Below the pieces are notes generated by a model. That model saw only the letters and a list, made by a program, of their open reading frames with translations, was not told the DNA's origin and did no database searches. A stretch of 64,000 bases of DNA. Source: an uncultured Clostridia bacterium (GTDB lineage Bacteria > Bacillota > Clostridia > Christensenellales > Borkfalkiaceae). The stretch spans positions 1 to 64,000 of the forward strand of contig CANQMX010000009.1 of the NCBI GenBank assembly GCA_947625095.1. Reading direction: 5' to 3'. The translations under genes and the position numbers were made by a program. Of this stretch, positions 1 through 64,000 are shown piece after piece (the stretch's first letter is position 1; each line of letters starts with the position of its first letter).

Positions 1-290
1 TCCGTCACCTACGGTGACACCCACCCCTTGAGGGGTGGGCAAGATACACTCCGCCCCTGCGGGGCGTCGGTATGAGGAGGAGTAGCCGCCCGTCCGCAAA
101 GGCGGACAGGCGGCGGCCTTGGTATAAGGGATAAACCCGCAGGGCGGTAGGACACCCCTTCCGTCACCTACGGTGACACCCACCCCTTGAGGGGTGGGCA
201 AGATACACTCCGCCCCCGCGGGGCGTCGGTATGAGGAGGAGTAGCCGCCCGTCCGCAAAGGCGGACGGGCGGCGGGGAATATATGAGAAA
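1..290. repeat. Tandem composite hairpin repeat, two copies about 159 bp apart
   Basis: The block at about 1-117 is repeated almost exactly at 160-277. Each copy has, in order: a GTCACC-TACG-GTGAC hairpin, a CACCCC-TTGA-GGGGTG hairpin, the box GATACACTC, a short GC palindrome, the box TCGGTATGAGG, and a GCCGCCCGTCCGC...GCGGACGGGCGGC hairpin. The palindrome between the boxes has the same arms (CGCCCC/GGGGCG) but loop TGC in copy 1 and CGC in copy 2. I see no convincing gene in 1-457. Open frames here are short and composed of repeat sequence. Confidence 0.85.
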
Positions 291-297
291 GCAGGGG

Positions 298-388
298 GCG
301 AACTTCGTTTTTCGGGATTCTTCGCCGCCGCGCGCTCCCCCCCGCCTAAGCGGGGGCGGAGCGCGCGGCGGCTCAGAATGACGCGGGG
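298..388 (-). repeat. GTCATTCTGAGC-hairpin-GAAGAATCCC type intergenic repeat
   Basis: Read on the minus strand, it begins GCGTCATTCTGAGC, runs into a long GC stem (GCCGCCGCGCGCTCC pairing with GGAGCGCGCGGCGGC, with an inner CCCCGC/GCGGGG stem), and ends GAAGAATCCCGAAAAACG. The same ends with a different stem recur at about 50683-50720 and 51326-51410. From memory, similar GTCATTCTGAGC...GAAGAATC palindromes occur in many bacterial genomes, so this family is probably not new. Confidence 0.75.
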
Positions 389-414
389 AAAGAGTATGGG
401 CAGTATGAGAAAAA

Positions 415-440
415 AGCAAAAAATCCCGCGGGAGGCGGGA
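415..440 (-). terminator. Intrinsic terminator of the metallophosphoesterase gene
   Basis: On the minus strand TCCCGC-CTCCC-GCGGGA is followed by TTTTTTGCTTTTTT. It lies 18 nt past the stop of the upstream gene, so it fits as that gene's terminator. Confidence 0.7.
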
Positions 441-457
441 AAAGGGTGAGAAAAAAT

Positions 458-1153
458 TTACAGGATGCGGGTAAGGGTGAATTTCGTCTTGTCGCAGGAG
501 GTCAGAATGTACTCGATGCCCGCCTTTTCACACTTCAACGGGAAGTACCCCGCCCCGTGTAAGTGCCCGAATACCGCCTTGTTTACCCCGTTCTCCTCGA
601 AGAGCGCGGTGAAGAGCGTATCCTCCTTTTTCACGTTGAACGGCGGGTAGTGAATGAGCGCGATGAGCGTATCGCCCCCCTCGCGCACCTTTTCTACCTC
701 GTGGAAGGCGAGTTTGAAGCGCTCCGCCTCGCGGCGGTAGAGCGCCTCGTCGTGCTCGGTGTAGTCCGCGCTCCCCGGCACTGCCCAGCCGCGCGAACCC
801 GCTACAATGACGTTTCCGAACTTGACGCAGTCGTTTTGCAGAAAATAAAAGGTGTCGTCCGGCCGACGGGCGCGCACGCGAGAGATGGCGTTCCACCAAT
901 AGTCGTGATTGCCTCGGATGAATACCTTTTTGCCGCAAAGTGGCGCGAGAGAGGCGACATCGAACATCCCCTCTTCAAGCTTCATCCCCCACGACGTATC
1001 GCCGCCGATGAGCACCACGTCCTCCGCGGAGACCTTCTCCGCCCAATCCGCCTTGATTTTTTCGAAGTGCCCCTCCCAGCCCGTGCCGAATACATCCATC
1101 GGCTTATCCGTAAGCCCCGAAAGGTGCAGATCGCTGATCGCCCAGACCTTCAT
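458..1153 (-). CDS. Calcineurin-like metallophosphoesterase
   Basis: A 231-residue predicted cytoplasmic phosphoesterase. The dinuclear metal motifs are visible in order: DLHL near residue 8, GGDTSWG near 48, RGNHDYWW near 76, IHYPP near 166 and GHLHG near 194. This matches the predicted phosphohydrolase branch of the calcineurin-like superfamily; the substrate is not known. The open frame extends upstream, but the start is fixed at ATG 1153 because a consensus promoter has its -10 box ending 6 nt before that ATG, which predicts a leaderless mRNA and leaves no room for the extension. No Shine-Dalgarno sequence is present. It is followed by an intrinsic terminator, so it is probably monocistronic. 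Confidence 0.88.
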   Translation of the reverse strand: MKVWAISDLHLSGLTDKPMDVFGTGWEGHFEKIKADWAEKVSAEDVVLIGGDTSWGMKLEEGMFDVASLAPLCGKKVFIRGNHDYWWNAISRVRARRPDDTFYFLQNDCVKFGNVIVAGSRGWAVPGSADYTEHDEALYRREAERFKLAFHEVEKVREGGDTLIALIHYPPFNVKKEDTLFTALFEENGVNKAVFGHLHGAGYFPLKCEKAGIEYILTSCDKTKFTLTRIL

Positions 1154-1159
1154 GCAAAA

Positions 1160-1188
1160 ATTATAACACGCGCGCAAAAAAAATGCAA
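1160..1188 (-). promoter_or_regulatory. Promoter of the metallophosphoesterase, leaderless arrangement
   Basis: TTGCAT (1183-1188), a 17-nt spacer, and TATAAT (1160-1165). The ATG begins 6 nt after the -10 box, placing the predicted +1 at or within 1 nt of the start codon. Confidence 0.75.
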
Positions 1189-1224
1189 GCCGCATTGCGA
1201 CTTGCTTTTTTGCTTTTGGTGAGG

Positions 1225-1623
1225 TTACTTTTCTTGGGGCTGCTCTTGTTGGGATTGCTCTTGTTGGGGCTGCGCCTGCGCCTGCTTTGACGCCGCCAGC
1301 GCACGGTTCAACGCCCGCACCCACCGCCCTACAAAGAAGGCGTTGAGGCGGTAACTCTTTTCGTCCGTCGCGACGAGCATACTCCGCGTGAAAAAGGGCA
1401 CGCCGATGGCCTCGACCGAATAGATGTGCGGAAGCGGACATTCGAACGAGAGATACTCCCCCGTTTCAAGCTCCGCGCCGAAGAAAAAACGCGCGTCGGT
1501 GAGATAGGCGTCCCCCGCCACAAAATGACGGTATTCGCCCGTGACACAGTAGTCCATCATCCCCTTTTTGAGGAGCGTTTCGTGCGATTTGAGATGAAAA
1601 CGCGCTTGCTTGCCCTTGCTCAT
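1225..1623 (-). CDS. Small PH/GRAM-like hypothetical protein
   Basis: A 132-residue protein with no signal peptide. The central part is a beta-rich, PH/GRAM-like segment (DAYLTDARFFFGAE, then YSVEAIGVPFF, then SYRLNAFF). The last 25 residues are a low-complexity Gln/Glu tail (QAQPQQEQSQQEQPQEK). The fold assignment is a pattern impression, not a firm family match. The start at ATG 1623 is chosen over an upstream in-frame codon because a consensus promoter ends 6 nt before this ATG, again predicting a leaderless transcript. The gene is transcribed toward the metallophosphoesterase but has its own promoter. Confidence 0.7.
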   Translation of the reverse strand: MSKGKQARFHLKSHETLLKKGMMDYCVTGEYRHFVAGDAYLTDARFFFGAELETGEYLSFECPLPHIYSVEAIGVPFFTRSMLVATDEKSYRLNAFFVGRWVRALNRALAASKQAQAQPQQEQSQQEQPQEK

Positions 1624-1629
1624 ACCTCT

Positions 1630-1657
1630 ATTATAGCGCACGGCGGGGATTTGTCAA
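1630..1657 (-). promoter_or_regulatory. Consensus promoter, leaderless arrangement
   Basis: TTGACA (1652-1657), a 16-nt spacer, and TATAAT (1630-1635). ATG at 1623 follows after exactly 6 nt. Confidence 0.78.
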
Positions 1658-1762
1658 GAGGCGGGGCGGCGGTGCGGCGGGGCGGGGAGGATTTATAAAC
1701 AGGCGCGGCGGGGCTGCCGACGAAACCAAAAGAAATTTTTTGCGCGCGGCGCGCATTTGCGC

Positions 1763-1791
1763 TTGACAGCCGCCCCGCTATCGGGTATAAT
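1763..1791 (+). promoter_or_regulatory. Promoter of tRNA-Gly(CCC)
   Basis: TTGACA (1763-1768), a 17-nt spacer, and TATAAT (1786-1791), 11 nt before the tRNA. Confidence 0.8.
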
Positions 1792-1802
1792 AGGGGCAAG
1801 AT

Positions 1803-1877
1803 GCAGGAATCGCCTAGCGGTATGGCGTCAGCTTCCCAAGCTGATCCCGGCGGGTTCGACTCCCGTTTCCTGCTCCA
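1803..1877 (+). tRNA. tRNA-Gly (anticodon CCC)
   Basis: A full cloverleaf with acceptor GCAGGAA/TTCCTGC, anticodon stem TCAGC/GCTGA and loop TTCCCAA (anticodon CCC). The T arm is CGGG-TTCGACT-CCCG, and the terminal CCA is encoded. The last 16 nt also form the outer part of a perfect 30-bp inverted repeat with downstream sequence (see the terminator entry). Confidence 0.95.
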
Positions 1878-1925
1878 AAAGCGCCGCCCACAGACGTGGG
1901 CGGCGCTTTTGGAGCAGGAAACGGG
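1862..1925 (+). terminator. 30-bp perfect inverted repeat starting inside tRNA-Gly
   Basis: The arms at 1862-1891 and 1896-1925 are perfectly complementary, with loop AGAC. The inner 15 bp (AAAAGCGCCGCCCAC) would make an ordinary terminator stem ending in TTTT. The outer arm, however, is the tRNA 3' end, and its inverted copy follows the T run. A normal tRNA terminator does not copy the tRNA. Confidence 0.8.
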
Positions 1926-2000
1926 AGCACAAGCGTTCCGATTTTTTAAACAAAGTCCGATGAGCTGTAACGCGAAGTACTACCGTTTCCTATCCTTCTG

Positions 2001-2047
2001 CTCCAACAAAGACCCCCTCCGCTTGGCGGAGGGGGTCTTTGTTGGAG
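2001..2047 (+). repeat. Second tRNA-tail-like hairpin (22-bp perfect stem)
   Basis: CTCCAACAAAGACC... (2001-2022) pairs perfectly with 2026-2047 around loop TTG. It is preceded by CCGTTTCCTATCCTTCTG, which resembles the tRNA-Gly 3' end (CCCGTTTCCTGCTCCA) with an insertion. It therefore looks like a decayed second copy of the tRNA tail plus hairpin. No second tRNA body is recognisable in 1926-2000. Confidence 0.6.
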
Positions 2048-2114
2048 GGAAATGGGAGAACGAAGTTCGAGCGTTTCCCGAAATAGGAGGCAAAGCGGAC
2101 TGCGTTCGGGGAAA

Positions 2115-2167
2115 GATACACTCACGCGCGGCGCGCCCACAGGGCGCGCCGCGCGTTCGGTATGAGG
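2115..2167 (+). repeat. GATACACTC-stem-CGGTATGAGG repeat, copy with 14-bp stem
   Basis: The fixed left end GATACACTC is followed by ACGCGCGGCGCGCC, its inverted copy GGCGCGCCGCGCGT, and the fixed right end TCGGTATGAGG. Confidence 0.85.
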
Positions 2168-2411
2168 ATAGAACAGAGCCGCGTTTCGAGAACGGGGCGG
2201 GGGTGATTGAATTAACTGTTACGAATTCGGTATGAGGATAGAAGTCGCGTTCCGAGGATAAAGCAGGATGACCAAGTCAACCGTTACGATATCGGTATGA
2301 GGATAGAACAAGACCACGTTCCGAGGAGGAAATAAGTTGATCGAGTTACCCGTTGCAAATTCAGTACGGGGATATAACTAAGCAGCGTTTCGAAAACGGG
2401 GCGGGATGCCC
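2158..2411 (+). repeat. Degenerate tandem repeat, four units of 65-70 bp
   Basis: Units start at 2158, 2228, 2293 and 2362 with CGGTATGAGGATAGAA (degenerate as CAGTACGGGGATATAA in the last). Each continues with CGTTCCGAGGA-like and GTTACGAAT-like segments. The right-end box of the dispersed hairpin family starts each unit. The last unit runs toward the 3' end of the protease gene. No gene is seen in 1926-2438. Confidence 0.75.
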
Positions 2412-2438
2412 CTTCGGAATGAGGGAGGGGGCAATCCG

Positions 2439-3764
2439 TCAGACGCTGCGGAAGATGCTTGAGGCGGGCGTGCCGAAATGGTTGGGGTTGGATAAGACCC
2501 CCTTTAACTCCATCTGCGTGCCGCTGCGCGAGATGACAAGGTGCAACTCGTCGCCGAGGAACACCTTGAAGAGGAACGCCTCCCATGCGCAGGAGTGCGT
2601 GAACTGCGTCTCATTCAGTTTCTTGCCGCCGCGCACGACGTAACCCGAGATGAGCGTATCGCCCAGCCTGACGCCGAGAAATCCCAACGCGCCCGCGCTG
2701 ATATCCGCAACGTACAACTTCTCCGAGATATGTACCCTGCCCAGCGCCTCGTCGTACACGCCCTTGCTGCCCCCGACCTTTATCGATGCGCCGTCGTATA
2801 AAGGCGCGGCATTTCCGCCATTTGCGAGCGCGTTTTCCGCATACGCCGCCGCAAGTTCGATGGGAATGGCGTAGCCGACGCCGTCTACATCGTCGTTGTG
2901 ATCCCGCGCGTTGACGATGCCGACGAGTTCGCCCGCCGCGTTGAACAGCCCGCCGCCCGAATTGCCGTGGTTGACAGCCGCATCGATGCGGATCTCGGGA
3001 ATGGTGATGTTGCGGGTCTCATCCGCCGCCGCGACGGTTGCCCATTCCTCCTCGCGCGAGACGACGCCGAACGTGACCGCGATGTTGCGGTTCAAGGGAT
3101 TGCCGATGGCGTAGACGGACTCGCCCGCCATGACGCTGCTATCCGCCCCGATGGTTGCGGCGCGCGCATCGCTCATCTTCAAGAGGTCGCTGTTTTCCAC
3201 GCGCAGAATGGCGAGGTCATAATCCATCATTCCTCCGTAAAAGGTGGCGGGAATGGCGTCCTCCGCCGTCTCGTACCCATAGAGGCGGACGGTGATGTTC
3301 TGCGAGAGCGCCTTTTGCGAACTTGCGTAGAGCACATGATAGTTGGTGAGAATGTACGCGATGCCAGACACCTTATCGCACTTGTAGATGACGCCCGCGC
3401 CCAAACTCGACACAGTGGTGCCGCTCGTCGACGGGTAGCGCGCCGCCACGCTGACGACGGATAGAAGCGCGCGCTGGATGTAGGGGGTGGCGTCGGCCTC
3501 CACGTCGATCTGCTTCAAAAATTCAAAGTAACTGCCCGTGAAACTGCCGTCCTCCACCGCCTCATCGTACAGACGGCGGTAGATGGTTTCGGGCGTCTCC
3601 TGCTCCGAGAGCCATTCCCCCTCCGTGCCCGTATAGCCGTTTTGCACGGCGATATTGTAGGGATAATTTTGATCGGCGCGGACGCCGAACGACGAACAGC
3701 CCGCAAACATGGCTACCGCGGCGCACGCGATGACGATCGCCGCCGCCCTTTTCGCTCTTTTCAT
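2439..3764 (-). CDS. HtrA/DegP-like serine protease, lipoprotein
   Basis: A 441-residue secreted trypsin-like protease. The N-terminus has a basic region, a hydrophobic core and a lipobox (FAGC, Cys near residue 22), so it should be lipid-anchored outside the membrane. The triad is visible as His in ILTNYHVLYA, Asp in YDLAILRVE and Ser in NHGNSGGGLF. The C-terminal ~110 residues (LGVRLGDTLISG) look like one degenerate PDZ domain, one fewer than classic DegP. The start at ATG 3764 has GGAAGG upstream, whereas the longer frame has no support. The coding end abuts the tandem repeat island. Envelope protein quality control is the family role. Confidence 0.85.
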   Translation of the reverse strand: MKRAKRAAAIVIACAAVAMFAGCSSFGVRADQNYPYNIAVQNGYTGTEGEWLSEQETPETIYRRLYDEAVEDGSFTGSYFEFLKQIDVEADATPYIQRALLSVVSVAARYPSTSGTTVSSLGAGVIYKCDKVSGIAYILTNYHVLYASSQKALSQNITVRLYGYETAEDAIPATFYGGMMDYDLAILRVENSDLLKMSDARAATIGADSSVMAGESVYAIGNPLNRNIAVTFGVVSREEEWATVAAADETRNITIPEIRIDAAVNHGNSGGGLFNAAGELVGIVNARDHNDDVDGVGYAIPIELAAAYAENALANGGNAAPLYDGASIKVGGSKGVYDEALGRVHISEKLYVADISAGALGFLGVRLGDTLISGYVVRGGKKLNETQFTHSCAWEAFLFKVFLGDELHLVISRSGTQMELKGVLSNPNHFGTPASSIFRSV

Positions 3765-3792
3765 GCAACTACCTTCCGAACGATTTTTTTCT

Positions 3793-3821
3793 ATTATACC
3801 ACCCGCGCGCGCGAAAAACAA
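3793..3821 (-). promoter_or_regulatory. Promoter of the protease lipoprotein gene
   Basis: TTGTTT (3816-3821), a 17-nt spacer, and TATAAT (3793-3798), about 28 nt before ATG 3764. Unlike several neighbours, this gene therefore has a normal leader with a ribosome-binding site. Confidence 0.65.
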
Positions 3822-3879
3822 CAATTTTATGCGCGGATTTTTGGGGGCACTCTACTATGAAGAGGGGAAATCTGGGCGT

Positions 3880-4140
3880 CATGGGGAAAAGGGGGCGGGA
3901 AGAGAAACCTCCCCCTGCGTCCCCCTCCTTGGAAAGGCAGGGGATGGGGAAGCGGACTGCGTTGGGGGAAGATACACTCATTGCCGCCCGCCCGTTTTTA
4001 CGGGCGGGCAGCAATTCGGTATGAGGGGCGGCATTACACCCCTTCCGTCGCCTGCGACGACACCCACCCCTCAAGGGGTGGGCAAGATACACGCGCGTGC
4101 CGCCGCGGCTCTGCCGCGGCGGCACGCTCGGTATGAGGAC
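3880..4140 (+). repeat. Hairpin repeat island with two GATACAC...GGTATGAGG copies
   Basis: No gene is seen in 3822-4191. The copy at 3971-4026 has stem ATTGC + CGCCCGCCCG paired with CGGGCGGGCA + GCAAT. The copy at 4086-4138 has stem GCGTGCCGCCGCGGC paired with its inverse around TCT. Between them lies the two-hairpin module ending in ACCCCTCAAGGGGTGGGCAA. The stems are unrelated to each other; the boxes match. Confidence 0.82.
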
Positions 4141-4191
4141 GTGAGCGAAGCAAAAAAGAGCGGAAAATTGCTTTTCCGCTCCCCTGCGCTC

Positions 4192-4419
4192 TTATATACC
4201 GTCGGCATCTTGGACAAGCGTTTCAAAACTGTCTTTGCTTACGCCTGTGCGATCGCCGAACAGTCCTTATAATTTGTCGGCTTTCTTTACGGGTACTTTA
4301 TAGACGTTTTTATCGCTTGCGCCCGTGCGGTTGCCGAACAAATCTTACAAATCGTCGGCGAATTGGGTGGGCGTTTCAAAACCGTCTTCTCTTACACCCG
4401 TGCGATCGCCGAACAAGTC
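4192..4419 (-). repeat. Three further in-frame units of a stop-punctuated peptide repeat
   Basis: This continues the reading frame of the 29-residue gene at 4420-4509. The units are 75, 78 and 75 nt long, each ending in TAA at 4345-4347, 4267-4269 and 4192-4194. Translated between stops they read DLFGDRTGVREDGFETPTQ.., DLFGNRTGASDKNVYKVPVK.. and GLFGDRTGVSKDSFETLVQ... They share LFGxRTG and a terminal ADxL/ADGI. Frame is kept across all four units despite divergence and a 3-nt length change. I see no ribosome-binding site before the internal units. Whether they are translated is unknown. Confidence 0.75.
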
Positions 4420-4509
4420 TTACAAATCGTCGGCGTCTTGGGTGGGCGTTTCAAAACCGTCTTCGGTCACGCCCGTGTAACTGCCGAGCAGATCTTCCTT
4501 TGAGCGCAT
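4420..4509 (-). CDS. 29-residue acidic peptide, first unit of stop-punctuated repeat
   Basis: The start ATG 4509 has a strong ribosome-binding site (AGAGGGGAG, 7 nt away). The peptide is acidic and hydrophilic: MRSKEDLLGSYTGVTEDG, then FETPTQDADDL and TAA. There is no signal peptide or cysteine. It follows the small Cys-rich gene by 41 nt and is the third gene of the rubrerythrin transcript. From memory, small proteins with an LGSYTG...QDADDL pattern occur in other Clostridia, but I cannot name a family or function. The three following units repeat this sequence after each stop codon. Confidence 0.7.
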   Translation of the reverse strand: MRSKEDLLGSYTGVTEDGFETPTQDADDL

Positions 4510-4550
4510 ATTCGCTCCCCTCTTTAAGGTGGATTTCGGCTTGCGGTACA

Positions 4551-4664
4551 TCAGCCGCAGTCCTTTGCGTTCTTCCCGCAGCCCTTGCCGCAGTTCTTGG
4601 TACTCTGCGTGTTTTTGACGTTTTGCGTCTTGGTGGCGTTGGTCTTTCCTGTCGTCTTTTTCAT
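4551..4664 (-). CDS. 37-residue Cys-rich small protein
   Basis: The N-terminal half is basic and Thr/Asn/Lys-rich (MKKTTGKTNATKTQNVKNTQ). The C-terminal half carries three cysteines in a Gly/Lys context (NCGKGCGKNAKDCG), which could bind a metal or Fe-S cluster or form disulfides. The ATG (4664) overlaps the rubrerythrin stop as ATGA, and AAGGAGAATAT precedes it, so translation is probably coupled. The link to rubrerythrin suggests a role in oxidative or metal stress, but the function is unknown. It is too short for most gene callers. Confidence 0.75.
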   Translation of the reverse strand: MKKTTGKTNATKTQNVKNTQSTKNCGKGCGKNAKDCG

Positions 4665-5257
4665 ATATTCTCCTTCTTGTAGGGAAGGTGCAACTCCGCT
4701 TCACCCTGCGACGCGCCGCAGAGAGGACAGATGTTCCACGCCTCCTTCGCGGTGTGCATATATCCGCACTCTCCGCAGATCCAGAGCATGGGTCTTTCCG
4801 CCTTATAGAGGGAGCCATCCTTGAACGCCTCATGAAGATAGCCGAAAATGATCTTGTGATTTTCTTCTACCTTTGCAACCTGCCTGAATTTGAGCGCGAT
4901 TTGCCCAAACCCCTCTTCCTCGGCGACGCGTGCAAACGAGGGATACAGGTTCTCCGCTTCATCCTGCTCGTCGATCGCCGCAAAGCGCAAATTGTCCTCT
5001 ACCGTTCCCGCATGAAAGGGGTAACTTGCTTCGATGCGGATATCATCTTGGCTGCCTGCGTTGTTCAAGAGCGCCTCGAAAAATACCTTGGCGTGATTGG
5101 TTTCATTCTTCGCGATGGTGCGAATGGTATCCGCCAGAGCTTCGTAGCCCTGCTTCATCGCCGCCTTTGCCGTGAGTTGATAGCGCATCCCTGCCTGACA
5201 TTCCCCCGCAAATGCCCTTGCGAGATTGTGAAAGGTCTGCGTCTTGGTAAAGTCCAT
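4661..5257 (-). CDS. Rubrerythrin
   Basis: A 198-residue non-haem diiron peroxidase that reduces hydrogen peroxide in anaerobes. The ferritin-like four-helix domain spans about 1-150 (FAGECQAGMRYQLTAKAA and NETNHAKVFFEALL carry Glu/His ligands; KVEENHKIIFGYL is a later helix). The C-terminal rubredoxin-like domain has CGECGYMH ... CPLCGA, two CxxC pairs for one Fe. The start ATG 5257 has GGGAGGA 5-6 nt upstream; the longer frame is unsupported. It is the first gene of an operon with two tiny genes. It is divergent from the MarR-controlled redox operon, with 157 bp between starts. Confidence 0.93.
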   Translation of the reverse strand: MDFTKTQTFHNLARAFAGECQAGMRYQLTAKAAMKQGYEALADTIRTIAKNETNHAKVFFEALLNNAGSQDDIRIEASYPFHAGTVEDNLRFAAIDEQDEAENLYPSFARVAEEEGFGQIALKFRQVAKVEENHKIIFGYLHEAFKDGSLYKAERPMLWICGECGYMHTAKEAWNICPLCGASQGEAELHLPYKKENI

Positions 5258-5353
5258 GTTTGCTCCTCCCTTACGCCATCTATTTTGGGCGGACACGCTG
5301 CAAGATATACCCCCTTCCCCCGTGGAAAGAAAAGGAAATTTGCACGAAAACAC

Positions 5354-5394
5354 TTGACAGAAATACGAACTCGGATTATAATTAAAATACGAAA
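5354..5394 (+). promoter_or_regulatory. Promoter and candidate operator of the MarR operon
   Basis: TTGACA (5354-5359), a 17-nt spacer, and TATAAT (5377-5382). The sequence AATACGAAC or AATACGAAA occurs on both sides of the -10 box (about 5362-5370 and 5386-5394). This is a plausible binding site for the MarR protein encoded just downstream. The promoter is seen directly; the operator is inference. Confidence 0.7.
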
Positions 5395-5414
5395 CGGAAT
5401 TTTTGGGAAATCAT

Positions 5415-5855
5415 ATGGACGGGCGTACCTTTTTTAACGAATTCGGCAAACTTGTGTATCAAATCGACGGCGCGTACGAGGAATACGGGAAGCGCTGCAA
5501 TGTGGGTTCGCCCAATCTTTTATGGATCTTGTACGCCTTAAACGACGGGGCGCGGCACAGCCAAAAGCAAATTTGCGACGACTGGGCCATTCCACGCAGC
5601 ACGGCGAACACCATCATCAAGGATCTGGAGAGCAAGAATTATGTGGCGCTCTCGCAGATCAAGGGGGAGCGGCGGGAACTGCTTGTTTCGTTGACGGCGC
5701 GCGGAAAGGAGTACGCGGACGGAATTTTGGGCGACTTATACGAGCGCGAACGGGAAATTTTTGCGGGACTCAAAGACCCCGAGACGCTGCTTTTGGGATT
5801 GCGGGAATTGGCGGCGAAGTCGCAAATGATCGCCGCAAAAGGAGATAGAACATGA
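5415..5855 (+). CDS. MarR-family transcriptional regulator
   Basis: A 146-residue winged-helix regulator, normal MarR length. The recognition region is SQKQICDDWAIPRSTANTI (about residues 50-68). The wing follows in NYVALSQIKGERRELLVSLT, with dimerisation helices at both ends. ATG 5415 is preferred over an in-frame TTG 12 nt upstream, but the ribosome-binding site is weak for both. Its stop overlaps the flavodoxin ATG (ATGA). By family behaviour it probably represses its own operon and responds to a small or oxidising ligand. A single Cys (KRCNVG) lies near the N-terminus. Confidence 0.85.
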   Translation: MDGRTFFNEFGKLVYQIDGAYEEYGKRCNVGSPNLLWILYALNDGARHSQKQICDDWAIPRSTANTIIKDLESKNYVALSQIKGERRELLVSLTARGKEYADGILGDLYEREREIFAGLKDPETLLLGLRELAAKSQMIAAKGDRT

Positions 5856-6334
5856 GCAAGAAAATTTTGGTGGCGTATTTTTCGGCGGGCGGAACGACGG
5901 AGCGGGCGGCCGCATTGCTTGCAAAAGTTGCGGGCGCGGAACTCTTTGAGATAGAGCCGAAAGAGCCCTACACGGCGGCCGACCTTGATTGGACGAACAA
6001 GAAAAGCCGTTCGACTTTGGAGATGAACGACCCCGCCTCGCGACCCGAAATCAAGAGCCGAATCGCGGACATGGGTGGCTTTGACGTCGTCCTGGTGGGC
6101 TTCCCCATCTGGTGGTACACCGCGCCGACCATCATTAAGACCTTCCTTGAAAGTTACGACTTTGCGGGCAAGACCATAGCCCTGTTCGCGACGAGCGGCG
6201 GGAGCGGGCTGGGAAGGACGGAGAGCGAGCTTCGCCCGTGCGCGCCGAACGCCGTTTGGAAGGGCGGAAAACTTTTGAACGGCGCGAGCGAAGCCTCGCT
6301 CAAATCCTGGGTGGAGAGTTTGAAGGGGGAATGA
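5852..6334 (+). CDS. Cytoplasmic flavodoxin
   Basis: A 160-residue flavodoxin-like domain protein (Flavodoxin_4 type). The phosphate-binding loop is FSAGGTTERAA near residues 10-20. The FMN isoalloxazine loops are GFPIWWYTAPTI near 87 and FATSGGSGLGRTE near 117. There is no signal peptide, in contrast to the paralogue at 7104-7676, which shares FLESYDFAGKTI. It probably carries electrons for the oxidoreductases of the operon. It overlaps both neighbours by 4 nt, indicating translational coupling. Confidence 0.9.
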   Translation: MSKKILVAYFSAGGTTERAAALLAKVAGAELFEIEPKEPYTAADLDWTNKKSRSTLEMNDPASRPEIKSRIADMGGFDVVLVGFPIWWYTAPTIIKTFLESYDFAGKTIALFATSGGSGLGRTESELRPCAPNAVWKGGKLLNGASEASLKSWVESLKGE

Positions 6335-6627
6335 TGGCGCTGACGGTAAACATCTATTATACGGGCACGGACGGGAGCGCAAAAAAGTTTGCGGAGGAGA
6401 TGCTGGCGAACGGGCTTTCGGACAGGGTGCGCGCCGAGAAGGGAAATTTGCGGTACGAATATTTTTTGCCCATGGACGATCCCGAAACGGTGCTCCTCAT
6501 CGACGCGTGGGAGAATGAGGAAGCCCTCGACTTTCACCATAAAAGTTCCATGATGTCCGAGATCGCCGCCCTCCGGGAGAAATATCGCCTGAAAATGCGG
6601 GTGCAGAGATTTTATGAGGAGAAATGA
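6331..6627 (+). CDS. Antibiotic biosynthesis monooxygenase (ABM) domain protein
   Basis: A 98-residue, single ABM ferredoxin-like domain, the usual size for YgiN-type quinol monooxygenases. It opens with a beta strand (LTVNIYYTGTDG) and has the family's YEYFLPMDDPETVLLIDAW strand and EALDFHHKS helix start. Dimeric action on quinones or other aromatics is the family role; the substrate is unknown. Start ATG 6331 overlaps the flavodoxin stop (ATGA). An ATG 3 nt later is an equal alternative. Confidence 0.85.
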   Translation: MMALTVNIYYTGTDGSAKKFAEEMLANGLSDRVRAEKGNLRYEYFLPMDDPETVLLIDAWENEEALDFHHKSSMMSEIAALREKYRLKMRVQRFYEEK

Positions 6628-7085
6628 TGAAGAGGTTTTTTGCCGGGGCGCTTGCGCTGTGCTTGGCGACACTTCCGCTTGCGGCGTGCGGGGACGAGAA
6701 CGCGGAAACATTGCCGCCCGCGGAGACCGATGAGATTTTTTTGACGATAGAGAGCCAAAAAATTTCCGTTAAACTTGAAACGAACGCCGCGACGGCCGCC
6801 CTTATCGACATTTTGGAAGAGGAGGATATCACCTATACCGCGCACGGCTACGGCGGGTTTGAAATGGTGGGCGACTTGGGACACTCCCTTCCCCGCAGCG
6901 ATACGCAGATGACGACGGGCGCGGGCGACGTTATCCTCTATTCGGGGAATCAAATCGTGCTGTTCTACGGAAGCAATTCGTGGAGTTACACAAAACTCGG
7001 GCGTATGCAGGGGCTATCCGCGGCGGAAGTGAAGGAGCGCCTGACAAAGAGCGACCCCGTTACGGTAAAAATAAGCCTGCAATGA
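6624..7085 (+). CDS. Cyclophilin-like lipoprotein
   Basis: A 153-residue exported protein. The signal ends in a lipobox (LPLAACGD, Cys near residue 22). The rest matches the small cyclophilin-like fold common beside flavodoxins in Clostridia: IFLTIESQKISVKLETN, then GDLGHSLP, then GAGDVILYSGNQIVLFYG. In such operons the domain may occur free or fused to flavodoxin. Enzymatic activity is not established. The ATG overlaps the upstream stop (ATGA). Confidence 0.8.
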   Translation: MMKRFFAGALALCLATLPLAACGDENAETLPPAETDEIFLTIESQKISVKLETNAATAALIDILEEEDITYTAHGYGGFEMVGDLGHSLPRSDTQMTTGAGDVILYSGNQIVLFYGSNSWSYTKLGRMQGLSAAEVKERLTKSDPVTVKISLQ

Positions 7086-7103
7086 TTTTTGGAGGAAGAA
7101 AGG

Positions 7104-7676
7104 ATGAAAAAGTTTTTTGCTGGGGTGCTTGCACTGTGCTTGACGGTACTTCCGCTGGCGGCGTGCGGAAGCCATGAGGAAAAATTGCCGCCGCCCGATA
7201 AGGGCGCTTCCGCGCTCGTCGCCTACTTTTCGGCGACGGGGACGACCAAGGGCGTTGCGGAGAAGATCGCCGAAGCCGCGGACGGCGTTCTCTATGAGAT
7301 CGTGCCGCAGGTCGCGTATACCGCCGCCGATCTGGACTACGGCACCGACTGCCGCGCAAACAGAGAGCAGAACGACGACGCCGCCCGCCCCGAAATAAGC
7401 GGCACGGTGGAGAACATGGCAAGTTACGGCGTTATCTACCTCGGCTACCCCATCTGGTGGGGCGAAGCGCCCAAGATCATCTATACCTTCCTCGAAAGTT
7501 ACGACTTTGCGGGAAAGACCATCGTCCCCTTCTGCACGTCGGGTTCGAGCGGCATCGAGGGAAGTCTCTCGGGGCTGAAAGCGATCGCAAACAGCGCGAC
7601 GTGGCTTGCGGGCAGGAGGTTTTCCGCCTCCGCCTCGCTAAACGATATTCAGGAATGGCTAAACGGCTTAAAATAG
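7104..7676 (+). CDS. Lipid-anchored flavodoxin
   Basis: A 190-residue protein with an N-terminal lipoprotein signal (MKKFFAGVLALCLTVLPL, then AACG) followed by a complete flavodoxin domain. FMN loops are FSATGTTKGVAEKIAE near 40, GYPIWWGEAPKII near 117 and FCTSGSSGIEGS near 145. The signal is nearly identical to that of the preceding lipoprotein, suggesting signal-sequence duplication. GGAGGAAGAAAGG precedes ATG 7104; an upstream in-frame TTG is not needed. A flavodoxin outside the membrane implies FMN loading in or after export and a role in surface electron transfer. This is inference. Confidence 0.88.
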   Translation: MKKFFAGVLALCLTVLPLAACGSHEEKLPPPDKGASALVAYFSATGTTKGVAEKIAEAADGVLYEIVPQVAYTAADLDYGTDCRANREQNDDAARPEISGTVENMASYGVIYLGYPIWWGEAPKIIYTFLESYDFAGKTIVPFCTSGSSGIEGSLSGLKAIANSATWLAGRRFSASASLNDIQEWLNGLK

Positions 7677-7692
7677 AATAGGGAGGAAAATT

Positions 7693-8820
7693 ATGGTAAG
7701 CAATGAATTTTTCGGCAGGGAGATGAAAAAACTCGGCTTCGGGTTGATGCGGCTACCCAAGAAGGGGCTGCATACCGACATCGAACAGGTGAAAGAGATG
7801 GTAGACCTGTTTTTGGAGGCGGGATTTACATACTTCGATACGGCGTTTGTGTACGGCACGAGCGAGGAGGATATCAAAAAGGCGCTCGTCGAGCGCTATC
7901 CGCGCGACAGGTACACTTTGACGACAAAACTCAACGCCTTTATGATGGCGGGCAGCGAACAGGCGGCAAAGAGCCAATTCCAAAAGAGTTTGGAGCGCAC
8001 GGGCGCGGGGTATTTCGACTTCTATCTTCTGCACGCGCTCATGGCGAACAACTACAAAAAATACGACGACTACCACATCTGGGACTTTGTAAAGGAGCAA
8101 AAGGCGAAGGGACTTGTACGGCGCTTCGGCTTTTCCTATCACGCCGACCCCGTGCTCTTGGATAAGTTGCTGACGATCCACCCCGAAGTGGACTTTATTC
8201 AATTGCAGATAAACTACGCCGATTGGGAGAACCCCTCGGTCACCTCCCGCGGGAATTACGAGGTGGCGAAAAAGCACGGAAAGCCCGTCGTCATCATGGA
8301 ACCCGTCAAGGGCGGCGCGCTTGCCAACCCGCCCAAGGGGGTGCAGAGGCTGTTCAAGGAATATAACCCCGCCGCCTCGTTTGCGAGTTGGGCGATCCGC
8401 TTTGCCGCCTCGCTCGACGGCGTGATGACAGTGCTTTCGGGAATGTCCGACACCGCGCAGATGCGCGACAACATTTCGTACATGAAGGAGTTTCAGCCGC
8501 TCAACGACGACGAGCAGGAGATCATCCGCAAGGCGCAGCGCATTATGGGCAATTCCTCCACCATCCCCTGCACGGCCTGCCACTATTGCGTGGGCGGCTG
8601 CCCCAGGAAGATAAATATTCCCGCCATCTTTTCGGCGGCGAACAGGCACTTGGGCAACGGGCAGACGGCGCAGGCGATAGAGGCCTACAAACAGGCGACA
8701 GCAGGCGGCGGGCTTGCTTCTTCTTGTATCGGCTGCAAGCAGTGCGAGAGGGCTTGCCCGCAGCATTTGCCCATTACCGAGCACTTGAAAGTGTGTGCAA
8801 CGCTGCTGGAAAACAGGTGA
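7693..8820 (+). CDS. Aldo/keto reductase with C-terminal 4Fe-4S ferredoxin domain
   Basis: A 375-residue oxidoreductase. The AKR barrel runs to about 290: GFGLMRLP at the start, FDTAFVYGTSEE carrying the Asp/Tyr active site, KLNA as the Lys site and FYLLHAL as the His site. It is followed by CTACHYCVGGCP and CIGCKQCERACP, two cysteine motifs typical of 4Fe-4S binding. This is the Fe-S branch common in anaerobes, which probably couples carbonyl reduction to ferredoxin or flavodoxin. It starts 16 nt after the lipid-anchored flavodoxin with GGGAGGAAAATT before the ATG. Confidence 0.92.
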   Translation: MVSNEFFGREMKKLGFGLMRLPKKGLHTDIEQVKEMVDLFLEAGFTYFDTAFVYGTSEEDIKKALVERYPRDRYTLTTKLNAFMMAGSEQAAKSQFQKSLERTGAGYFDFYLLHALMANNYKKYDDYHIWDFVKEQKAKGLVRRFGFSYHADPVLLDKLLTIHPEVDFIQLQINYADWENPSVTSRGNYEVAKKHGKPVVIMEPVKGGALANPPKGVQRLFKEYNPAASFASWAIRFAASLDGVMTVLSGMSDTAQMRDNISYMKEFQPLNDDEQEIIRKAQRIMGNSSTIPCTACHYCVGGCPRKINIPAIFSAANRHLGNGQTAQAIEAYKQATAGGGLASSCIGCKQCERACPQHLPITEHLKVCATLLENR

Positions 8821-8878
8821 AGCGAAAATCAAAAAATTTATCTGCCCGAACGCGGCAGAAACCAAAAGGAGATAGAAG

Positions 8879-9883
8879 ATGCAGAACGAAATTTTGAAGT
8901 TGACGAAAGAGTGGGACAAGACCTTTCCGCAAAAGGACACGGTGAAGCATGAAAAAGTCATGTTTCACAACCGCTACGGCATTGCGCTTGCGGCAGATCT
9001 GTACGCCCCCAAGGACGCCGCGGGAAAACTGCCCGCCATCGCCGTGTGCGGCCCGTTCGGCGCGGTGAAGGAACAGGCCTCGGGGCTGTACGCGCAGGAG
9101 TTGGCGGCGCGCGGGTTTTTGACCGTTGCCTTTGACCCCTCGTTTACGGGAGAGAGCGGAGGCACGCCGCGCTACGTTGCCTCGCCCGACATCAACACCG
9201 AAGATTTTTCGGCGGCAGTGGACTACCTCTGCTGCCGCGACGACGTGAACGCGGACATGGTGGGCATCCTCGGCATCTGCGGCTGGGGCGGCATGGCCCT
9301 GAACGCCGCCGCCATGGACACGCGGATCAAGGCGACCGTCGCCTGCACGATGTACGATATGACGCGCGTCAACGCGAAGGGATACTTTGACGCGGCGGAC
9401 AGCGAGGAGGCGAGATTCGAGACGAAAAAAGCCCTCAACGAACAGAGAACGCGCGATTACAGGGCGGGAACGTACGAACTTGCGGGCGGCGTTGTAGACC
9501 CCCTGCCCGACGACGCGCCCTTCTTCGTGAAGGATTATTACGACTATTACAAGACAAAACGGGGGTACCATGTCCGCAGTCTGAACTCCAACGGCGGCTG
9601 GAACAAGACCTCCGCGCTCTCCTTCCTCAATATGCCTATTTTGGCATACAGCAACGAGATACGCAGCGCCGTGCTTGTGGTGCACGGCGAAAAGGCGCAC
9701 TCGTGCTATTTTTCCAAGGACGCCTACGCCGCTATGGTGAAGGGCAACAAATTTGCGGACAATAAGAAACTTTTGCTCATTCCGAACGCCGTGCATACCG
9801 ACCTCTATGACGGCGGCGGAAAGAACGCCATTCCCTTTGACGAAATTGTTGCGTTCTACAAAAAATATTTTGAGACGGCGTGA
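8879..9883 (+). CDS. Alpha/beta hydrolase with probable Cys nucleophile
   Basis: A 334-residue alpha/beta hydrolase related to dienelactone hydrolase and YcjY-like proteins. The nucleophile elbow reads GILGICGWGG (near residue 134), so cysteine replaces the usual serine, as in dienelactone hydrolase. Candidate partners are Asp in the strand before HGEKAHSCYF and His in NAVHTDLYDG near the C-terminus. No signal peptide. Start ATG 8879 follows AAAGGAGATAGAAG. It lies in the same operon 58 nt after the reductase. The substrate is unknown. Confidence 0.88.
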   Translation: MQNEILKLTKEWDKTFPQKDTVKHEKVMFHNRYGIALAADLYAPKDAAGKLPAIAVCGPFGAVKEQASGLYAQELAARGFLTVAFDPSFTGESGGTPRYVASPDINTEDFSAAVDYLCCRDDVNADMVGILGICGWGGMALNAAAMDTRIKATVACTMYDMTRVNAKGYFDAADSEEARFETKKALNEQRTRDYRAGTYELAGGVVDPLPDDAPFFVKDYYDYYKTKRGYHVRSLNSNGGWNKTSALSFLNMPILAYSNEIRSAVLVVHGEKAHSCYFSKDAYAAMVKGNKFADNKKLLLIPNAVHTDLYDGGGKNAIPFDEIVAFYKKYFETA

Positions 9884-9901
9884 GCGCCGCGAGGAGGAAA
9901 C

Positions 9902-10663
9902 ATGGAAAAAATTACGCAGACGGCGGGAAGAGCCGCCCTCGGGGAGTTTGCGCCCGACTTTGCCCACTTCAACGACGACGTGCTGTTCGGCGAAAATTGG
10001 AACAACCGCGACATCGACCTTAAAACGAGATGCCTCATCACCGTGATAGCTCTGATGGCCTCGGGCATCACCGACTCCTCCCTCACCTATCACCTGCAAA
10101 ACGCCAAGGCGCACGGCGTGACGAGAAAAGAGATCGCCGCAGCCATAACGCACGCGGCGTTCTATGCGGGCTGGCCCAAGGCGTGGGCGGTGTTCAACCT
10201 TGCAAAGACGGTATGGACAGAACCCGAAGAGAGCGAAGATGAAGGCGGAAAGGCTGCGCACGCCGCCCAAACTATTTTCCCCATCGGTGCGCCCAACGAC
10301 GGGTTCAAGCAATATTTCAGCGGGCAGAGTTACCTTGCGCCCCTCTCCCAAGCGCAGGTGGGCATCTATCACGTGACCTTTGAGCCTGCGTGCCGCAACA
10401 ATTGGCACATTCACCGTGCCGACGAGGGCGGCGGGCAAATTTTGATCTGCACCGCGGGGCGGGGCTACTACCAGGAGTGGGGAAAGGCGGCCGTGGAATT
10501 GCGCCCCGGGGACGTCATCAACATTCCCGCGGGCGTCAAACACTGGCACGGCGCGGCGAAGGACAGCTGGATGAGCCACCTTGCGGTGGAAGTGCCCGGC
10601 AAGAACTCTTCTAACGAATGGTTAGAGCCTGTGGCGGAGGCCGATTACAAAAAATTGCCGTAA
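9902..10663 (+). CDS. Carboxymuconolactone decarboxylase-cupin fusion
   Basis: A 253-residue two-domain protein. Residues 1-110 are a carboxymuconolactone decarboxylase/AhpD-like helical domain (TRCLITVIALMASG, then LQNAKAHGVTRKEI), but without the CxxC of AhpD peroxidases. Residues 135-245 are a cupin with NNWHIHRADEGGGQ, then GDVINIPAGVKHWHG (metal-binding His/Glu set). Such fusions are common near flavodoxin and AKR genes. It is the last gene of the operon, followed at once by a terminator. Confidence 0.9.
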   Translation: MEKITQTAGRAALGEFAPDFAHFNDDVLFGENWNNRDIDLKTRCLITVIALMASGITDSSLTYHLQNAKAHGVTRKEIAAAITHAAFYAGWPKAWAVFNLAKTVWTEPEESEDEGGKAAHAAQTIFPIGAPNDGFKQYFSGQSYLAPLSQAQVGIYHVTFEPACRNNWHIHRADEGGGQILICTAGRGYYQEWGKAAVELRPGDVINIPAGVKHWHGAAKDSWMSHLAVEVPGKNSSNEWLEPVAEADYKKLP

Positions 10664-10666
10664 ACG

Positions 10667-10694
10667 AAAAGCGCCCCTTCGAGGGCGCTTTTTT
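10667..10694 (+). terminator. Terminator of the redox operon, probably bidirectional
   Basis: AAAAGCGCCC-CTTCGA-GGGCGCTTTTTT. It lies between convergent genes and has A and T runs on both sides. Confidence 0.85.
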
Positions 10695-10705
10695 CTGCCG
10701 CGGCG

Positions 10706-12325
10706 CTACTGCTTGGGCGGGGTGGATTCGGTGTAGCCGAGCACTTCGCCCACCGTCGCTTTGAGGGCGGAGAGGAATTCCTCGCGGTCGTGCGGCGTGC
10801 CCTCGACGGTGAGGATATCCCCCGCCTGCAACTCCGTGCCGCCCGAGGGTGCAAAGCCCGCCTCGCCGCGCTCCACATTCTTGACGAGCGCGGTGAACGG
10901 CCACAGGACATCGCGCACCGCCCTGCCCGCCGCGGGCGAGCCATCCGCCACTTTGACGCGCACCACGAGGTGCATACTCTCGCTGACGTCCTCTTCGAGC
11001 ATCTCGTCGAGGAGGCGGTCGTAGAGTGGCGAAATGTGCAGTAGGTCGCCCACGAGGTAACTCACCGCCGCGCAGATGACAGCGGGCAGGAAGAAGGTGA
11101 AACTCCATGTGAGTTCGACCGTCATGATGATGCCCGTGATGGGCGCCTTGACGACGGTCGTGAAAAACGTGACCATGCACAGCGCGACGAGGCCATCGGA
11201 GAGCGCGGGGTCCATACCCATGAGCACGAAGAGCATGGAGAGAAGTTTCCCGACGCCCGCGCCCATTGCGAGCATGGGAACGGAGGCGCAACAGGGAAGA
11301 TCCGCGCCCAAATTGCAGACGGTCGCAAGAAGGCGCAACAGAACGACGACAAAGAGAATTGCCCAAACGGGCAGGCCGAAGAGGGTCAACCCCTCCTTGG
11401 AATTGCTGCCCAGGGCGTTGATGAAGTTGACGCCGCTGCCCATTGCGTACACCGTAATGAGCCCGCACGCGCCCGCGACGGCGAAGGGGATAACGTACTT
11501 GCCCATGCCCTTCAAGAGGGAGATCTGCTTGAAATATTTGCGCGCCCAAAAGAGAAGGTGATAAAAGCCCGCCGCGAACAGCGTGACGACGAGGGCGGCG
11601 AGAAGGGCGAACACGCAAAAGAGCAGCCCTGTATCGGCGGGATAGGAGAAGGTGGAAAGAAAAGGCCCTACCTCCATGCCGAGGGCGTACTTCAAGAGTA
11701 CACCCCTCACGATGACGGCGACGGCGACCGACGAGAACGAACAGATGAAAACTTCGGGCGTGAAGCGCTTGTGCGCCTCCTCATACGCAAAGATGATGCC
11801 CGTGAGCGGCGCGTTGAGCGCGACGGCAAGCCCCGCGCACGCCCCGCCCGTGATCTGAAAGCGGCGCACGACGGGATCGCGGCGGCATAGATCGCTCACC
11901 CCCGCCCCGCACGAGCCGCCGATGAATGCGCTCGGCCCCTCCGTGCCCGCCGAAAGCCCCATAAAGACGAGGAAGAGGGCGGAGGCGAACATACTTGTGA
12001 CATCCCTGTACCACTTGAAGCGGAGAAGGCCGCGGGTCGCACCCTCCGTCTGCGGAAAGCCGTTCCCCCGCAACAGGGGCAGAAAGCGCAGCGCGCCGCC
12101 GATGACGACAGCGCCCAAGAAAAGCGCCAAAAACAACAGCGGGATAAAGGTGGGGTGTTCGACAAAGTACCCGTAATAGCCGCGCGAGAATTCCTCCGTC
12201 ATCTCCACAAGCACGTTGAAGAGGGTGACGACGACCCCCGCGAACAGCCCCGTGACAAGCCCCACCGAGACAATCTGTACGCCGTAATTGGCGTTCTTTT
12301 TGATTTTTTCCAAAGTTTTTTTCAC
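10706..12325 (-). CDS. ClC-family chloride channel/transporter with TrkA-C domain
   Basis: A 539-residue membrane protein with about 10-12 hydrophobic segments. ClC filter motifs are visible as GNGFPQ near 88, GLSAGTEGPSAFIG near 124 and LGADLPCCASVPMLAMG near 345. The C-terminal ~90 residues (SMHLVVRVKVADGSPAAG ... LQAGDILTVEGTP) form a TrkA-C-like regulatory domain. Start GTG 12325 is preferred because a promoter ends 6 nt before it; no ribosome-binding site is present. It is probably its own leaderless transcription unit, ending at the shared terminator. Confidence 0.9.
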   Translation of the reverse strand: MKKTLEKIKKNANYGVQIVSVGLVTGLFAGVVVTLFNVLVEMTEEFSRGYYGYFVEHPTFIPLLFLALFLGAVVIGGALRFLPLLRGNGFPQTEGATRGLLRFKWYRDVTSMFASALFLVFMGLSAGTEGPSAFIGGSCGAGVSDLCRRDPVVRRFQITGGACAGLAVALNAPLTGIIFAYEEAHKRFTPEVFICSFSSVAVAVIVRGVLLKYALGMEVGPFLSTFSYPADTGLLFCVFALLAALVVTLFAAGFYHLLFWARKYFKQISLLKGMGKYVIPFAVAGACGLITVYAMGSGVNFINALGSNSKEGLTLFGLPVWAILFVVVLLRLLATVCNLGADLPCCASVPMLAMGAGVGKLLSMLFVLMGMDPALSDGLVALCMVTFFTTVVKAPITGIIMTVELTWSFTFFLPAVICAAVSYLVGDLLHISPLYDRLLDEMLEEDVSESMHLVVRVKVADGSPAAGRAVRDVLWPFTALVKNVERGEAGFAPSGGTELQAGDILTVEGTPHDREEFLSALKATVGEVLGYTESTPPKQ

Positions 12326-12331
12326 GACTGT

Positions 12332-12360
12332 ATTCTATCACGACCCTCTTCAAAAGTAAA
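12332..12360 (-). promoter_or_regulatory. Promoter of the ClC gene, leaderless GTG arrangement
   Basis: TTTACT (12355-12360), a 17-nt spacer, and TAGAAT (12332-12337). GTG follows 6 nt after the -10 box, the same geometry as four other genes in the window. Confidence 0.55.
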
Positions 12361-12383
12361 CCGAATGAGCCGCCCTCTCTTTT

Positions 12384-14120
12384 CTATTGTTCAAACTGCG
12401 CGTGGTAGAGTTTGGCGTAGAAGCCGCCCCGCGCCAGGAGTTCCGTGTGCGTCCCCTGCTCCACGATGTTGCCCGCGTTCATCACGAGGATCTTATCTGC
12501 ATTTTTGACGGTGGAGAGCCTGTGCGCGATGATAAAGCACGTTCTGCCCTCCATGAGCCGCGCAAACGCATCCTGCACCAGAAGTTCGGTGCGCGTATCG
12601 ATGCTCGAAGTCGCCTCGTCCAAGATGAGCATGGGCGGGCGGCACAGCATGACCCGCGCGATGCAGAGAAGTTGCCGCTGCCCTTCGGAAAGAGAACCCG
12701 TGCCGCCGACGGGTGTATCGTACCCCTGCGGAAGGCGCATGATGAACCCGTGCGCGTGCGCCGCTTTGGCGGCCGCCACCATCTCCTCCTCCGTGCAGTC
12801 GGGCGCGCCCAATTTGAGGTTTTCGCGCACCGTCGCTTCTTTCAGCCATGTATCCTGCAACACCATGCCGTAGGCCTGGCGGAGCGACTTGCGCGTCACC
12901 GTGCGCACATCGTGCCCATCCACCGTGATGCGGCCGCCATCGACATCGTAGAAGCGCATGAGAAGATTGATGAGCGTCGTCTTGCCGCACCCCGTCGGCC
13001 CCACGATGGCAACGTGCTTGCCCGCGAGCGCCGCCATGTTCAGCCCCTCGATGAGCGGGCGGGCGGGATCGTAGGAGAAACTGACCGCCTCGGCGCGCAC
13101 CTCCCCCTTCACTTCGCCGAGGGGGATACACGCTTCGTCGGAGGGCTGTTCCTCCTCGTCGATGAGGGCGAAGATGCGCCCCGCGCAGGCGAGGGCGTTC
13201 TGGAATTCCGCGATGACTTCGGTGATCTCGTTGAACGGTTTGGTGTACTGCGTGGCGTAGGAGAGCGATGCGGTGAGTTTACCCACGCTGAACACCCCGC
13301 CCGTAGAGATGACGAGGAGCGCGCCCGTGAGCGCGACGGCGGCATACACCACCGAGTTGATGAGCCGCGTGGAGGGATTAACCGTAGAGGAGAAAAAGAC
13401 GGCGCGAAGAGAGGCGAGGCGGAGACGTTCGTTGACCTCCTCAAACGCCACCTCGTTTTCATCCTCGTGCGTGAACGCCTTGACCGTTTTGAGGTTGCCC
13501 ACCATCTCATCGATGAACGCTGTCTGTTCGGCGCGCACTTCGGACTGCTTTTTGAAGGTCGCATAGGTGCGCTTGGAGATGAACCGCGCGACGAGGAGGG
13601 AGAGCGGCGTGAGACAGAACACGACGAGAGCGACCTCCCACCGCAGCACAAACATCATGACGAGCACGCCCAAGATGGTGCATACGCCCGTGAAGAGTTG
13701 GGTGAAACCGAGCAAAAGCCCGTCGGCGAACTGTTCGCTATCCGCCACGATGACGGAGGAGATTTCGCCGTAGGCGCGGTTATCGATGTATTTTAAGGGG
13801 AGGCGACCCAATTTTTCGAAACTTTGCTGCCGAAGGTCGGCGAGCACGCGATAGGCGACGCGGTTGTTCGCGAGGCTGACGACATACTGCCCCACCGACG
13901 CCGCGGCGACGCACCCGCCGACGCCGAAGAGCACGCGGTAGAGGGCGGAAAAGTTGACGTTGTCCTTCCCCACGATGAGGTCGACGCCCTCGCCCACGAG
14001 GAAGGGCACGAGAAGTTGCGCCGCGACGGTGACCATTGCCGCCAGCACGGTGAGGACGAGCCAGCCCGCGTGGGGCTTCAACAGGCGCAGAATACGGCGG
14101 AAAACGGCGCTCTTTTTCAT
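12384..14120 (-). CDS. ABC exporter half-transporter (second subunit)
   Basis: A 578-residue type-IV ABC exporter subunit. The membrane domain spans about 1-320 and the nucleotide-binding domain about 340-578. Walker A is GPTGCGKTTLINLL, the Q-loop AYGMVLQDTW, the signature LSEGQRQLLCIAR, Walker B MLILDEATSSID and the switch His AHRLSTVKNADK. Start ATG 14120 overlaps the stop of the partner gene (ATGA); the longer frame overlaps that gene heavily and is rejected. It forms a heterodimer with the upstream gene. This signature is canonical (LSEGQ). Confidence 0.92.
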   Translation of the reverse strand: MKKSAVFRRILRLLKPHAGWLVLTVLAAMVTVAAQLLVPFLVGEGVDLIVGKDNVNFSALYRVLFGVGGCVAAASVGQYVVSLANNRVAYRVLADLRQQSFEKLGRLPLKYIDNRAYGEISSVIVADSEQFADGLLLGFTQLFTGVCTILGVLVMMFVLRWEVALVVFCLTPLSLLVARFISKRTYATFKKQSEVRAEQTAFIDEMVGNLKTVKAFTHEDENEVAFEEVNERLRLASLRAVFFSSTVNPSTRLINSVVYAAVALTGALLVISTGGVFSVGKLTASLSYATQYTKPFNEITEVIAEFQNALACAGRIFALIDEEEQPSDEACIPLGEVKGEVRAEAVSFSYDPARPLIEGLNMAALAGKHVAIVGPTGCGKTTLINLLMRFYDVDGGRITVDGHDVRTVTRKSLRQAYGMVLQDTWLKEATVRENLKLGAPDCTEEEMVAAAKAAHAHGFIMRLPQGYDTPVGGTGSLSEGQRQLLCIARVMLCRPPMLILDEATSSIDTRTELLVQDAFARLMEGRTCFIIAHRLSTVKNADKILVMNAGNIVEQGTHTELLARGGFYAKLYHAQFEQ

Positions 14121-15841
14121 ACTTCCCCCTCCGCGCGCGTCTGCGAGGCGTAGATCTCGCCGTACAGCGGGCTTGATTTCAACAGTTCTTCGTGCGTTCC
14201 GACGGCGGAAAGTTTCCCCTCGTCGAGGAGCAAAATCTTTTCCGCATGGCGCACGGCGGAGACGCGCTGGGAAACGACGATGACCGTGCACGGGAGGGAA
14301 CGCAGGGCGCGGCGCAGGGCGGCGTCCGTGGCGTAGTCGAGCGCCGAGGCGCTATCATCCAAGATGAGCACTTCGGGCTTCCGCACGAGGGCGCGCGCGA
14401 TGGTGAGCCGCTGGCGCTGGCCGCCCGAAAAGTTCTTGCCCTCCTGTGCAACCTCGCCATCCAGCCCGCCCTTGGCGGCGACGACATCCTCCGCCTGCGC
14501 GAGTTTTACCGCCTGCATGAGTTCTTCATCCGTCGCCTCGCCCCCCCACAGAAGGTTGGAGCGGATGGTGCCCTTGAAGAGCACGGCGTGCTGGGGCACA
14601 AAGCCGACGCGGCCGCGAAGCTCCTCCGCGGGGATGGACTTGACGTCCTCGCCGCCGAGCAACACCCGCCCGCCGCTCGCTTCATAGAAGCGCGGAATGA
14701 GGTCGACGAGCGTCGTCTTGCCTGCGCCCGTGCCGCCCAAAACCCCCAGCGTCTGGCCGTTTTCGACGGAGAAGTCGATATCGTCGAGGGCGGGAGCGCC
14801 GCCGCCACGGTATGTAAACGTGACGTGCTCGAAGCGCAGCGCGCCCCTTTGTTGCGACGTCTGCCGCTCGCCCGCGGCGGGTGCGGTGACGGAGGGTTCG
14901 CCCTTCTCATCCAACACTTTGGCGATGCGCTTTTCCGAGGAGACCGCCCTTGTTACCGTAAATACGAGATTTGCGAATTTGATGAGTTCCACCAAGATGA
15001 TGGAGAGATAACTGTAGAGCGCGAGAATTTCGCCCTGTTCGAGAGAACCCGCAAAGACGCGCACCCCGCTGACAATGAGGAGCACGATGACGGCGACGTT
15101 GACGAGGGCGTAGGTGAAGGGATTGGCAAGCGCCGAGATGCGCCCCGCCCGCCGCTGCTCGCGGCAGAGCGCCTCGTTGCGGGCGGCAAAATCCTTCGCC
15201 TCACTCTCCTCGCGGCAAAAGGCGCGGATGATCCGCGCGCCCTGCAGATTTTCCCGCGCGGAGAGGTTGACGCCGTCGAGTTTCGCCTGCACCTTTTTGT
15301 AGAGAGGGATACCCGCCGCCATGATCGCAACGACGACCACCGCAAGAAACGGGATAAGCCCGAGGATGACGAGCGCGCCCTGCACATCGACCGTGAACGC
15401 CATAATTGCCGCCCCGAACACGATGATGGGCGAGCGCAACAGGATGCGGAGGAACATATTTACCCCGTTTTGCACCTGCTGGCAGTCGCTTGTCATGCGG
15501 GTGATCATCGCCGCCGTGCCCACTTCGTCGATCTGCGAATAGGAGAAGGACTGCAACTTGGTGAAGAGGCGGCTGCGAAGTTCCGCCGAGACCCCCACCG
15601 CCGCCTTCGCCGCGAAGTACTGCGCCGTGATGGCAAACCCGAACCCCGCCACGCCGAACGCGACGAGCACGAGACAGCCGTAGACGATGTACATCCTGTC
15701 CCCGCCGCCGACGCCGAGATCCACGATGCGCGCAATGACAAGGGGCACGACGAGTTCCATGCACGCTTCGAGAAGTTTGAAGAGGGGGGCGAGGATCGCC
15801 TCCTTCCGATAGGTTTTGAGACAGGACAAGAGATGCTTCAA
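14117..15841 (-). CDS. ABC exporter half-transporter (first subunit)
   Basis: A 574-residue partner subunit. Walker A is GGTGAGKTTLVDLI, the signature FSGGQRQRLTIAR, and Walker B EVLILDDSASALD with Asp where the catalytic Glu normally sits. That makes this the degenerate catalytic site of a heterodimer. The switch His is replaced too (VVSQRVSAVRHAE has Gln). The start is taken as TTG 15841, giving MKHLLSCLKTYRKEAIL, the usual opening of this family, with AAGGAAG 8 nt upstream. A GTG at 15862 overlapping the antiporter stop is an alternative. The substrate is unknown; lipid or drug export is typical. Confidence 0.88.
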   Translation of the reverse strand: MKHLLSCLKTYRKEAILAPLFKLLEACMELVVPLVIARIVDLGVGGGDRMYIVYGCLVLVAFGVAGFGFAITAQYFAAKAAVGVSAELRSRLFTKLQSFSYSQIDEVGTAAMITRMTSDCQQVQNGVNMFLRILLRSPIIVFGAAIMAFTVDVQGALVILGLIPFLAVVVVAIMAAGIPLYKKVQAKLDGVNLSARENLQGARIIRAFCREESEAKDFAARNEALCREQRRAGRISALANPFTYALVNVAVIVLLIVSGVRVFAGSLEQGEILALYSYLSIILVELIKFANLVFTVTRAVSSEKRIAKVLDEKGEPSVTAPAAGERQTSQQRGALRFEHVTFTYRGGGAPALDDIDFSVENGQTLGVLGGTGAGKTTLVDLIPRFYEASGGRVLLGGEDVKSIPAEELRGRVGFVPQHAVLFKGTIRSNLLWGGEATDEELMQAVKLAQAEDVVAAKGGLDGEVAQEGKNFSGGQRQRLTIARALVRKPEVLILDDSASALDYATDAALRRALRSLPCTVIVVSQRVSAVRHAEKILLLDEGKLSAVGTHEELLKSSPLYGEIYASQTRAEGEV

Positions 15842-15858
15842 AATGATCTTCCTTTCCG

Positions 15859-16857
15859 TCACAGCGTGACGAACAGATAGACGTAATACAGAACAAAACT
15901 TGCGAGCATCACGACGCCCGCGGCGCGCCCCAACTTGCGCTTGCCCAAAACGGAGAGCAGAATGAGGAGGAGCACGGCGGCAAAGGCGACGAGGGCATCG
16001 ATGAGGTTGGTGGCAAGGTCGAAGGTGAGCGGCGTGACGAGGGAGGAGACGCCGCCGATGAGCAGAATGTTGAATATGTTGCTCCCGATGATGTTCCCGA
16101 CGGCGATATCCGTCTCCCCCTTCTTTGCGGCGACGGCGGAAGTGACGAGCTCGGGCAGCGATGTGCCGATGGCGACGACGGTAAGCCCGATGATGCGGTC
16201 GGGCACACCCAAGTAGGAGGCGACGTATTTTGCGCCCTCGACGAGGAGTTCGCCCCCGCCCGCCACCATGCCGAGACCCACGACGGTCAGCACGATGAGA
16301 AACCACGTCTTTTCCTCCATGCGGGCAAACCACAGCCCCACCTTGCCGCGGGGCGGCGATTTTTCCTCGGGCGGAGGGAGAACGCCCGCCTTGCGCTCCT
16401 TCAGGGCGTGCACGATGAGGTAGGCCATGTACGCCGCAAATACCGCGAGCAGAATGAGGCCATCCCACCACGAGATCGCCTTTCCCCATGCGCCAAGCCC
16501 GATAAGAAGGGCGCTTGCAATAAGGAGGACGGGGAAGTCGACGCGGAAGGAATTTTTCTGCACGGGCAGAATGTGCACAAGGGAAGAGATGCCCAAAATG
16601 AGCAAAATGTTGGCGATGTTGCTCCCCACGATGTTGCCGACGCCGATATCGGTGGAGTGCCCCGCCGCGGCAGCGACGGAGACAGCGAGTTCGGGCGCGC
16701 TTGTGCCGAACGCGACGACCGTAAGCCCGATGACGAGCGGCGAAATGCGGCACTTGCCCGCAATGCCCGCCGCGCCGTCCACAAACCAATCCGCCCCCTT
16801 TACGAGGAGGGCGAGACCCACGATCATCAAAAATATCCAGAGAAAGAGATACCCCAT
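15859..16857 (-). CDS. Calcium/sodium antiporter (CaCA family, YrbG-like)
   Basis: A 332-residue membrane protein with two inverted halves. Each half carries the alpha-repeat signature: FGTSAPELAVS near residue 52 with GNIVGSNIANILL, and IGTSLPELVTS near 228 with GNIIGSNIFNILL. A cytoplasmic loop (PPPEEKSPPRGK) links the halves. It exchanges Ca or other divalent cations for Na or H. It sits between MntP (78 nt upstream) and the ABC pair (17 nt downstream). The cluster looks like one metal/ion homeostasis transcript. Confidence 0.92.
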   Translation of the reverse strand: MGYLFLWIFLMIVGLALLVKGADWFVDGAAGIAGKCRISPLVIGLTVVAFGTSAPELAVSVAAAAGHSTDIGVGNIVGSNIANILLILGISSLVHILPVQKNSFRVDFPVLLIASALLIGLGAWGKAISWWDGLILLAVFAAYMAYLIVHALKERKAGVLPPPEEKSPPRGKVGLWFARMEEKTWFLIVLTVVGLGMVAGGGELLVEGAKYVASYLGVPDRIIGLTVVAIGTSLPELVTSAVAAKKGETDIAVGNIIGSNIFNILLIGGVSSLVTPLTFDLATNLIDALVAFAAVLLLILLSVLGKRKLGRAAGVVMLASFVLYYVYLFVTL

Positions 16858-16935
16858 AGTTCGTCCGTCCGCCTCTTTTCGGAAGCGGCGCTCACAGAAG
16901 CAATCGTACCATCTCCGCGCGCAAAAGTCAAGTTA

Positions 16936-17529
16936 TTACGCGAGGCCTTCGAGGAGTAGTTTTGTCCCGATCAATATGAGAATAAACCCGCCGAGAAGTT
17001 CCGCCCGCTCCGCATAGCGGTTGCCCGCCCGCTGCCCGATGCGCACGGCGACAAGGGAGAGCGAAAAGGTGATAAGCCCGATGAGGAGGGCGCACGCTGC
17101 GGCGTGGAAGGGAAGCCCCGCGCTCTTTTCGGCGGCGAGCATGGTGACGCCCACTGCGAGGGCGTCCATGCTTGTGGCGACGGCCTGCGTGAAAATTGTC
17201 GCCGCGCCGAGTTTTTTGCGGCATTTTTTCAGCATCGCCCCATGCCCGCCGCGGCGCTCGAGTTCGTATCCGACGACCGCCCTTCCGCCGATAAAGCCGA
17301 GGAGCGCAAAGGAGAGGTAGGGCGCGATCTTTGCGACAAGCCCCGCAAACGCCGAGCCGGCATAGTACCCCGCGACGGGCATCAAAAATTGGAACAGCCC
17401 GAAGGCGAACGCGATGACGATATGCTTTGCGGAGGGCATATCCCATTCCGCCATGCCGTCGGACATTCCCGCGGCGAAGGCGTCCATCGAAAGCGCCACC
17501 GCGATCAAGATCAGATCCCAAAGCCCCAT
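16936..17529 (-). CDS. mntP: Manganese efflux pump MntP
   Basis: A 197-residue, six-helix protein of the MntP/YebN family, normal length. The paired acidic motifs are ALSMDAFAAGMSDG near residue 13 and AVATSMDALAVGVT near 116, each with the essential Asp. It exports Mn2+. GGGAGAGC precedes ATG 17529, and the leader contains a yybP-ykoY (Mn) riboswitch plus terminator, independent support for the function. A basic loop (ELERRGGHGAMLKKCRKK) separates the two halves. Confidence 0.95.
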   Translation of the reverse strand: MGLWDLILIAVALSMDAFAAGMSDGMAEWDMPSAKHIVIAFAFGLFQFLMPVAGYYAGSAFAGLVAKIAPYLSFALLGFIGGRAVVGYELERRGGHGAMLKKCRKKLGAATIFTQAVATSMDALAVGVTMLAAEKSAGLPFHAAACALLIGLITFSLSLVAVRIGQRAGNRYAERAELLGGFILILIGTKLLLEGLA

Positions 17530-17552
17530 ATTGCTCTCCCGTTCGGTGAAAT

Positions 17553-17687
17553 AAAAAAGACTTACGCGCGAAAAAAACCGCGCATAAGTCTCGCCGTTTC
17601 ATGCAACACCCGCGAAAAATTCGCATTGTGTGGACATTGCCGCCCGCTTTTACAGGCCGACTACTCCCCTATGACTTCTTGATTATA
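17553..17687 (-). promoter_or_regulatory. yybP-ykoY manganese riboswitch with terminator, upstream of mntP
   Basis: TATAAT lies at 17682-17687, with TTGACA at 17706-17711 and an 18-nt spacer. The transcript then reads GGGGAGTAGTCGGCC, GGCGGCAATGTCCACAC, TTGCATGAAAC and GGCGAGACTTATGC, matching my recollection of the yybP-ykoY consensus ends. The 3' aptamer strand overlaps a terminator: GACTTATGCGCG / CGCGCGTAAGTC (17559-17590) then TTTTTT (17553-17558). Mn2+ binding should favour read-through into mntP. Confidence 0.88.
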
Positions 17688-17711
17688 TCACCCGCGGAGC
17701 CGCCCTGTCAA

Positions 17712-17960
17712 CTAATTTTTATAGATGCAGAGGATCTCCGCGGCGTGTTTTACCGGGACGGGGGCGGTCTGCGCCGATTGACTTTCGACGCGCTCCACGC
17801 GCCCCGTTTTTGTTCCGCCGCCGAAGGGTACGAGCACCGTATCGCCCGCCTGCGCGCCGCAGCCGTTGAGATACCAGCGCACCGTCTCCTCCACGCGGAC
17901 TTTGGCGAAGGAATACACCGTGCCATCCGAGATGATGCCGCCCGAAAGGGAATGGATCAT
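17712..17960 (-). CDS. Small beta-rich hypothetical protein
   Basis: An 82-residue protein: MIHSLSGGIISDGTVYSFAK, then VRWYLNGCGAQAGDTVLVPF and GGGTKTGRVERVE. The GDTVLVPF...GRVERVE stretch faintly resembles the DNA-binding N-domain of PriA. This is only a resemblance; I do not assign function. AAGGAGCAGGC precedes ATG 17960, and it starts 9 nt after the cardiolipin synthase stop, so it is the operon's last gene. Its stop adjoins the divergent mntP promoter region. Confidence 0.7.
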   Translation of the reverse strand: MIHSLSGGIISDGTVYSFAKVRVEETVRWYLNGCGAQAGDTVLVPFGGGTKTGRVERVESQSAQTAPVPVKHAAEILCIYKN

Positions 17961-17969
17961 GCCTGCTCC

Positions 17970-19547
17970 TTAAAAGAGGGGCGCGAAGATCTTGGCGATC
18001 TCGCACACCCAACGCCACACGACGTTCTTCTTCGCTTCGTCCACTGTAAGTTGGTTGGAGACCCCAAACATCCCCTCCATATCCGCTTTGAGTTCTTTGA
18101 GCGCCTTTGCACCGTAGAGCAGGACGGCGTCCTCGTAGTGGTAGAGGAGAGACCGATAGTCGAGGTTGATCGTGCCGATGACGCCCGTTTCGTCGTCGGC
18201 GAGAAAGCACTTGCCGTGCACGAAGCCGGGCTGGTATTCAAAGATCTTCACGCCGCCGCGGATGAGCGCGAGATAGTTGGAGCGGGTGAGCGAGAACGCG
18301 ATCTTTTTATCGGGAATGTGCGGCGTGATGATGCGCACATCCACCCCGCGCTTTGCCGCGAGCACGAGCGCCTCGCGCATACGGTAGTCGATGATGAGGT
18401 AGGGCGTCATGATCCACACGTAATTCCGTGCGCTTGCGAGAATGTTGATGTACACATCCTCGCCGACGTGCTTCCCGTAGAGGGGCGCAGGCCCATCGCC
18501 GTACGGCTGGATCCAGCCCTCCCCCTCGAAGTTTTCATACGATTCGGGGAAGTAGGGCGAGAAGTCCTCGCTCCCCCTCGTCTGCATATTGTAGAGGTGC
18601 AGGAACATGAAGATGAAACTCTTGACGCCCTCCCCCTCCATGCGCACGGCGTTGTCCTTCCAATAGCCGAAGGGGCTATCGATATTGACATACTCGTCGG
18701 CGAGGTTCAGCCCGCCCGTATATGCCACCTTGCCGTCGATGACGGTGATCTTTCTGTGGTCGCGGTTGTTGTGGATGTTGGTGACGACGGGCACGAAGGG
18801 GTTAAACTTCACGCACTTGATGCCCATCTTTTGCAGCGTCTTGTGGTAGCGGAAGTGCACCTTGCCCATGCTGCCGATATCATCGTAGATGAGGCGCACC
18901 TCCACGCCCTCCTTCACCTTGCGCGCGAGCGTCTCCAAAATGGCGCTCCAGAACTTCCCCTTGCCGATGATGAAGTACTCCATGAAGATGTACTTTTCCG
19001 CAGTGTTGAGGTCGGCGATGAGGCTCTTGCCGAACTCCTCGCCCGTCGGGAAAAATTGCGTCTTTGTGCCCGTGTACAGGTTGGCCGCGGGGTTGGCGGC
19101 GCGGAGGGCTTCGCCCGTCGTCATCCACTGCCCGGGGTCGCCGGGCGCGGGGGTGCTTGCAGAGGGTTCGGCGAGGTGCGCGTTTTCCGTATACAGCGTA
19201 ACGTAGCGCTTGCGCTGGCGCTTGGGCGGGCGCACAAAGGAGAAGGTGCAGTACATCATGACGCCGACAAAGTTGAGCACGACGATGGCGAGGATCCACG
19301 GGATCTTGGTCTCGGGCACCATGTCTCGGTTGGCGACGTGCAACACGCAGATGACGGAGGCGAGGTAGGCGAGCGCCGTCAGCCCCCACCGCACATAGAT
19401 CTCCGCTTCTGGGTAATAGACGACGAGCACCTGATCCAGCACATAAATGGCGGCGACGATGACGCCGACGGAGAGCAGGAACATGAGCACGATGGTAAGC
19501 CCCACGAGCGAAAATCTGCTGAATATTTTTTTGAGCGTTCTCTTCAT
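17970..19547 (-). CDS. Cardiolipin synthase (phospholipase D type)
   Basis: A 525-residue membrane enzyme. Three hydrophobic segments lie near the N-terminus (about residues 12-35, 45-65, 75-100). Two HKD catalytic motifs follow: HNNRDHRKITVIDG near 255 and HGKCFLADDETGVIGTIN near 435. It joins two phosphatidylglycerols into cardiolipin at the membrane. ATG 19547 is chosen by family alignment because the ribosome-binding site is weak. It lies 31 nt after the leucine-rich protein gene and 9 nt before the 82-residue gene. Confidence 0.92.
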   Translation of the reverse strand: MKRTLKKIFSRFSLVGLTIVLMFLLSVGVIVAAIYVLDQVLVVYYPEAEIYVRWGLTALAYLASVICVLHVANRDMVPETKIPWILAIVVLNFVGVMMYCTFSFVRPPKRQRKRYVTLYTENAHLAEPSASTPAPGDPGQWMTTGEALRAANPAANLYTGTKTQFFPTGEEFGKSLIADLNTAEKYIFMEYFIIGKGKFWSAILETLARKVKEGVEVRLIYDDIGSMGKVHFRYHKTLQKMGIKCVKFNPFVPVVTNIHNNRDHRKITVIDGKVAYTGGLNLADEYVNIDSPFGYWKDNAVRMEGEGVKSFIFMFLHLYNMQTRGSEDFSPYFPESYENFEGEGWIQPYGDGPAPLYGKHVGEDVYINILASARNYVWIMTPYLIIDYRMREALVLAAKRGVDVRIITPHIPDKKIAFSLTRSNYLALIRGGVKIFEYQPGFVHGKCFLADDETGVIGTINLDYRSLLYHYEDAVLLYGAKALKELKADMEGMFGVSNQLTVDEAKKNVVWRWVCEIAKIFAPLF

Positions 19548-19578
19548 ACTTTTACCGTCCCGTAAGAATTTTGCGCCG

Positions 19579-20688
19579 TCAGTCGGCGCGTTCGTATATC
19601 GTACAGCCGCATGGAGCAAGGCGTTTTGTGAAATTTCCCTGCAATGTAACGTCCGCCCGCGATGTATGCAACAGTTTCAAGGAAACGCAACCCGCAAAGG
19701 CGTCTTTTTCAACGTCCTGCGCGGGGATCCCGCACGCGTCGATCTCTTCTATATTTTTGCACACGTAGAAAGCGTACGGGGAGAGATAGCCGCCCGTGAC
19801 GCGCACCCGTTTGAGCGAGGCGGGCACGCAAAACTCCTTCCCCGTGGAAAAGAGATAGGCGAACTCGCCGCGGTACAGCGTGCCCTGCGAACTGCGCACA
19901 TTCCCGACGAACGGAATGGTGACCTCCTCCAACGCCGTGCAGGGGAGGAGCGCGCCCTCGTCGGCGAAGGACACGTCCTCGGACACGGTCACGCTCTTTG
20001 CCGTGGGTATGCCCGCGAGAAGGCGTACGCCGCCCGCCGTGGAGAGACACACGGCATTGCCCTCCGAAAAGTAGGGCGGCTCGGCGACGACCTCCTTTAC
20101 CGCCGTGCCCGTCAGAACGTCCGCATCGAATTCCGCCGCCGCACGAAGGTACAGCCTTGTCGCCTGCGTCTCCGTAAGGCGGGTCGCCGTCATGCTGCCC
20201 GCAAGGAACACGAGGCTTTCCGCCCGCCGCGCGGCGGCGCGTTCGATCGCCTCCCCGTTCCAAGCAAAGAATTCGTCGGCATACCAGAGGCGGGTCTGAT
20301 AGCGGCGGTAGAGGGCGGCGCGCTCCAAACGCGAAACGCCCGAAATTTTCAACTGCAACAGCTCGGCAAGCCCGCCCCCTTCGAGGGTGGAAAACGCCGC
20401 GCTGCACGCCTCGCCCGCGGGGATGCTCCCCTGCCGCCCGTCGCGTTCGAGGATGACCTCTCCCACGTCGTTCATGCCTACCATGTCCGCGTAGGCGGCG
20501 AAGTAATTCTCCCGCGTCTCCTCGCCGTCCGCCCAAAGGCAGAGGTAACTCTCCTCGCTCACCGCCGAAACTTTCGGCATGGGGAGGAAGAAGAGGAGCG
20601 CCCAAAACAGCGCGCACAGGACAAAGAGGGCGCACTTTATGCCGTTCAGTTTTGCCGAGGCCGCCGCCCCGCCGCGCTCCGCGTTCAT
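19579..20688 (-). CDS. Membrane-anchored protein with leucine-rich-repeat-like segments
   Basis: A 369-residue protein. One N-terminal membrane segment (CALFVLCALFWALLFFLP, about residues 19-36) lies after a short cytoplasmic tail, so the rest should be outside. The C-terminal part has BspA-type leucine-rich-repeat-like phrases (CTALEEVTIPFVGNV, SLKRVRVTGGYLSPYAF, CVSLKLLHTS). Family members mediate surface contacts, but the role here is unknown. The start is ATG 20688, where a consensus promoter ends 6 nt upstream; a leaderless mRNA is predicted. Confidence 0.75.
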   Translation of the reverse strand: MNAERGGAAASAKLNGIKCALFVLCALFWALLFFLPMPKVSAVSEESYLCLWADGEETRENYFAAYADMVGMNDVGEVILERDGRQGSIPAGEACSAAFSTLEGGGLAELLQLKISGVSRLERAALYRRYQTRLWYADEFFAWNGEAIERAAARRAESLVFLAGSMTATRLTETQATRLYLRAAAEFDADVLTGTAVKEVVAEPPYFSEGNAVCLSTAGGVRLLAGIPTAKSVTVSEDVSFADEGALLPCTALEEVTIPFVGNVRSSQGTLYRGEFAYLFSTGKEFCVPASLKRVRVTGGYLSPYAFYVCKNIEEIDACGIPAQDVEKDAFAGCVSLKLLHTSRADVTLQGNFTKRLAPCGCTIYERAD

Positions 20689-20694
20689 GGTTGT

Positions 20695-20723
20695 ATTATA
20701 CCCCCGCCGCAGGCAAATGTCAA
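20695..20723 (-). promoter_or_regulatory. Consensus promoter, leaderless arrangement
   Basis: TTGACA (20718-20723), a 17-nt spacer, and TATAAT (20695-20700). ATG 20688 follows after 6 nt. It drives the leucine-rich protein and probably the cardiolipin synthase. Confidence 0.8.
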
Positions 20724-20845
20724 TGCCTTTCTTCTTTTTCCGCCGCCCGCCCCGCCGCAAAAAAACAGGCCGATTTTCATCGACCCGTTTCGGAACATTT
20801 TTTGTGGAGCGCGGCGCGCAGCAAAGCGCGCTTTGCGCCCCGGTT

Positions 20846-22819
20846 TTATTCGAGATAACTCCCCCTTGCGCTCTGCACCACGCGGAACATCTGCACTTCC
20901 TCGCCCGACTTCGCGTCGATATAGACGAGATACTCGTCGTCGCCGTACTTGCAGGCAAATTCGTAGCAGAGCGCCTCGTGGCCGCTCACGGGAATGAGGG
21001 CGCGGTTGACAGCCGTCACTTCGAGCTCGGCGGAGAGAAGGCTCTCGGCCTCCTTTTCGGTGAGCTCCGCCTCATACGTCCGCGCGTGGTTGTTGAGAAG
21101 GTAGCCGCGCGCATCCACGCCCATCACTCTGCCTTTGGATTCGCACACGCGAACGCGGATGAGGTCGGGATAGGCGCGCACGCCGTTTTGCACCGCCGTG
21201 TAGGTGATGTCGGCGACCATGCCCGCATCGGAGAGCCACACGGCCTCCACATCCTCGATACCAAGGTCGGCGAGAAATTCGCGCGCCAACTTATCGCAGG
21301 TTTCAAGGTCGAAGTTCTTATCCTTGCACGTTTCGTATGCGTCGAAGAAGGCGAGTTTGCCGCCGTTCTTGGTGATTTCGGCGAAGTACTCCACGTCGTT
21401 TTCATCGCGCATGGTGAAGTTGTAGCACGTCATCGAGGGAGAGGTCGTCTCGCCCGTGTACTCCACCTCGGTGAAGCGGTAGGCGGAAAGATAGTTCGAA
21501 ACGCGCTCCTTTGCCTCCGCCGAGGAGATCTCGGGAAGGGCGGCAAGGCGGTTTTCGCCCACGTTGCCGTGCCCCGCGAAGGGCGCTTCGAAAATTTCCT
21601 CGCTGCCCTCGTGCATCATCTTGCCCATTTCGCCGAAGCGCTGGCCGATCTCGCTCGAATTGCCGTTCACAAAGTCGGTGAAGTCGCCCGCCTCCATGTG
21701 CGTCGCAAGTTCGTTGAGTTCGCCGTAGAGTTTGGAATTGATCTCATAGAGCGCGGCGGCCGTTTTCAGTTGGTTGGCGGAGAGGGGCTCTCCCGCCGCA
21801 AGCCGCGAAAGGAGCATACTCGCATAGCGGCTCGTCCTGTTGACGAAGGAAGAGATATCCGTGCTCGTCGCCTGATCGACGGGGATGCGCTCCAACGCGC
21901 TCTCCATGAGGGCGGCGTCGACGAGGACATCGGTGATGAGTTTGCGCTGTTCATCCGCGCCCGCTGAGACGCGCAGTTTGGAGAGGTTGTTATCCATATC
22001 CTCGGAGACGGAGACCATCTCGTAGAGGGTGGAACGATACCCGTTTTCCGAGGCGGCCTGCATCCCGTTCATCTCGAACGCGCCGTAGGTGACGACGGTC
22101 GCGAGTGCGAGGCAGGCAACGCCCAAAGAGATGACCGCCGCAAGCCAGCCGCCGAAGCCGCGCCTGTTTGCCTTGCGCTCCGTCTTTTGTTCGCGCCTGT
22201 GCTTTTTATCCGAAGCCTTCCTCGCGTGCGCCGCCTGGCGCGCCTTGTGCCTATCCTCCCGCGCCTTTTCGCGCGCCTCCGCGCGCTGGCGTTTGAGCGC
22301 GACGCGCTCCTTCTTCTCGCGGGCGATGCGCTTCTGTTTTTCCGCCTTAGTCTCGTTTTTGAGCATCTCGCGGCGGGCGATCTTTTCGGCGCGGCGTTCG
22401 ATTTTCTTTTCGCGGAGGGCGGCGCGCTTTTCTATCTTCGCCTGCTTGCGCTCGGCGCGCTTCTTGGCGACAAGTTCCTTGCGGGCGAGTTTCTTTGCCT
22501 TCAAGGCCGCCTTCTTTTCCACCTTTTTCTGTTTGAGTTCAGCCCTTTTGAGCGCCTTTTCTTCCCGCTTTTCCGTCTTGGCCTTCGCCTTGTCCACGCG
22601 CTTTTTTGCGGCGGCGCGCTCCTTCTTCTCCGCCTTGGAGAGCGCCTTTTTCGTGCTCTTCTTTACGGCGGGCTTTTTGGCGTTTGCCGTCTTTTTGGCC
22701 GTCCCCGCCGTCTTGGTGGTTTTCTTGGGCGCGTCCACTTCTTCGGCGGAGATCTTCTTTTCCACCGTCTCTACCTTTTCCGCGCCACTCGATACATTCT
22801 TTCCGATTTTCTTTTCCAT
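20846..22819 (-). CDS. ypeB: Germination protein YpeB with a long basic N-terminal extension
   Basis: 657 residues, about 200 longer than the usual YpeB. Residues 1-215 are a Lys/Ala/Arg/Glu-rich predicted coiled coil (KKALSKAEKKERAAAKK, KRAERKQAKIEKRAALR) before a single membrane segment (WLAAVISLGVACLALATVV, about 225-243). The YpeB body follows: an all-helical region, then PepSY-like repeats (CYNFTMRDENDVEYFAEITK, YEFACKYGDDEYLVYIDAK). YpeB partners and stabilises the lytic enzyme SleB in the spore. It begins 9 nt after sleB. The basic arm would face the forespore cytoplasm or DNA; this is inference. Confidence 0.9.
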   Translation of the reverse strand: MEKKIGKNVSSGAEKVETVEKKISAEEVDAPKKTTKTAGTAKKTANAKKPAVKKSTKKALSKAEKKERAAAKKRVDKAKAKTEKREEKALKRAELKQKKVEKKAALKAKKLARKELVAKKRAERKQAKIEKRAALREKKIERRAEKIARREMLKNETKAEKQKRIAREKKERVALKRQRAEAREKAREDRHKARQAAHARKASDKKHRREQKTERKANRRGFGGWLAAVISLGVACLALATVVTYGAFEMNGMQAASENGYRSTLYEMVSVSEDMDNNLSKLRVSAGADEQRKLITDVLVDAALMESALERIPVDQATSTDISSFVNRTSRYASMLLSRLAAGEPLSANQLKTAAALYEINSKLYGELNELATHMEAGDFTDFVNGNSSEIGQRFGEMGKMMHEGSEEIFEAPFAGHGNVGENRLAALPEISSAEAKERVSNYLSAYRFTEVEYTGETTSPSMTCYNFTMRDENDVEYFAEITKNGGKLAFFDAYETCKDKNFDLETCDKLAREFLADLGIEDVEAVWLSDAGMVADITYTAVQNGVRAYPDLIRVRVCESKGRVMGVDARGYLLNNHARTYEAELTEKEAESLLSAELEVTAVNRALIPVSGHEALCYEFACKYGDDEYLVYIDAKSGEEVQMFRVVQSARGSYLE

Positions 22820-22828
22820 ATCTCCTCC

Positions 22829-23587
22829 TTAAATGGCAAACACGTGCTTGCCGATGACAGTAACCGTCTGGCGGTTGAAGATCCACGCGCTCGTCGCGAC
22901 GGCGGGATTGTAGTAGTAAAGGCATCCGTAGGTGGGATCCCATCCGTTCATGGCGTCGCGCGCGGCGTTATATGCCGTTTCGTTTGGCTCCAAATTGATC
23001 TGTCCGTCCGTCACCGCGGTAAACGCGCCCTGTTGATAGACGACGCCCGCAATGGTGTTGGGGAACTTGGAACTTCTGACGCGGTTCATGATGACCGCGC
23101 CGATGGCCACTTGCCCCGTGTAACTTTCCCCCCTGCCCTCGGCATAGATGCACTTGGCGAGAAGGTAGAGATCGGACGAGGTGTACGACGACCCCGAAGA
23201 GCCGGACGAACCCGACGAACCGGAATTGCCGCCGAGCGCGTTGTAGGAATCGTTCATGCCGAGCGCCTTATAGGTCGCCCTGCCCACAACGCCGTCCGCC
23301 GTAAGCCCGTTCTTCTTTTGAAAGGCGATGACCGCCTTCTTTGTCCCTGCGCCGAACACACCGTCCACAGCGCCCGTATAATAGCCCCATTGTTTCAATC
23401 TGCGCTGCACCTCTTTCACTTCGCCGCCCTTGCTGCCCTGACGGAGCACGGCGGCGGATTCGACGGAGACGAGCGCCGTATCGGTCGCGTCGTCCTGCGC
23501 GCGGGTGAGAGCGATAGCCGTAGCGCCCGCGGCAGCCGTCGCGGTGAGCGCAAGCGCCAACGCGCCGATTGCCAAAAATTTTTTCAT
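22829..23587 (-). CDS. sleB: Spore cortex-lytic enzyme SleB
   Basis: A 252-residue exported protein with a signal at about 1-30 (MKKFLAIGALALALTATA). The peptidoglycan-binding domain is at about 48-108 (LRQGSKGGEVKEVQRRL, then GVFGAGTKKAVIAFQ). A Gly/Ser linker (GGNSGSSGSSGSSGSS) precedes the hydrolase_2 domain at about 135-252, with the catalytic Glu in KCIYAEGRGESYTGQVA and AIGAVIMNRV. SleB is a lytic transglycosylase that degrades spore cortex during germination. The operon order sleB-ypeB is standard. GGAGGAAATT precedes the ATG. Confidence 0.95.
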   Translation of the reverse strand: MKKFLAIGALALALTATAAAGATAIALTRAQDDATDTALVSVESAAVLRQGSKGGEVKEVQRRLKQWGYYTGAVDGVFGAGTKKAVIAFQKKNGLTADGVVGRATYKALGMNDSYNALGGNSGSSGSSGSSGSSYTSSDLYLLAKCIYAEGRGESYTGQVAIGAVIMNRVRSSKFPNTIAGVVYQQGAFTAVTDGQINLEPNETAYNAARDAMNGWDPTYGCLYYYNPAVATSAWIFNRQTVTVIGKHVFAI

Positions 23588-23648
23588 AATTTCCTCCTAT
23601 GCACAATGTGCGCAAGGCGGAAAATTTTATGCGATATTTGTAGGAAAG

Positions 23649-23681
23649 CAAAACCGCCCGCCTCTTTGAGGAGGCGGGCGG
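23649..23681 (-). terminator. Terminator of spoIIR
   Basis: On the minus strand CCGCCCGCCTC-CTCAAA-GAGGCGGGCGG is followed by TTTTGC, 8 nt after the spoIIR stop. Confidence 0.75.
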
Positions 23682-23688
23682 CCGTCGT

Positions 23689-24225
23689 TCAGCCGAAAAA
23701 TTTTTGGATGATCTCCTTTATCTTGCTCTTATAAACGATGTTTGTATTTCCGCCGCCGAAGCAGAGGGGAGGATAGACGACGCACCACCAATTATCCCCC
23801 TTGCCCGTGCCGAGTTCCATGATGAGCGCGTCGTACACGCCCGCTTGAAGCGTTGTGTTTTCATAGACGCGGGTGGGGAATTCCTCCTTTCTGATCTCGG
23901 CGCGCGCCCCGTAAAAAAAGCCGTTCTCGCGGAGCACGCCCTCGGCGACTTTCTCCGCCTCGCCGAGTTTTTCGCCGATTTTTTGCATCGCCTCCTCCTT
24001 CGTCTCGCACGAGGCGACGGTGGGTGTGAGGAACTGCACCACCGCGTCGCGAACCTTATATTTGACCGCCTGATCCTCCTCCGAATTGGAGTTTGCGCGG
24101 ATGTGCACCCGAAGATAGGCCGCGGCGTCATCGGCCGCCGCCTCGCCGCTCCCCGTTCCCGCAAACGCAAACACGACGCCCAAGATCGCCGTCGCAAGCA
24201 ACGCAATAACCGCAAACTTTTTCAT
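23689..24225 (-). CDS. spoIIR: Stage II sporulation protein R
   Basis: A 178-residue protein with an N-terminal signal (MKKFAVIALLATAILGVVFA). The hallmark SpoIIR sequence follows: LRVHIRANSNSEEDQAVKYK near residue 38, then VRDAVVQFLTP and later NWWCVVYPPLCF near 148. SpoIIR is made in the forespore and activates the SpoIIGA protease, which processes pro-sigma-E in the mother cell. It has a good ribosome-binding site (CGGAGGTTG). It appears monocistronic. Confidence 0.96.
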   Translation of the reverse strand: MKKFAVIALLATAILGVVFAFAGTGSGEAAADDAAAYLRVHIRANSNSEEDQAVKYKVRDAVVQFLTPTVASCETKEEAMQKIGEKLGEAEKVAEGVLRENGFFYGARAEIRKEEFPTRVYENTTLQAGVYDALIMELGTGKGDNWWCVVYPPLCFGGGNTNIVYKSKIKEIIQKFFG

Positions 24226-24286
24226 AAAAACAACCTCCGCGTTTATTTCGCAGAGGTTATCGACGGGAATGAAAAATTTTATACCT

Positions 24287-24955
24287 TCATTTTTCCTTTG
24301 CGGCGAGGTGGTAACTCTCTTCGAGGAGGGCGAACACTTCGCCGTCGGGCAGGGTGTCGTCCAGGACGACGGTCGCCCAGTGCTTCTTGTTCATGTGATA
24401 GCCGCGGAGATAGGTCTTGCCGTCGGCGAGGACGTCGAGTTCGGCGGGGTCCATGCGCACGTCGAGGATCTCCGCCTTGCCCTCGCCCGCGACCCCCAAT
24501 TTTTTGCGCTCCGCCGTGAGAATGGCGGCATACCACTTTCCGTTGTCGCGCCTGCGCACGGCGGCGTTGTCGGGGAATTTCTCCCATAGATATTTGGGCG
24601 CGTCGCCGTAAACCTTCCCGATGTGCGCGATGAGGCGCTTGGTCTGCGGGGCGCGGAAAATTTCAAAATCACAACAACGCTGCGCAATTTCGGCAAGTTT
24701 TTGGGTGTACGCTTCCCGCACGCTCCCCACAAACGCGCCCGCCGCCTCCTCCACGAGGTGCAGGGTGTATGGCTCGCCCGTCATGGTATCGGTGAGCGAA
24801 GTTTTCACGTTTCCGCCCGCAATTTCCACGCGGAGCAAAAACTGCCCGTCCAAAATTTCGGTCTCGTAAAGAAGCGCGCCGTCCTCCTCGCGGAAGCCGT
24901 AGAGTTTGCACTTCTGCGGATTGGGCGTCTTGAAGCGAAAGACATCCTCCGTCAC
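24287..24955 (-). CDS. MmcQ/YjbR family protein
   Basis: A 222-residue protein. The C-terminal half (about 105-215) is the YjbR fold with the typical LWEKFPDNAAVRRRDNGKWY and GYHMNKKHWATVVLDD. The N-terminal ~100 residues are an extra domain often found in Firmicute members. The fold resembles the winged DNA-binding T4 MotA C-domain, but the biochemical role is unknown. The start is GTG 24955 overlapping the mnmA stop (GTGA); a longer frame intrudes into mnmA. Confidence 0.88.
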   Translation of the reverse strand: MTEDVFRFKTPNPQKCKLYGFREEDGALLYETEILDGQFLLRVEIAGGNVKTSLTDTMTGEPYTLHLVEEAAGAFVGSVREAYTQKLAEIAQRCCDFEIFRAPQTKRLIAHIGKVYGDAPKYLWEKFPDNAAVRRRDNGKWYAAILTAERKKLGVAGEGKAEILDVRMDPAELDVLADGKTYLRGYHMNKKHWATVVLDDTLPDGEVFALLEESYHLAAKEK

Positions 24956-26031
24956 TTGAACACCTCCGTGATGACGCCGCCGCCGAGGCACTGCGTCTCG
25001 TCGTACAGCACGGCGAACTGCCCCTCCGTGACGGCGCGCTGAGGCTCGTCAAAGGCGAGTTCGAGCGTCGTCTCGCCCGTCCGCGTGACGCGCACTTTTT
25101 GCTCGGTCTGGCGGTAGCGGAGTTTGGCTCTGCACGAAAATTCGACAGCGTTTGGCGGATTTGGAATAAAATTCATGCTTGTGACCGCGCACCCGCGCGA
25201 ATACAGCGGGGTCTCGTCCCCGTGCGAGACGTACAGAATGTTGTTCTTCAAGTCCTTTTCGACGACGAACCAGCGTCCCTCTTCGCCCTTCTTGCCGCCC
25301 AGATCCAGCCCGCGGCGCTGGCCGAGCGTGTAGTACATAAGCCCTTGGTGCGTGCCCACCTCTTCGCCCGCGAGGGAGAGGATCTTCCCCGGCTTTGCGG
25401 GGAGATATTCGGACAAAAATTTGCGAAAATTTCTTTCGCCGATGAAGCAGATCCCCGTGGAATCGCGCTTGCGGGCGGTGGAAAGCCCGTGCTCCTCGGC
25501 AATGCGGCGCACCTCGCCCTTTTCAAGAGCCGCAAGCGGGAAGAGCACCCCCTCCAACTGCTTTTGCGAAAGTTGGCACAAAAAATAGGTCTGATCCTTG
25601 CCGCTGTCCGCCGCCTTCAACAGGCGGTGCACGCCGTTTTCGTGCGAAATGCCGCAGTAGTGCCCCGTGGCGATGAAGTCCGCGCCCAACTTTTCGGCAT
25701 ACTCCTTGAAAGGGCCGAACTTGATCTCGCGGTTGCAGAGAACGTCGGGGTTGGGCGTTCTGCCCGCCGCGTACTCGGAAAGGAAGTAGGAAAAGACGCG
25801 CTCCATGTATTCCTTGGCGAAATTGACGGTATAATAGGGCATATCGAGAAGGCCGCACACGCGCTTGACGTCCTCAAAGTCCTCGTCCGCGGTACACGCG
25901 CCGTTTGCGTCGGTCTCCTCCCAATTCCGCATGAAAAGCCCCACGACATTGTAACCCTGCTCCTTTAAGAGCAAGGCCGCGACGGAACTGTCCACTCCGC
26001 CGCTCATGCCGATGACAACGGTCTCTTTCAT
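24952..26031 (-). CDS. mnmA: tRNA-specific 2-thiouridylase MnmA
   Basis: A 359-residue, normal-length enzyme that thiolates U34 of tRNA-Lys, -Glu and -Gln. The PP-loop is GMSGGVDSSVAALLL at residues 8-22. The first catalytic Cys is in NPDVLCNREIKFGPF near 100 and the second in DSTGICFIGERNF near 195. The C-terminal beta-barrel ends in LGGGVITEVFK. It acts with a cysteine desulfurase such as the one at 56947-58041. Start ATG 26031 is 107 nt from the truncated tRNA-Arg copy, which is transcribed divergently. Confidence 0.96.
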   Translation of the reverse strand: MKETVVIGMSGGVDSSVAALLLKEQGYNVVGLFMRNWEETDANGACTADEDFEDVKRVCGLLDMPYYTVNFAKEYMERVFSYFLSEYAAGRTPNPDVLCNREIKFGPFKEYAEKLGADFIATGHYCGISHENGVHRLLKAADSGKDQTYFLCQLSQKQLEGVLFPLAALEKGEVRRIAEEHGLSTARKRDSTGICFIGERNFRKFLSEYLPAKPGKILSLAGEEVGTHQGLMYYTLGQRRGLDLGGKKGEEGRWFVVEKDLKNNILYVSHGDETPLYSRGCAVTSMNFIPNPPNAVEFSCRAKLRYRQTEQKVRVTRTGETTLELAFDEPQRAVTEGQFAVLYDETQCLGGGVITEVFK

Positions 26032-26107
26032 CCCCGCGCTCCGAAAAATTTTTCTTTATTTTACCATATCCGCGCAAAAATATAAAGCATTTTTTGTATG
26101 GTTGTGG

Positions 26108-26113
26108 TATAAT
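26108..26113 (+). promoter_or_regulatory. -10 box of the tRNA-Arg promoter
   Basis: TATAAT lies 25 nt before the truncated tRNA copy at 26139. No good -35 box is seen at 16-18 nt; GCATTT is the nearest candidate. No comparable promoter lies directly before the intact tRNA except a weak TATAAC at about 26360. Confidence 0.55.
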
Positions 26114-26138
26114 GTCGCTACAAACCGATTGCGGACAC

Positions 26139-26175
26139 GTACTCGTAGTGTAATTGGATAACATTACGGCCTCCG
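26139..26175 (+). pseudogene. Truncated duplicate of tRNA-Arg (first 37 nt)
   Basis: Identical to nt 1-37 of the intact tRNA-Arg 240 bp downstream, ending in the anticodon loop after CTCCG. The tRNA promoter lies on this side. Confidence 0.92.
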
Positions 26176-26378
26176 CCCCGCCCGCACTCGTCGGCGCAAA
26201 CTTCGCTTTAAGCCCTTCCCGCAAACGGCAAGGGCAACTGCGCTCCGTTGCGTCTCCTCTTCCCAAAAAATCTTTGCTTCGCAAATCTTTTTCGGGAGCC
26301 CTATTGCTTACTAAGCGCGGCACGAGCGCGTAGCGCGAAGTACGCCGTAGGCGGCGGAATATAACAAAAACCAAATAT
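26176..26378 (+). mobile_element. Structured insert between truncated and intact tRNA-Arg
   Basis: No ORF of note. The part from GTCGGCGCAAACTTCGCTT to TTTTTCGGGAGCCCTATT (about 26190-26316) is clearly homologous to the insert beside tRNA-Leu at 54281-54406. It includes GGCGCAA...TTGCGTC pairing, a variable hairpin (GCCCTT/AAGGGC) and a CTTCCCAAAAAATC..TCTTTTTCGGGAG hairpin. The rest (26317-26350) is a copy of the CTTACTAAGCGCGGCAC repeat. Calling it mobile is inference. Confidence 0.6.
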
Positions 26379-26455
26379 GTACTCGTAGTGTAATTGGATA
26401 ACATTACGGCCTCCGACGCCGTCGACTCCGGGTTCGAGCCCCGGCGGGTACACCA
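26379..26455 (+). tRNA. tRNA-Arg (anticodon CCG)
   Basis: Acceptor GTACTCG/CGGGTAC, D stem GTGT/ACAT, anticodon stem ACGGC/GCCGT with loop CTCCGAC (anticodon CCG), T arm CCGGG-TTCGAGC-CCCGG, discriminator A and encoded CCA. It is complete and looks functional. Confidence 0.95.
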
Positions 26456-26495
26456 CAGAGCCCCTGCGCAATTTGCGCAGGGGCTCTGTGGTGTA
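26449..26495 (+). terminator. 23-bp perfect inverted repeat overlapping the tRNA-Arg 3' end
   Basis: TACACCACAGAGCCCC... (26449-26471) and its exact inverse (26473-26495) are separated by one T. The left arm includes the tRNA's last 7 nt with CCA. There is no T run after it, so simple intrinsic termination is doubtful. The architecture parallels that of tRNA-Gly at 1862-1925. Confidence 0.7.
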
Positions 26496-26800
26496 TTCGT
26501 CAGGGGCGAGAATCCGCTGGGTTCGTCCCGCCCGCACTATTTTCAACTAAGGGCGGCACAAGCCGTAGGCGCAGTAGCCCAGGCGGGTACCGTCAAGGGT
26601 GAGAACTCGCTGGGTTCGCCCCGCCCGCACTATTTTCGACCAAGGGCGGCACAAGCCGTAGGCGCAGTAGCCCCGACGGGTACCGTCAAGGGTGAGAACC
26701 CGCCGGGTTCGCCCGACGCGAAGCGACGCACAAGCCGTAGGCGCAGTAGCCCCGGCGGGTATCGTCACGGGCGCACTCGCCCTTTGTCCTTTCAAAACGA
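26493..26800 (+). repeat. Tandem repeat downstream of tRNA-Arg, about 94/93/79-bp units
   Basis: Units begin near 26493, 26587, 26680 and 26759 with GTACCGTCAAGGGTGAGAA-like sequence. They continue with CCGCCCGCACTATTTTCGAC, CAAGGGCGGCACAAGCC and GTAGGCGCAGTAGCCCC. The third unit lacks the CACTATTTTCGACC loop and reads GACGCGAAGCGACGCAC instead. Related copies occur at about 26315, 50520-50620 and 56440-56520. No gene is seen in 26456-26824. Confidence 0.78.
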
Positions 26801-26824
26801 TTGCGCCGCGTAATTAAAATCAAA

Positions 26825-27184
26825 TCAATAGGCGTATTGAATCTGCATGGCATAAAATAGCAGAACGAGAAAGAACAGAACGGACACGGCGAATATGACA
26901 TGGCTCGCAATTCGCAGTTTTCGGTTGTCTTTGACAATGCAGAGGACGACCGAGAGCACAATGGAAATCGCCATCACTGTAAGGGCAAGATAGATGAGGA
27001 CTTGCAGATCTTCTCTGAAAAGTTTGTCGTAAATGCTATAATAATAGTCGCGGTGCCCGATCCCACCCTCGGCATTGGGAATATAAGCGACATCATGGTC
27101 GATTTTTATGAAGCACAACGCCCCCATAAGCACATTCAAACACGCTTTTATGACTTCCAAAACCACCAAGAATATTTTTTTCAT
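26825..27184 (-). CDS. Small membrane protein, unknown function
   Basis: A 119-residue protein with three predicted membrane segments: IFLVVLEVIKACLNVLMGAL, VLIYLALTVMAISIVLSVVL and VIFAVSVLFFLVLLFYAMQI. Between the first two lies a hydrophilic, probably external or cytoplasmic loop (HDVAYIPNAEGGIGHRDYYY). GGAGAAAAGACC precedes ATG 27184, and this start is preferred to the longer frame. Base composition is less GC-rich than its neighbours, so it may be acquired. I do not recognise a family. Confidence 0.75.
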   Translation of the reverse strand: MKKIFLVVLEVIKACLNVLMGALCFIKIDHDVAYIPNAEGGIGHRDYYYSIYDKLFREDLQVLIYLALTVMAISIVLSVVLCIVKDNRKLRIASHVIFAVSVLFFLVLLFYAMQIQYAY

Positions 27185-27247
27185 TGGTCTTTTCTCCTTG
27201 AGATCCCCGTATCTCTTCGCAATGCTCACACGACCGCGCGCATAGCC

Positions 27248-27769
27248 TCACTTCACATACACAACATAGTTTTCTTTCCGCGGGGCGGCGGGCTTGGGCG
27301 GCTCGGCGGGGTAGCCCAACACGCAGTGGCCGATGCCCTCGTACTCGCCCTCCACGCCCAACTCGCGCAAAATCTTTTTGCCCTCTTCGCTCTCGAACTC
27401 CTCCCGCGCGCGGTGGATCCAGCAACTGCCCACGCCCTCGCTCTCGGCGGCAAGCATCAAATTCCCCATCACAAGGCTTCCGTCGTACACGCGCGTATTC
27501 ACATTTTTATCGGCGAGCACGACCAGGACGACGGGCGCGCCGTAGAATGGGTCTCCCGTCATGCCCCAGATCTCCGCGTTCATCTTCGAGAGTCTGTCGC
27601 GCAGCCCCTTATTGGTGATAGCGAGGATGATGGGTGACTGTCTGCCCCGTCCCGTGGCGGCGTAAGTGCCCACTTCGCAGATGCGGCGGATGACTTCTTC
27701 GGGCACGGGACGGTCGGTATAGCGCTTTGTGCTTCTTCTTTTGATGATGAATTGTTCGATTTCGTTCAT
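27248..27769 (-). CDS. Nitroreductase-family protein
   Basis: A 173-residue FMN-dependent nitroreductase fold, normal small size. The FMN phosphate site is FIIKRRSTKRYTDRPVP (residues 7-23). Conserved features follow: GTYAATGRGRQSPIILA near 34 and EGVGSCWIHRAREEF near 108. It probably forms a homodimer that uses NAD(P)H to reduce quinones or nitro compounds; the true substrate is unknown. GGAGGACAAT precedes the ATG. It stands alone between the small membrane protein and the DUF819 gene. Confidence 0.92.
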   Translation of the reverse strand: MNEIEQFIIKRRSTKRYTDRPVPEEVIRRICEVGTYAATGRGRQSPIILAITNKGLRDRLSKMNAEIWGMTGDPFYGAPVVLVVLADKNVNTRVYDGSLVMGNLMLAAESEGVGSCWIHRAREEFESEEGKKILRELGVEGEYEGIGHCVLGYPAEPPKPAAPRKENYVVYVK

Positions 27770-27802
27770 ATTGTCCTCCTTATTTTTTTATAAAGAAATT
27801 CC

Positions 27803-29079
27803 TCACGGTATGGGAACGAGCAGCAACAGTTCGCCGATGCCGTAGCCCAAAAGCGTGCCCACGGCAAGCCCGAGCGCGCCGCAGATGACCCCGGGCGCGA
27901 TGAGGTCGGCTCGCTTTGCCGCCTTAGCGACGGGTGCGATGAAGGGCGGCCCGTATACCCCCGCCGTCGATGTGATGAGCGCCGTTGCGCCGCTCACGCG
28001 GAAGATGCGGCACAGAATGAGGTGCACGATGACAGTGCACAGTTGCGCGCAGGCAAAGTAACCCAAAATGGGCAGGATATCCGAGAGAAACGCCCGCCAA
28101 TCGATGCTCATGGAGAGCGCGAGCGAGAACATCAATATGAGATACATCCCGAGCGCGTACTGTCCCTCCGTCTCGCGGATGGGACGGATAAAGGAAAACG
28201 CCACGCCGAGCAGGGAGACGGAGAGCAATATATAGAGCAAATTTTCGCCCACCGTGCCCTCGATGAGAAATTCGAGGAGCGCGCCCACGCCCAGACAGCC
28301 GACCGCGAGGAGAAACACGCCCGCAAGCCGCGCCACCCGCCGCCAATCCTTCACCGAAAAGCCAAAGGTATAATCATCCCGCTTGGTTGTCTCGGGCAAC
28401 GGTTCCGCCACTTGCGCGGCCTCCGCCTCTTCCGCGGAGATGTCCTCCGCGGGGGCGGCCTCCGCAAGGGTCTCCTTTGCGGTCTCCACATCGAAGCCCA
28501 CGTCCGCGCGCGGCACTTTGCACACACGGCGCCGAAGGAGCGTTTCGTACACCTTGGGCGCGAGGGAGATGAGAAACAAAAAGTAGATGCCGCCGACGAG
28601 GGTATCCGATACGTTTGCGGCGGCGATGGTAGCCTGGTCGGCATGGAGGGCGGCGCCGATGGCGTTGAGGTTGGGCGTGCCGCCCGTATACAGCCCCACG
28701 ACCATGGCAGAGAGCCGCGCACTCGGGAAGAAGGTGAGCGTGATAAAGAACATGGCGACCGCCACAAGCACCACCGCAACGATCGCGAGCGAAAATCCGA
28801 CGGCCGTCTCCCGCGTCAGTTTTTTGAGGGAGCGCAAATCGATGGAGAAGAGAATGAGGGGGATGGAGAGTGCCACAAGGACGTATGCGACCGTCGTTGT
28901 AAGCCCTTATCGTAATCCACACCCGAAAAGCCGATGGTGGAAAAGGCAAAGCCGACAAGATAGCAGCATACGATCGCGCCGATTGCACCGAGCACCTTGT
29001 TTTTCCGCGTGAGCCATATGATGAGCGCGGGCAAGAGAGCAATACAGAGCAGGGCAAGGATGGTCAGAAAAAGGTTCAT
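27803..29079 (-). pseudogene. DUF819-family membrane protein, interrupted by a frameshift
   Basis: Two overlapping frames together give one DUF819 transporter-like protein. The N-terminal piece (ATG 29079, MNLFLTILALLCIALLPA ... GVDYDKGL) shifts at about 28899-28903. It then continues in another frame as TTTVAYVLVALSIPLILFS through about 350 more residues with several membrane segments (ending LGYGIGELLLLVPIP). One extra A in GGCTTACAACG would restore the frame. This could be a real mutation, a sequencing error or a frameshift event; no slippery heptamer is evident. The ATG overlaps the GNAT gene stop (ATGA). The internal loop is acidic and Ala/Glu-rich. Confidence 0.82.
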
Positions 29080-30182
29080 AGTTCCCTCCCGTAGATGCGG
29101 AACACCTTGTTGAGAACGCCGCTCGCCCGCTCCACATTGAGGCGAGAGGGTAGGTTGTTCTCCATGATGGTGCCCGCCTCCATATGTACGATTTTGCGCT
29201 TTTTGCAGGCACGGTAAAAGGCATGATAGAGGGCGAAATTCACCCCCTTGTTCTGATATTCGGGAATGACATACTGCAACATGGCACGCACCGAGCGCAG
29301 ACGAGAGCGATACCACAGCGCCTTACAGAGGGCAACGGGGGTCGTCTTTCCCTTCATCTTGCGGAACACTTCAAAATAATTGGGAATGCTCATCATCACG
29401 CCGACGGGCTTATCGTCCTCTTTCCTGCGGCAGATAAAGATGAGGTCGGGCCAAAGGAAACTCTTCCAGCTCTTCACGGTGCGGCGAAGCACGTCGGTTT
29501 CGGGCGCGGCCTGGTAGATGACGTCCGTCGTGGCGGCCTGCATCACCTCGTGAAAGGCGTCGATCTCGCGGTCGAGCGCACGAAAATTTGCCGAAGAGAT
29601 GTACAGCCCGTACCGTTCCAAAACGCGCGCTGTGATGCGCCCGATGCGCTCGAAGTCGAATTTCTCGTAGTCGAGCAAGTAGGAGACGGTATCAAAATCC
29701 TTCGTAAAACCGAACGCTTCGAGCAGTCTGCAATAATAAGACGGATTGTAGGAGGTGAGCACCATTGGCTCACGATCGAATCCCTCCGCGAGGATCCCGC
29801 GGCGGTTGTCCTGGTCGTACGGGAAATACGTTCCCTCCACCCGCGTTGCGCCGCGCTCTTTGAGTGCCTTACACATTTCTGTAAGAAGAAGATCGCTCAC
29901 CGCCTCATCGTCCACGCACTCAAAGTGGGAAAAATAACCGCACTTTTCCAATTTGTATTGCTTGCTCGGCGCGACGGTGCACAAGACGCGGGCGAGGAAT
30001 TTTCCGTCCTCTTCCACGGCGAACGCCATATAACTCCCCTCTTCCAACACGAGGTGGCAAAGAGTGCGCAGCAAATCTCCCCGCATATAGGGAACATAGA
30101 GCGGGTCGCCGCGGTACAGCCCGTCTGCCATCGCGACAAATTTTTTCAGTTGTCTTTTGGTCGTCAATCCGATCGCTTTCAA
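29076..30182 (-). CDS. GNAT-like acyltransferase-fold protein
   Basis: A 368-residue protein resembling the two-domain GNAT-type proteins common in Clostridia. It opens KRQLKKFVAMADGLYRGDPL, followed by VPYMRGD. A GNAT core is suggested by VEGTYFPYDQDNRRGILAEG, and a C-terminal acetyl-CoA-site-like stretch by YVIPEYQNKGVNFALYHAFY. The substrate is unknown. The start is TTG 30182 with GGAAAGGTGATTAG in front; there is no nearby ATG before residue 18. It is cotranscribed with the frameshifted DUF819 gene. Confidence 0.78.
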   Translation of the reverse strand: MKAIGLTTKRQLKKFVAMADGLYRGDPLYVPYMRGDLLRTLCHLVLEEGSYMAFAVEEDGKFLARVLCTVAPSKQYKLEKCGYFSHFECVDDEAVSDLLLTEMCKALKERGATRVEGTYFPYDQDNRRGILAEGFDREPMVLTSYNPSYYCRLLEAFGFTKDFDTVSYLLDYEKFDFERIGRITARVLERYGLYISSANFRALDREIDAFHEVMQAATTDVIYQAAPETDVLRRTVKSWKSFLWPDLIFICRRKEDDKPVGVMMSIPNYFEVFRKMKGKTTPVALCKALWYRSRLRSVRAMLQYVIPEYQNKGVNFALYHAFYRACKKRKIVHMEAGTIMENNLPSRLNVERASGVLNKVFRIYGREL

Positions 30183-30443
30183 CTAATCACCTTTCCGAGC
30201 CTTCTTTTTTCCCATTCTCTCGCCCGCCGCAAAGAGGATTCCGCACACTGTGCGGCGCAAAAATTTTAATCAACTCGATTTATTTTATCATATTTTTCCC
30301 TTTTCCACAAGCGAAAACGAAAAAATATTCGGATACTTAACTATTATTTACAATTTTTTTGCGTAATTTTGCCCCGCGACGCGCATTTTTCCGAGGTCTC
30401 GTTTGTCTTTTGCAAAAAAAGTAAGGAATTTTCACTTTCCTAC

Positions 30444-30471
30444 TTGATTTTTTGCCATAATATTGTATAAT
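30444..30471 (+). promoter_or_regulatory. Promoter of the EF-G-like gene
   Basis: TTGATT (30444-30449), a 16-nt spacer, and TATAAT (30466-30471), about 50 nt before ATG 30521. The surrounding intergenic DNA (30183-30520) is AT-rich for this genome. I see nothing else in it. Confidence 0.7.
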
Positions 30472-30520
30472 GGAAGAAACGGCGCATTTCGGCGACCGAA
30501 AATACAATAAGGGGTTTTTT

Positions 30521-32569
30521 ATGGGCGTATCCGCAAACAATATTCGTAACATCGCCATCGTCGGTCATAGCGGCGAAGGCAAGACCACCCTCACCGAAGC
30601 CATCCTCTACAACGGCGGCTCCATCGAGCGCATGGGCAAGACGGACAACGGCACGACCGTTTCCGATTTCGACGAGCAGGAGATCGCGAGAAAGACGTCT
30701 ATCTCCCTCTCCCTCTCCTACACCAATTGGAAGGGCGTCAAACTCAACCTGTTGGATGTCCCCGGCTTCTACGATTTCGAGGGCGAATTCGATTCCGCGA
30801 TGCGCGCGTGCGGTGCGGCGCTCGTTGTGATGGGCGCGAACGGCACGGTCACCGTCGGCGCGGAGAAGGCGATCAACTACTGCCTCAAAGCGAAGAAGCC
30901 GCTCATCATCTTCATCAACGGCATGGATAAGGAGAATGCAGACTACGCGGGCACTGTGCGCGCGTTGCAGGAGAGTTACAAGGGCAAGATAGCGCCCATC
31001 CAGATCCCCTCCATGGAGGGCAACAAGATGACGGGCTACATCAACGTCATCACGGGCAAGGCGTACCGCTTTACGGCGGGCGCGCCCGAAGAGGTCGCCG
31101 TGCCCGAGGCCTACGGAAAAGAACTCGAGGAGATGCAGGCCTCCCTCATGGAGGCGGCGGCCGAAAACGACGACGAACTTCTCGAAAAATATTTCGAAAA
31201 CGGCTTCCTCTCCCGCGAGGATACCATCCTCGGCATCCGCAAGGGTATCCAGACGATGAGCGTCATCCCCGTGCTCGCGGGCAGCGCCCTTCTCAACAAG
31301 GGCGTCATCAACCTCATGAACGAGGTCGTGGAATATCTCCCGCAGGCGGCGGAGCGCGCGGCGCTCAAAGCGACCGACGTCAAGACGAACGGCGACGTTG
31401 AGATCTCCTGCGATGAGGACGCTCCCTTCGCGGCGCAGGTCTTCAAGACGGCTGTCGACCCCTTCGTGGGCAAACTGAACTATCTGCGCGTGTGCCGCGG
31501 CGTGCTCCGCTCGGGCATGAGCGTACTCAACCCCAACACCAACACGGTGGAGCGCATCAACGCCATCTATCTTGTCATGGGCAAGAAGCAGACCCAAGTC
31601 GCCGAACTTGCGGCGGGCGACATCGGCGCCGTCAACAAACTGACTAACACGGGAACGGGCGACACGCTGTGCGACGCCAACACCCCCGTGCAATTTGCCC
31701 CCATCGACTTCCCCGAACCCGTGCTCTCCATGGCAGTCAACGCCACCGTGCGCGGCACGGAGGATAAGGTGTTCGGCGGCCTCAACCGCCTCACCGAGGA
31801 AGATAAGAGTTTCAGGGTCGTCAAGAACACCGAGACGGGCGAAACGCTCGCCTGCGGGCAGGGCGAAATTCAGCTCGACATCATCAAGAAAAAGTTGAAG
31901 TCCAAATTCGGCGCGGACGCCGAGTTCACCACCCCGACCGTTGCCTACCGCGAGGCGGTCACAGGCTCGGCGGAGGCCGAGGGCAAGCACAAGAAGCAGT
32001 CGGGCGGCGCGGGGCAGTTCGGCGTCGTCAACATCCGCTTCGAACCGGGCGCGGCGGACGGTATTTTCGAATTCGTCGATGCGACCGTCGGCGGCTCTGT
32101 GCCTAAACAGTTCATTCCCGCCGTGGAAAAGGGTCTGCGCGAGGCCATCCAGAAGGGCGTGCTCGCGGGCTATCCCATGGTCGATTTGAAGGCGACGCTG
32201 TTCGACGGCAAATCGCACCCCGTCGACAGTAAGGAGATCGCCTTCGTTTCGGCGGCAAAACTCGCCTATGACGACGGCGTGCGCCGCGCCCGCCCCGTCA
32301 TTCTCGAGCCCATCTGCTCCATGAAGATCATCGTCCCCGAACAGTACGTCGGCGACATCATGGGCGACCTCAACACCCGCCGCGGCCGCATCATCGGCAT
32401 GGAGGCGCAGGACGGGATGCAGGTCATCACGGCGGAAGCGCCGCAGGGCGAGATCCTCACCTACGCGACCAGCCTCCGCTCCATCACGCAGGGCAGGGGA
32501 AAATTCTCCGAGACGTTCGCGCGCTATGAACAAGCGCCCGACTTCGTGATGCAGAGCCTGAAGAAATAA
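30521..32569 (+). CDS. Elongation factor G-like translational GTPase
   Basis: A 682-residue, five-domain EF-G-like protein. G1 is GHSGEGKTT near 13 and G3 is DVPGFYDFEGEFDSA near 81. The G4 motif, normally NKxD, reads FINGMDKENADY near 135, so the Lys is Gly. Domain IV/V sequence is well preserved (HKKQSGGAGQFGVV, RGRIIGMEAQDGMQVI). It is not necessarily the housekeeping fusA, because it lies apart from str-operon genes; paralogues act in ribosome recycling or under stress. AAGGGG precedes ATG 30521; the longer frame begins at the -10 box and is rejected. Confidence 0.9.
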   Translation: MGVSANNIRNIAIVGHSGEGKTTLTEAILYNGGSIERMGKTDNGTTVSDFDEQEIARKTSISLSLSYTNWKGVKLNLLDVPGFYDFEGEFDSAMRACGAALVVMGANGTVTVGAEKAINYCLKAKKPLIIFINGMDKENADYAGTVRALQESYKGKIAPIQIPSMEGNKMTGYINVITGKAYRFTAGAPEEVAVPEAYGKELEEMQASLMEAAAENDDELLEKYFENGFLSREDTILGIRKGIQTMSVIPVLAGSALLNKGVINLMNEVVEYLPQAAERAALKATDVKTNGDVEISCDEDAPFAAQVFKTAVDPFVGKLNYLRVCRGVLRSGMSVLNPNTNTVERINAIYLVMGKKQTQVAELAAGDIGAVNKLTNTGTGDTLCDANTPVQFAPIDFPEPVLSMAVNATVRGTEDKVFGGLNRLTEEDKSFRVVKNTETGETLACGQGEIQLDIIKKKLKSKFGADAEFTTPTVAYREAVTGSAEAEGKHKKQSGGAGQFGVVNIRFEPGAADGIFEFVDATVGGSVPKQFIPAVEKGLREAIQKGVLAGYPMVDLKATLFDGKSHPVDSKEIAFVSAAKLAYDDGVRRARPVILEPICSMKIIVPEQYVGDIMGDLNTRRGRIIGMEAQDGMQVITAEAPQGEILTYATSLRSITQGRGKFSETFARYEQAPDFVMQSLKK

Positions 32570-32581
32570 CAAAACCACATC

Positions 32582-32607
32582 GCGCCCCGCGAGGCTTCGC
32601 GGGGCGC
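32582..32607 (+). terminator. GC-rich hairpin after the EF-G-like gene
   Basis: GCGCCCCGCGA-GGCT-TCGCGGGGCGC is followed only by TTGCC. It is a weak terminator or a small attenuator before the next gene. Confidence 0.45.
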
Positions 32608-32624
32608 TTGCCATACGGATACCA

Positions 32625-33581
32625 ATGACGCGCAACGAGAGAAAAAAACGGGAATGGATCAAAAGGGGAGCGACGGTCGGCATTGCCGCGCTTCTTCTCT
32701 TTGCCGTTGCGCTGTGCAACGCCCTCGTTCCCTTCCGCACGCTGCTCCCCGCCCGCGCCGTCGACGCCCCGCGGGAGAACGAACTGCGCCTTTGGTTTCT
32801 CGATGTGGGGCAGGGCGACTGCACCGCCGTTTCCTTCCCGGACGGGAGCGCGCTCGTCATCGACGGGGGCGACGGCGGATGGGAGAACGACAACGCCCTC
32901 ATGCGCTTTTTCAAGGGGCTGAACGCGAACAGCCTGACCTTCGTCTCCTCCCACGCCGACGGCGACCACTGCGGCGGGCTGGCCTATCTCATCGAAAATT
33001 TCGGCGCGGAGCGGCTGTATCTGCCCGCCCTCGGCTCGGATTCCGCCGCCTTTGCCGAGATGATCTCGGCGGCGGAAAAACGGGGCGCGGAGATAAAAAC
33101 GGCAAAACGCTATGAGGTTTTGGACTACGGCGGGGCGTACGTCTCCTTCCTTTCCCCCTACTCGCAGGGCGAGACGGACGGCAACGAGGCCTCCACCGTG
33201 CTCTACCTCCGCTACGGAGAATTTTCCGCCCTCTTCACGGCGGACATGAACGCCAAGCGCGAGGAAAAACTGCGGCAGGAATATGCGGTGATGCCGGAGA
33301 TCTTCGACCGCGGAGACTATACCGTGCGCCTCGAAGATATCGACGTTCTGAAGGTGGCGCACCACGGCTCGGACGCCTCCTCCTCGGCGGAGTGGCTCGG
33401 CCTCATCAAGCCCGCCGTCTCCGTCATCTCCTGCGGAAAGGGCAACCCGTATGGGCATCCCTCGGGCGGCGCTCTGCAACGGCTTGCCGACTGCGGCAGC
33501 AAAATTTACCGCACCGACGAACTCGGCGATATTTTGGTCTCCGCCTTTCCCGACGGAAATTACGAAGTGAAGTGGGAATGA
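32625..33581 (+). CDS. ComEC/Rec2-type metallo-beta-lactamase hydrolase
   Basis: A 318-residue exported or membrane-tethered hydrolase. One N-terminal hydrophobic segment (GIAALLLFAVALCNALVP, about 19-36) precedes a metallo-beta-lactamase fold. Metal ligands are visible in SSHADGDHCGG near 108, LFTADMN near 206 and KVAHHGSDASSS near 244. The LWFLDVGQGDCTAV opening is typical of the ComEC C-terminal domain family. Proteins of this kind are predicted extracellular nucleases or phosphodiesterases in DNA uptake or scavenging. The start is 55 nt after the EF-G-like gene. Confidence 0.9.
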   Translation: MTRNERKKREWIKRGATVGIAALLLFAVALCNALVPFRTLLPARAVDAPRENELRLWFLDVGQGDCTAVSFPDGSALVIDGGDGGWENDNALMRFFKGLNANSLTFVSSHADGDHCGGLAYLIENFGAERLYLPALGSDSAAFAEMISAAEKRGAEIKTAKRYEVLDYGGAYVSFLSPYSQGETDGNEASTVLYLRYGEFSALFTADMNAKREEKLRQEYAVMPEIFDRGDYTVRLEDIDVLKVAHHGSDASSSAEWLGLIKPAVSVISCGKGNPYGHPSGGALQRLADCGSKIYRTDELGDILVSAFPDGNYEVKWE

Positions 33582-33596
33582 CCCCATAAAACGCGG

Positions 33597-33630
33597 CGCG
33601 GCGGACACCTGTCCGCCGCGTGGTTTTTTC
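33597..33630 (+). terminator. Terminator of the ComEC-like hydrolase gene
   Basis: CGCGGCGGACA-CC-TGTCCGCCGCG followed by TGGTTTTTTC. Confidence 0.85.
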
Positions 33631-33830
33631 TATCCTTTTCGTTGAAACTCCCGTCCCCGTAACTTTGGGGGAGGGGTGCTGCCGCTTCGCCGAGCTACCG
33701 CACGGCGAAGCTCGGTGCGAGGCGGGTCTCCCGTCGCTGCACGCCCCCATTTGCCACACTACCGTAGGCTTAATGTCGGGGCAAGCGTATTCGAGCCGCA
33801 ACTCCATATCCCATACAAGTTACATTCACT

Positions 33831-33891
33831 CGTTCAATTTATTTTCGAGCATACGCCCTAAAGGGGGGTAGGCGAGAAAAGAAATTGAACG
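33831..33891. repeat. Near-perfect inverted repeat, 17-19 bp arms
   Basis: CGTTCAATTTATTTTCG (33831-33847) pairs with CGAGAAAAGAAATTGAACG (33873-33891) with one mismatch and a small bulge. The 25-bp middle is GC-rich. It lies 5 bp past the stop of the minus-strand gene 33897-34340. There is no T run, so it is not a standard terminator. The rest of 33631-33830 holds no recognisable gene. Confidence 0.6.
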
Positions 33892-33896
33892 AAACT

Positions 33897-34340
33897 TTAC
33901 GCAATCAGCGCTTTCCACTTCTTTTCAAACTGTTCTTCGCTCCACAACACTTCTTTGGCGAGCGCCTTGATCTCCTCATCCGCCTCGTCGTCGCTCATCT
34001 CGCCGAGGGTGGTTTTCAGCGACGTGATGCCCATCACCGTGCCGCGCACCATCATATCGGCGATGTGGGCGCGCGAATCGTCCGTCATCGTGCTCATCTT
34101 GATGCTCGACCACATCATCGCCTTTTTGATCGGGCCGGGATTTTTGAGTTCGATGTTCTTATCCTTTGCGATCGTCGCCGCCTTGCCGCACAGCCTCTCG
34201 TATTCCTCGTGCTCGCGCAGCAGTTCCTCCTTCAGTTCCTCGTCCTCCGTCTCGGGCAGGATGTCCGAGATGGACTGCAACGCAAGCTGGCAGTTGCGGT
34301 GCACCTCCGCAAGTACTTCTTCACTCTTTTTGATGTCCAT
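33897..34340 (-). CDS. All-helical hypothetical protein
   Basis: A 147-residue, acidic protein, predicted almost wholly helical, with no signal or membrane segment. The repeated phrases KSEEVLAEVHRNCQLALQSI, EEYERLCGKAATIAKD and EDSRAHIADMMVRGTVMG-like helices suggest a four-helix bundle like DUF2383/ferritin-like proteins. The diiron EXXH pattern is not clear. AGGAGAG lies 8 nt before ATG 34340; an in-frame GTG 6 nt upstream is less likely. The function is unknown. Confidence 0.78.
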   Translation of the reverse strand: MDIKKSEEVLAEVHRNCQLALQSISDILPETEDEELKEELLREHEEYERLCGKAATIAKDKNIELKNPGPIKKAMMWSSIKMSTMTDDSRAHIADMMVRGTVMGITSLKTTLGEMSDDEADEEIKALAKEVLWSEEQFEKKWKALIA

Positions 34341-34407
34341 GATCACCTCTCCTTTGCCCGTAGCATGAGATTTTTTGCGAAAAGTATGCGTTGCCCGTGA
34401 AAACCGC

Positions 34408-34436
34408 TTGACTTTTTCCCTTTCTTATGATAAATT
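34408..34436 (+). promoter_or_regulatory. Promoter of the L21-L27 operon
   Basis: TTGACT (34408-34413), a 17-nt spacer, and TAAATT (34431-34436). The ~90-nt leader contains a hairpin ATTTCCCGCGGGGAAAT (about 34470-34486). An L21 leader RNA motif is expected here in Firmicutes, but I cannot verify the consensus by eye. Confidence 0.55.
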
Positions 34437-34529
34437 GAACACCGAACCGTTAAGGACGGGCCTCAAAAGCATTTCCCGCGGGGAAATCGCCTATGTAACT
34501 TACGAGATCCTATCAAGGAGGTATGAACT

Positions 34530-34835
34530 GTGTACGCGATCATCGAAAACGGCGGCAAACAGTACAAGGTTTCCGAAGGCGACGTTGTGAAGGTGGAAAA
34601 ACTCAAGGCCGAAGTGGGCGAAGAGGTAACCTTCAAGGCAGTCATGGTGGCCGACGGAGAGACCGTGAAAGTGGGCGGCGACGCCGCTTCCGCAACGGTG
34701 ACGGGCACCGTGCAGGCGCAGGATAAGTTCAAGAAGATCATCGTCTTCAAGTACAAATCCAAGAAGAACGAGCGCAAAAAGCAGGGACACCGTCAACCCT
34801 ATACCGCGGTGAAGATCGGGAAGATCTCCCTCTGA
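34530..34835 (+). CDS. rplU: 50S ribosomal protein L21
   Basis: A 101-residue protein, full length for bL21. It opens [18 protein letters not shown] and ends with the rRNA-binding, basic [20 protein letters not shown] then VKIGKISL. The start is GTG 34530 with AAGGAGGTATGAACT upstream. An ATG 7 nt earlier is out of frame. It is first in the operon with L27. Confidence 0.97.
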
Positions 34836-34882
34836 CCGCAATGGCGCAACCGCGCCGAAACTAAAAATAAGGAGAAGGAAAC

Positions 34883-35149
34883 ATGATTTTTATTTCATTG
34901 TTCGCTCATAAAAAGGGTACGGGTTCCTCCCACAACGGCAGAGACAGCGAGGCGAAACGCCTCGGTGTCAAGCGGCAGGATGGGCAGGCGGTGCTTGCGG
35001 GCAGCATCCTGGTGCGCCAGCGCGGCACGAAGATCCACCCCGGCAACAACGTAGGCATCGGCGGCGACGATACCCTCTTCGCCCTCAAAGACGGCGTTGT
35101 GAAATTCGAGCGCAAGGGGAAAGACAAAAAACAAGTCAGCGTCTATTAA
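34883..35149 (+). CDS. rpmA: 50S ribosomal protein L27 with Firmicute-type cleavable leader
   Basis: An 88-residue bL27. It begins [16 protein letters not shown], so the conserved AHKKG... start of mature L27 is preceded by an 8-residue leader. In Firmicutes this leader is removed by the protease Prp between Phe and Ala. Conserved body motifs are [28 protein letters not shown] and [12 protein letters not shown]. The 47-nt gap after rplU has no room for prp, which lies between these genes in Staphylococcus and Bacillus. Confidence 0.96.
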
Positions 35150-35153
35150 AAAC

Positions 35154-35184
35154 AAGACCGCCGCAATCAAAGCGGCGGTCTTTT
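35154..35184 (+). terminator. Terminator of the rplU-rpmA operon
   Basis: AAGACCGCCGC-AATCAAA-GCGGCGGTCTT followed by TTCTTT. A second GC hairpin (GCGGCGCGCC/GCGCGCCGC, about 35197-35220) follows before the convergent rubrerythrin. Confidence 0.85.
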
Positions 35185-35227
35185 CTTTGCAAAGGGGCGG
35201 CGCGCCGACAAGCGCGCCGCATATTTT

Positions 35228-35770
35228 TTAATAATTTTTCGCCTGCACTTCGAAGTACGCCTGCGGGTGTTTGCACACGGGGCAAATTTCGGGCGCGGAA
35301 GTACCCACAACGATGTGTCCGCAGTTGCGACATTCCCAAATCTGAACGCCGCTCTTTTCAAACACCTGCTTGCTCTCCACATTGTTGAGGAGGGCGCGGT
35401 AGCGTTCCTCATGCGCCTTTTCGATGGCGGCAACGCCGCGGAACTGCGCCGCGAGCGCGGTGAAGCCCTCCTCTTCGGCCTCGCGCGCCATGCGCTCGTA
35501 CATATCCGTCCACTCCGCGTTCTCGCCCTCGGCGGCATGAAGCAGGTTTTCGGGCGTATCGCCGAGTTCGCCCAGCGCCTTGAACCACAGTTTGGCGTGC
35601 TCTTTTTCATTTTCCGCCGTCTTCAAGAAGAGCGCGGCGATCTGCTCATAGCCCGCCTTCTTCGCAACGGAGGCGAAATAGGTGTACTTGTTGCGCGCCT
35701 GGCTCTCGCCCGCGAACGCTTCCCACAGATTTTTCTCGGTCTTTGTGCCCTTGTAAGGATTGTTTCCCAT
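35228..35770 (-). CDS. Rubrerythrin (second copy)
   Basis: A 180-residue, diiron peroxidase. The ferritin-like domain ([18 protein letters not shown], then [16 protein letters not shown] and [14 protein letters not shown]) spans 1-140. The rubredoxin-like end has [12 protein letters not shown] ... CPVCKH. It differs clearly from the first rubrerythrin (for example the [18 protein letters not shown] helix), so it is a distinct subfamily rather than a recent duplicate. AAAGGAGAAAAAATT precedes ATG 35770. It is convergent with L27 and probably monocistronic. Confidence 0.93.
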
Positions 35771-35925
35771 AATTTTTTCTCCTTTGATGAAATTACATCT
35801 TCCACAAAAATGTATCATAAAACGGGAGACCTGTCAAGAGGGCGGAGCAAAATTCGGGCAGAGGGCATACGATAAAAAAGCGCGCATAAAATTTACGGAA
35901 TTTTGCAAAATGCAAAGAAAATCGC

Positions 35926-35954
35926 TTGCGTTCTTGCGATAAATGTGTTATATT
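35926..35954 (+). promoter_or_regulatory. Promoter of the tRNA Val-Gly-Cys cluster
   Basis: TTGCGT (35926-35931), a 17-nt spacer, and TATATT (35949-35954), 12 nt before tRNA-Val. Confidence 0.7.
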
Positions 35955-35966
35955 TAACAGGCAATC

Positions 35967-36042
35967 GGAAGTTTAGCTCAGCTGGGAGAGCACTTGCCTT
36001 ACAAGCAAGGGGTCATAGGTCCGAGTCCTATAACTTCCACCA
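35967..36042 (+). tRNA. tRNA-Val (anticodon TAC)
   Basis: Acceptor GGAAGTT/AACTTCC, anticodon stem CTTGC/GCAAG with loop CTTACAA, and encoded CCA. First of three cotranscribed tRNAs. Confidence 0.96.
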
Positions 36043-36065
36043 ATACAGCGCGGATAGCTCATTAT

Positions 36066-36140
36066 GCGGGAATAGCTCAGTGGTAGAGCGCCACCTTGCC
36101 AAGGTGGATGTCGCGGGTTCGAGTCTCGTTTCCCGCTCCA
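36066..36140 (+). tRNA. tRNA-Gly (anticodon GCC)
   Basis: Acceptor GCGGGAA/TTCCCGC, anticodon stem CCACC/GGTGG with loop TTGCCAA, and encoded CCA. Confidence 0.96.
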
Positions 36141-36165
36141 AACACAGCTCCGCGCTGTTTTTTTT

Positions 36166-36240
36166 GGCGCCATAGCCAAGAGGTAAGGCAAGGGTCTGCA
36201 AAACCCTGACTCCCCGGTTCAAATCCGGGTGGCGCCTCCA
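36166..36240 (+). tRNA. tRNA-Cys (anticodon GCA)
   Basis: Acceptor GGCGCCA/TGGCGCC, anticodon stem AGGGT/ACCCT with loop CTGCAAA, and encoded CCA. Last of the cluster, with a terminator right after it. Confidence 0.96.
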
Positions 36241-36242
36241 CC

Positions 36243-36265
36243 AGCCCCTTTTTAGGGGCTTTTTT
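36243..36265 (+). terminator. Terminator of the tRNA cluster
   Basis: AGCCCCT-TTTT-AGGGGCT then TTTTT. Confidence 0.85.
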
Positions 36266-36418
36266 CTTTCAAAAACGCCTCGGCAGAGAGTGGTTTTTTT
36301 CTTTTTTTGCGAAATCTATTCCGCAAAAGTTGGGACTAAATTGGGACTAAATTTCATGGTCGATCGGCAAATTGTCCCAACCGCTCCTCCCATCAAAAGT
36401 CGGCAAAGGCCGATCGGT

Positions 36419-37270
36419 TCATTCTTCCGGATCTTCGCCCGGCTTATTCGTCTCGAGGAGCTCTTTCTCCCCGGCGTTCAGGGAGGAAACCGCACTCTCT
36501 CCCGTCGTCTCCTCAAAATCTTCACGCGCCCGCCGTGCGACCGCGCCGCCGCGCTTTGCAACATACCGGCTCTCGTCAAGCCCTTTCGGGTGCTCCCGTT
36601 GCGAGAGCCGCGTTGTGGTGATTTCCGCAAGCGAGGTGAGAATGAGCTCGATGTCCGTCATGTTATCGCGCAGGTTCTCCTTCGTTAGCCCCTTGTGTTC
36701 CTTGTATTCCCGAACAGAAAGTCCGCTCCATGCGCGCATCAAATCGTTGGTAAGAATCGCATATTCTCTGCCCTCTTGTACACCGCTCGCCCGCCACTCA
36801 TCGGTAAGCTTTTTTCTGATTTCAATCGTGCGTAACCGCTGATTGATCCAGCCCTCGGAGTATCCCTTTTCGCGGTAGTAGTCTGCGCCGCGCAAGATTG
36901 CCTTTTCCGGGTCGGCTATTTCGTCCATCCGTTCGCTACCAACTTGGGCGAGCCAAATTTTGAACGGCTCTGCCTTCGGAGACGGAATGGACTGGATGAG
37001 ACGGAGGATCCCTCTTGTGGAAAGAACGTCGGTTAGGCGCATTTTTCCATCCGCGGCACGGAATTTCAACTGGTGACAACTTGTCACCAGTTCGCTCCCT
37101 TCTTCCCCGAGCCGTTGTTTGAGTTTGTTCCAATACTTCCGCGCGGTCTGATAATCTGCGCTGCCTGTGAGAATCCACACGACGTCAACAACGGAAAAGT
37201 ACCACTCCTCCTCGTCGGCATTCCACGCCGCGCGGATTTTCTGTTCTTGAAAAAGTTTAATGTTTGACAT
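36419..37270 (-). CDS. BRO-N (phage antirepressor-like) domain protein
   Basis: A 283-residue protein with an N-terminal BRO-N domain (about 1-110). KIRAAWNADEEEWYFSVVDV is followed by VWILTGSADYQTARKYWNKL, and TDVLSTRGILRLIQSIPSP closes it. A central helical part (EIRKKLTDEWRASGVQEG) and an acidic tail follow. Related proteins are phage antirepressors or chromosomal proteins that often travel on mobile elements. It lies directly after the tRNA-Cys cluster, and 36290-36400 on the plus strand looks like a phage integrase tail (VGTKLGLNF). A relic of an element integrated at the tRNA is plausible. Composition is less GC-rich than its neighbours. Confidence 0.85.
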   Translation of the reverse strand: MSNIKLFQEQKIRAAWNADEEEWYFSVVDVVWILTGSADYQTARKYWNKLKQRLGEEGSELVTSCHQLKFRAADGKMRLTDVLSTRGILRLIQSIPSPKAEPFKIWLAQVGSERMDEIADPEKAILRGADYYREKGYSEGWINQRLRTIEIRKKLTDEWRASGVQEGREYAILTNDLMRAWSGLSVREYKEHKGLTKENLRDNMTDIELILTSLAEITTTRLSQREHPKGLDESRYVAKRGGAVARRAREDFEETTGESAVSSLNAGEKELLETNKPGEDPEE

Positions 37271-37356
37271 GGTTCGTTCCTATATAATTTCAGTTTGATT
37301 GCCCGTTAATTCCGCAGTCGTGGTATGTCCCCCGCACAGCGTTTTGCGGTTTTTCA

Positions 37357-38520
37357 TTATAAACTTTCTTTGAAGATCTGCACGATCTCCTCGCGCGTCA
37401 GCACTTTATAGCCGCCGTCCATGACGAGCGTTGCGTCGGCGAGCGCCTCCGTCATGTCCGCCGTCACGCCGAGTTGCGCAAGGTTCATCGCAAGCCCCAG
37501 CTCCTTCATCCACTTCTCCATGGCGTCAAGCCCCGCCAGCGCGACCGCCTCATCGCTCCCCTCGTCCTTCACGCCCCACACCTCCACGGCGAAGCGGCGA
37601 AACCTTTTCACGCCGTAGGGCAAAATGTGCCTGTAATAGGCGAGAGAGACGGCGGAAAGGGTCATGCCGTGCGTGGCGTCGGTGAGCGCGCCCACCGCCT
37701 GCCCGAGCATATGCACCTCCCAATCGGTGTCCTTGCCCTGCGCGATGAGGGTATTCAGCGCCCACGTCGCCGCCCACATGATGTTGGAACGCGCCTCGTA
37801 ATTTTGGGGGTCTTGGAGGGCGACGCGCGAACTTACGATGAGGGAGCGCATCAGCCCCTCCGCAAGGTAGTCGCTCACGTTGTCGTCCTCGCCCGAAAAG
37901 TACTGTTCGCAGATGTGGTTGAACGCGTCGTAAATGCCCGCCACCATCTGCCGTTTGGGCACGGTAAAGGTGTAGGTGGGGTCTAAAATCGTGAACTTCG
38001 GCATCACCTCGTCGCCGAACACGTGCCCTATCTTCAACTTCTCTTTGTGGTTGGTGATGACAGCACCGCCGTTCATCTCGCTCCCCGTGCCCACCATGGT
38101 GAGGATGCACGCGACGGGAATGATCTTGCAGGTGGGTTCTTCAAAGTCGAGGTAGTACTTCTTCCACGGATCGCCCTCGCAGTACGCGGAAACGGAGACC
38201 GCCTTGGAATAATCACACACCGACCCGCCTCCCACGGCGAGGATGAGGTCGACCCCGTTCTCCCGCGCAAGTTTTGCGCCCTCGTAGAGTTTTTCCACGG
38301 TGGGGTTGGGCATCACGCCGCCGTCCTCCACAATTTTTTTGCCGCACGCGCGCAGAATGGAGACGACTTCATCATAGATGCCGTTCCTTTTGATCGAACC
38401 GCCGCCATAGACGAATTGCACCGTCTTGCCGTAATGGGCGAGTTCCTCCGCAAGATTTTGCACGGCGTTTTTTCCGAAGTAGACCTTTGTGGGGTTGTGA
38501 TAACAAAAATTTCCGAGCAT
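37357..38520 (-). CDS. Iron-containing alcohol dehydrogenase
   Basis: A 387-residue group III dehydrogenase (butanol dehydrogenase/YqhD-like). The NAD(P) site is VGGGSVCDYSKAVS near residue 95. Metal ligands lie in GIYDAFNHICEQYF (Asp, His) near 195 and ALTDATHGMTLS (His) near 268. It reduces aldehydes to alcohols at the end of fermentation. AAAGGAGAAGC precedes ATG 38520; the ORF upstream of this is unsupported. Confidence 0.94.
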   Translation of the reverse strand: MLGNFCYHNPTKVYFGKNAVQNLAEELAHYGKTVQFVYGGGSIKRNGIYDEVVSILRACGKKIVEDGGVMPNPTVEKLYEGAKLARENGVDLILAVGGGSVCDYSKAVSVSAYCEGDPWKKYYLDFEEPTCKIIPVACILTMVGTGSEMNGGAVITNHKEKLKIGHVFGDEVMPKFTILDPTYTFTVPKRQMVAGIYDAFNHICEQYFSGEDDNVSDYLAEGLMRSLIVSSRVALQDPQNYEARSNIMWAATWALNTLIAQGKDTDWEVHMLGQAVGALTDATHGMTLSAVSLAYYRHILPYGVKRFRRFAVEVWGVKDEGSDEAVALAGLDAMEKWMKELGLAMNLAQLGVTADMTEALADATLVMDGGYKVLTREEIVQIFKESL

Positions 38521-38662
38521 ACGCTTCTCCTTTTTGCAGCCCAAACTGCGTTTTGATACCGATATTATACCATGCCCGCCCGCAAAACACAACCCTTAAA
38601 AATATCAGGGAAAAAGTAAATCTTACAAGTGTGCGTTTTAGCGGAAATCCTCTGCATGACAC

Positions 38663-38699
38663 AAAAAACCGACGGACAGAGTAGTCCGTCGGTTTTTTG
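38663..38699 (-). terminator. Terminator of the surface-protein operon, bidirectional
   Basis: AAAAAACCGACGGAC-AGAGTA-GTCCGTCGGTTTTTT, 13 bp past the stop of the 797-residue gene. Confidence 0.88.
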
Positions 38700-38711
38700 T
38701 AATATTTTTTT

Positions 38712-41105
38712 CTATTTTTTGTCCGTCTGCGGGCGGTGGGATACCTTGTGCAGGGGCTTTAAGGGAAGATGTAACTTGCTCGGCGAGATCTTGGCGTTAT
38801 CCACCACGATCACCTCTTGCGGAGGATTATCGGGCGACTTGTAGAGCGCAATCTCGCCCTTCGCCCACGTCTTTCCGTCAGGGTCGAACCAATACACCTT
38901 TCTTCCGCGGCGGCGGAACATCACCCCGACGACATCAATACCGTCCTCGTCCTCCGCCTCTTCTTCGTAGGCCTGCACATCGGCTATCTCCCGTTTGGAA
39001 AGTTCCTCCACTTCCGCCTCTTCTTCTGCTCCCTCTTCGGTTTGCTCTTCCTGCGCTTCGTCGAGGACTGTTTCTTCGGGCACTTCTTCGATGGGTTCTT
39101 CTGTTGTCTCTTCTTCGGGAACTTCTGCCTCTTCAATAGGCTCTTCCTCTGCTATTTCCTCAACGGTAGGCTCTTCCGCCGGCTCTTCTTCCGAGACTTC
39201 CTCGGCGGTCTCCTCTACGGCGTTTTCTTCGGCGGCGACTTCTACCGCGCCTGCAACCTCGGGCGCTTCCGCGATAGCGACTTCCTCTATGGCCTCCGGG
39301 ATCTCCTCTGCGGCGTCCTGCGAAACGATTTGCTTCGGCGCTTGGTTGACGGTCTTGATAAGCCCCTTTCCGATGAGCGCCCCGGTATCCTCGTAGGGGA
39401 TGTAGGCGTCCTCGGGCACATAATCCTCGTTCCGCTCCGCGCCAACGCTACCCATTGCCATGGCGATGAGTTCCTTCGCATAGCGAACGCGTTTGGCATT
39501 TTTCATGCGGTACAGGCAGGGCGTGTCCTCGTACGTCGCGCTCCCCTCGACGGGCTCGACCTTATATTTCGACCCCTCAAATTCGTTGGGATCGAGGGCG
39601 AAGTACACGCAGAGCGTCTTTCCGCGGAAGGAGAAACGCACAACATTTTTTCTGCCAAAGCGGTAACTTTCGCGCTTCCAACTCCTGCGCATCTTCACGC
39701 GGCGATAGGAGAGCAGTTCGTTTTTGAGTTCGGAATACCAATCCTTGATCGCATCGCTCGATAGTATGAGCCTTGCCGCAAAACTCCTGTCATACTGCAC
39801 AGCATCTCTGTCGAAGGGAGGAACGGTTTGCGTTTCCCCGCTCTCTTCCGCTACGGGTTCGGCGGGGGCTTCCTCGGCCGGCTCTTCCACAACGAGTTCG
39901 GCTGGGGCTTCCTCCGCGAACTCTTCCACAACGTCCTCCGTAGCGGGAACTTCCTCGGCCGGTTCTTCTATAACGCCATCGGCGACTTCCTCGGCGGGCG
40001 CAAGCGGAACAATATCGCCCGCACTCCCCGTCTTTTCGCGTTTGATGAGGCCCTTTCCGATGAGCGCCTCTGTGTCCTCATAGGGAAGGTAATACTCTTC
40101 CGCCGCGCGCTCGACGCGTTCGCTCCCCCATTCCCCCATCAATGCCGCTATGAGTTCCATGGCGTACCGCGCGCGCCGTTCGCCTTTCAGGCGGTACATA
40201 CAGGGCGTATCGGTATAAGAGGGATATTGTGCGGCGTCCTCTACCTTATATTTGCTCCCCTCATAGGAGGCGGGGTCGAGCGGCAGATAGATGCAGAGCG
40301 TACCCCCGCGAAATGCGAAGCGGGCGACGACGTTTCTCCCCAAGCGGAAACTTTCGCGCTTCCAACTCATCCGCGCCTTCACCTTCTTATAAGAGAGCAG
40401 TTCGTTTTTGAGCATTGCGTACCACGATTTTACTTCGTCGCGCGCTTGAATGAGTTTCGCCGTAAAACTCTTGTCGTAGCGCACCCCGCTCCCCACGAAA
40501 ATCGCAGCCGACGCTTGTGTGGGCGTCTGCGCGGGGACAATTGCAACCGCTTCGGCTTCGTCGGAAATTTCTTCCGTCACGGGTTGCTGTGCCTCTTCGG
40601 CGGGCGCTTCTTCGGCATCGAGTTGCTCCGCCTGTACGTCCGCCTGCGCCTCTTCGGCAGGCGTTTGCTCCTCTTCGGCGGGTTCGACCGTAACGGTGTA
40701 ATGGGTCGCCTTATCTTTATATCTGATTATGACAATGGGCTTACCCGCCTCCGCCATGTTCGGCTTTATGACGCAAAAACCGTTCGCCGCGCCCGCTACG
40801 GTGAGGTGCATAAACTCCTCCTCCGTGAGAACTTCGAAATGCGTGAGCGTCTCTGTTGTCGGCTCAATGTTGTAAGCGGCGTTTACGATCAAGCCTTCAC
40901 AGGTGAATTCCTCCCCCGGGGCAAATATCTGCTTCGCGGCGGTCGCATCCACGGAGATCCCCGTAAGTTCGCGCGCGGGCTTTTGCTTGCGTTGACGGTT
41001 TATCATGATCCACACGGAAAGCGTTATGGCGGCGAAAAAACAAGCGGCAGCGATGGCACATACAACAATCAATATGATAAGTTCCGTTTGATTTACAAAC
41101 AACAT
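38712..41105 (-). CDS. Membrane-anchored protein with duplicated YDKSF domain and acidic linkers
   Basis: A 797-residue protein. One membrane segment (LIILIVVCAIAAACFFAAIT, about 9-30) precedes an Ig-like region (40-150). Two copies follow of a ~115-residue domain starting YDKSFTAKLIQARDEVKSWY (about 210-325) and YDRSFAARLILSSDAIKDWY (about 440-555). Each has NELLSY(K/R)(K/R)VK, SWKRES(F/Y)R and a TPC(M/L)YR motif. The spacers and C-terminal region are Ala/Glu/Pro/Val-rich acidic repeats (EEAPAE, EEPIEE). From memory, this domain recurs in clostridial proteins of unknown function. The ribosome-binding site lies inside the end of the giant upstream gene, indicating an operon. Confidence 0.8.
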   Translation of the reverse strand: MLFVNQTELIILIVVCAIAAACFFAAITLSVWIMINRQRKQKPARELTGISVDATAAKQIFAPGEEFTCEGLIVNAAYNIEPTTETLTHFEVLTEEEFMHLTVAGAANGFCVIKPNMAEAGKPIVIIRYKDKATHYTVTVEPAEEEQTPAEEAQADVQAEQLDAEEAPAEEAQQPVTEEISDEAEAVAIVPAQTPTQASAAIFVGSGVRYDKSFTAKLIQARDEVKSWYAMLKNELLSYKKVKARMSWKRESFRLGRNVVARFAFRGGTLCIYLPLDPASYEGSKYKVEDAAQYPSYTDTPCMYRLKGERRARYAMELIAALMGEWGSERVERAAEEYYLPYEDTEALIGKGLIKREKTGSAGDIVPLAPAEEVADGVIEEPAEEVPATEDVVEEFAEEAPAELVVEEPAEEAPAEPVAEESGETQTVPPFDRDAVQYDRSFAARLILSSDAIKDWYSELKNELLSYRRVKMRRSWKRESYRFGRKNVVRFSFRGKTLCVYFALDPNEFEGSKYKVEPVEGSATYEDTPCLYRMKNAKRVRYAKELIAMAMGSVGAERNEDYVPEDAYIPYEDTGALIGKGLIKTVNQAPKQIVSQDAAEEIPEAIEEVAIAEAPEVAGAVEVAAEENAVEETAEEVSEEEPAEEPTVEEIAEEEPIEEAEVPEEETTEEPIEEVPEETVLDEAQEEQTEEGAEEEAEVEELSKREIADVQAYEEEAEDEDGIDVVGVMFRRRGRKVYWFDPDGKTWAKGEIALYKSPDNPPQEVIVVDNAKISPSKLHLPLKPLHKVSHRPQTDKK

Positions 41106-41107
41106 TT

Positions 41108-44100
41108 TTATTTCACTCCTTTTTTGTTCTTTTTTATGACGATCGCCAAGCCGATCAAAGTCATGACACTGGCAAGCGATATGCCCGCCGCGGTCAAAAG
41201 TATCGTCATATAGGGGATGCCTTCCACGGTAAATACATACTCCGAAAGTCCGTCCGCCTCGAACACGACGTAATCTCCGTCCCGCCTGAAATTGACGCTT
41301 GCCAATCCTTCCGCGGCGGCAAATGCGCTGCCGTCGCCGCCCTGCGTGTAGCTGACGTTCTGCGCTCTCGCTCCCGTCAGCGCCATGAGTTCGAAGTTTT
41401 TATCTCTGAATTCTTCGGGGATGAGAAGCCGCACCGTCACCTTCCCGCCAAAGGGAACTTCCTCGCCGTTTCTGTACATCTTCACGGCATATTTTTTGGA
41501 GATCACGTCCTCCTCCCACGCCAAATATTTGCGTGAAACGTCCTCGATTTTTTCCACCACAAGTTCGAGAGTGGGGTCGAAGCCCTCCGCGCTGTCGAGG
41601 GTGACCTCCGCATTGCTGCTGCCGCTGCTGCCGCTGCCCGCTTGCGGCTCGCTCTGCGTGTACGTCCGCAAAATGGTGAGCGTCGCCTCCTTTTGGGCGA
41701 ACACAACGCCGTTCGGGTTGCGGAACAAGACAGTCACGGTGTAGATATTCGGCTCGGTCTGCCCGTTGTTTTCATAGGACACCGTCGCGCCATACCGAAG
41801 TTCTCCCGCTATGAAGATGCTATGCTCTTCGCCGTCGTACTTCACGGTCACGTCCTCGAAGGTGATCCCAAACAGGCCTTCGCTCACCTCTATGATCGTC
41901 AAGACCGCCGTCTTGGAAGGAATGGGGAAGTAATTATGCTCGTCCCCCGTGAAGTTCGCCGTCACGGTGTATTCGTCGACTGCCGTCTGCGCGTTGCCCG
42001 TATAGTTCACCTCCACGCCCTGCGGAAGCGCGCCCTCGATCTCGATGCTGTGCGCTTCGCCGTCAAAAATGACGGTATAGCCGGTAAACGTCACGCCACC
42101 CATATCATAAGTGGCCTGCGTGATGGTGAAGGTGCGCAAAATATCCGCCGTCTCACTGTCCGTCCACTTGTAGTTTTTGCTGTCCGTGAGGGTGAGTTTG
42201 ACGGGATAATCGCCCACGATCGTTCCGCCGTCGTTTTCGGCGGTGTAGAGAGCGGAAACCTCGATATCCGCCGTCTGCGTCGTGCCGTTATACACCTTGC
42301 TTGCGATCGTCGGCGCGGTCACGGTCGCTTTTTCGACGGTGTACGGTTGCGTTGTCGTGCTCTCTTTGAGCGTGTAGTTCCCCGTCTTTGCATCCTTGCT
42401 ATCGAGCGTCGCCTTAAAGATGTAACGCCCCGCGTCCATGAACGTCTGCATGGCATCGTTCAATGCGACCAAAAGCGTAAACGTGCCGTCGGTGCCGATG
42501 CCCGCCGCAGTCGCCGTGGGAAGATCGGTAAACGGCGTACCCGTGTAGGTATAACTCTCACCGCCCCACTTGACTTCGATCTCTTTCGCGCGCACCGTGA
42601 GCGTTCCCTCTTTGTAATCAAAGGCGTAGTTGTCCGCGGAGAGACCGCTCAGCGTGATTTTGTAATCGCCGACGTTCTCAAACGCCGCATATCCGCCGTA
42701 ATCGAATTCCACCGTACCGCGGACGACATCTTGCAGTTTCTCGCCGTTCACAAACCCCTTGTACTCCACGCCGTCGTTGGAAGGCGCGTCGCCGTAGGTA
42801 ATCTCCTTATCCCTCGCCGTCACGGCGAGCGTTGCTTTATGAATGATGAAGTTGAACTTCAAATCGTCGGTGCTCTCTTCCGAATCCGCCCACATATAGT
42901 TATTTTTGTCGTTGAGCGCAATGATGACGGTATAGCCGCTCTCGTTGGCGTTCGTCTTTTTGTTGCTATCGTCCTTTACGCCGAAGTGCGCGCTTCCTCC
43001 GCCGACGACGTTGTACGTCTGTTCAACGCCCGTATAGGTAAATTTTGTCGTATCCGCGGTGGGCTTTTCGACCGTCGCCTTTTCGATCGTAAACTCTATC
43101 GTCGCGGCTGTGCCTGCTTTCAGTTTATAGTTGCCCGCCTGCGCGCCGCCGAGGGACAGCGTGACGCTGTATTTGCCCGCAAGCGTGGGCATTTTTGTGC
43201 CGCTCGGGAACGGCGACGAACTATCGTTCGGCGTGCCGCTGTAAGTGAGAACGGCCTCCACGACGTCGCCCGACAAGATTTCTTCGAGGTTCGCTTCGTA
43301 CGTTCCGACGATATCATCGTAAACCAACCTGCTCGGCTCGGAGAATGTGAACGGAACTTCCTTCGCTTCGATTTCGAACCGGTGCGTTTCGGAGATCTCC
43401 GCATAATTCTCGCCGTATGCGGCAACGGTCGCCGTCACAATATAGATGCCCACGTCTTTGGGCGCATTTTCGCCGAGACTGTCGCCCGTTGCCGTGGAAT
43501 AGGTGATTTTCACCTTGCCGAACGTCGCCTCGGCGGTGGCGGTATGCGCCGTGCCGTCGTACGTCCACTTCCATTCGTCGGGCGTTCCGACCGTAAACCC
43601 ATTGATCGTGAGTTTTGCCTTCCAAGTGTTTGTACCCGTGGTGATATGGTAGGTTTGGCTTGTTCCCGAAATGATAAAGTTCTTGGCGCGCGTCTCGTCT
43701 TGCGGCTTGACTTTTGCCTCGAAGGTGTACTCGCCGACCGTAACAAATTCCCCGCCCTTGGGGCTTGTCATCTCGACGGTGAACGCAAACGCGGCCTCTT
43801 CCGCAATGCCCGTCTGCGCCGTCGCCGTGGGGAATACCGCTTCGCCGAACACATAGGAATAACCGACCTCACTTCCCGACCATTCAACGGTGATTTCCGC
43901 GCACTCGATCTCGAAGGCGATCTGTCCGTTGCTCTCTATCTCATAGTTATCCGCCATATCGCCCGTGAGGCTGCTCACCTTCACTTGGTAGTTCTTGCCG
44001 GCGTGTGTGGGCATCGTATCTCCCGAAACGGTCGTGCCGTCGTACGCCGTTCCGCCGAATTCCAACACGGGGCTAACCTTGCCCTCGTCGCCGCGCACCA

Positions 44101-47100
44101 CACCCGCGAAGGACACGGTGAAGTCGCCGAACTCCTGCCCGTAGGTAAGGTTGTTGGGCGGCGTGATCGTCGCCGTAAGTTTCGCGCGGTCTATCGTAAA
44201 CGACTGCGATGTGTCGCCCGTCAGCGTATAGTTGCCCGCCTTCGCTCCGTCAAGGGCCACCATCACGCTGTAATTTCCTGCAAGCGTGGGCATGGATTGG
44301 CTTTCGGGGAAGGAAGAGCCGTTGTTCGCCGTGCCGCTGAACGTGAGGATCGCCTTCACCTCGTCGCCGTTCACAATGCCCGCTCTTTCGCCGACGCCGC
44401 CGAATTCCGCCCCAAACGTCCCGATGTTCCCATAGGTATGATAGGTTGGAATGGCGATCGTAACCGTGATTCTGCGCTGCGCGACGGTAAAATTCTCCGC
44501 CTCGCTTTCAAATGTGACGGTATAATTGGTAATATCCACCTTCGCGGCGGTCACCTTGTACTTCCCCGCGTCCGTGCTCGATGTATAGCCGCCGAAATCA
44601 AACGCCGCCGCCTCTTTTGCCTCGGCGAGGATAGCGTCTTTGTTGTCCCTCGTCGCAAGCCCGCTTTGGTAGGTAAGCGTCACATTGTTCTTATCCACAT
44701 TCTCGCCGTACTCGACGCTCGCCGTCACCGTGACCGTAAGATCCGCCCGTGTGATCTCCAACTTCCCTTCAAACTCCCTTTGGGCGGTTTCGTTGCCGTC
44801 CCACCACTTGTAGTTCTTGTCATCGGAAAGTTTGAGCGTCACGTCATATATCCCAACGTCCGTGCCGCCGACATCCTTAACTATGGTATATAGGGAATTG
44901 GTAACGCCCCAATGCTGCTCCGTCCCGTCATACGTTACGGTCTTTTTCTCCGGCTCAGCCACGGTATCCTTTTCTACGGTGATTTTTTGCGTGGGGTTGG
45001 AAATATTATAGTTTTTCGCAAGGTCGCCGTCGATTGTCGCCTTGAACTGATACGCGCCCGCGTTTTTAAGTATGCCGCCTGCGCCTTCCGGTTGGCTTTC
45101 AAAGCTCACCGTAACCGTCAACTTATCCTCGCCCACGCCCGTTGCCGTCGCCGTCGGCGTAACAAAGGCAGCGGCCTTGTAAGTGTAGCTATCCAAAATG
45201 TTGTTCCATACAACTTCTATGGATGCCACTGTAATTTCATATTGGTGGGTTTTGTCCTCGTTTTTCAACTTATAATTCTTGTCGTGGGCACTATCCACCT
45301 TTATATCGAACGTATACTTTTCCACATTCCTGAACGGCGTTTCGCCCTGCACGGTCACGACAAGTTGGATCGCACCGCCCTTGGCGTCCTCGCCCACGCC
45401 GATAAAGGTCGCAGTGGGGGAAATTTCCTCGCCCCGATAGATGAAAGTCTCGTCTCCCCAATCCACGGTCGCGATCTCCCGCGGTGTAATCTCGATCGTC
45501 TTTGTGTTTTCGCTCACGCTGAACGTATAATTCTTTTCATAATCCTTGGGGAGCGTCACCGTAAAGGTGTAGGTGTCGACGTTCCTGAACTCGGAAGCGC
45601 CGAGAAGAGAGGTCATCTCCACATGGAGGCTGAGCGTGCCGTTGTCGCCGTCTCTTGCCGCGCCCTTTGCCGTGGCGGTGAGTTTGGTGAACGCCGCCCC
45701 CTTGTAGGTGTAATCCTTCTCTTCGCCCACCCATTCGAACTCGGCAATATCCATCGGCGAGATGGTGAACTCTTTGGTCGCCGAACATTCAGAATAGTTG
45801 ACTGTGCCCGCGAGGTACGCCTTCACCCAATATGTGCCCGCGTCGGTGGGCTTTTCGTCATAATACGTCCCCGATTGATTCTCATCATGGGTATAGGTAA
45901 ACTTCACCTCGCCCGCTTCGCCGAATTTCGGCGTGGCGGAAGGCGTGCCCCCCTCTTCGCCGTAAGTCCATCCCGCAAGGGTAACCTCGCCGTTAAAACT
46001 GTTCGTCGCCCGCTCGATTTTAAGCAAATATGTGGCGGTGTTGGAAAGGGAGAAGTTCACCGTATCATAAGTTATTTCAATGTTGCCGCTATAATCGCCC
46101 ACGTCCGCATTGTCCGTTGAAATATCCGCCACGGTGAACGGGGAAGAGGTAACGCCCACGGGCGCATACACGATAGACAATCCCTTCACCTCATCGCCCG
46201 CGACTTTTAATTCACCGCCGTCGTAAGGCTTGCTTTGCTCAAACTTGCCGCTCACGGTGATCGTCGCCTGTCCTATCGTATAGCTTTGCGTTTCTCCCGT
46301 GGAGATCGTGTAGTTTCCCGCCGCGTCGCCGCCGAGCACCGCCGTTGCGCTATGCGTACCCGCATCGATGTTGTCGGTTTCGTTCACCTTAACGGAAAGC
46401 CGCGCGGCCGTCCTATCCACTTCGGGGAGATCCGTCGGAAGTTTGGGCGTGGGGGCTTGGTGTTTGCCGTTATAAATAAGCCCCTCCACGTTCTCCCATA
46501 CAATGGGAATGCTCTTCGGCGAGATGGTGGCTTTATAGCCGTCTTTTTCAAAACTCGGCGTATAGTTGTCCGCCGCAGTGCCCTTCAAGGTCACGGAGGC
46601 AACGGTCACGCTCTTATTTTTTCCCGCGTCGGCGCTATCAAAGGTCGCAGTGATTTTGTCCACGTCCACATCGTCGCTGCCGATTCTGCCCGCGCCCGCG
46701 TCGATTGCGCCCGCCGTTACGGTGGCGGTCGTTGTCCCGTCGTATTCCTTCTCCTGCGCCGTGAGCGTAATTGTAAGCGGGGCTTTCTCGATTTTCCCCT
46801 TCGCGGGCGAGGCAGCCGTGCCATATTCGCCGAGGGAAACATTATAATTCCCCGCCGCGACGCCTTTGAGGGTGATATCGCTCACGGTTACCGTTATGTT
46901 CTCGCCCGCGTTGGCGCTCGCATAGGCGGCCGCATAACTTTCAACTTCCACCCGTCCCGCGGTCTCATCCGAACCCTGATATCCCGTAAACGTAAACGTG
47001 ATTGTGGGGTCATCGACCTTGCCGTTATAGGTTTTATCCTCAACCTTTGCCTCGCTCACCGTAAGCGTCGCCTTTTCAATGGAGAATTCTTGGTTTGTCC

Positions 47101-50100
47101 CGTTGTCAAGTGTATAGTTGGCGCTCTTGGGCGTTACGCTCGCATAATATGTCCCCACGTCGGTGTGCGCGCCCTCCACGGTGACGTCGTTCAGCTCTAC
47201 CGTTCTCCTTTGCTTGTCCGTAGCCTTGGGCGAGGGCTGCTGCGCCGCGCCGTTATAGATAAAGTTGGTAGGGCCCCAATTTACCGTCACGCTTTGCGGC
47301 GTTATGGTGAACGTCGTATTGCCGCCGCTAAGCGTATAGTTGCGCGTGTGGGTGGCGGGCAGGGTGGCCGTAGCGGTGTAAGTCTTTCCGCCCGTGTTGG
47401 CGTTGATGGCCTGTCCGCCCGTGAGCCCGTCGCCCGAAACGCCCACTTCAAGGGTGATAGTCTCGCCAACGCCCGCGATTTGGGCTTGGGGGGTATGCGC
47501 CGAGCCGTCATACTCAAATTCCTTACCCTCCCATCGAATGTCGCTTGCGGAAAGGGTCTTGGGCGAGATCTTAAACGCCGCGGTGCACTCGATCGCCTCG
47601 TAGTTATTTTGGGACGGGTTTTTCGTGCTCTTGGAGGCGGGAACGCTCGCCTTCACGTAGTAGTCGCCCGCGTCGGTTGGCTTGCTGCCCAACTGCGCAC
47701 CGATGCTGCCGCCGCTGCTGTTATAATAGGTATACTCCACGCTGCCGAACGTCGCCTCGGCGGAAGGCGTGCCCCCCTCCTCACCGTACTCCCACCCCGC
47801 AAGGGAAACCGTGCTCTTCCATGTGTTCGTCGCCTTGGTTATCTCAAATGTCAGCGTTCTATCGTTGGTATCGTGGGTATCCGCCCACACATAGTCATCT
47901 TTATTTTTGAGCGAAATAATAACGTTGTACGTTCCGACGTCCACCCCGCCCTTTCCGCTGTTCTCTTCCGTGACCGTGTACTCAGCGCCTGTTATGCCCG
48001 AAGTCAGCCAACCCCCGGTGTACGTTTTGGAGGCGGGCGCACTCGGCACTGTTACGGGTGTTGCGAATGTTCTGTTGATAGCGGTAAGATTGAGGTGGAT
48101 CGCCGGGCGCACCCCGTAGGGGCTAATCACCATCTTATAGTATTTGCTGTCGTAAGTGTAGTCGTAACTGCCCGAAGTGTTAAGATAATACGCCCCGTTT
48201 GCCATCCAATAATCGCCGGAGCGAAGCCAACAATACTTGAACCCCTGTCCGTGCGTATTATCCGTACTCCTGAGGAAAGCATCGGTGACCCAAAGGCCAT
48301 TATTGCCACTTCCGTCTTTGATGCCCGTTTCTACCACGGAGGGAAGCCACACATAGTCGTCTTTCCAATCCCCGTATTTTGCGCCTTCCATACGGTCGCC
48401 GTCTTTAGAAGCATAGTTGATACTATCTCTATACCACTCGCCGCCGGACTTCGGCGCTTCGTATGCGTCATTGGGAAAATAGTAATTACCTCTAAGGTAA
48501 AATGCATCTATCAGTGCCCTATTCCATTCGTCCGCTTGGTAGCCCACCTCGGAGGGCTTGGCAATGTATGCCGTCAAACTGTCGGCGACGCTTTCCATTG
48601 TAAAGCGGGCGTATTGGTTTTCAGAACTCTGCGGCGTTACATCGACAAGTTCGCTATTTTTCTTATCCGCAGTCAATTTCGACATATATCCGCCCGCATT
48701 TAATGCTTCCACGCGTATTTTGCTGATAGAATACATATTGGAGGGGTAGGTAAAAGTATCCGAACTACTATCAGACCAACCGTTGGAATAACTTGATTCG
48801 TCCGTCGATTTGAGATCGTCCGCCGAACGCCACAAATCGAGAATAACGTCGCCGTTCTTCGCTGTGGTGAGGTAGGTAGCGTCCCACTTCACCCCGCCAA
48901 ACCAAACGGAGACGTTTCGTCCGCTTTGTGTGCGGAAATCGGCGGAAGTCTTGTTTGTGCCTGCCGCCGTCTTTATGCCTGTAAATGTTTCCTTGCCCGT
49001 GAGAGACTTATAGAGCGCCTTTAAGTTGTCGGCGTCAAAGCCTTTGCTCCCGTCGTTGTAAATTTCGCCGATCGTCTTTCTTTCCGCGCTGCTGTTCGCC
49101 GCGGACAAATTGAGGTGCAGCGCCGGACGCGCAAAGTTTGGATCGGATGATGTTTTATTCGACCAATCGGCATGGTCACTGGCACCTTCATTGACGCCCA
49201 TAACGAACGTAAAGAAGTATCCGTAGGTAACGTATGGCTCATCACTGCAATAGCCGGAACGAAACCAAAACCAAGCCTCCCCTTCACTTCCGGCACTTCT
49301 TATAGAGATATCGGTATTCCATAAACCCGTGCCAGCAGCGCTACAGCCCGCTTCGGTGACGGAGGGGATCCATAAATAGTCGTTTTGCCATGCGCCGTAC
49401 TTCGCTTCCTCCAAACGTTCATCATCTCTGTTATCGTTATAAAGGTTGTTATACTCGGCGTCAAACCATTCTCCGCCGCTGATTGGCGTATCATAAGCAT
49501 CGTTGGGAAGATAATATTTTTTACCTTCGTTGTGTACTTGTTTATTTATATCTGCCGCCGTATCTTCATCAAATTCATTCGCTTGGTAGCCCACTTCGGA
49601 AGGCGTGGCAATGTAATTTATCAAACTACTCTTGCCGTTGCTGTCCTTCCCTGCCATGGTAAAGCGGGCGTATTGGTTGTTGTTATCTTGCGCCTGTTTC
49701 GCCCCTAATTTGTTTTTTGAGGTTAAACAATATCCGCCCGCATTTAAGGTATCAACGCGAAGTTTACTCGTAGAGTACATATTGGCGGGGTAAGTGTCGT
49801 TAATATCTGTGCGCTCGGCATCCCACTCAAGGAAACCCACCTTTTCTGTTGACACATTGTCGGCGGATTGCCACAAATCCAAAATTACATTGCCTGATTT
49901 ATCTTTTGTGAGATAGACCGCGTCCCACTTCATCCCGCCGAACCAAACCGAAACGTTATTTCCGCTATTGACTACACGAAAATCGGCGGAGGTCTTATTC
50001 CCGCCTGCCGCCGTTTGCACATCCGCAAAGGTCGCCCCCGTTTTGCCCGTGAGCGCCTTGTAGAGTTCATTTAAGTTATCTGCATCAAAGGCATCATTTT

Positions 50101-50269
50101 TATCGTTGTAAATTTCGCCGATATTCGTCCACGCCGTTGTGCTCCGCGCCGCGTCCGCCGTCTCCCGTGCGGGCAAAAATGCCAAGCCGACGGCAAGAAA
50201 AACCGCCATCACCGCCGCCAGCGCGCCGATGACCTTCTTTTTGATGCCCCGCGTCATGCCGTTCGCCAT
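41108..50269 (-). CDS. Giant repetitive surface protein with MBG/YDG domains
   Basis: About 3053 residues. A signal-like segment (GALAAVMAVFLAVGLAFLPA, about 13-32) precedes two homologous N-terminal modules of ~310 residues each. They share GEIYND...FDADNL, NKTSADFR, VSVWFGGxKWDA and a C-terminal RPA(L/I)HLNL, a DUF6273/C-type-lectin-like pattern. Then come about 25 MBG/YDG-type beta domains (motifs YNG, YTYKGA, AGNYT, DAGTY) to residue ~2850. The end is a membrane segment plus lysines (LASVMTLIGLAIVIKKNKKG) with no LPXTG motif. The start is uncertain: ATG 50269, 50257 and several upstream ATGs to 50422 are in frame, and a G9 tract lies between them. Confidence 0.82.
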   Translation of the reverse strand: MANGMTRGIKKKVIGALAAVMAVFLAVGLAFLPARETADAARSTTAWTNIGEIYNDKNDAFDADNLNELYKALTGKTGATFADVQTAAGGNKTSADFRVVNSGNNVSVWFGGMKWDAVYLTKDKSGNVILDLWQSADNVSTEKVGFLEWDAERTDINDTYPANMYSTSKLRVDTLNAGGYCLTSKNKLGAKQAQDNNNQYARFTMAGKDSNGKSSLINYIATPSEVGYQANEFDEDTAADINKQVHNEGKKYYLPNDAYDTPISGGEWFDAEYNNLYNDNRDDERLEEAKYGAWQNDYLWIPSVTEAGCSAAGTGLWNTDISIRSAGSEGEAWFWFRSGYCSDEPYVTYGYFFTFVMGVNEGASDHADWSNKTSSDPNFARPALHLNLSAANSSAERKTIGEIYNDGSKGFDADNLKALYKSLTGKETFTGIKTAAGTNKTSADFRTQSGRNVSVWFGGVKWDATYLTTAKNGDVILDLWRSADDLKSTDESSYSNGWSDSSSDTFTYPSNMYSISKIRVEALNAGGYMSKLTADKKNSELVDVTPQSSENQYARFTMESVADSLTAYIAKPSEVGYQADEWNRALIDAFYLRGNYYFPNDAYEAPKSGGEWYRDSINYASKDGDRMEGAKYGDWKDDYVWLPSVVETGIKDGSGNNGLWVTDAFLRSTDNTHGQGFKYCWLRSGDYWMANGAYYLNTSGSYDYTYDSKYYKMVISPYGVRPAIHLNLTAINRTFATPVTVPSAPASKTYTGGWLTSGITGAEYTVTEENSGKGGVDVGTYNVIISLKNKDDYVWADTHDTNDRTLTFEITKATNTWKSTVSLAGWEYGEEGGTPSAEATFGSVEYTYYNSSGGSIGAQLGSKPTDAGDYYVKASVPASKSTKNPSQNNYEAIECTAAFKISPKTLSASDIRWEGKEFEYDGSAHTPQAQIAGVGETITLEVGVSGDGLTGGQAINANTGGKTYTATATLPATHTRNYTLSGGNTTFTITPQSVTVNWGPTNFIYNGAAQQPSPKATDKQRRTVELNDVTVEGAHTDVGTYYASVTPKSANYTLDNGTNQEFSIEKATLTVSEAKVEDKTYNGKVDDPTITFTFTGYQGSDETAGRVEVESYAAAYASANAGENITVTVSDITLKGVAAGNYNVSLGEYGTAASPAKGKIEKAPLTITLTAQEKEYDGTTTATVTAGAIDAGAGRIGSDDVDVDKITATFDSADAGKNKSVTVASVTLKGTAADNYTPSFEKDGYKATISPKSIPIVWENVEGLIYNGKHQAPTPKLPTDLPEVDRTAARLSVKVNETDNIDAGTHSATAVLGGDAAGNYTISTGETQSYTIGQATITVSGKFEQSKPYDGGELKVAGDEVKGLSIVYAPVGVTSSPFTVADISTDNADVGDYSGNIEITYDTVNFSLSNTATYLLKIERATNSFNGEVTLAGWTYGEEGGTPSATPKFGEAGEVKFTYTHDENQSGTYYDEKPTDAGTYWVKAYLAGTVNYSECSATKEFTISPMDIAEFEWVGEEKDYTYKGAAFTKLTATAKGAARDGDNGTLSLHVEMTSLLGASEFRNVDTYTFTVTLPKDYEKNYTFSVSENTKTIEITPREIATVDWGDETFIYRGEEISPTATFIGVGEDAKGGAIQLVVTVQGETPFRNVEKYTFDIKVDSAHDKNYKLKNEDKTHQYEITVASIEVVWNNILDSYTYKAAAFVTPTATATGVGEDKLTVTVSFESQPEGAGGILKNAGAYQFKATIDGDLAKNYNISNPTQKITVEKDTVAEPEKKTVTYDGTEQHWGVTNSLYTIVKDVGGTDVGIYDVTLKLSDDKNYKWWDGNETAQREFEGKLEITRADLTVTVTASVEYGENVDKNNVTLTYQSGLATRDNKDAILAEAKEAAAFDFGGYTSSTDAGKYKVTAAKVDITNYTVTFESEAENFTVAQRRITVTIAIPTYHTYGNIGTFGAEFGGVGERAGIVNGDEVKAILTFSGTANNGSSFPESQSMPTLAGNYSVMVALDGAKAGNYTLTGDTSQSFTIDRAKLTATITPPNNLTYGQEFGDFTVSFAGVVRGDEGKVSPVLEFGGTAYDGTTVSGDTMPTHAGKNYQVKVSSLTGDMADNYEIESNGQIAFEIECAEITVEWSGSEVGYSYVFGEAVFPTATAQTGIAEEAAFAFTVEMTSPKGGEFVTVGEYTFEAKVKPQDETRAKNFIISGTSQTYHITTGTNTWKAKLTINGFTVGTPDEWKWTYDGTAHTATAEATFGKVKITYSTATGDSLGENAPKDVGIYIVTATVAAYGENYAEISETHRFEIEAKEVPFTFSEPSRLVYDDIVGTYEANLEEILSGDVVEAVLTYSGTPNDSSSPFPSGTKMPTLAGKYSVTLSLGGAQAGNYKLKAGTAATIEFTIEKATVEKPTADTTKFTYTGVEQTYNVVGGGSAHFGVKDDSNKKTNANESGYTVIIALNDKNNYMWADSEESTDDLKFNFIIHKATLAVTARDKEITYGDAPSNDGVEYKGFVNGEKLQDVVRGTVEFDYGGYAAFENVGDYKITLSGLSADNYAFDYKEGTLTVRAKEIEVKWGGESYTYTGTPFTDLPTATAAGIGTDGTFTLLVALNDAMQTFMDAGRYIFKATLDSKDAKTGNYTLKESTTTQPYTVEKATVTAPTIASKVYNGTTQTADIEVSALYTAENDGGTIVGDYPVKLTLTDSKNYKWTDSETADILRTFTITQATYDMGGVTFTGYTVIFDGEAHSIEIEGALPQGVEVNYTGNAQTAVDEYTVTANFTGDEHNYFPIPSKTAVLTIIEVSEGLFGITFEDVTVKYDGEEHSIFIAGELRYGATVSYENNGQTEPNIYTVTVLFRNPNGVVFAQKEATLTILRTYTQSEPQAGSGSSGSSNAEVTLDSAEGFDPTLELVVEKIEDVSRKYLAWEEDVISKKYAVKMYRNGEEVPFGGKVTVRLLIPEEFRDKNFELMALTGARAQNVSYTQGGDGSAFAAAEGLASVNFRRDGDYVVFEADGLSEYVFTVEGIPYMTILLTAAGISLASVMTLIGLAIVIKKNKKGVK

Positions 50270-50278
50270 GCCGCCTAC

Positions 50279-50320
50279 CGTATAGCAACGTACCCCCCCC
50301 CGTTGCACTTCCTTTGTCAA
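50279..50320 (-). promoter_or_regulatory. Poly-G (G9) region upstream of the giant surface protein
   Basis: On the minus strand TTGACA (50315-50320) is followed by AAGGAAGTGCAAC, G9 (50293-50301), TACGTTGC and TATACG (50279-50284), then ATG after 9 nt. GTGCAAC/GTTGC can pair across the G tract. If TATACG is the -10 box, an 18-nt spacer contains the G9, but its -35 (GTGCAA) is poor. If translation starts further upstream, the G9 is inside the coding frame. Either way length change would alter expression. Confidence 0.45.
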
Positions 50321-50429
50321 TGCAGGGCGCACACCCTCGGTCTCTCTCTTATTTTTTCTTCTCATTCTCATTCCCTCTTTTGTCCTCTTTCCCATCCCCT
50401 TTTGTCCTTTCGCCCCTCGCAAGGGACAC

Positions 50430-51180
50430 GCGTCATTCTGCCCCGCGCTCGGGTCTCCGCGTCATTCTGCCCCGCGCGCTCGGGTCTCCGCGTCATTCTG
50501 CCCCGCGCGCGCTATTCGTCTACTAAGCGCGGCACGCCCCGCGCGCGCTATTCGTCTACTAAGCGCGGCACGCCCCGCCCGCACTATTTTCGACCAAGGG
50601 CGGCACAAGCCAAAGGCGAAGTAGCGCGTAGCGCGAAGTAACCCCCTTCCCGCGCCCTGCCCCTGCGGGGCAGGGCGCGGGCGGCGTGTCGAAGAATCCC
50701 GACCAACGAAGTCCGCCGCTACCCCATAAATTGTCATGTCGACCGAAGGCGTAGCCGAAGTGGAGACATCTCTACCTCATTCCTCATACCGTCGCTCCGC
50801 CGTAGGCGGTGGTGGGGGTTGCCCTCATACCGGCGCTCCGCCGTAGGCGGTGGTGGGTCTCCTCATACCGACCGCAGGGAGTGTATCTTGCCCACCCCTC
50901 CGAGGGCGCCGTAGGCGTGCCTTGTGCTGTGGGTGTCACCGTAGGTGACGGAAGGGGTGTTATCTCGCCCCGCCCATTCTCAGCTGCCCCCTTTTTAAGG
51001 GGGCAGCTACGCCGTAGGCGGTGGTGGGGGGGGCAACCCTTGCCCGTCCACGGGCGGAACGCAGTCCTCTTTCCCATCCCCCTCCCCGTTCGCGGGGTGG
51101 GGGACACAGGGGGAGGGGCGACCCTTGCTCCTCGCCTCAAAGCGACAGCCCCCCCCCTGTATTTTTCCGCGCTCATTGTA
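50430..51180. repeat. Intergenic island of mixed hairpin repeats
   Basis: No gene is seen in 50423-51454. From left to right: triple GCGTCATTCTGCCCCGCGC repeat (50427-50515), two GCGCTATTCGTCTACTAAGC units plus a CCGCCCGCACTATTTTCGAC unit (50515-50610), a GAAGAATCCCGACC end (50690-50720), and a GTCATGTCGACC...GGAGACATCTCTACC palindrome (50735-50775). Then three CGCCGTAGGCGGTGGTGGG units (50795, 50835, 51008), a minimal CCTCATACCGA...GAGTGTATC copy with only CC-GCA-GG between (50861-50888), and two-hairpin modules (50900-50970, 50988-51010). A C9 tract is at 51149-51157. Confidence 0.75.
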
Positions 51181-51274
51181 ACACATTTTCACTTTTGTGA
51201 AAATACCAAAACCCGCCTTTTACAAAATCTTAACAAATCTTCACAAGTTTATCGAACGGAAAAATCGTTATAAC

Positions 51275-51303
51275 TTGCATGGAATTTTTTTATTTGCTAT
51301 AAT
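51275..51303 (+). promoter_or_regulatory. Promoter of the two-component system
   Basis: TTGCAT (51275-51280), a 17-nt spacer, and TATAAT (51298-51303). The ~145-nt leader to ATG 51455 contains a GCGTCATTTTGAGC-stem-GAAAAATCCC repeat whose stem is GCCGCCCGCGGC-AGA-GCCGCGGGCGGC. Confidence 0.75.
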
Positions 51304-51454
51304 GGAACTGCGTATGACTTCGCCGCGCGCCCCGCGTCATTTTGAGCCGCCGCCCGCGGCAGAGCCGCGGGCGGCGTGTCGAAAAATCCCGAAAAACGAA
51401 GTCCGCCCAACCCCTTGCAGGGCGCGCTGCTTTCCCGAAAATAAGGATTTTTGT

Positions 51455-52141
51455 ATGAATTACACCGTCTGCGAAAGAAAGCTGCTGTTTGTAGAGGACG
51501 ACGAAGCGTTATTGCAGGAAATGGTCGCCTATTTTTCCCGTTCGAATACCGTGTTTACGGCGTCGGATGTGGAGGAGGCCGCCGAAATTTTGGCGGAAAA
51601 CGGCAACATCGATGCCGTCGTGCTCGACCTCATTCTCAAAAACAGCGTGGGGCTGGATCTTTTCAGGTCTTTTCCCGAATTACTACCCCCTCCCGTAGTC
51701 ATTTTATCCTCCCTCGACGACGAGGATATGATCTTTACGGGGCTTACCTCGGGCGCGGTCGATTATGTGGTGAAGCCCTGTTCCATGCACCTGTTGGAGA
51801 CGCACATTGCGCTCCGCCTTCTGCCCAAGGCCGAAGCGGTGGATAGTTTCGGCGGTTTTTCCGTGGACTCCAACTCCCGCACCGTAAGTTATAAGGGCGA
51901 CCCCATTGCGCTCACCCCTTCCGAATTCAATATCTTGTACTTTTTGGTGAAAAACCACGGCCAATACTTCACCGCGGATGAAATTTACGAAAAAATTTGG
52001 TGCGCGCCCAGCCTGCACACGACGACCATCCGCACGCACCTATCCTCCCTCCGCCGTAAACTGAAAATCGCCATGCCCGAAAGCGACGTCATCCACACCG
52101 AATTCAGCAAGGGCTACTGCTTCAAGGGGGATATTTTATGA
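51455..52141 (+). CDS. OmpR-family response regulator
   Basis: A 228-residue protein. The receiver domain has LLFVEDDEALLQEM (acidic pair), the phospho-acceptor Asp in IDAVVLDLILKNSVG near 57, and the Lys in GAVDYVVKPCS near 107. The C-terminal winged helix (about 130-225) has ALTPSEFNILYFLVKNHGQY and TTTIRTHLSSLRRKLK. The start is ATG 51455 with AAGGA 8 nt upstream; the frame stays open upstream through a repeat and is ignored. Its stop overlaps the kinase ATG (ATGA). Confidence 0.93.
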   Translation: MNYTVCERKLLFVEDDEALLQEMVAYFSRSNTVFTASDVEEAAEILAENGNIDAVVLDLILKNSVGLDLFRSFPELLPPPVVILSSLDDEDMIFTGLTSGAVDYVVKPCSMHLLETHIALRLLPKAEAVDSFGGFSVDSNSRTVSYKGDPIALTPSEFNILYFLVKNHGQYFTADEIYEKIWCAPSLHTTTIRTHLSSLRRKLKIAMPESDVIHTEFSKGYCFKGDIL

Positions 52142-54150
52142 AGAAAAATGTTCTGAATGTTCTCATTGCGGTGGGGTTCTTTGTCGTCTCTGTGGTGTTT
52201 GCGCTCATTTTATTGTTTACGGGGGATAGCGCCGTCGCCCAAACGCCCGTACGCAAAAAGGATTTTTCGGGCGTCTCCGCCAACGTCGTCTCCGTTTTCG
52301 ATGTGCACGGCGTGATGAAAATGACGGCGGTCAACTATCTTCCCAACGAATTTGCGGGGCTGAATGAAACCGTCTCCGATGCCAACGACGGCGCAAATCC
52401 CGCAAAGCGCGGCACATATCGGTTCTACATCGACACTTTGACAAATGAGGAATGGGCGCAGAGGGAAAGCCTCGACCGCCTCTTGAAGCCCGACGGAAAT
52501 TGGCATTTGACGATGTATCTCCCGCCCGTCTTTTCGGCGTGCAGCGTGTTCGTGCAGTATGAAAGCGCGGATTACGTCGGCTCGATCGACCGATATAACA
52601 TCCAATACTACCTCAATTACTCGTCGGACTCCGAATTTGACGACGCCGCCTTGCACCAAACGGCAACAAAGCCCATGTTCCTCGATATCCCCATCTCTTC
52701 CGACGGGAAATATTCCAAGGAATGTAAGGTGACCATTCACTACGAGACGGATAACGCAAATTTCGTGGGCTTTTTCGGGCCCGTCCTCATCGGCGAGGAT
52801 GCGGCGGTGCACCGTGCCGTAAACGTTAACCGTTCCGTTCTCTTGGCGGCCGCGTGCATCGCCGCCGGCACGCTGCTTTTGTTCCTCTTGATCTGTATTC
52901 TCAAGCGCTCCTTCCCCTTCGTTCCTCAACTTTTGTTCGCGGTGGGAATTTTCTTGGCGCTCTTTTCCTCATATGCACTCTTCGGCTACACGGGCGTGCC
53001 CTATCTCATGAGCGCCATCCGCCGCGCCTCTCTGGGCTTCATCCTCTTCGGCGCCGCGCTCTATCTCCCCAAAAAAATCGGTAAAGTCCCCGTCCTCTAT
53101 CTTACGAGTGCCGCCGTCGCCGTTGCCACAGTGCTCGCCACCGTCTCCTCCTTCTGTACAACCGTTGCGGCCTACACCGCGGTGTGCTATTCCTATATCG
53201 CCTTGGCGTTCGTCTGCATCGTTGTCCTCCTCGGGTTTACGGTACGCGATATCTGCAAAAATGCGCCTCTTGGGCTGCGTCTGAATACCGTCATCGCCGG
53301 CGTTGCCACCGTATTTGCTCTGTTTTCGGCTCGGCCCGTCCCCTTCATCATGCTCTCCCCCGCGTTTTGGCTGTACCTCGGCGAACTCGGCGTCACGTTT
53401 GTTTTGGGGCTGCGCGAATTCATCACCGCCGAGATCCACAACCGCTACCTCACGACCAACCTGGAGCAGGAAGTCGAGCGGCAGACGCAGAGTTTGCAGA
53501 ACATCCTCGCCGAGCGCGACAACATTTTGCTGTATGTCAGCCACGATATGAAAAAAACCGTCCTCGGAATGGGCAACGCCCTGACCGATCTGCGGCAAAA
53601 TTTATCCACCCCCGAACTGCTGTCAAAGGCGGATTATATTCTGCAAAAAAATGCCGAACTCAAAAAGAACCTCGCGGAAATCGGGAAGTACGGCAAGCAA
53701 AACTACGTCGCGGAACAATCGGAAATCATAAATTTGAGCACGATCGTGCGAGCCGTCGCCGAAGAACTGCGCCCCGACTGCGAGGCAAACGGAATTCTTC
53801 TTTCGGTCACATTGCCCGAGAGATTGGATGTATATGCCAAAAAAGTCGCCCTTCAAAGCGTAATTCTCAATTTGATCCTCAATGCGATCGAGCACTCGTT
53901 CTGCGAGCACCTCTATGTGAGCGTCACCAAGCGCAAGGGCTTCTGCCGCCTCGACGTCGCGGACGACGGCCATGGGGTCACACTCAATGACAATATCTTC
54001 GCTCCGTATGTCACGAGCGTTCCCTCCGATAGCAACTCCGGCCTCGGCCTGTATTTGGCGAAAACCGCCATCGAGGCGATGCACGGCGAATTGACATTCG
54101 AGCGCAAAAACGAGTTGACGGTCTTTTCCGCCACCCTGCCCCTCGCCTAA
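52138..54150 (+). CDS. Membrane sensor histidine kinase (7TMR-DISM-like)
   Basis: 670 residues. The first membrane segment or signal is VLIAVGFFVVSVVFALILLF (8-27). An extracellular sensor domain follows to about 230, then seven membrane segments (about 235-430), a 7TMR-DISM-like layout. The coiled linker RYLTTNLEQEVERQTQSLQN leads to the His box YVSHDMKKTVLGMGNAL near 465 and the ATPase domain: N box LNLILNAIEHSF, G1 DVADDGHGV and G2 SNSGLGLYLAK. It pairs with the upstream regulator. The ligand is unknown. DISM sensors often detect carbohydrates or small molecules. Confidence 0.92.
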   Translation: MKKNVLNVLIAVGFFVVSVVFALILLFTGDSAVAQTPVRKKDFSGVSANVVSVFDVHGVMKMTAVNYLPNEFAGLNETVSDANDGANPAKRGTYRFYIDTLTNEEWAQRESLDRLLKPDGNWHLTMYLPPVFSACSVFVQYESADYVGSIDRYNIQYYLNYSSDSEFDDAALHQTATKPMFLDIPISSDGKYSKECKVTIHYETDNANFVGFFGPVLIGEDAAVHRAVNVNRSVLLAAACIAAGTLLLFLLICILKRSFPFVPQLLFAVGIFLALFSSYALFGYTGVPYLMSAIRRASLGFILFGAALYLPKKIGKVPVLYLTSAAVAVATVLATVSSFCTTVAAYTAVCYSYIALAFVCIVVLLGFTVRDICKNAPLGLRLNTVIAGVATVFALFSARPVPFIMLSPAFWLYLGELGVTFVLGLREFITAEIHNRYLTTNLEQEVERQTQSLQNILAERDNILLYVSHDMKKTVLGMGNALTDLRQNLSTPELLSKADYILQKNAELKKNLAEIGKYGKQNYVAEQSEIINLSTIVRAVAEELRPDCEANGILLSVTLPERLDVYAKKVALQSVILNLILNAIEHSFCEHLYVSVTKRKGFCRLDVADDGHGVTLNDNIFAPYVTSVPSDSNSGLGLYLAKTAIEAMHGELTFERKNELTVFSATLPLA

Positions 54151-54165
54151 AATCACTTGTAACGC

Positions 54166-54194
54166 AAAACAGCCCCTATTGGGGCTGTTTTTTT
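54166..54194 (+). terminator. Terminator of the two-component operon
   Basis: AACAGCCCC-TATT-GGGGCTGTTTTTTT. It also abuts the 3' end of the convergent tRNA-Leu and may serve both. Confidence 0.88.
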
Positions 54195-54280
54195 GGTGCG
54201 AGTAATCGGATTTGAACCGATATGGGATCTCTCCCGAAAGATTTTAAGTCTTTTGCGTCTGCCGATTTCGCCATACTCGC
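54194..54280 (-). tRNA. tRNA-Leu (anticodon TAA)
   Basis: Acceptor GCGAGTA/TACTCGC with discriminator A and encoded CCA. Anticodon stem AAAGA/TCTTT with loop CTTAAAA. A long class II variable arm (CGGGAGAGATCCCAT) and T arm ATCGG-TTCAAAT-CCGAT complete it. Confidence 0.95.
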
Positions 54281-54406
54281 ATATTAAATTGTATTGGGCT
54301 TCCGAAAAAGATTGCGGAGCAAGATTTTTCGGAAAAAGGAGGCGCAACGGAGCGCACTTGCGCTTTTTTGCAGAAAAAGCGCTCGAAGCGGAGTTTGCGC
54401 CGACGC
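54281..54406 (-). mobile_element. Structured insert between truncated and intact tRNA-Leu
   Basis: Read on the minus strand it runs CGTCGGCGCAAACTCCGCTT ... GTGCGCTCCGTTGCGCC ... TTCCGAAAAATCTTGC ... TCTTTTTCGGAAGCCCAAT, then ~15 nt to the intact tRNA. It aligns along its length with 26190-26316 beside tRNA-Arg. Outer pairing GGCGCAA/TTGCGCC is kept. The inner hairpin is GCGCTTTTT/AAAAAGCGC here but GCCCTT/AAGGGC there. The second hairpin (CTTCCGAAAAA/TTTTTCGGAAG) also covaries. Confidence 0.62.
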
Positions 54407-54432
54407 GCGTCTGCCGATTTCGCCATACTCGC
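54407..54432 (-). pseudogene. Truncated duplicate of tRNA-Leu (first 26 nt)
   Basis: Identical to nt 1-26 of the intact tRNA-Leu 152 bp downstream in transcription direction. It stops at the start of the anticodon stem. The promoter TTGACA-17-TAAAAT lies on this side. Confidence 0.92.
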
Positions 54433-54472
54433 ATAGAATATGAAATTTTCTCAAACTCACGACTTCGTGAAC

Positions 54473-54501
54473 ATTTTATCCTCTTTCACGGCATTTGTCA
54501 A
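54473..54501 (-). promoter_or_regulatory. Promoter upstream of the truncated tRNA-Leu copy
   Basis: TTGACA (54496-54501), a 17-nt spacer, and TAAAAT (54473-54478). Transcripts would pass through the truncated copy and the insert before the intact tRNA. Confidence 0.8.
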
Positions 54502-54613
54502 CTGAATTCCGCCGCCCGCATATAACAAAAAGCGGCGGCCATGTTCACGCCGCCCCCATCAAGCCCCACCCCAAGCGCCTTTCATCATGCCGCCCCACCC
54601 CAGGCGTCCTTTT

Positions 54614-55483
54614 TTACGCCGCCACATCGCGCAGCCGCAAAGCAAAGTCGCCCCGCTCCACGGCGGCGAGGTACTCCTCCTCGGTGAGTTCGCACAAAAA
54701 ACTCTCCCCGTCGAAGAGGAGGAGGGTCAGATACCTGTCGTCGCGCAAAAAGCGCAGGGCGTCCTGCACGGTGCAGTCGGCGGAGAGGGCAATGCGCGTC
54801 TCCTCAACGCCGCGGGCAAAACTTTTCTTGCGTGAAAAGGTCAGCCGCCGATAAGAACCCCCGCCCACCGCTCCCGTGGCGAGCAGCCCCGCGAAGATGA
54901 GCGCGGAGAACGCGGGCGCAGAGGAGGGGGAAACGCAGGTATACACAAAGTAGCCCAAAACGCCGGCGGCGGCAAGCAAATTCACCGCCGCGCAGATGCC
55001 CTTCGCCCACTTTGCGCCGAGCGGTTCTAAAAGGATCCGCAGCGCCCGCCCGCCGTCCAAAGGGTACGCGGGCAGCAGGTTGACAAAGAACAGCGAGAAG
55101 GATACGATCGCCGCCGTATCGGTGTAGGGGTAGGTCTCGGGCCAGAGCCACCACAGCGCGACGAACAAAAAGCCCGTCGCAAGGTTGCAAAGCGGCCCTG
55201 CGGCGAGCACGGAAAGTTCCCGCTTTCTGCCGATGCCCGCAATGTCGCCCGCGATGGCCGCGCCGTAGGGCATGAGCACCACCCTGTCGAGGGTGAAGCC
55301 GTACCGCCGCGCAACAAATGCGTGCGCGCACTCGTGTTCGAGGGCGGCCACGGTCGCCGCGAGGAAGAGCGGCAATTCCCCCGTGCAGGCGGAAAGCACG
55401 CCCGCAAGGAGGAAGAGCGGATGAACGGTAAGTTTGGGGGCGTTCAGTTCCAGGCGAGTTTGTTTCCGTTTACGGAATAGCAA
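54614..55483 (-). CDS. spoIVFB: SpoIVFB-type site-2 metalloprotease
   Basis: A 289-residue, multi-pass M50 intramembrane protease. The zinc motif is ALEHECAHAF near residue 48, and the third ligand is in NLLPAYPLDGGRALR near 135. The C-terminal ~90 residues form a CBS-like domain (ALSADCTVQDALRFLRDD). SpoIVFB cleaves pro-sigma-K at the forespore membrane. The start is taken as TTG 55483, overlapping spoIVFA by 40 nt; a CTG about 30 nt later is possible, because typical homologues begin near KLTVHPLFLL. The order spoIVFA-spoIVFB is as in Bacillus. Confidence 0.88.
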   Translation of the reverse strand: MLFRKRKQTRLELNAPKLTVHPLFLLAGVLSACTGELPLFLAATVAALEHECAHAFVARRYGFTLDRVVLMPYGAAIAGDIAGIGRKRELSVLAAGPLCNLATGFLFVALWWLWPETYPYTDTAAIVSFSLFFVNLLPAYPLDGGRALRILLEPLGAKWAKGICAAVNLLAAAGVLGYFVYTCVSPSSAPAFSALIFAGLLATGAVGGGSYRRLTFSRKKSFARGVEETRIALSADCTVQDALRFLRDDRYLTLLLFDGESFLCELTEEEYLAAVERGDFALRLRDVAA

Positions 55484-56184
55484 TTCAGGATCTCCCCCTC
55501 GTTGTAGAAGCCCACGCGCACTTCGCCCTCCCCGTCGGAGCGGCCGACGGCGATGTTGCCGTACACCGTTGCGCCCTGATCGACGCAGACGCTATCCAGC
55601 CCGCTGATGACGCTGTGGAAACTATCCGAATGTTTGATCTCTATCGTATAGCCCGCCGTCTCGTTGCCGCTGACGGATGCCACCGTCCCGTCGCAGGGGG
55701 CGTACACGGTGCAGGGGGCGGAGAAAGTCAGTTCGCCGTTCTCGCTCACCGCGAATTCGACGTCGGTGTAGTCGTTCACGACGGGCGTCAGTTTGAAGTC
55801 GGAATACACGCGGGTATCGGCCTCCGCGGCGGCGCTACCGTTCCCGCCGAAAAGCCCGCGCACAAAGGTATTGATGGCGCTCTCGGGCAGAAAGATATTG
55901 GTCAAAAAGATGGCGGCGCAGAGGGCGCAGACGGCGACGAATTCCCCGATGATGATGCGGCGCGCGCGTTTCTCCTTTCCCGTGCGGGGCTTTACTTCGC
56001 GCTCGATGGGCTTGCTCTCGGCGTAGAGGGGATCGCCCGCCTCCTCCATGCGGCCGTTGACTTGGTCGACAAGTTGTTCGGAAAGTTCGGGTTCGCGGTA
56101 CTTATGCTTTTTTTCTCTCTTGTTTACGGTCACCGTCTCCACGGGGATCTCGAGCATTTCGGCATAGTTGAGTTCTTCGTTCAT
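55444..56184 (-). CDS. spoIVFA: SpoIVFA-like regulator of SpoIVFB
   Basis: A 246-residue protein. The N-terminal ~85 residues are charged and cytoplasmic (NKREKKHKYREPELSEQL), followed by one membrane segment (IIIGEFVAVCALCAAIFLTN, about 88-107). The C-terminal M23-like beta domain (CTVYAPCDGTVASVSGNETA, then SVCVDQGATVYG) lacks a complete LytM metal set. It holds SpoIVFB inactive until a forespore signal arrives. GAGGTGTGAT precedes ATG 56184. The assignment rests on domain layout plus its position before spoIVFB. Confidence 0.83.
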   Translation of the reverse strand: MNEELNYAEMLEIPVETVTVNKREKKHKYREPELSEQLVDQVNGRMEEAGDPLYAESKPIEREVKPRTGKEKRARRIIIGEFVAVCALCAAIFLTNIFLPESAINTFVRGLFGGNGSAAAEADTRVYSDFKLTPVVNDYTDVEFAVSENGELTFSAPCTVYAPCDGTVASVSGNETAGYTIEIKHSDSFHSVISGLDSVCVDQGATVYGNIAVGRSDGEGEVRVGFYNEGEILNCYSVNGNKLAWN

Positions 56185-56334
56185 ATCACACCTCGTTGGG
56201 TTAATTTGCGTTGGCGGGACATCCCTCTGCCAAGCTATCATAATGTATGCCGCTTTTTTTTGGGTTAGAAGAAAAAAGCTCTGTCGAAAGAGCGCGACAG
56301 AGGCGGAAAGAAAAAATATTATAGAGGTTTTACC

Positions 56335-56930
56335 AACCGACGAAGTCCAACCCCTCATACCGAGTCGCCGCAGGCGACGAGTGTATCTTCCCCCCAACGC
56401 AGTCCTCGTCCCGCGTGTTTTTTTCTCGCACCGCCCCGCCCGCACCATTCGTTTACTAAGGGCGGCACGAGCGGCATAGCCGCGAAGTAGCGCCGCCGTG
56501 CGGTAACTCGGCGGCGCAGTAATCCCTTTTCCACAGCCTGCTTATATAAAATGTCATTTCGCCCGACGCGTAGCGGCGCACGAAGTACCAAGCGAAGCGC
56601 GTGGAGAAATCTCTACCTTGTTCTTGCCCCTTAATTTCCCGCCTCGCACCGCCCCGCGCGCACACATTGTCCTTTCCTCATACCGAGTTTGCGCCGCCGC
56701 GGCATTTGCCGCGGCGGCGCAAACGAGTGTATCTTCCCCCCAACGCCGTCCCCGCCGCGGCGGCGCAAACGAGAATATCTTGCTTCCCCCTTGAGGGGGA
56801 AGTGGCGCGCGCCCTTGCGCGCCGAAAGGGGTGTCGCCCTCTTCGCCCCACCATATATGATCCCCCTCCCCGCGCCATTGAGCGCGGGGAGGGGGACGCA
56901 GGGGGAGGGGCACCAAAATGACCCGCGTCA
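56335..56930. repeat. Intergenic hairpin island between spoIVFA and the cysteine desulfurase
   Basis: No gene is seen in 56185-56946. It contains a CCTCATACCGA...GAGTGTATC copy with stem GTCGCC-GCA-GGCGAC (56353-56387), and a second with a 17-bp stem GTTTGCGCCGCCGCGGC (56676-56733), followed by a half copy ending CGAGAATATC (to 56782). Others are a CCGCACCATTCGTTTACTAAGG unit (56443-56520), a GTCATTTCGCCC...GGAGAAATCTCTACC element (56551-56617), and a TTCCCCCTTGAGGGGGAA-GTGGC-stem-GAAAGGGGTGTC module (56786-56835). Confidence 0.75.
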
Positions 56931-56946
56931 ACGGGCAAAACCGAGC

Positions 56947-58041
56947 CTACCCCCTCAACAATTCGCCCACCGTTCGCGCGGCAAAGCGCACCTCCTCCTC
57001 GGTCGTCTCCCTGCCAAAGGAAAACCTCACGCCGCGTTTTGCTTCGGCCTCGCTTCGGCCCATGGCGAGCATGACGTGCGACGGCAGAGACGCGTGCGCC
57101 GAGCACGCCGCCCCGCCCGAGGCCGCCACGCCCTTCAAGTCGAGGGCGTTCAAAAAGGCGTCGCCCCCGCGCGCAAAGGTGACGTGGGAGATGTTGGGCG
57201 CGCGGTTTTCGCCGTCAAAGCGCACCCCGTCCCCCCAATTTTGCCTCAAAAGCGCCTCAAAGAGGTCGCGGCGCGCCCCCGTCTGCGCGCAAAACTCCTC
57301 CCGTTCCGCCTGTGCAAGTTCAAGCGCCCGCGCAAAGCCCGCAATGCCCGCAACGTTGAGCGTGCCGCCGCGCAGCCCGCGCTCCTGTTCGCCGCCCGCG
57401 ATGAGGGGGGCAAGCCGCACCCCCTTCTTCACGATGAGAGCGCCCGTCCCCTTCGCGCCGCCGATCTTGTGCGCCGAAAGGGAGATGGCGTCCGCGTGAC
57501 GCAAAATTTCGCGCAGATCTTGCGAGCACGCCGCCTGCACGCAGTCGCAAAACAGCAAAATGTTGCGAGTTTTCGTGAGTTTCGCCGCCTCTTCCACGGG
57601 CTGAACGCACCCCGTCTCGTTGTTGACCGCCATGAGACAGACAAGCCCCGCGCCCGCATCCGCCCGCGCCGCAAGACCGTTCAAATCGCACGCGCCGTTC
57701 CCGTTGACGGGGAAGACTTCGCTCCCGCCCGCACGCATGGGCGCGGCGGAGAGCACGGCGGCGTGTTCGATGGCGGAGACGAGGGCGCGCCCCTCGCCGA
57801 GGCAACGCACGGCCTGGTTGTCGGCCTCCGTCCCGCCCGAGGTGAAGTAGACTTCGCCCGCCGAAACGCCGCAAATCTCGGCGATCTTCGCGCGCGCCTC
57901 GGCAACGGCGTAGGCCGCCCTGCGCCCGAAGGCGTGGAGGCTGTCGGGGTTGCCGAAATTATCGGTGAGGAAGGGGAGCATCGCCTCCCGCACCTCCCTT
58001 CTCACGGGCGTCGTCGCCGCATAATCGAGATACACATTCAT
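56947..58041 (-). CDS. Cysteine desulfurase (NifS/IscS family)
   Basis: A 364-residue PLP enzyme that moves sulfur from cysteine to acceptors such as MnmA or Fe-S scaffolds. The start MNVYLDYAATTPVRREVR is diagnostic. PLP contacts are FTSGGTEADNQAV near 70 and the Schiff-base Lys in SAHKIGGAKGTG near 196. The catalytic Cys loop is ASGGAACSAHASLPSHV near 315. The start ATG 58041 is set by a consensus promoter that ends 6 nt before it (leaderless). The long upstream frame runs through a hairpin and is rejected. It is monocistronic as seen here. Confidence 0.93.
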   Translation of the reverse strand: MNVYLDYAATTPVRREVREAMLPFLTDNFGNPDSLHAFGRRAAYAVAEARAKIAEICGVSAGEVYFTSGGTEADNQAVRCLGEGRALVSAIEHAAVLSAAPMRAGGSEVFPVNGNGACDLNGLAARADAGAGLVCLMAVNNETGCVQPVEEAAKLTKTRNILLFCDCVQAACSQDLREILRHADAISLSAHKIGGAKGTGALIVKKGVRLAPLIAGGEQERGLRGGTLNVAGIAGFARALELAQAEREEFCAQTGARRDLFEALLRQNWGDGVRFDGENRAPNISHVTFARGGDAFLNALDLKGVAASGGAACSAHASLPSHVMLAMGRSEAEAKRGVRFSFGRETTEEEVRFAARTVGELLRG

Positions 58042-58047
58042 GGTTTT

Positions 58048-58076
58048 ATTATATCCGCCCCGCCCGCAAATGTCAA
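58048..58076 (-). promoter_or_regulatory. Consensus promoter of the cysteine desulfurase, leaderless arrangement
   Basis: TTGACA (58071-58076), a 17-nt spacer, and TATAAT (58048-58053). ATG 58041 follows after 6 nt. The layout is the same as at 20695-20723. Confidence 0.8.
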
Positions 58077-58145
58077 TGTTTTCGCACTTTTCGCGCCCAT
58101 TTCCGCTCAATTTGATGAGGGGGAGATTTATGAAAATTTCCCCAT

Positions 58146-58220
58146 AAAGACCTCTGCGGCGGCGCGCGCTGCCGCCGCCCTCGCGGCTGCTGCGCTTGCC
58201 GCCGCAGAGGTCTTTTTTTT
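58146..58220 (+). terminator. Long-loop terminator-like hairpin without an obvious gene
   Basis: AAAGACCTCTGCGGCGGC (58146-58163) pairs perfectly with 58198-58215, followed by T8. The 34-nt loop is itself GC-rich. On the plus strand no upstream gene is present, only a small palindrome GGGGAGATTT/AAAATTTCCCC (about 58119-58143). It may end an unrecognised small RNA or be another repeat. The rest of 58221-58565 contains a GATACACTC...CGGTATGAGG copy and a GC-rich direct repeat. Confidence 0.5.
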
Positions 58221-58384
58221 CACGCGCCGCCGCTTTTTTTGCCCTACTCTCTTCTCTACATAGATATGATACCACAAAATTTTCACTAAAAATTTTGTAT
58301 ATGCCAAAAAATTTTTTATTTTTTTGAACCCCTCCCCGCGGCGAAACCGCGGGGAGGGGATTGGGGGGACTGTGTTCGGGGGAA

Positions 58385-58441
58385 GATACACTCACGCGCC
58401 GCCGCGGCTCAAAGAGCCGCGGCGGCGCGTTCGGTATGAGG
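58385..58441 (+). repeat. GATACACTC-stem-CGGTATGAGG repeat, 17-bp stem
   Basis: GATACACTC, ACGCGCCGCCGCGGCTC, AAA, its exact inverse GAGCCGCGGCGGCGCGT, then TCGGTATGAGG. Confidence 0.88.
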
Positions 58442-58565
58442 GCGGGCCCCGAGGAGGGGCGACGAGGAAATTGCTTCCCGCAAAATATACGCCCCGCGGC
58501 TTATGCTGCGGGGCGCGTTTTTTCATGGAACGGCGCACGTTGCGCGTCGTTCAGACAGCCACCGT

Positions 58566-60329
58566 TTACGCAAAGACCAACGTCACAGGCTTGCTGTCTT
58601 CGTCCGTCGCACTGAAATAATATTTCCCTCCGCACGTGATCGGACTAGTATATCTCGAAAAAGCATTGTTGTTCGCCGTTTTGAACTCGCCGACTTTCGT
58701 TCCGATAAAGTTATAGAAGGAGATAGTATATGTATCATTTTGCTCCGCAGTCGTATAGATCAACGGGCAGTTGTCAAATGTTGAATAGTCCGTTCCCCCC
58801 ATGATTTCGTCTAATGTCTTGCCGTTCGGCGAACTCTTGGAGTATACGACCCGATCGTAATTGTATTTTGTAACAACAATGCTGTTGCCGCAAACCACGA
58901 TATTTTGAGCATTACTCGTATCTCCGACAATCGCCACCTTTCCGTCGTAATCTACGGCAATGAAATTGGAATAATTGCCGCACAGGATGAGCGATTGCTC
59001 TTCCCAAATGGTAGCATTGGAATACGGAATGGTCGCCACCGTATTGCTCTCCTTGTCTAAAATGGTTCTTCCCGTGAAATAGCGGTCATCGGAGAGTTTA
59101 TAAAACCGGGACGAAACATTCTTGCCCGTCATATCGAAGGAGACGCGTGCATCTTCGTCGAGGATGAGCGTATATGTGGGCGCCCCGCTCGAAACGATCG
59201 CGACGCCGTTCGTCTTAGGATATGCCGTGACGACGATGCGATCAAAATCATTGGTGCTGTAATTGTAGAGCGTGCCACTGTTCCTGCCGACCATAAAGAT
59301 ATAATTCGTATTGACGACTTCATCCTTTTTCTCTGTAATGCTATAGCGGTGAAGGATCATGTTGTACTTCTCCGTTTGTCCGTAAGCGGACGTCTCAAAA
59401 TTGTAACCGCTGTTTGCCTCCGCGCTCACGGGACGGCTCTCATAGTAGTAGAAATATTTTCCGACAACGCCGAGAACGTTGGATGTTCCGCCGAACACCA
59501 TCATGGAATCCAACTTCTCACTGCCCTTGTAGAGCGTATAATTTATGGCAGAAGAAGATTCTCCCTCGGCCGTATAGCTGTAATCCTTATAGATATAGTC
59601 GGGGTAATCCTCCTCATCCCCGTTTATTTCCACAAGGGGCGTCTTGACGACGCCGAGGAACTCCCCCACCTGATAGTCGTCCGAAGTCTGTTGCGGCTGA
59701 ATGTCCGCCTCGGTCAGTTTCTTCCACGCGCCGTCCACAAAGGCAACATAGGCGGTCTCCTCCGATGTGTTCGTCTGATAGGTGACGCTGTAATACCGCT
59801 TGCTCGTGCCGTCCACGGTATAATAACCGTTGCTTGTCGAAAAAGATCGGCTGTCGAACGTCGCAGATGTGACCATTTCGCCCGTGGGATAGGCAAGCCG
59901 ATAGGTGGTCGGCTCGCTTTCCGCGCTCTCCAATACGAGGAAGGGCGAATCGCTGACGGTCGAAATACTCGAATACCATTCCGTGAGGCTCTGGCTGTTC
60001 TTCAGGTTGTAGAGGCGCCATTTTCCGTTGTTTTCGTCCGTGCCTCTCTCTTTGGCACACTCCATGCTGCTGCCGTCACCGTATCCGCTCCAACTAATAC
60101 GCTCAAGCTGTACATCGAGGGCCTGCACGCTCTTGAATGCGGGGATCTCCGCAAAATTGCCGTTGGGAACCGTCGAGCTCTCCGGGAGTTCAATGGCATA
60201 ATCTGCCATGTTGAAAGGCTTTCCGTCAACCGCCACCGAAGCAGAGCCGGAATTCTCACCGCACGCCGCAAGCGGTGCGATGCACAGGGCGGCCGCCAAA
60301 ACAGTCGCCAAAATTGCCGTTTTTTTCAT
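58566..60329 (-). CDS. Large lipoprotein of unknown function
   Basis: A 587-residue exported protein with lipobox LAACG (Cys near residue 23). The mature part is rich in Ser/Thr/Tyr/Asn with repeated beta-strand phrases (for example YTLILDEDARVSFDMTGKNV, NFIAVDYDGKVAIVGDTSNA, VVCGNSIVVTKYNYDRVVYS), suggesting a beta-propeller-like sensor or binding protein. I do not recognise a family. AAAGGAGAAAAACG precedes ATG 60329. Codon composition is less GC-rich than its neighbours. Its promoter contains a G9 tract in the spacer. Confidence 0.82.
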   Translation of the reverse strand: MKKTAILATVLAAALCIAPLAACGENSGSASVAVDGKPFNMADYAIELPESSTVPNGNFAEIPAFKSVQALDVQLERISWSGYGDGSSMECAKERGTDENNGKWRLYNLKNSQSLTEWYSSISTVSDSPFLVLESAESEPTTYRLAYPTGEMVTSATFDSRSFSTSNGYYTVDGTSKRYYSVTYQTNTSEETAYVAFVDGAWKKLTEADIQPQQTSDDYQVGEFLGVVKTPLVEINGDEEDYPDYIYKDYSYTAEGESSSAINYTLYKGSEKLDSMMVFGGTSNVLGVVGKYFYYYESRPVSAEANSGYNFETSAYGQTEKYNMILHRYSITEKKDEVVNTNYIFMVGRNSGTLYNYSTNDFDRIVVTAYPKTNGVAIVSSGAPTYTLILDEDARVSFDMTGKNVSSRFYKLSDDRYFTGRTILDKESNTVATIPYSNATIWEEQSLILCGNYSNFIAVDYDGKVAIVGDTSNAQNIVVCGNSIVVTKYNYDRVVYSKSSPNGKTLDEIMGGTDYSTFDNCPLIYTTAEQNDTYTISFYNFIGTKVGEFKTANNNAFSRYTSPITCGGKYYFSATDEDSKPVTLVFA

Positions 60330-60361
60330 CGTTTTTCTCCTTTGAAATTTACTTATATCCC

Positions 60362-60388
60362 ATTATAGCGCCCCCCCCCGTTTGTCAA
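60362..60388 (-). promoter_or_regulatory. Promoter with G9 tract in the spacer, upstream of the lipoprotein
   Basis: TTGACA (60383-60388) and TATAAT (60362-60367) are separated by only 15 nt, of which nine are one G homopolymer (60371-60379). Gain of 1-3 G would give 16-18 nt, the optimal range. Both hexamers are perfect. Confidence 0.75.
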
Positions 60389-60529
60389 GCGTTTTCCACA
60401 ATTTCCGTCGGAATTGTTCAAATCGGACAAAATTTTCGTCCGGCGCAACCGATTTCAAGGCGCTGTTTCCTCTCTTTTTTGTTCTTCGTGTATCGAAAAT
60501 GCGACTGCGCCACCTTATGCCGACGACCG

Positions 60530-60905
60530 AAGGGAGGAGTGTATCTTATGGGAAGATCCACTCGGTCGCTTCGCGCCCTCGGAATGAGGATGGAGAAAAA
60601 GCTCTACCCTTCTTTGAGGGGCAGCCAAGAAATCTTCCCTCCCTTCATTGTTCTATTCGTCTTTCATTTTCTCTCTTCATCGGCAAAGCCTCTCTTGAAC
60701 CACGCGACTATCGCGTGGTTTTCTTTTAGACAGAAAGACGCCCCGCGGCAAGGCCGCGGGGCGGGGGATACAGGGGGAGGGGCAACTCTTGCCCACCGCT
60801 TCAAGAGGTGGGCGTCACCGCAGGTGACGAAAGGGGTGTCATTCCACCGCCTTGCCCCCAAAATACAGAAAGACGCCCCGCGGCAAGGCCGCGGGGCGCT
60901 CCCCC
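60530..60905 (+). repeat. Hairpin repeat stretch between the lipoprotein and kinase genes
   Basis: No gene is seen in 60389-60920. It holds a decayed GATCCACTC...TCGGAATGAGG copy (60555-60589) whose stem GGTCGC/GCGCCC no longer pairs well. Also present are a CCGCGGCAAGGCCGCGG hairpin preceded by AGACAGAAAGACGCC (60730-60765) that recurs at 60866-60899, and the TTGCCCACC-GCTTC-AGAGGTGGGC plus GTCACCGCAGGTGAC module (60786-60835). Confidence 0.65.
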
Positions 60906-60920
60906 CTTTCCCCCTGACAT

Positions 60921-61661
60921 CTACTGCCAATCGCACACATTCACCCAACTTGCCAAAAATTCGGCTTCGCCGGGTTTATTCTTTACCGACTGCGAGGCAG
61001 CCACGATCGGCAGGATCCGTTGTACATATTGAATGGCGGTATCTGTTTTTTCGCAGAAGAGGCGCAAATATTTTTCCGCCAACTCGTCCTTTTTCTGCAA
61101 TTTGAAGATGAGGTATGTCCGTGCGGCGTCGGCAGAGCCGTTGCCCTGCGTGGCGTGAGACCAGTCGATGATGTACGGCGTGCCGTCCTTTGTGATGACG
61201 ACGTTGCTCGGCTGAAAATCCCCGTGGCACAGTTTTTTGTGGCGGGGGAGGCTATCGAGCCGCACATGGAGATCGTAGCGCACGGTGGAAGGAAAGGCGC
61301 TTGCCGAAATTTTGGCGTGCATCTTGTCGCGCAGATGCCCCAAGAGGGGCACTTTTTCCTTGCTCATGCGGATCTGGAGATCGACGAAAAAGTTGAGGTA
61401 TTCGTCCGTCTTTTCGGGGTTTTTCTGCATGAGTTCTTCCAGGGTATCGCCCTCGATGAACTCCCAGATGAGCGACCACTTGCCGCCGATGACTTCAACG
61501 CCCAGAACTTTGGGGATGTTGAGGCCTGTTTCCTCCACGCGGGCCTGGTTGAGGGCCTCGTTGAGGATGCCCGCTTTGGAATAACTCTCGTCGAACGACT
61601 TGATGAGTCTGTCGCCGTCGCGGTAGAGTTTTTTCCCGCCGCTTTCATGAATGAGTTGCAT
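60921..61661 (-). CDS. Aminoglycoside-phosphotransferase-fold kinase
   Basis: A 246-residue small APH/choline-kinase-like protein. The nucleotide-binding N-lobe ends at LIWEFIEGDTLEELM. The catalytic loop is KKLCHGDFQPSNVVI near 145, and the Mg-binding motif is PYIIDWSHATQG near 166. The substrate is unknown; many clostridial members are not resistance enzymes, and I make no resistance claim. AAGGAGGATTTCT precedes ATG 61661. It stands alone between repeat islands. Confidence 0.88.
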   Translation of the reverse strand: MQLIHESGGKKLYRDGDRLIKSFDESYSKAGILNEALNQARVEETGLNIPKVLGVEVIGGKWSLIWEFIEGDTLEELMQKNPEKTDEYLNFFVDLQIRMSKEKVPLLGHLRDKMHAKISASAFPSTVRYDLHVRLDSLPRHKKLCHGDFQPSNVVITKDGTPYIIDWSHATQGNGSADAARTYLIFKLQKKDELAEKYLRLFCEKTDTAIQYVQRILPIVAASQSVKNKPGEAEFLASWVNVCDWQ

Positions 61662-61799
61662 AGAAATCCTCCTTGATTTCGGGCGGGAAATTACCCCGCA
61701 ATCGTTTTCCGCAAGTATTATACACCCAAAAAAATGATAAGTAAATACTTTATTTGAAAATTTTTATCGCTTTTTTGCAGAAGTTCCCCTGTCCTTTTG

Positions 61800-62040
61800 C
61801 CCCGCACAAGGCCTCCCCTTTCTCAAAGGGGAGGCTCCGCCGTAGGCGGTGGTGGGGATTGGCCTTCCCTCATACGCCCGCCGCCGCCCCCAAAAAACTC
61901 CCGCCCCGCCCATTTCTCTCTTTTTCCTCATACCGAGTTTGCGCGGCGCGCGGCAGTCGCCGCGCGCCGCCCAAACGAGCGTATCTTCCCCCCAATCAAA
62001 AGCCCGCCCCGCGGCAGAGCCGCGGGGCGGGCACAAACTT
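61800..62040. repeat. Hairpin repeat island, includes a GATAC(G)CTC family copy
   Basis: No gene is seen in 61662-62047. It has GCCTCCCCTTT-CTC-AAAGGGGAGGC followed by CTCCGCCGTAGGCGGTGGTG (61811-61857), and a CCTCATACCGA...GAGCGTATC copy (61926-61985). The copy's stem GTTTGCGCGGCGCGCGGC pairs with GCCGCGCGCCGCCCAAAC with one mismatch. A GCCCGCCCCGCGGC/GCCGCGGGGCGGGC hairpin (62000-62032) lies just past the downstream gene's stop and may terminate it. Confidence 0.75.
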
Positions 62041-62047
62041 TCCCCCA

Positions 62048-62977
62048 TTACTTCTTTATATATTTATAGGTGTGCGCCTCCAGGAACGTCAACGCGGTGT
62101 TGATGGCCTCGGTAAGCACCGTGCCGCTGAACCCGTGTCCCGCGCCCGCACCTGTAAACACGGTGAGTTTGGCTCTGTCCGCGCCGTACGCCTCCACCGC
62201 TCCGTCAACATACTCCCGCTTTACAAGGGTGTCGTTCTCGCCCCACAAAATGCATACGTCCTTTTTGTAGTTCGGGATGACTTCAAACGGGTCGAGGTCT
62301 TTGATGCTGCGTATGTAATCGGCGTTGAGGTAGTACCCCATAAACCTGACCGTCTGCTCGGGGTCGTTCTTGTGGTCGTTGGGGATGTTGAACGCGGGGA
62401 AGTAGAGCACCAGCCCCGCAACATCGTCCTTGATTTTATCGTCCGCTGCGGCAAGCCCCGCAACAAAGCCGCCTTGGCTGCCGCCCCATAAGAACACCTG
62501 CGTCTCATCCACATAGGAAAGGGACTGAATGTGCTTGAACGCCTCCACCAAGTCCCGCTGCATGGTGAGCGGCGAGTAGTTGTCCTTCGTCCTGCCCGTG
62601 CTCCTGCCGCCCGTCTGCGCGCCGCAGAAGTCTATCGAATAGGCAACGTAGCCGCGCTGGGCAAGCCGTCTGCACTCGTTGGGAAAGTCGTTATAGTGGC
62701 CGCCATACCCGTGCCCCATGATGACGGCGGGCATCTTCACGGGCGGGTACTCCCCGTCGGCCGTCTCCGTCGGTTCGTAGATCTCGCCGTAGATCTTCAC
62801 CTCGCCGACCGCCTCGTCGGTGTAGGTAAATTCCTCTGCGCGCGTTTCATACTTATAGGTCACGTCCTCGGGCAAATTGCGCAGTTCCCGTTTCACTTCC
62901 TCCTCCTCGCCGCAGGCGGCCAAGATGCCGACGCACGCAAACATCACTGCGGCGGCGCAAGCCAAAAATTTTTTCAT
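62048..62977 (-). CDS. Alpha/beta hydrolase lipoprotein
   Basis: A 309-residue exported hydrolase with lipobox GILAACG (Cys near residue 22). The oxyanion/HG region is IMGHGYGGHYNDFP near 88. The nucleophile elbow is FLWGGSQGGFVAG near 163, the acid lies in ILWGENDTLVK near 246, and the catalytic His in GAGAGHGFSG near 280. It resembles BAAT/acyl-CoA thioester- or peptidase-S9-like esterases; the substrate is unknown. AAGGGGGAAAAGT precedes the ATG. It starts 22 nt after the stop of the next gene upstream, so the two are probably cotranscribed. The start coordinate may be off by 1 nt. Confidence 0.88.
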   Translation of the reverse strand: MKKFLACAAAVMFACVGILAACGEEEEVKRELRNLPEDVTYKYETRAEEFTYTDEAVGEVKIYGEIYEPTETADGEYPPVKMPAVIMGHGYGGHYNDFPNECRRLAQRGYVAYSIDFCGAQTGGRSTGRTKDNYSPLTMQRDLVEAFKHIQSLSYVDETQVFLWGGSQGGFVAGLAAADDKIKDDVAGLVLYFPAFNIPNDHKNDPEQTVRFMGYYLNADYIRSIKDLDPFEVIPNYKKDVCILWGENDTLVKREYVDGAVEAYGADRAKLTVFTGAGAGHGFSGTVLTEAINTALTFLEAHTYKYIKK

Positions 62978-62999
62978 ACTTTTCCCCCTTATTTTGTAT

Positions 63000-64000
63000 T
63001 TATATTTGGTCGTCGGCCCCGCCCTCGGCGTTTTCTTCCCCGCCTTCGGCGTTTTCCTCTTCGTCCGGAAACTCCCCGCCCTCGGCGTTTTCTTCATCGT
63101 CCGGAAACTCCTCGCCTCCGATGTTTTCCTGCCCGTACATGACCCTCTCGCCCGCGGCGTTTTGCTCCGCGCCGATCGTTTCGTCCGTCTCCGTCCACGC
63201 TTCGCCTTCCGCGGTCTCCTCGTCCGCGAACTCTTCCTCGTCCGCGACGTCCGCCGCCTCATCCAAAATGAGGTCGATGGCGTGCAGGCGTTCGCGCAAA
63301 AACGCAACGCGCGCGCCCGTCTCGGTGGAGGAAAACTTCTCGTTCTCGGCGTAGAGGCGGGAGGCGACGAAGAGTTTTCTCGCATACACGACGGCCACGG
63401 CGAGCGCCACAAGGTTGAGCCCCGCAAACACGCCGACGAGGATGACGGGCACATCGCCCCTCGTGCGCGGAATGAAGTACGCGCTCACGCCGATACCGAT
63501 GCAAAACAGCACGGCGATGAACAAAAACACGGTGAAGCGCACAAAGTAATATCTTCTGTTGGCGGCGAACGCCTCGCGCCTTTCTGCCTGTTTCTTTTCA
63601 AAGTCGGGCGCGATTTTCGCCTCCTCCTCGGCGTAGGAAGCGCGCATCGCCTGCAACGTGCCGCCGAGTTTTTCCACGACGATGGCGCGCGCCGTCTCGT
63701 TGTCCGCGATCTCTTCCGCGGCGTTTTTTTGAAAGACGGCCTCTGCGTCGGTAAAGTTCTCGGTGCGCGCCGTCCACAGCCCCTCGACCGCGGCGCCGTT
63801 CTCGCCGTCGCACACGAGCGCCTGCGCATACAAAAGTTCCGCGTCGGCAAATTTCCCCTCCGCGAGTTTTTCGTCGGCGGAAGTTTTCAGCCGTTCGCTC
63901 TCCTCCTGCGCGTCGCGTTTCAGCTTTTCGCGCCGCTCCAGCTCCTCCTTGAGCTGGGTGGGCGTCAGCCCCACAAGATCCTCGTCGTACTCCTCATCGG
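63000..64000 (-). CDS. Partial membrane protein with coiled coil and acidic tail
   Basis: The frame is open to the window edge (DEEYDEDLVGLTPTQLKEE..), so the N-terminus is missing. The visible part (~333 residues) begins with a helical, TPR-like region (KLAEGKFADAELLYAQAL) and coiled coil. Two adjacent membrane segments follow (FTVFLFIAVLFCIGIGVSAY, VILVGVFAGLNLVALAVAVV), then a helical stretch and a strongly acidic repetitive tail (EEFPDDEENAEGG repeated). No recognised family. Confidence 0.75.
   Translation of the reverse strand, partial: DEEYDEDLVGLTPTQLKEELERREKLKRDAQEESERLKTSADEKLAEGKFADAELLYAQALVCDGENGAAVEGLWTARTENFTDAEAVFQKNAAEEIADNETARAIVVEKLGGTLQAMRASYAEEEAKIAPDFEKKQAERREAFAANRRYYFVRFTVFLFIAVLFCIGIGVSAYFIPRTRGDVPVILVGVFAGLNLVALAVAVVYARKLFVASRLYAENEKFSSTETGARVAFLRERLHAIDLILDEAADVADEEEFADEETAEGEAWTETDETIGAEQNAAGERVMYGQENIGGEEFPDDEENAEGGEFPDEEENAEGGEENAEGGADDQI

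Follow-up and report, generated by a model that had tools for sequence, protein, structure and literature searches.

In the 64,000-nt stretch of Clostridia DNA analyzed here (the window), the intact tRNA-Leu(TAA) gene is preceded by an incomplete second copy of its own 5′ end, which raises the question of how this copy arose and what kind of DNA separates it from the gene. Along the minus strand, a −35 element TTGACA (54496–54501) and, 17 nt past it, a −10 element TAAAAT (54473–54478), both read directly from the sequence, are followed by a leader of 40 nt; a matching promoter was found by alignment at the equivalent place in the relatives G020 and G008. The tRNA-Leu copy comes next (nt 1–26; 54407–54432), is 26/26 identical to the gene, and adjoins a repeat core of 111 bp (54296–54406), which consists of a CGTC tag, a stem P1 with an inner hairpin P2, CTCC and a hairpin P3. 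A 15-nt tail (54281–54295) separates the core from the intact tRNA (54194–54280; ARAGORN), and a terminator-like hairpin, also read directly, lies 3′ of the tRNA (54168–54193). This arrangement of promoter, exact 26-nt 5′ copy, insert and intact gene had been proposed in a preliminary description of the window and was borne out. By local alignment, the direct repeat at this locus (L001), of which the tRNA piece is the left copy, is 29/29 identical, and its right copy begins 12 nt past the core.

The preliminary description had also claimed that the insert is homologous to one located at tRNA-Arg(CCG) in the same window, and indeed the two cores align at 81% identity (E 1.1e-21). A structure model of 112 positions and 31 pairs was built from 42 copies. 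In the tRNA orientation, the order is the CGTC tag, P1 around hairpin P2, CTCCT, hairpin P3 and GAGCCC, giving a branched two-domain fold of ~112 nt with two hairpin domains. In this 42-copy model, 93.3% of the cells are paired, compared with a shuffled mean of 81.1%; the covariation score is 0.317 against a shuffled mean of 0.109, with 0/500 shuffles scoring as high, and double changes occur in 21 of the 31 pairs. The previously noted hairpin change from GCCCTT/AAGGGC to GCGCTTTTT/AAAAAGCGC is present and belongs to this family-wide covariation. Seen from the strand opposite to the tRNA orientation, the sequences of the symmetric internal loops are GGA/GGA and GA/GA, and one P3 pair, an A-C mismatch in 11 cases, becomes G-U in these; such features hint that the opposite strand might be the folded molecule.

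Using the model, we found the core in 58 of the 61 genomes of the genus (E 0.001) and in 75 of 200 genomes drawn from the order (E 0.0001). The collected loci contain 247 unique core matches, 204 of which have a complete tagged edge; the other 43 were excluded from all counts of 204. The tag lies ahead of stem P1 at model positions 2–5, where C, G, T and C are present in 200, 202, 203 and 202 of the 204 copies, respectively, and in 199 of these copies, which were chosen for having the edge, the tagged edge begins at model position 1 or 2. Rfam holds no family for the core and detected only tRNAs in the window; at the tRNA-Leu locus, the tRNA alone reached its cut-off, with no group I intron, T-box or other family. 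One scan of viral contigs with an exact 24-base piece of the core gave no match, and a literature search of open-licence papers returned no report of the core family. The records of the nearest relatives are rabbit-gut genomes (CANRAR01 and CANRFK01), with Candidatus Gallimonas more distant, and the host is a Gallimonas-like lineage of gut Clostridia. The window also contains, at 41108–50422 on the minus strand, a 3104-residue open reading frame that contains many similar repeats and a hydrophobic C-terminal stretch and is probably a large surface protein.

In some copies at tRNA 3′ ends, P2 is swapped for the tRNA's own terminator, which speaks for hairpin exchange. At the tRNA 3′ ends of L203 (minus strand from 793), L280, L281, L266 and L274, P2 is replaced by a terminator-like hairpin followed by a T-run, and in L203 the same terminator region recurs after the core.

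The tRNA-Arg locus, on the plus strand, turned out to be composite. The 37-nt copy of the tRNA-Arg(CCG) 5′ end (26139–26175) is followed by a 12-nt left piece of a second repeat, R2 (26176–26187), by the second window copy of the core, which is nested in R2 (26188–26301), by the right piece of R2 (26302–26357) and by the intact tRNA (26379–26455; ARAGORN). The copy is 37/37 identical but stands 12 nt away from the core because the R2 piece intervenes. As R2 is split by the core, with 12 nt on its left and the remainder on its right, the breakpoint at nt 37, which had been ascribed to the same type of insert as that at nt 26 of tRNA-Leu, belongs to R2 and not to the core. R2 is a palindromic repeat found at 26176–26358 and 26500–26700 of the window, in tandem after tRNA-Arg, with ~30 further partial matches in the genome, and the core is inserted into its loop at several places. 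Its hairpin reads GCGCGTAGCGC in G000 (window 26302–26357) and GCCCATAGGGC in the close species G008 (L064), a compensatory change. Between G000 and G008, the core (114/114) and the 37-nt copy (37/37) at tRNA-Arg are identical, compared with 14/25 for the leader ahead of the copy and 268/300 for the upstream neighbor gene. This identity may reflect function and selection or recent exchange.

The exact boundary between tRNA copy and core at tRNA-Leu was recovered at many other sites when the flank before the core was locally aligned with the DNA after it. Among 197 testable copies (7 of the 204 had too little flank), 52 showed a direct repeat ending 0–1 nt before the core, compared with 0/204 random places in the same loci and 10/186 junctions displaced by 60 nt. 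The duplication measures 18–82 bp in 41 of the 52, and the longer ones include tandem units. It is 69/69 identical at an RNase P RNA gene (L177), where it includes the gene's terminator, 49/49 at tRNA-Leu (L110), where it comprises 23 nt of leader plus nt 1–26, and 43/43 at tRNA-Pro (L046 and L207); duplications that are perfect or nearly so speak for recent insertion. Several of the 52 duplications, and of the 39 cases used below for the inverted copy, are orthologous loci or tandem units, and the independent target classes number ~8–10. It had been claimed that the duplication was generated at the target rather than carried by the element. Given that the copy matches the local tRNA, that the element is common to both window sites, and that repeats were found in 52/197 copies against 0/204 random places, this remains the best explanation.

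Genes of folded RNAs are strongly preferred as targets. A tRNA piece lies at the tagged edge in 99 of the 204 copies: 33 at the tRNA 3′ end after CCA, 17 antisense against the mature 5′ end, 30 inside the tRNA in sense and 19 inside it in antisense orientation. In the comparison with controls, such a piece was present in 95/199 copies but in 0/199 shuffled and 0/199 reversed flanks; stretches located 100–190 nt rightward gave 15/188, many of them containing intact tRNAs. One similarity query had included the tRNA-Leu half and over-samples tRNA-Leu. Among the loci chosen by the model (L099–L233), whose 132 copies are the best-scoring among the matches listed, the piece was found at the edge in 56/132, and in 21/132 an end of an intact tRNA is no more than 5 nt away. 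The preliminary description had asked for examples at further tRNA genes, and many were found.

Of the 94 loci with no tRNA piece, 60 were passed through Rfam. These loci yielded RNase P RNA (9), THF riboswitches (5) and tmRNA (2), as well as tRNAs, the L10 leader and 6S RNA, the last three in some loci and away from the core. At RNase P RNA, 4 copies lie inside the gene and 9 others are 166–363 nt from its end. The edge is within 3 nt of the aptamer 3′ end in all five THF loci, and of the three copies at tmRNA loci, one directly adjoins the 3′ end of the RNA. Remaining loci, inspected by eye, include loops of R2 as well as sites with no assignment. Breakpoints near the anticodon arm, proposed from the two window loci, are therefore not the rule, since the core is also found at tRNA 3′ ends, at mature 5′ ends, at RNase P RNA and at the ends of THF riboswitches. 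To our knowledge, it is unusual for bacterial mobile DNA this small to prefer the genes of tRNAs, RNase P RNA, tmRNA and riboswitches. By eye, the cores of L126, L054 and L225 apparently lie antisense at the 3′ end of a protein-coding frame and are possibly in-frame insertions, which are known for Rickettsia palindromes.

A second, inverted copy of the target is associated with many duplications. Of the 52, 39 could be examined for such an arm (13 have no tail or no target continuation), and in 25 of the 39 the tail carries an inverted target copy spanning the breakpoint (score ≥9), which starts 1–11 nt past the core. When tails were paired with another target class, an arm was scored in 26/1184. 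The DNA beyond the right and the left copies does not contain the arm (0/36 and 0/37), so it is a separate copy. Arms were found at tRNA-Pro, tRNA-Leu(TAA), tRNA-Leu(TAG), RNase P RNA and five other sites, and they follow their own target: L044, located at tRNA-Leu(TAG), carries the TAG version. In the tRNA-Leu arms the anticodon loop is inverted, reading TTTTAAG for CTTAAAA, and the copy is therefore truly inverted. Part of the arm signal could nevertheless come from palindromic targets, because the targets are often hairpins themselves (tRNA arms and other hairpins): at the same score, a 50-nt target matched its own complement in 21/39 cases, and across the breakpoint in 10/39. Comparing the hairpin arms of left and right flanks alone gave a modest signal (36/186 at score 9, compared with 9/372), and testing the intact target across the breakpoint gave a clearer one. 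The window copy at tRNA-Leu has no inverted arm in its tail (arm score 5). Upstream of tRNA-Leu in L203, a hairpin GACGCAAGGGA-TTTTAAG-TCCCTTGCG with inverted anticodon loop stands with no core beside it. Neither a duplication nor an arm is seen in most of the 50 copies located at tRNA ends, which may represent a second mode or worn remains.

Since the duplication ends exactly at the core and the inverted arm spans the breakpoint, a long target-site duplication is the best reading of the tRNA copy. We consider it reasonably likely that the insert is a small non-autonomous mobile palindromic repeat with a CGTC tag, whose tagged end joins folded-RNA targets and duplicates a piece of them. This reading builds on the observed repeat family with its paired structure and tagged edge, the target preference, the duplication ending at the core and the inverted arm. 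The tagged end would join the target strand at one precise point, preferably in genes of folded RNAs, and insertion would duplicate a target piece to give the order target piece, core, tail and intact target; at tRNA-Leu, the 5′ end would have been duplicated and the downstream tRNA left whole. A single insertion event would produce duplication and arm together, most likely through copying from the target 3′ end in contact with an uncut target copy, by target-primed or template-switching synthesis, and a distant second break would set the length of the duplication. The precise joint and the mirror copy of the target beside the scaffold give a concrete picture of insertion.

The arm was either copied from the uncut target or brought along as a guide. 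The latter, which we regard as doubtful, would make the element a folded scaffold with a variable stretch that is complementary to the target on both sides of the insertion point, possibly RNA-guided. The element, in the form of RNA or single-stranded DNA, would be steered to its site by the variable stretch, 1–11 nt from the core; copying of the scaffold from the CGACG end would be primed by the target 3′ end, and a distant second nick would give the long duplication. If true, this would be a non-coding bacterial mobile element that homes to folded-RNA genes.

In the target-joining reading, the driving enzyme would act in trans. Two enzyme families were tested as candidates, and neither tracks the repeat. 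A Y1/REP-type transposase is too rare (Y1_Tnp in 15/61 genomes, compared with 58/61 for the core), as is a reverse transcriptase (RVT_1 in 10/61). No clear core lies beside the Y1 genes in six Y1 loci, in which the model gave a weak match at L296 (21.5 bits, E 2.7e-4) and 11.7 bits at L294.

A different origin of the tRNA-Leu copy is suggested by relatives in which the copy occurs with no core. The orthologous locus of G008 carries tRNA nt 1–41 and a fold-back, and similar core-less 5′ copies are present in G016, G025 and G021. In G025 (copy of nt 1–41) and G012 (only nt 26–42 left), an integrase lies 233–234 nt from the tRNA. The locus L338 (CANQAZ010000022.1, 3859–4714), orthologous to the window locus, contains tRNA nt 1–39 of the window allele, ~55 bp and a complete tRNA-Leu(TAA) of another allele, and beyond the tRNA a convergent gene that is truncated at the contig end and has a C-terminus matching PF00589 (E 2.3e-5; 24.7 bits, below the 27.1 cut-off); this is likely a mobile element swapping the tRNA of its host. 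In all three relatives, the integrase lies beyond the tRNA 3′ end and not between fragment and tRNA. Homology to the spacers of G025 and G012 was found for those of the core-less copies in G008 and G016 (z 8.5–13.2) and also for that of the core-bearing unit in G077 (z 3.7–5.7). In G016 and G077, distal units carry another tRNA allele than the proximal ones. A partial or inverted self-copy was found near 40 of 111 tRNA genes having a core within 320 nt and near 13 of 67 having none, several of the latter 13 being short inverted 3′ ends. As 5′ tRNA-Leu copies exist without the repeat, three of them beside an integrase, a second process makes similar copies there, and integrative elements also acted at tRNA-Leu and probably swapped the tRNA allele.

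The window copy could accordingly be an attachment-site scar, left when a tyrosine-integrase element entered the anticodon loop of tRNA-Leu and supplied a replacement tRNA, with the repeat inserted later; the Islander catalog, in the available text of its report, counts 159 of 3919 genomic islands with a 5′ tRNA fragment (PMC4383910). However, RNase P RNA and other non-tRNA sites show the same duplication and arm, the core-bearing copy breaks off at nt 26, precisely where it joins the core, whereas the core-less copies end at nt 39–42, and the remaining 11 of the 12 core-bearing spacers score no higher than z 3.0 against the integrase-linked ones (controls up to 1.9). Integrative elements thus explain the core-less copies but not RNase P RNA. 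In view of the loci at RNase P RNA and of the exact ends, the scar is our second choice at tRNA-Leu, and an unlikely one.

Pure replication error, in which template switching at hairpins made the duplication, the arm and the core copy with no dedicated enzyme, appears very unlikely. Template switching at hairpins typically yields direct and inverted copies that vary in length, the targets are often hairpins, and neither Y1 nor RVT_1 tracks the repeat; random microhomology, however, would not place the edge at model position 1–2 in 199/204 copies with a near-invariant CGTC. The least probable account, a functional leader in which tRNA piece and hairpins are kept for regulation or processing of the tRNA, draws on the above-mentioned conservation at tRNA-Arg between G000 and G008 and on the fact that most copies adjoining a tRNA agree with the tRNA in their own genome, but divergence from the local tRNA is seen in some copies (G016, G021 and G063), several genomes have tRNA-Leu(TAA) without any copy (by eye; e.g. 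G019, G028, G029 and G066), and at tRNA-Pro and RNase P RNA this unit lies downstream of the gene and in the opposite orientation.

The target-joining reading invites comparison with several known systems. SINE-like retroposons, which insert by target-primed reverse transcription, have one precise end and direct duplications of variable length. The core resembles them in its direct target duplication and single precise end (52/197 against 0/204), but it is folded, tagged and accompanied by an inverted arm, and RVT_1 is much rarer than the core (10/61 compared with 58/61 genomes). Small mobile palindromes that merge and nest are also found outside bacteria, as the double-hairpin elements of fungal mitochondria. 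The GC clusters of yeast mitochondria are small mobile palindromes that merge, shuffle and nest, but, as described in the accessible portion of that work, they have flanking direct repeats of 2–3 nt, unlike the core, and are not bacterial (PMC4478555). Genomic islands in tRNA genes, as far as the text available for Islander describes them (PMC4383910), share with our loci a tRNA fragment near an intact tRNA and, in some of the relatives, breakpoints in the anticodon region; in the window, as in such islands, the 5′ fragment lies upstream, in direct orientation and on the displaced side. In contrast to islands, the window has ~126 bp and no integrase between fragment and tRNA, and the unit also occurs at RNase P RNA.

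The closest resemblance is to the CGTC-tagged REPs, which include RPE-4 and RPE-6 of Rickettsia (Di Nocera and others, 2013; PMC3733652). According to the sections of that survey at hand, they are 20–40 bp long, with a stem of 8–9 bp, a loop of 4–5 nt and an unpaired tail mostly fitting CCA; the unpaired end tag is CGTC, or in many repeats TGTC or CCTC, some dimers lie inside longer palindromes, and there is apparently no dedicated transposase. The same sections left open whether such repeats still form and what moves them. Like these REPs, the core is palindromic and dispersed and has CGTC at one end, and it may likewise lack a transposase of its own. Unlike them as there described, it spans ~112 nt with 31 pairs in a branched two-domain fold, has no CCA tail but a far end that mostly reads GAGCCC, and has folded-RNA targets, a long direct duplication and a target-derived inverted arm, in Clostridia. 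The mirror copy near the target may show how such repeats spread, and it may explain the repeats found inside palindromes, the palindrome being partly made on insertion, yet 10 of the 39 targets have a breakpoint hairpin of their own. As the tag fits and the size, loop and tail do not, the core is a palindromic repeat of the CGTC-tagged kind with a new anatomy.
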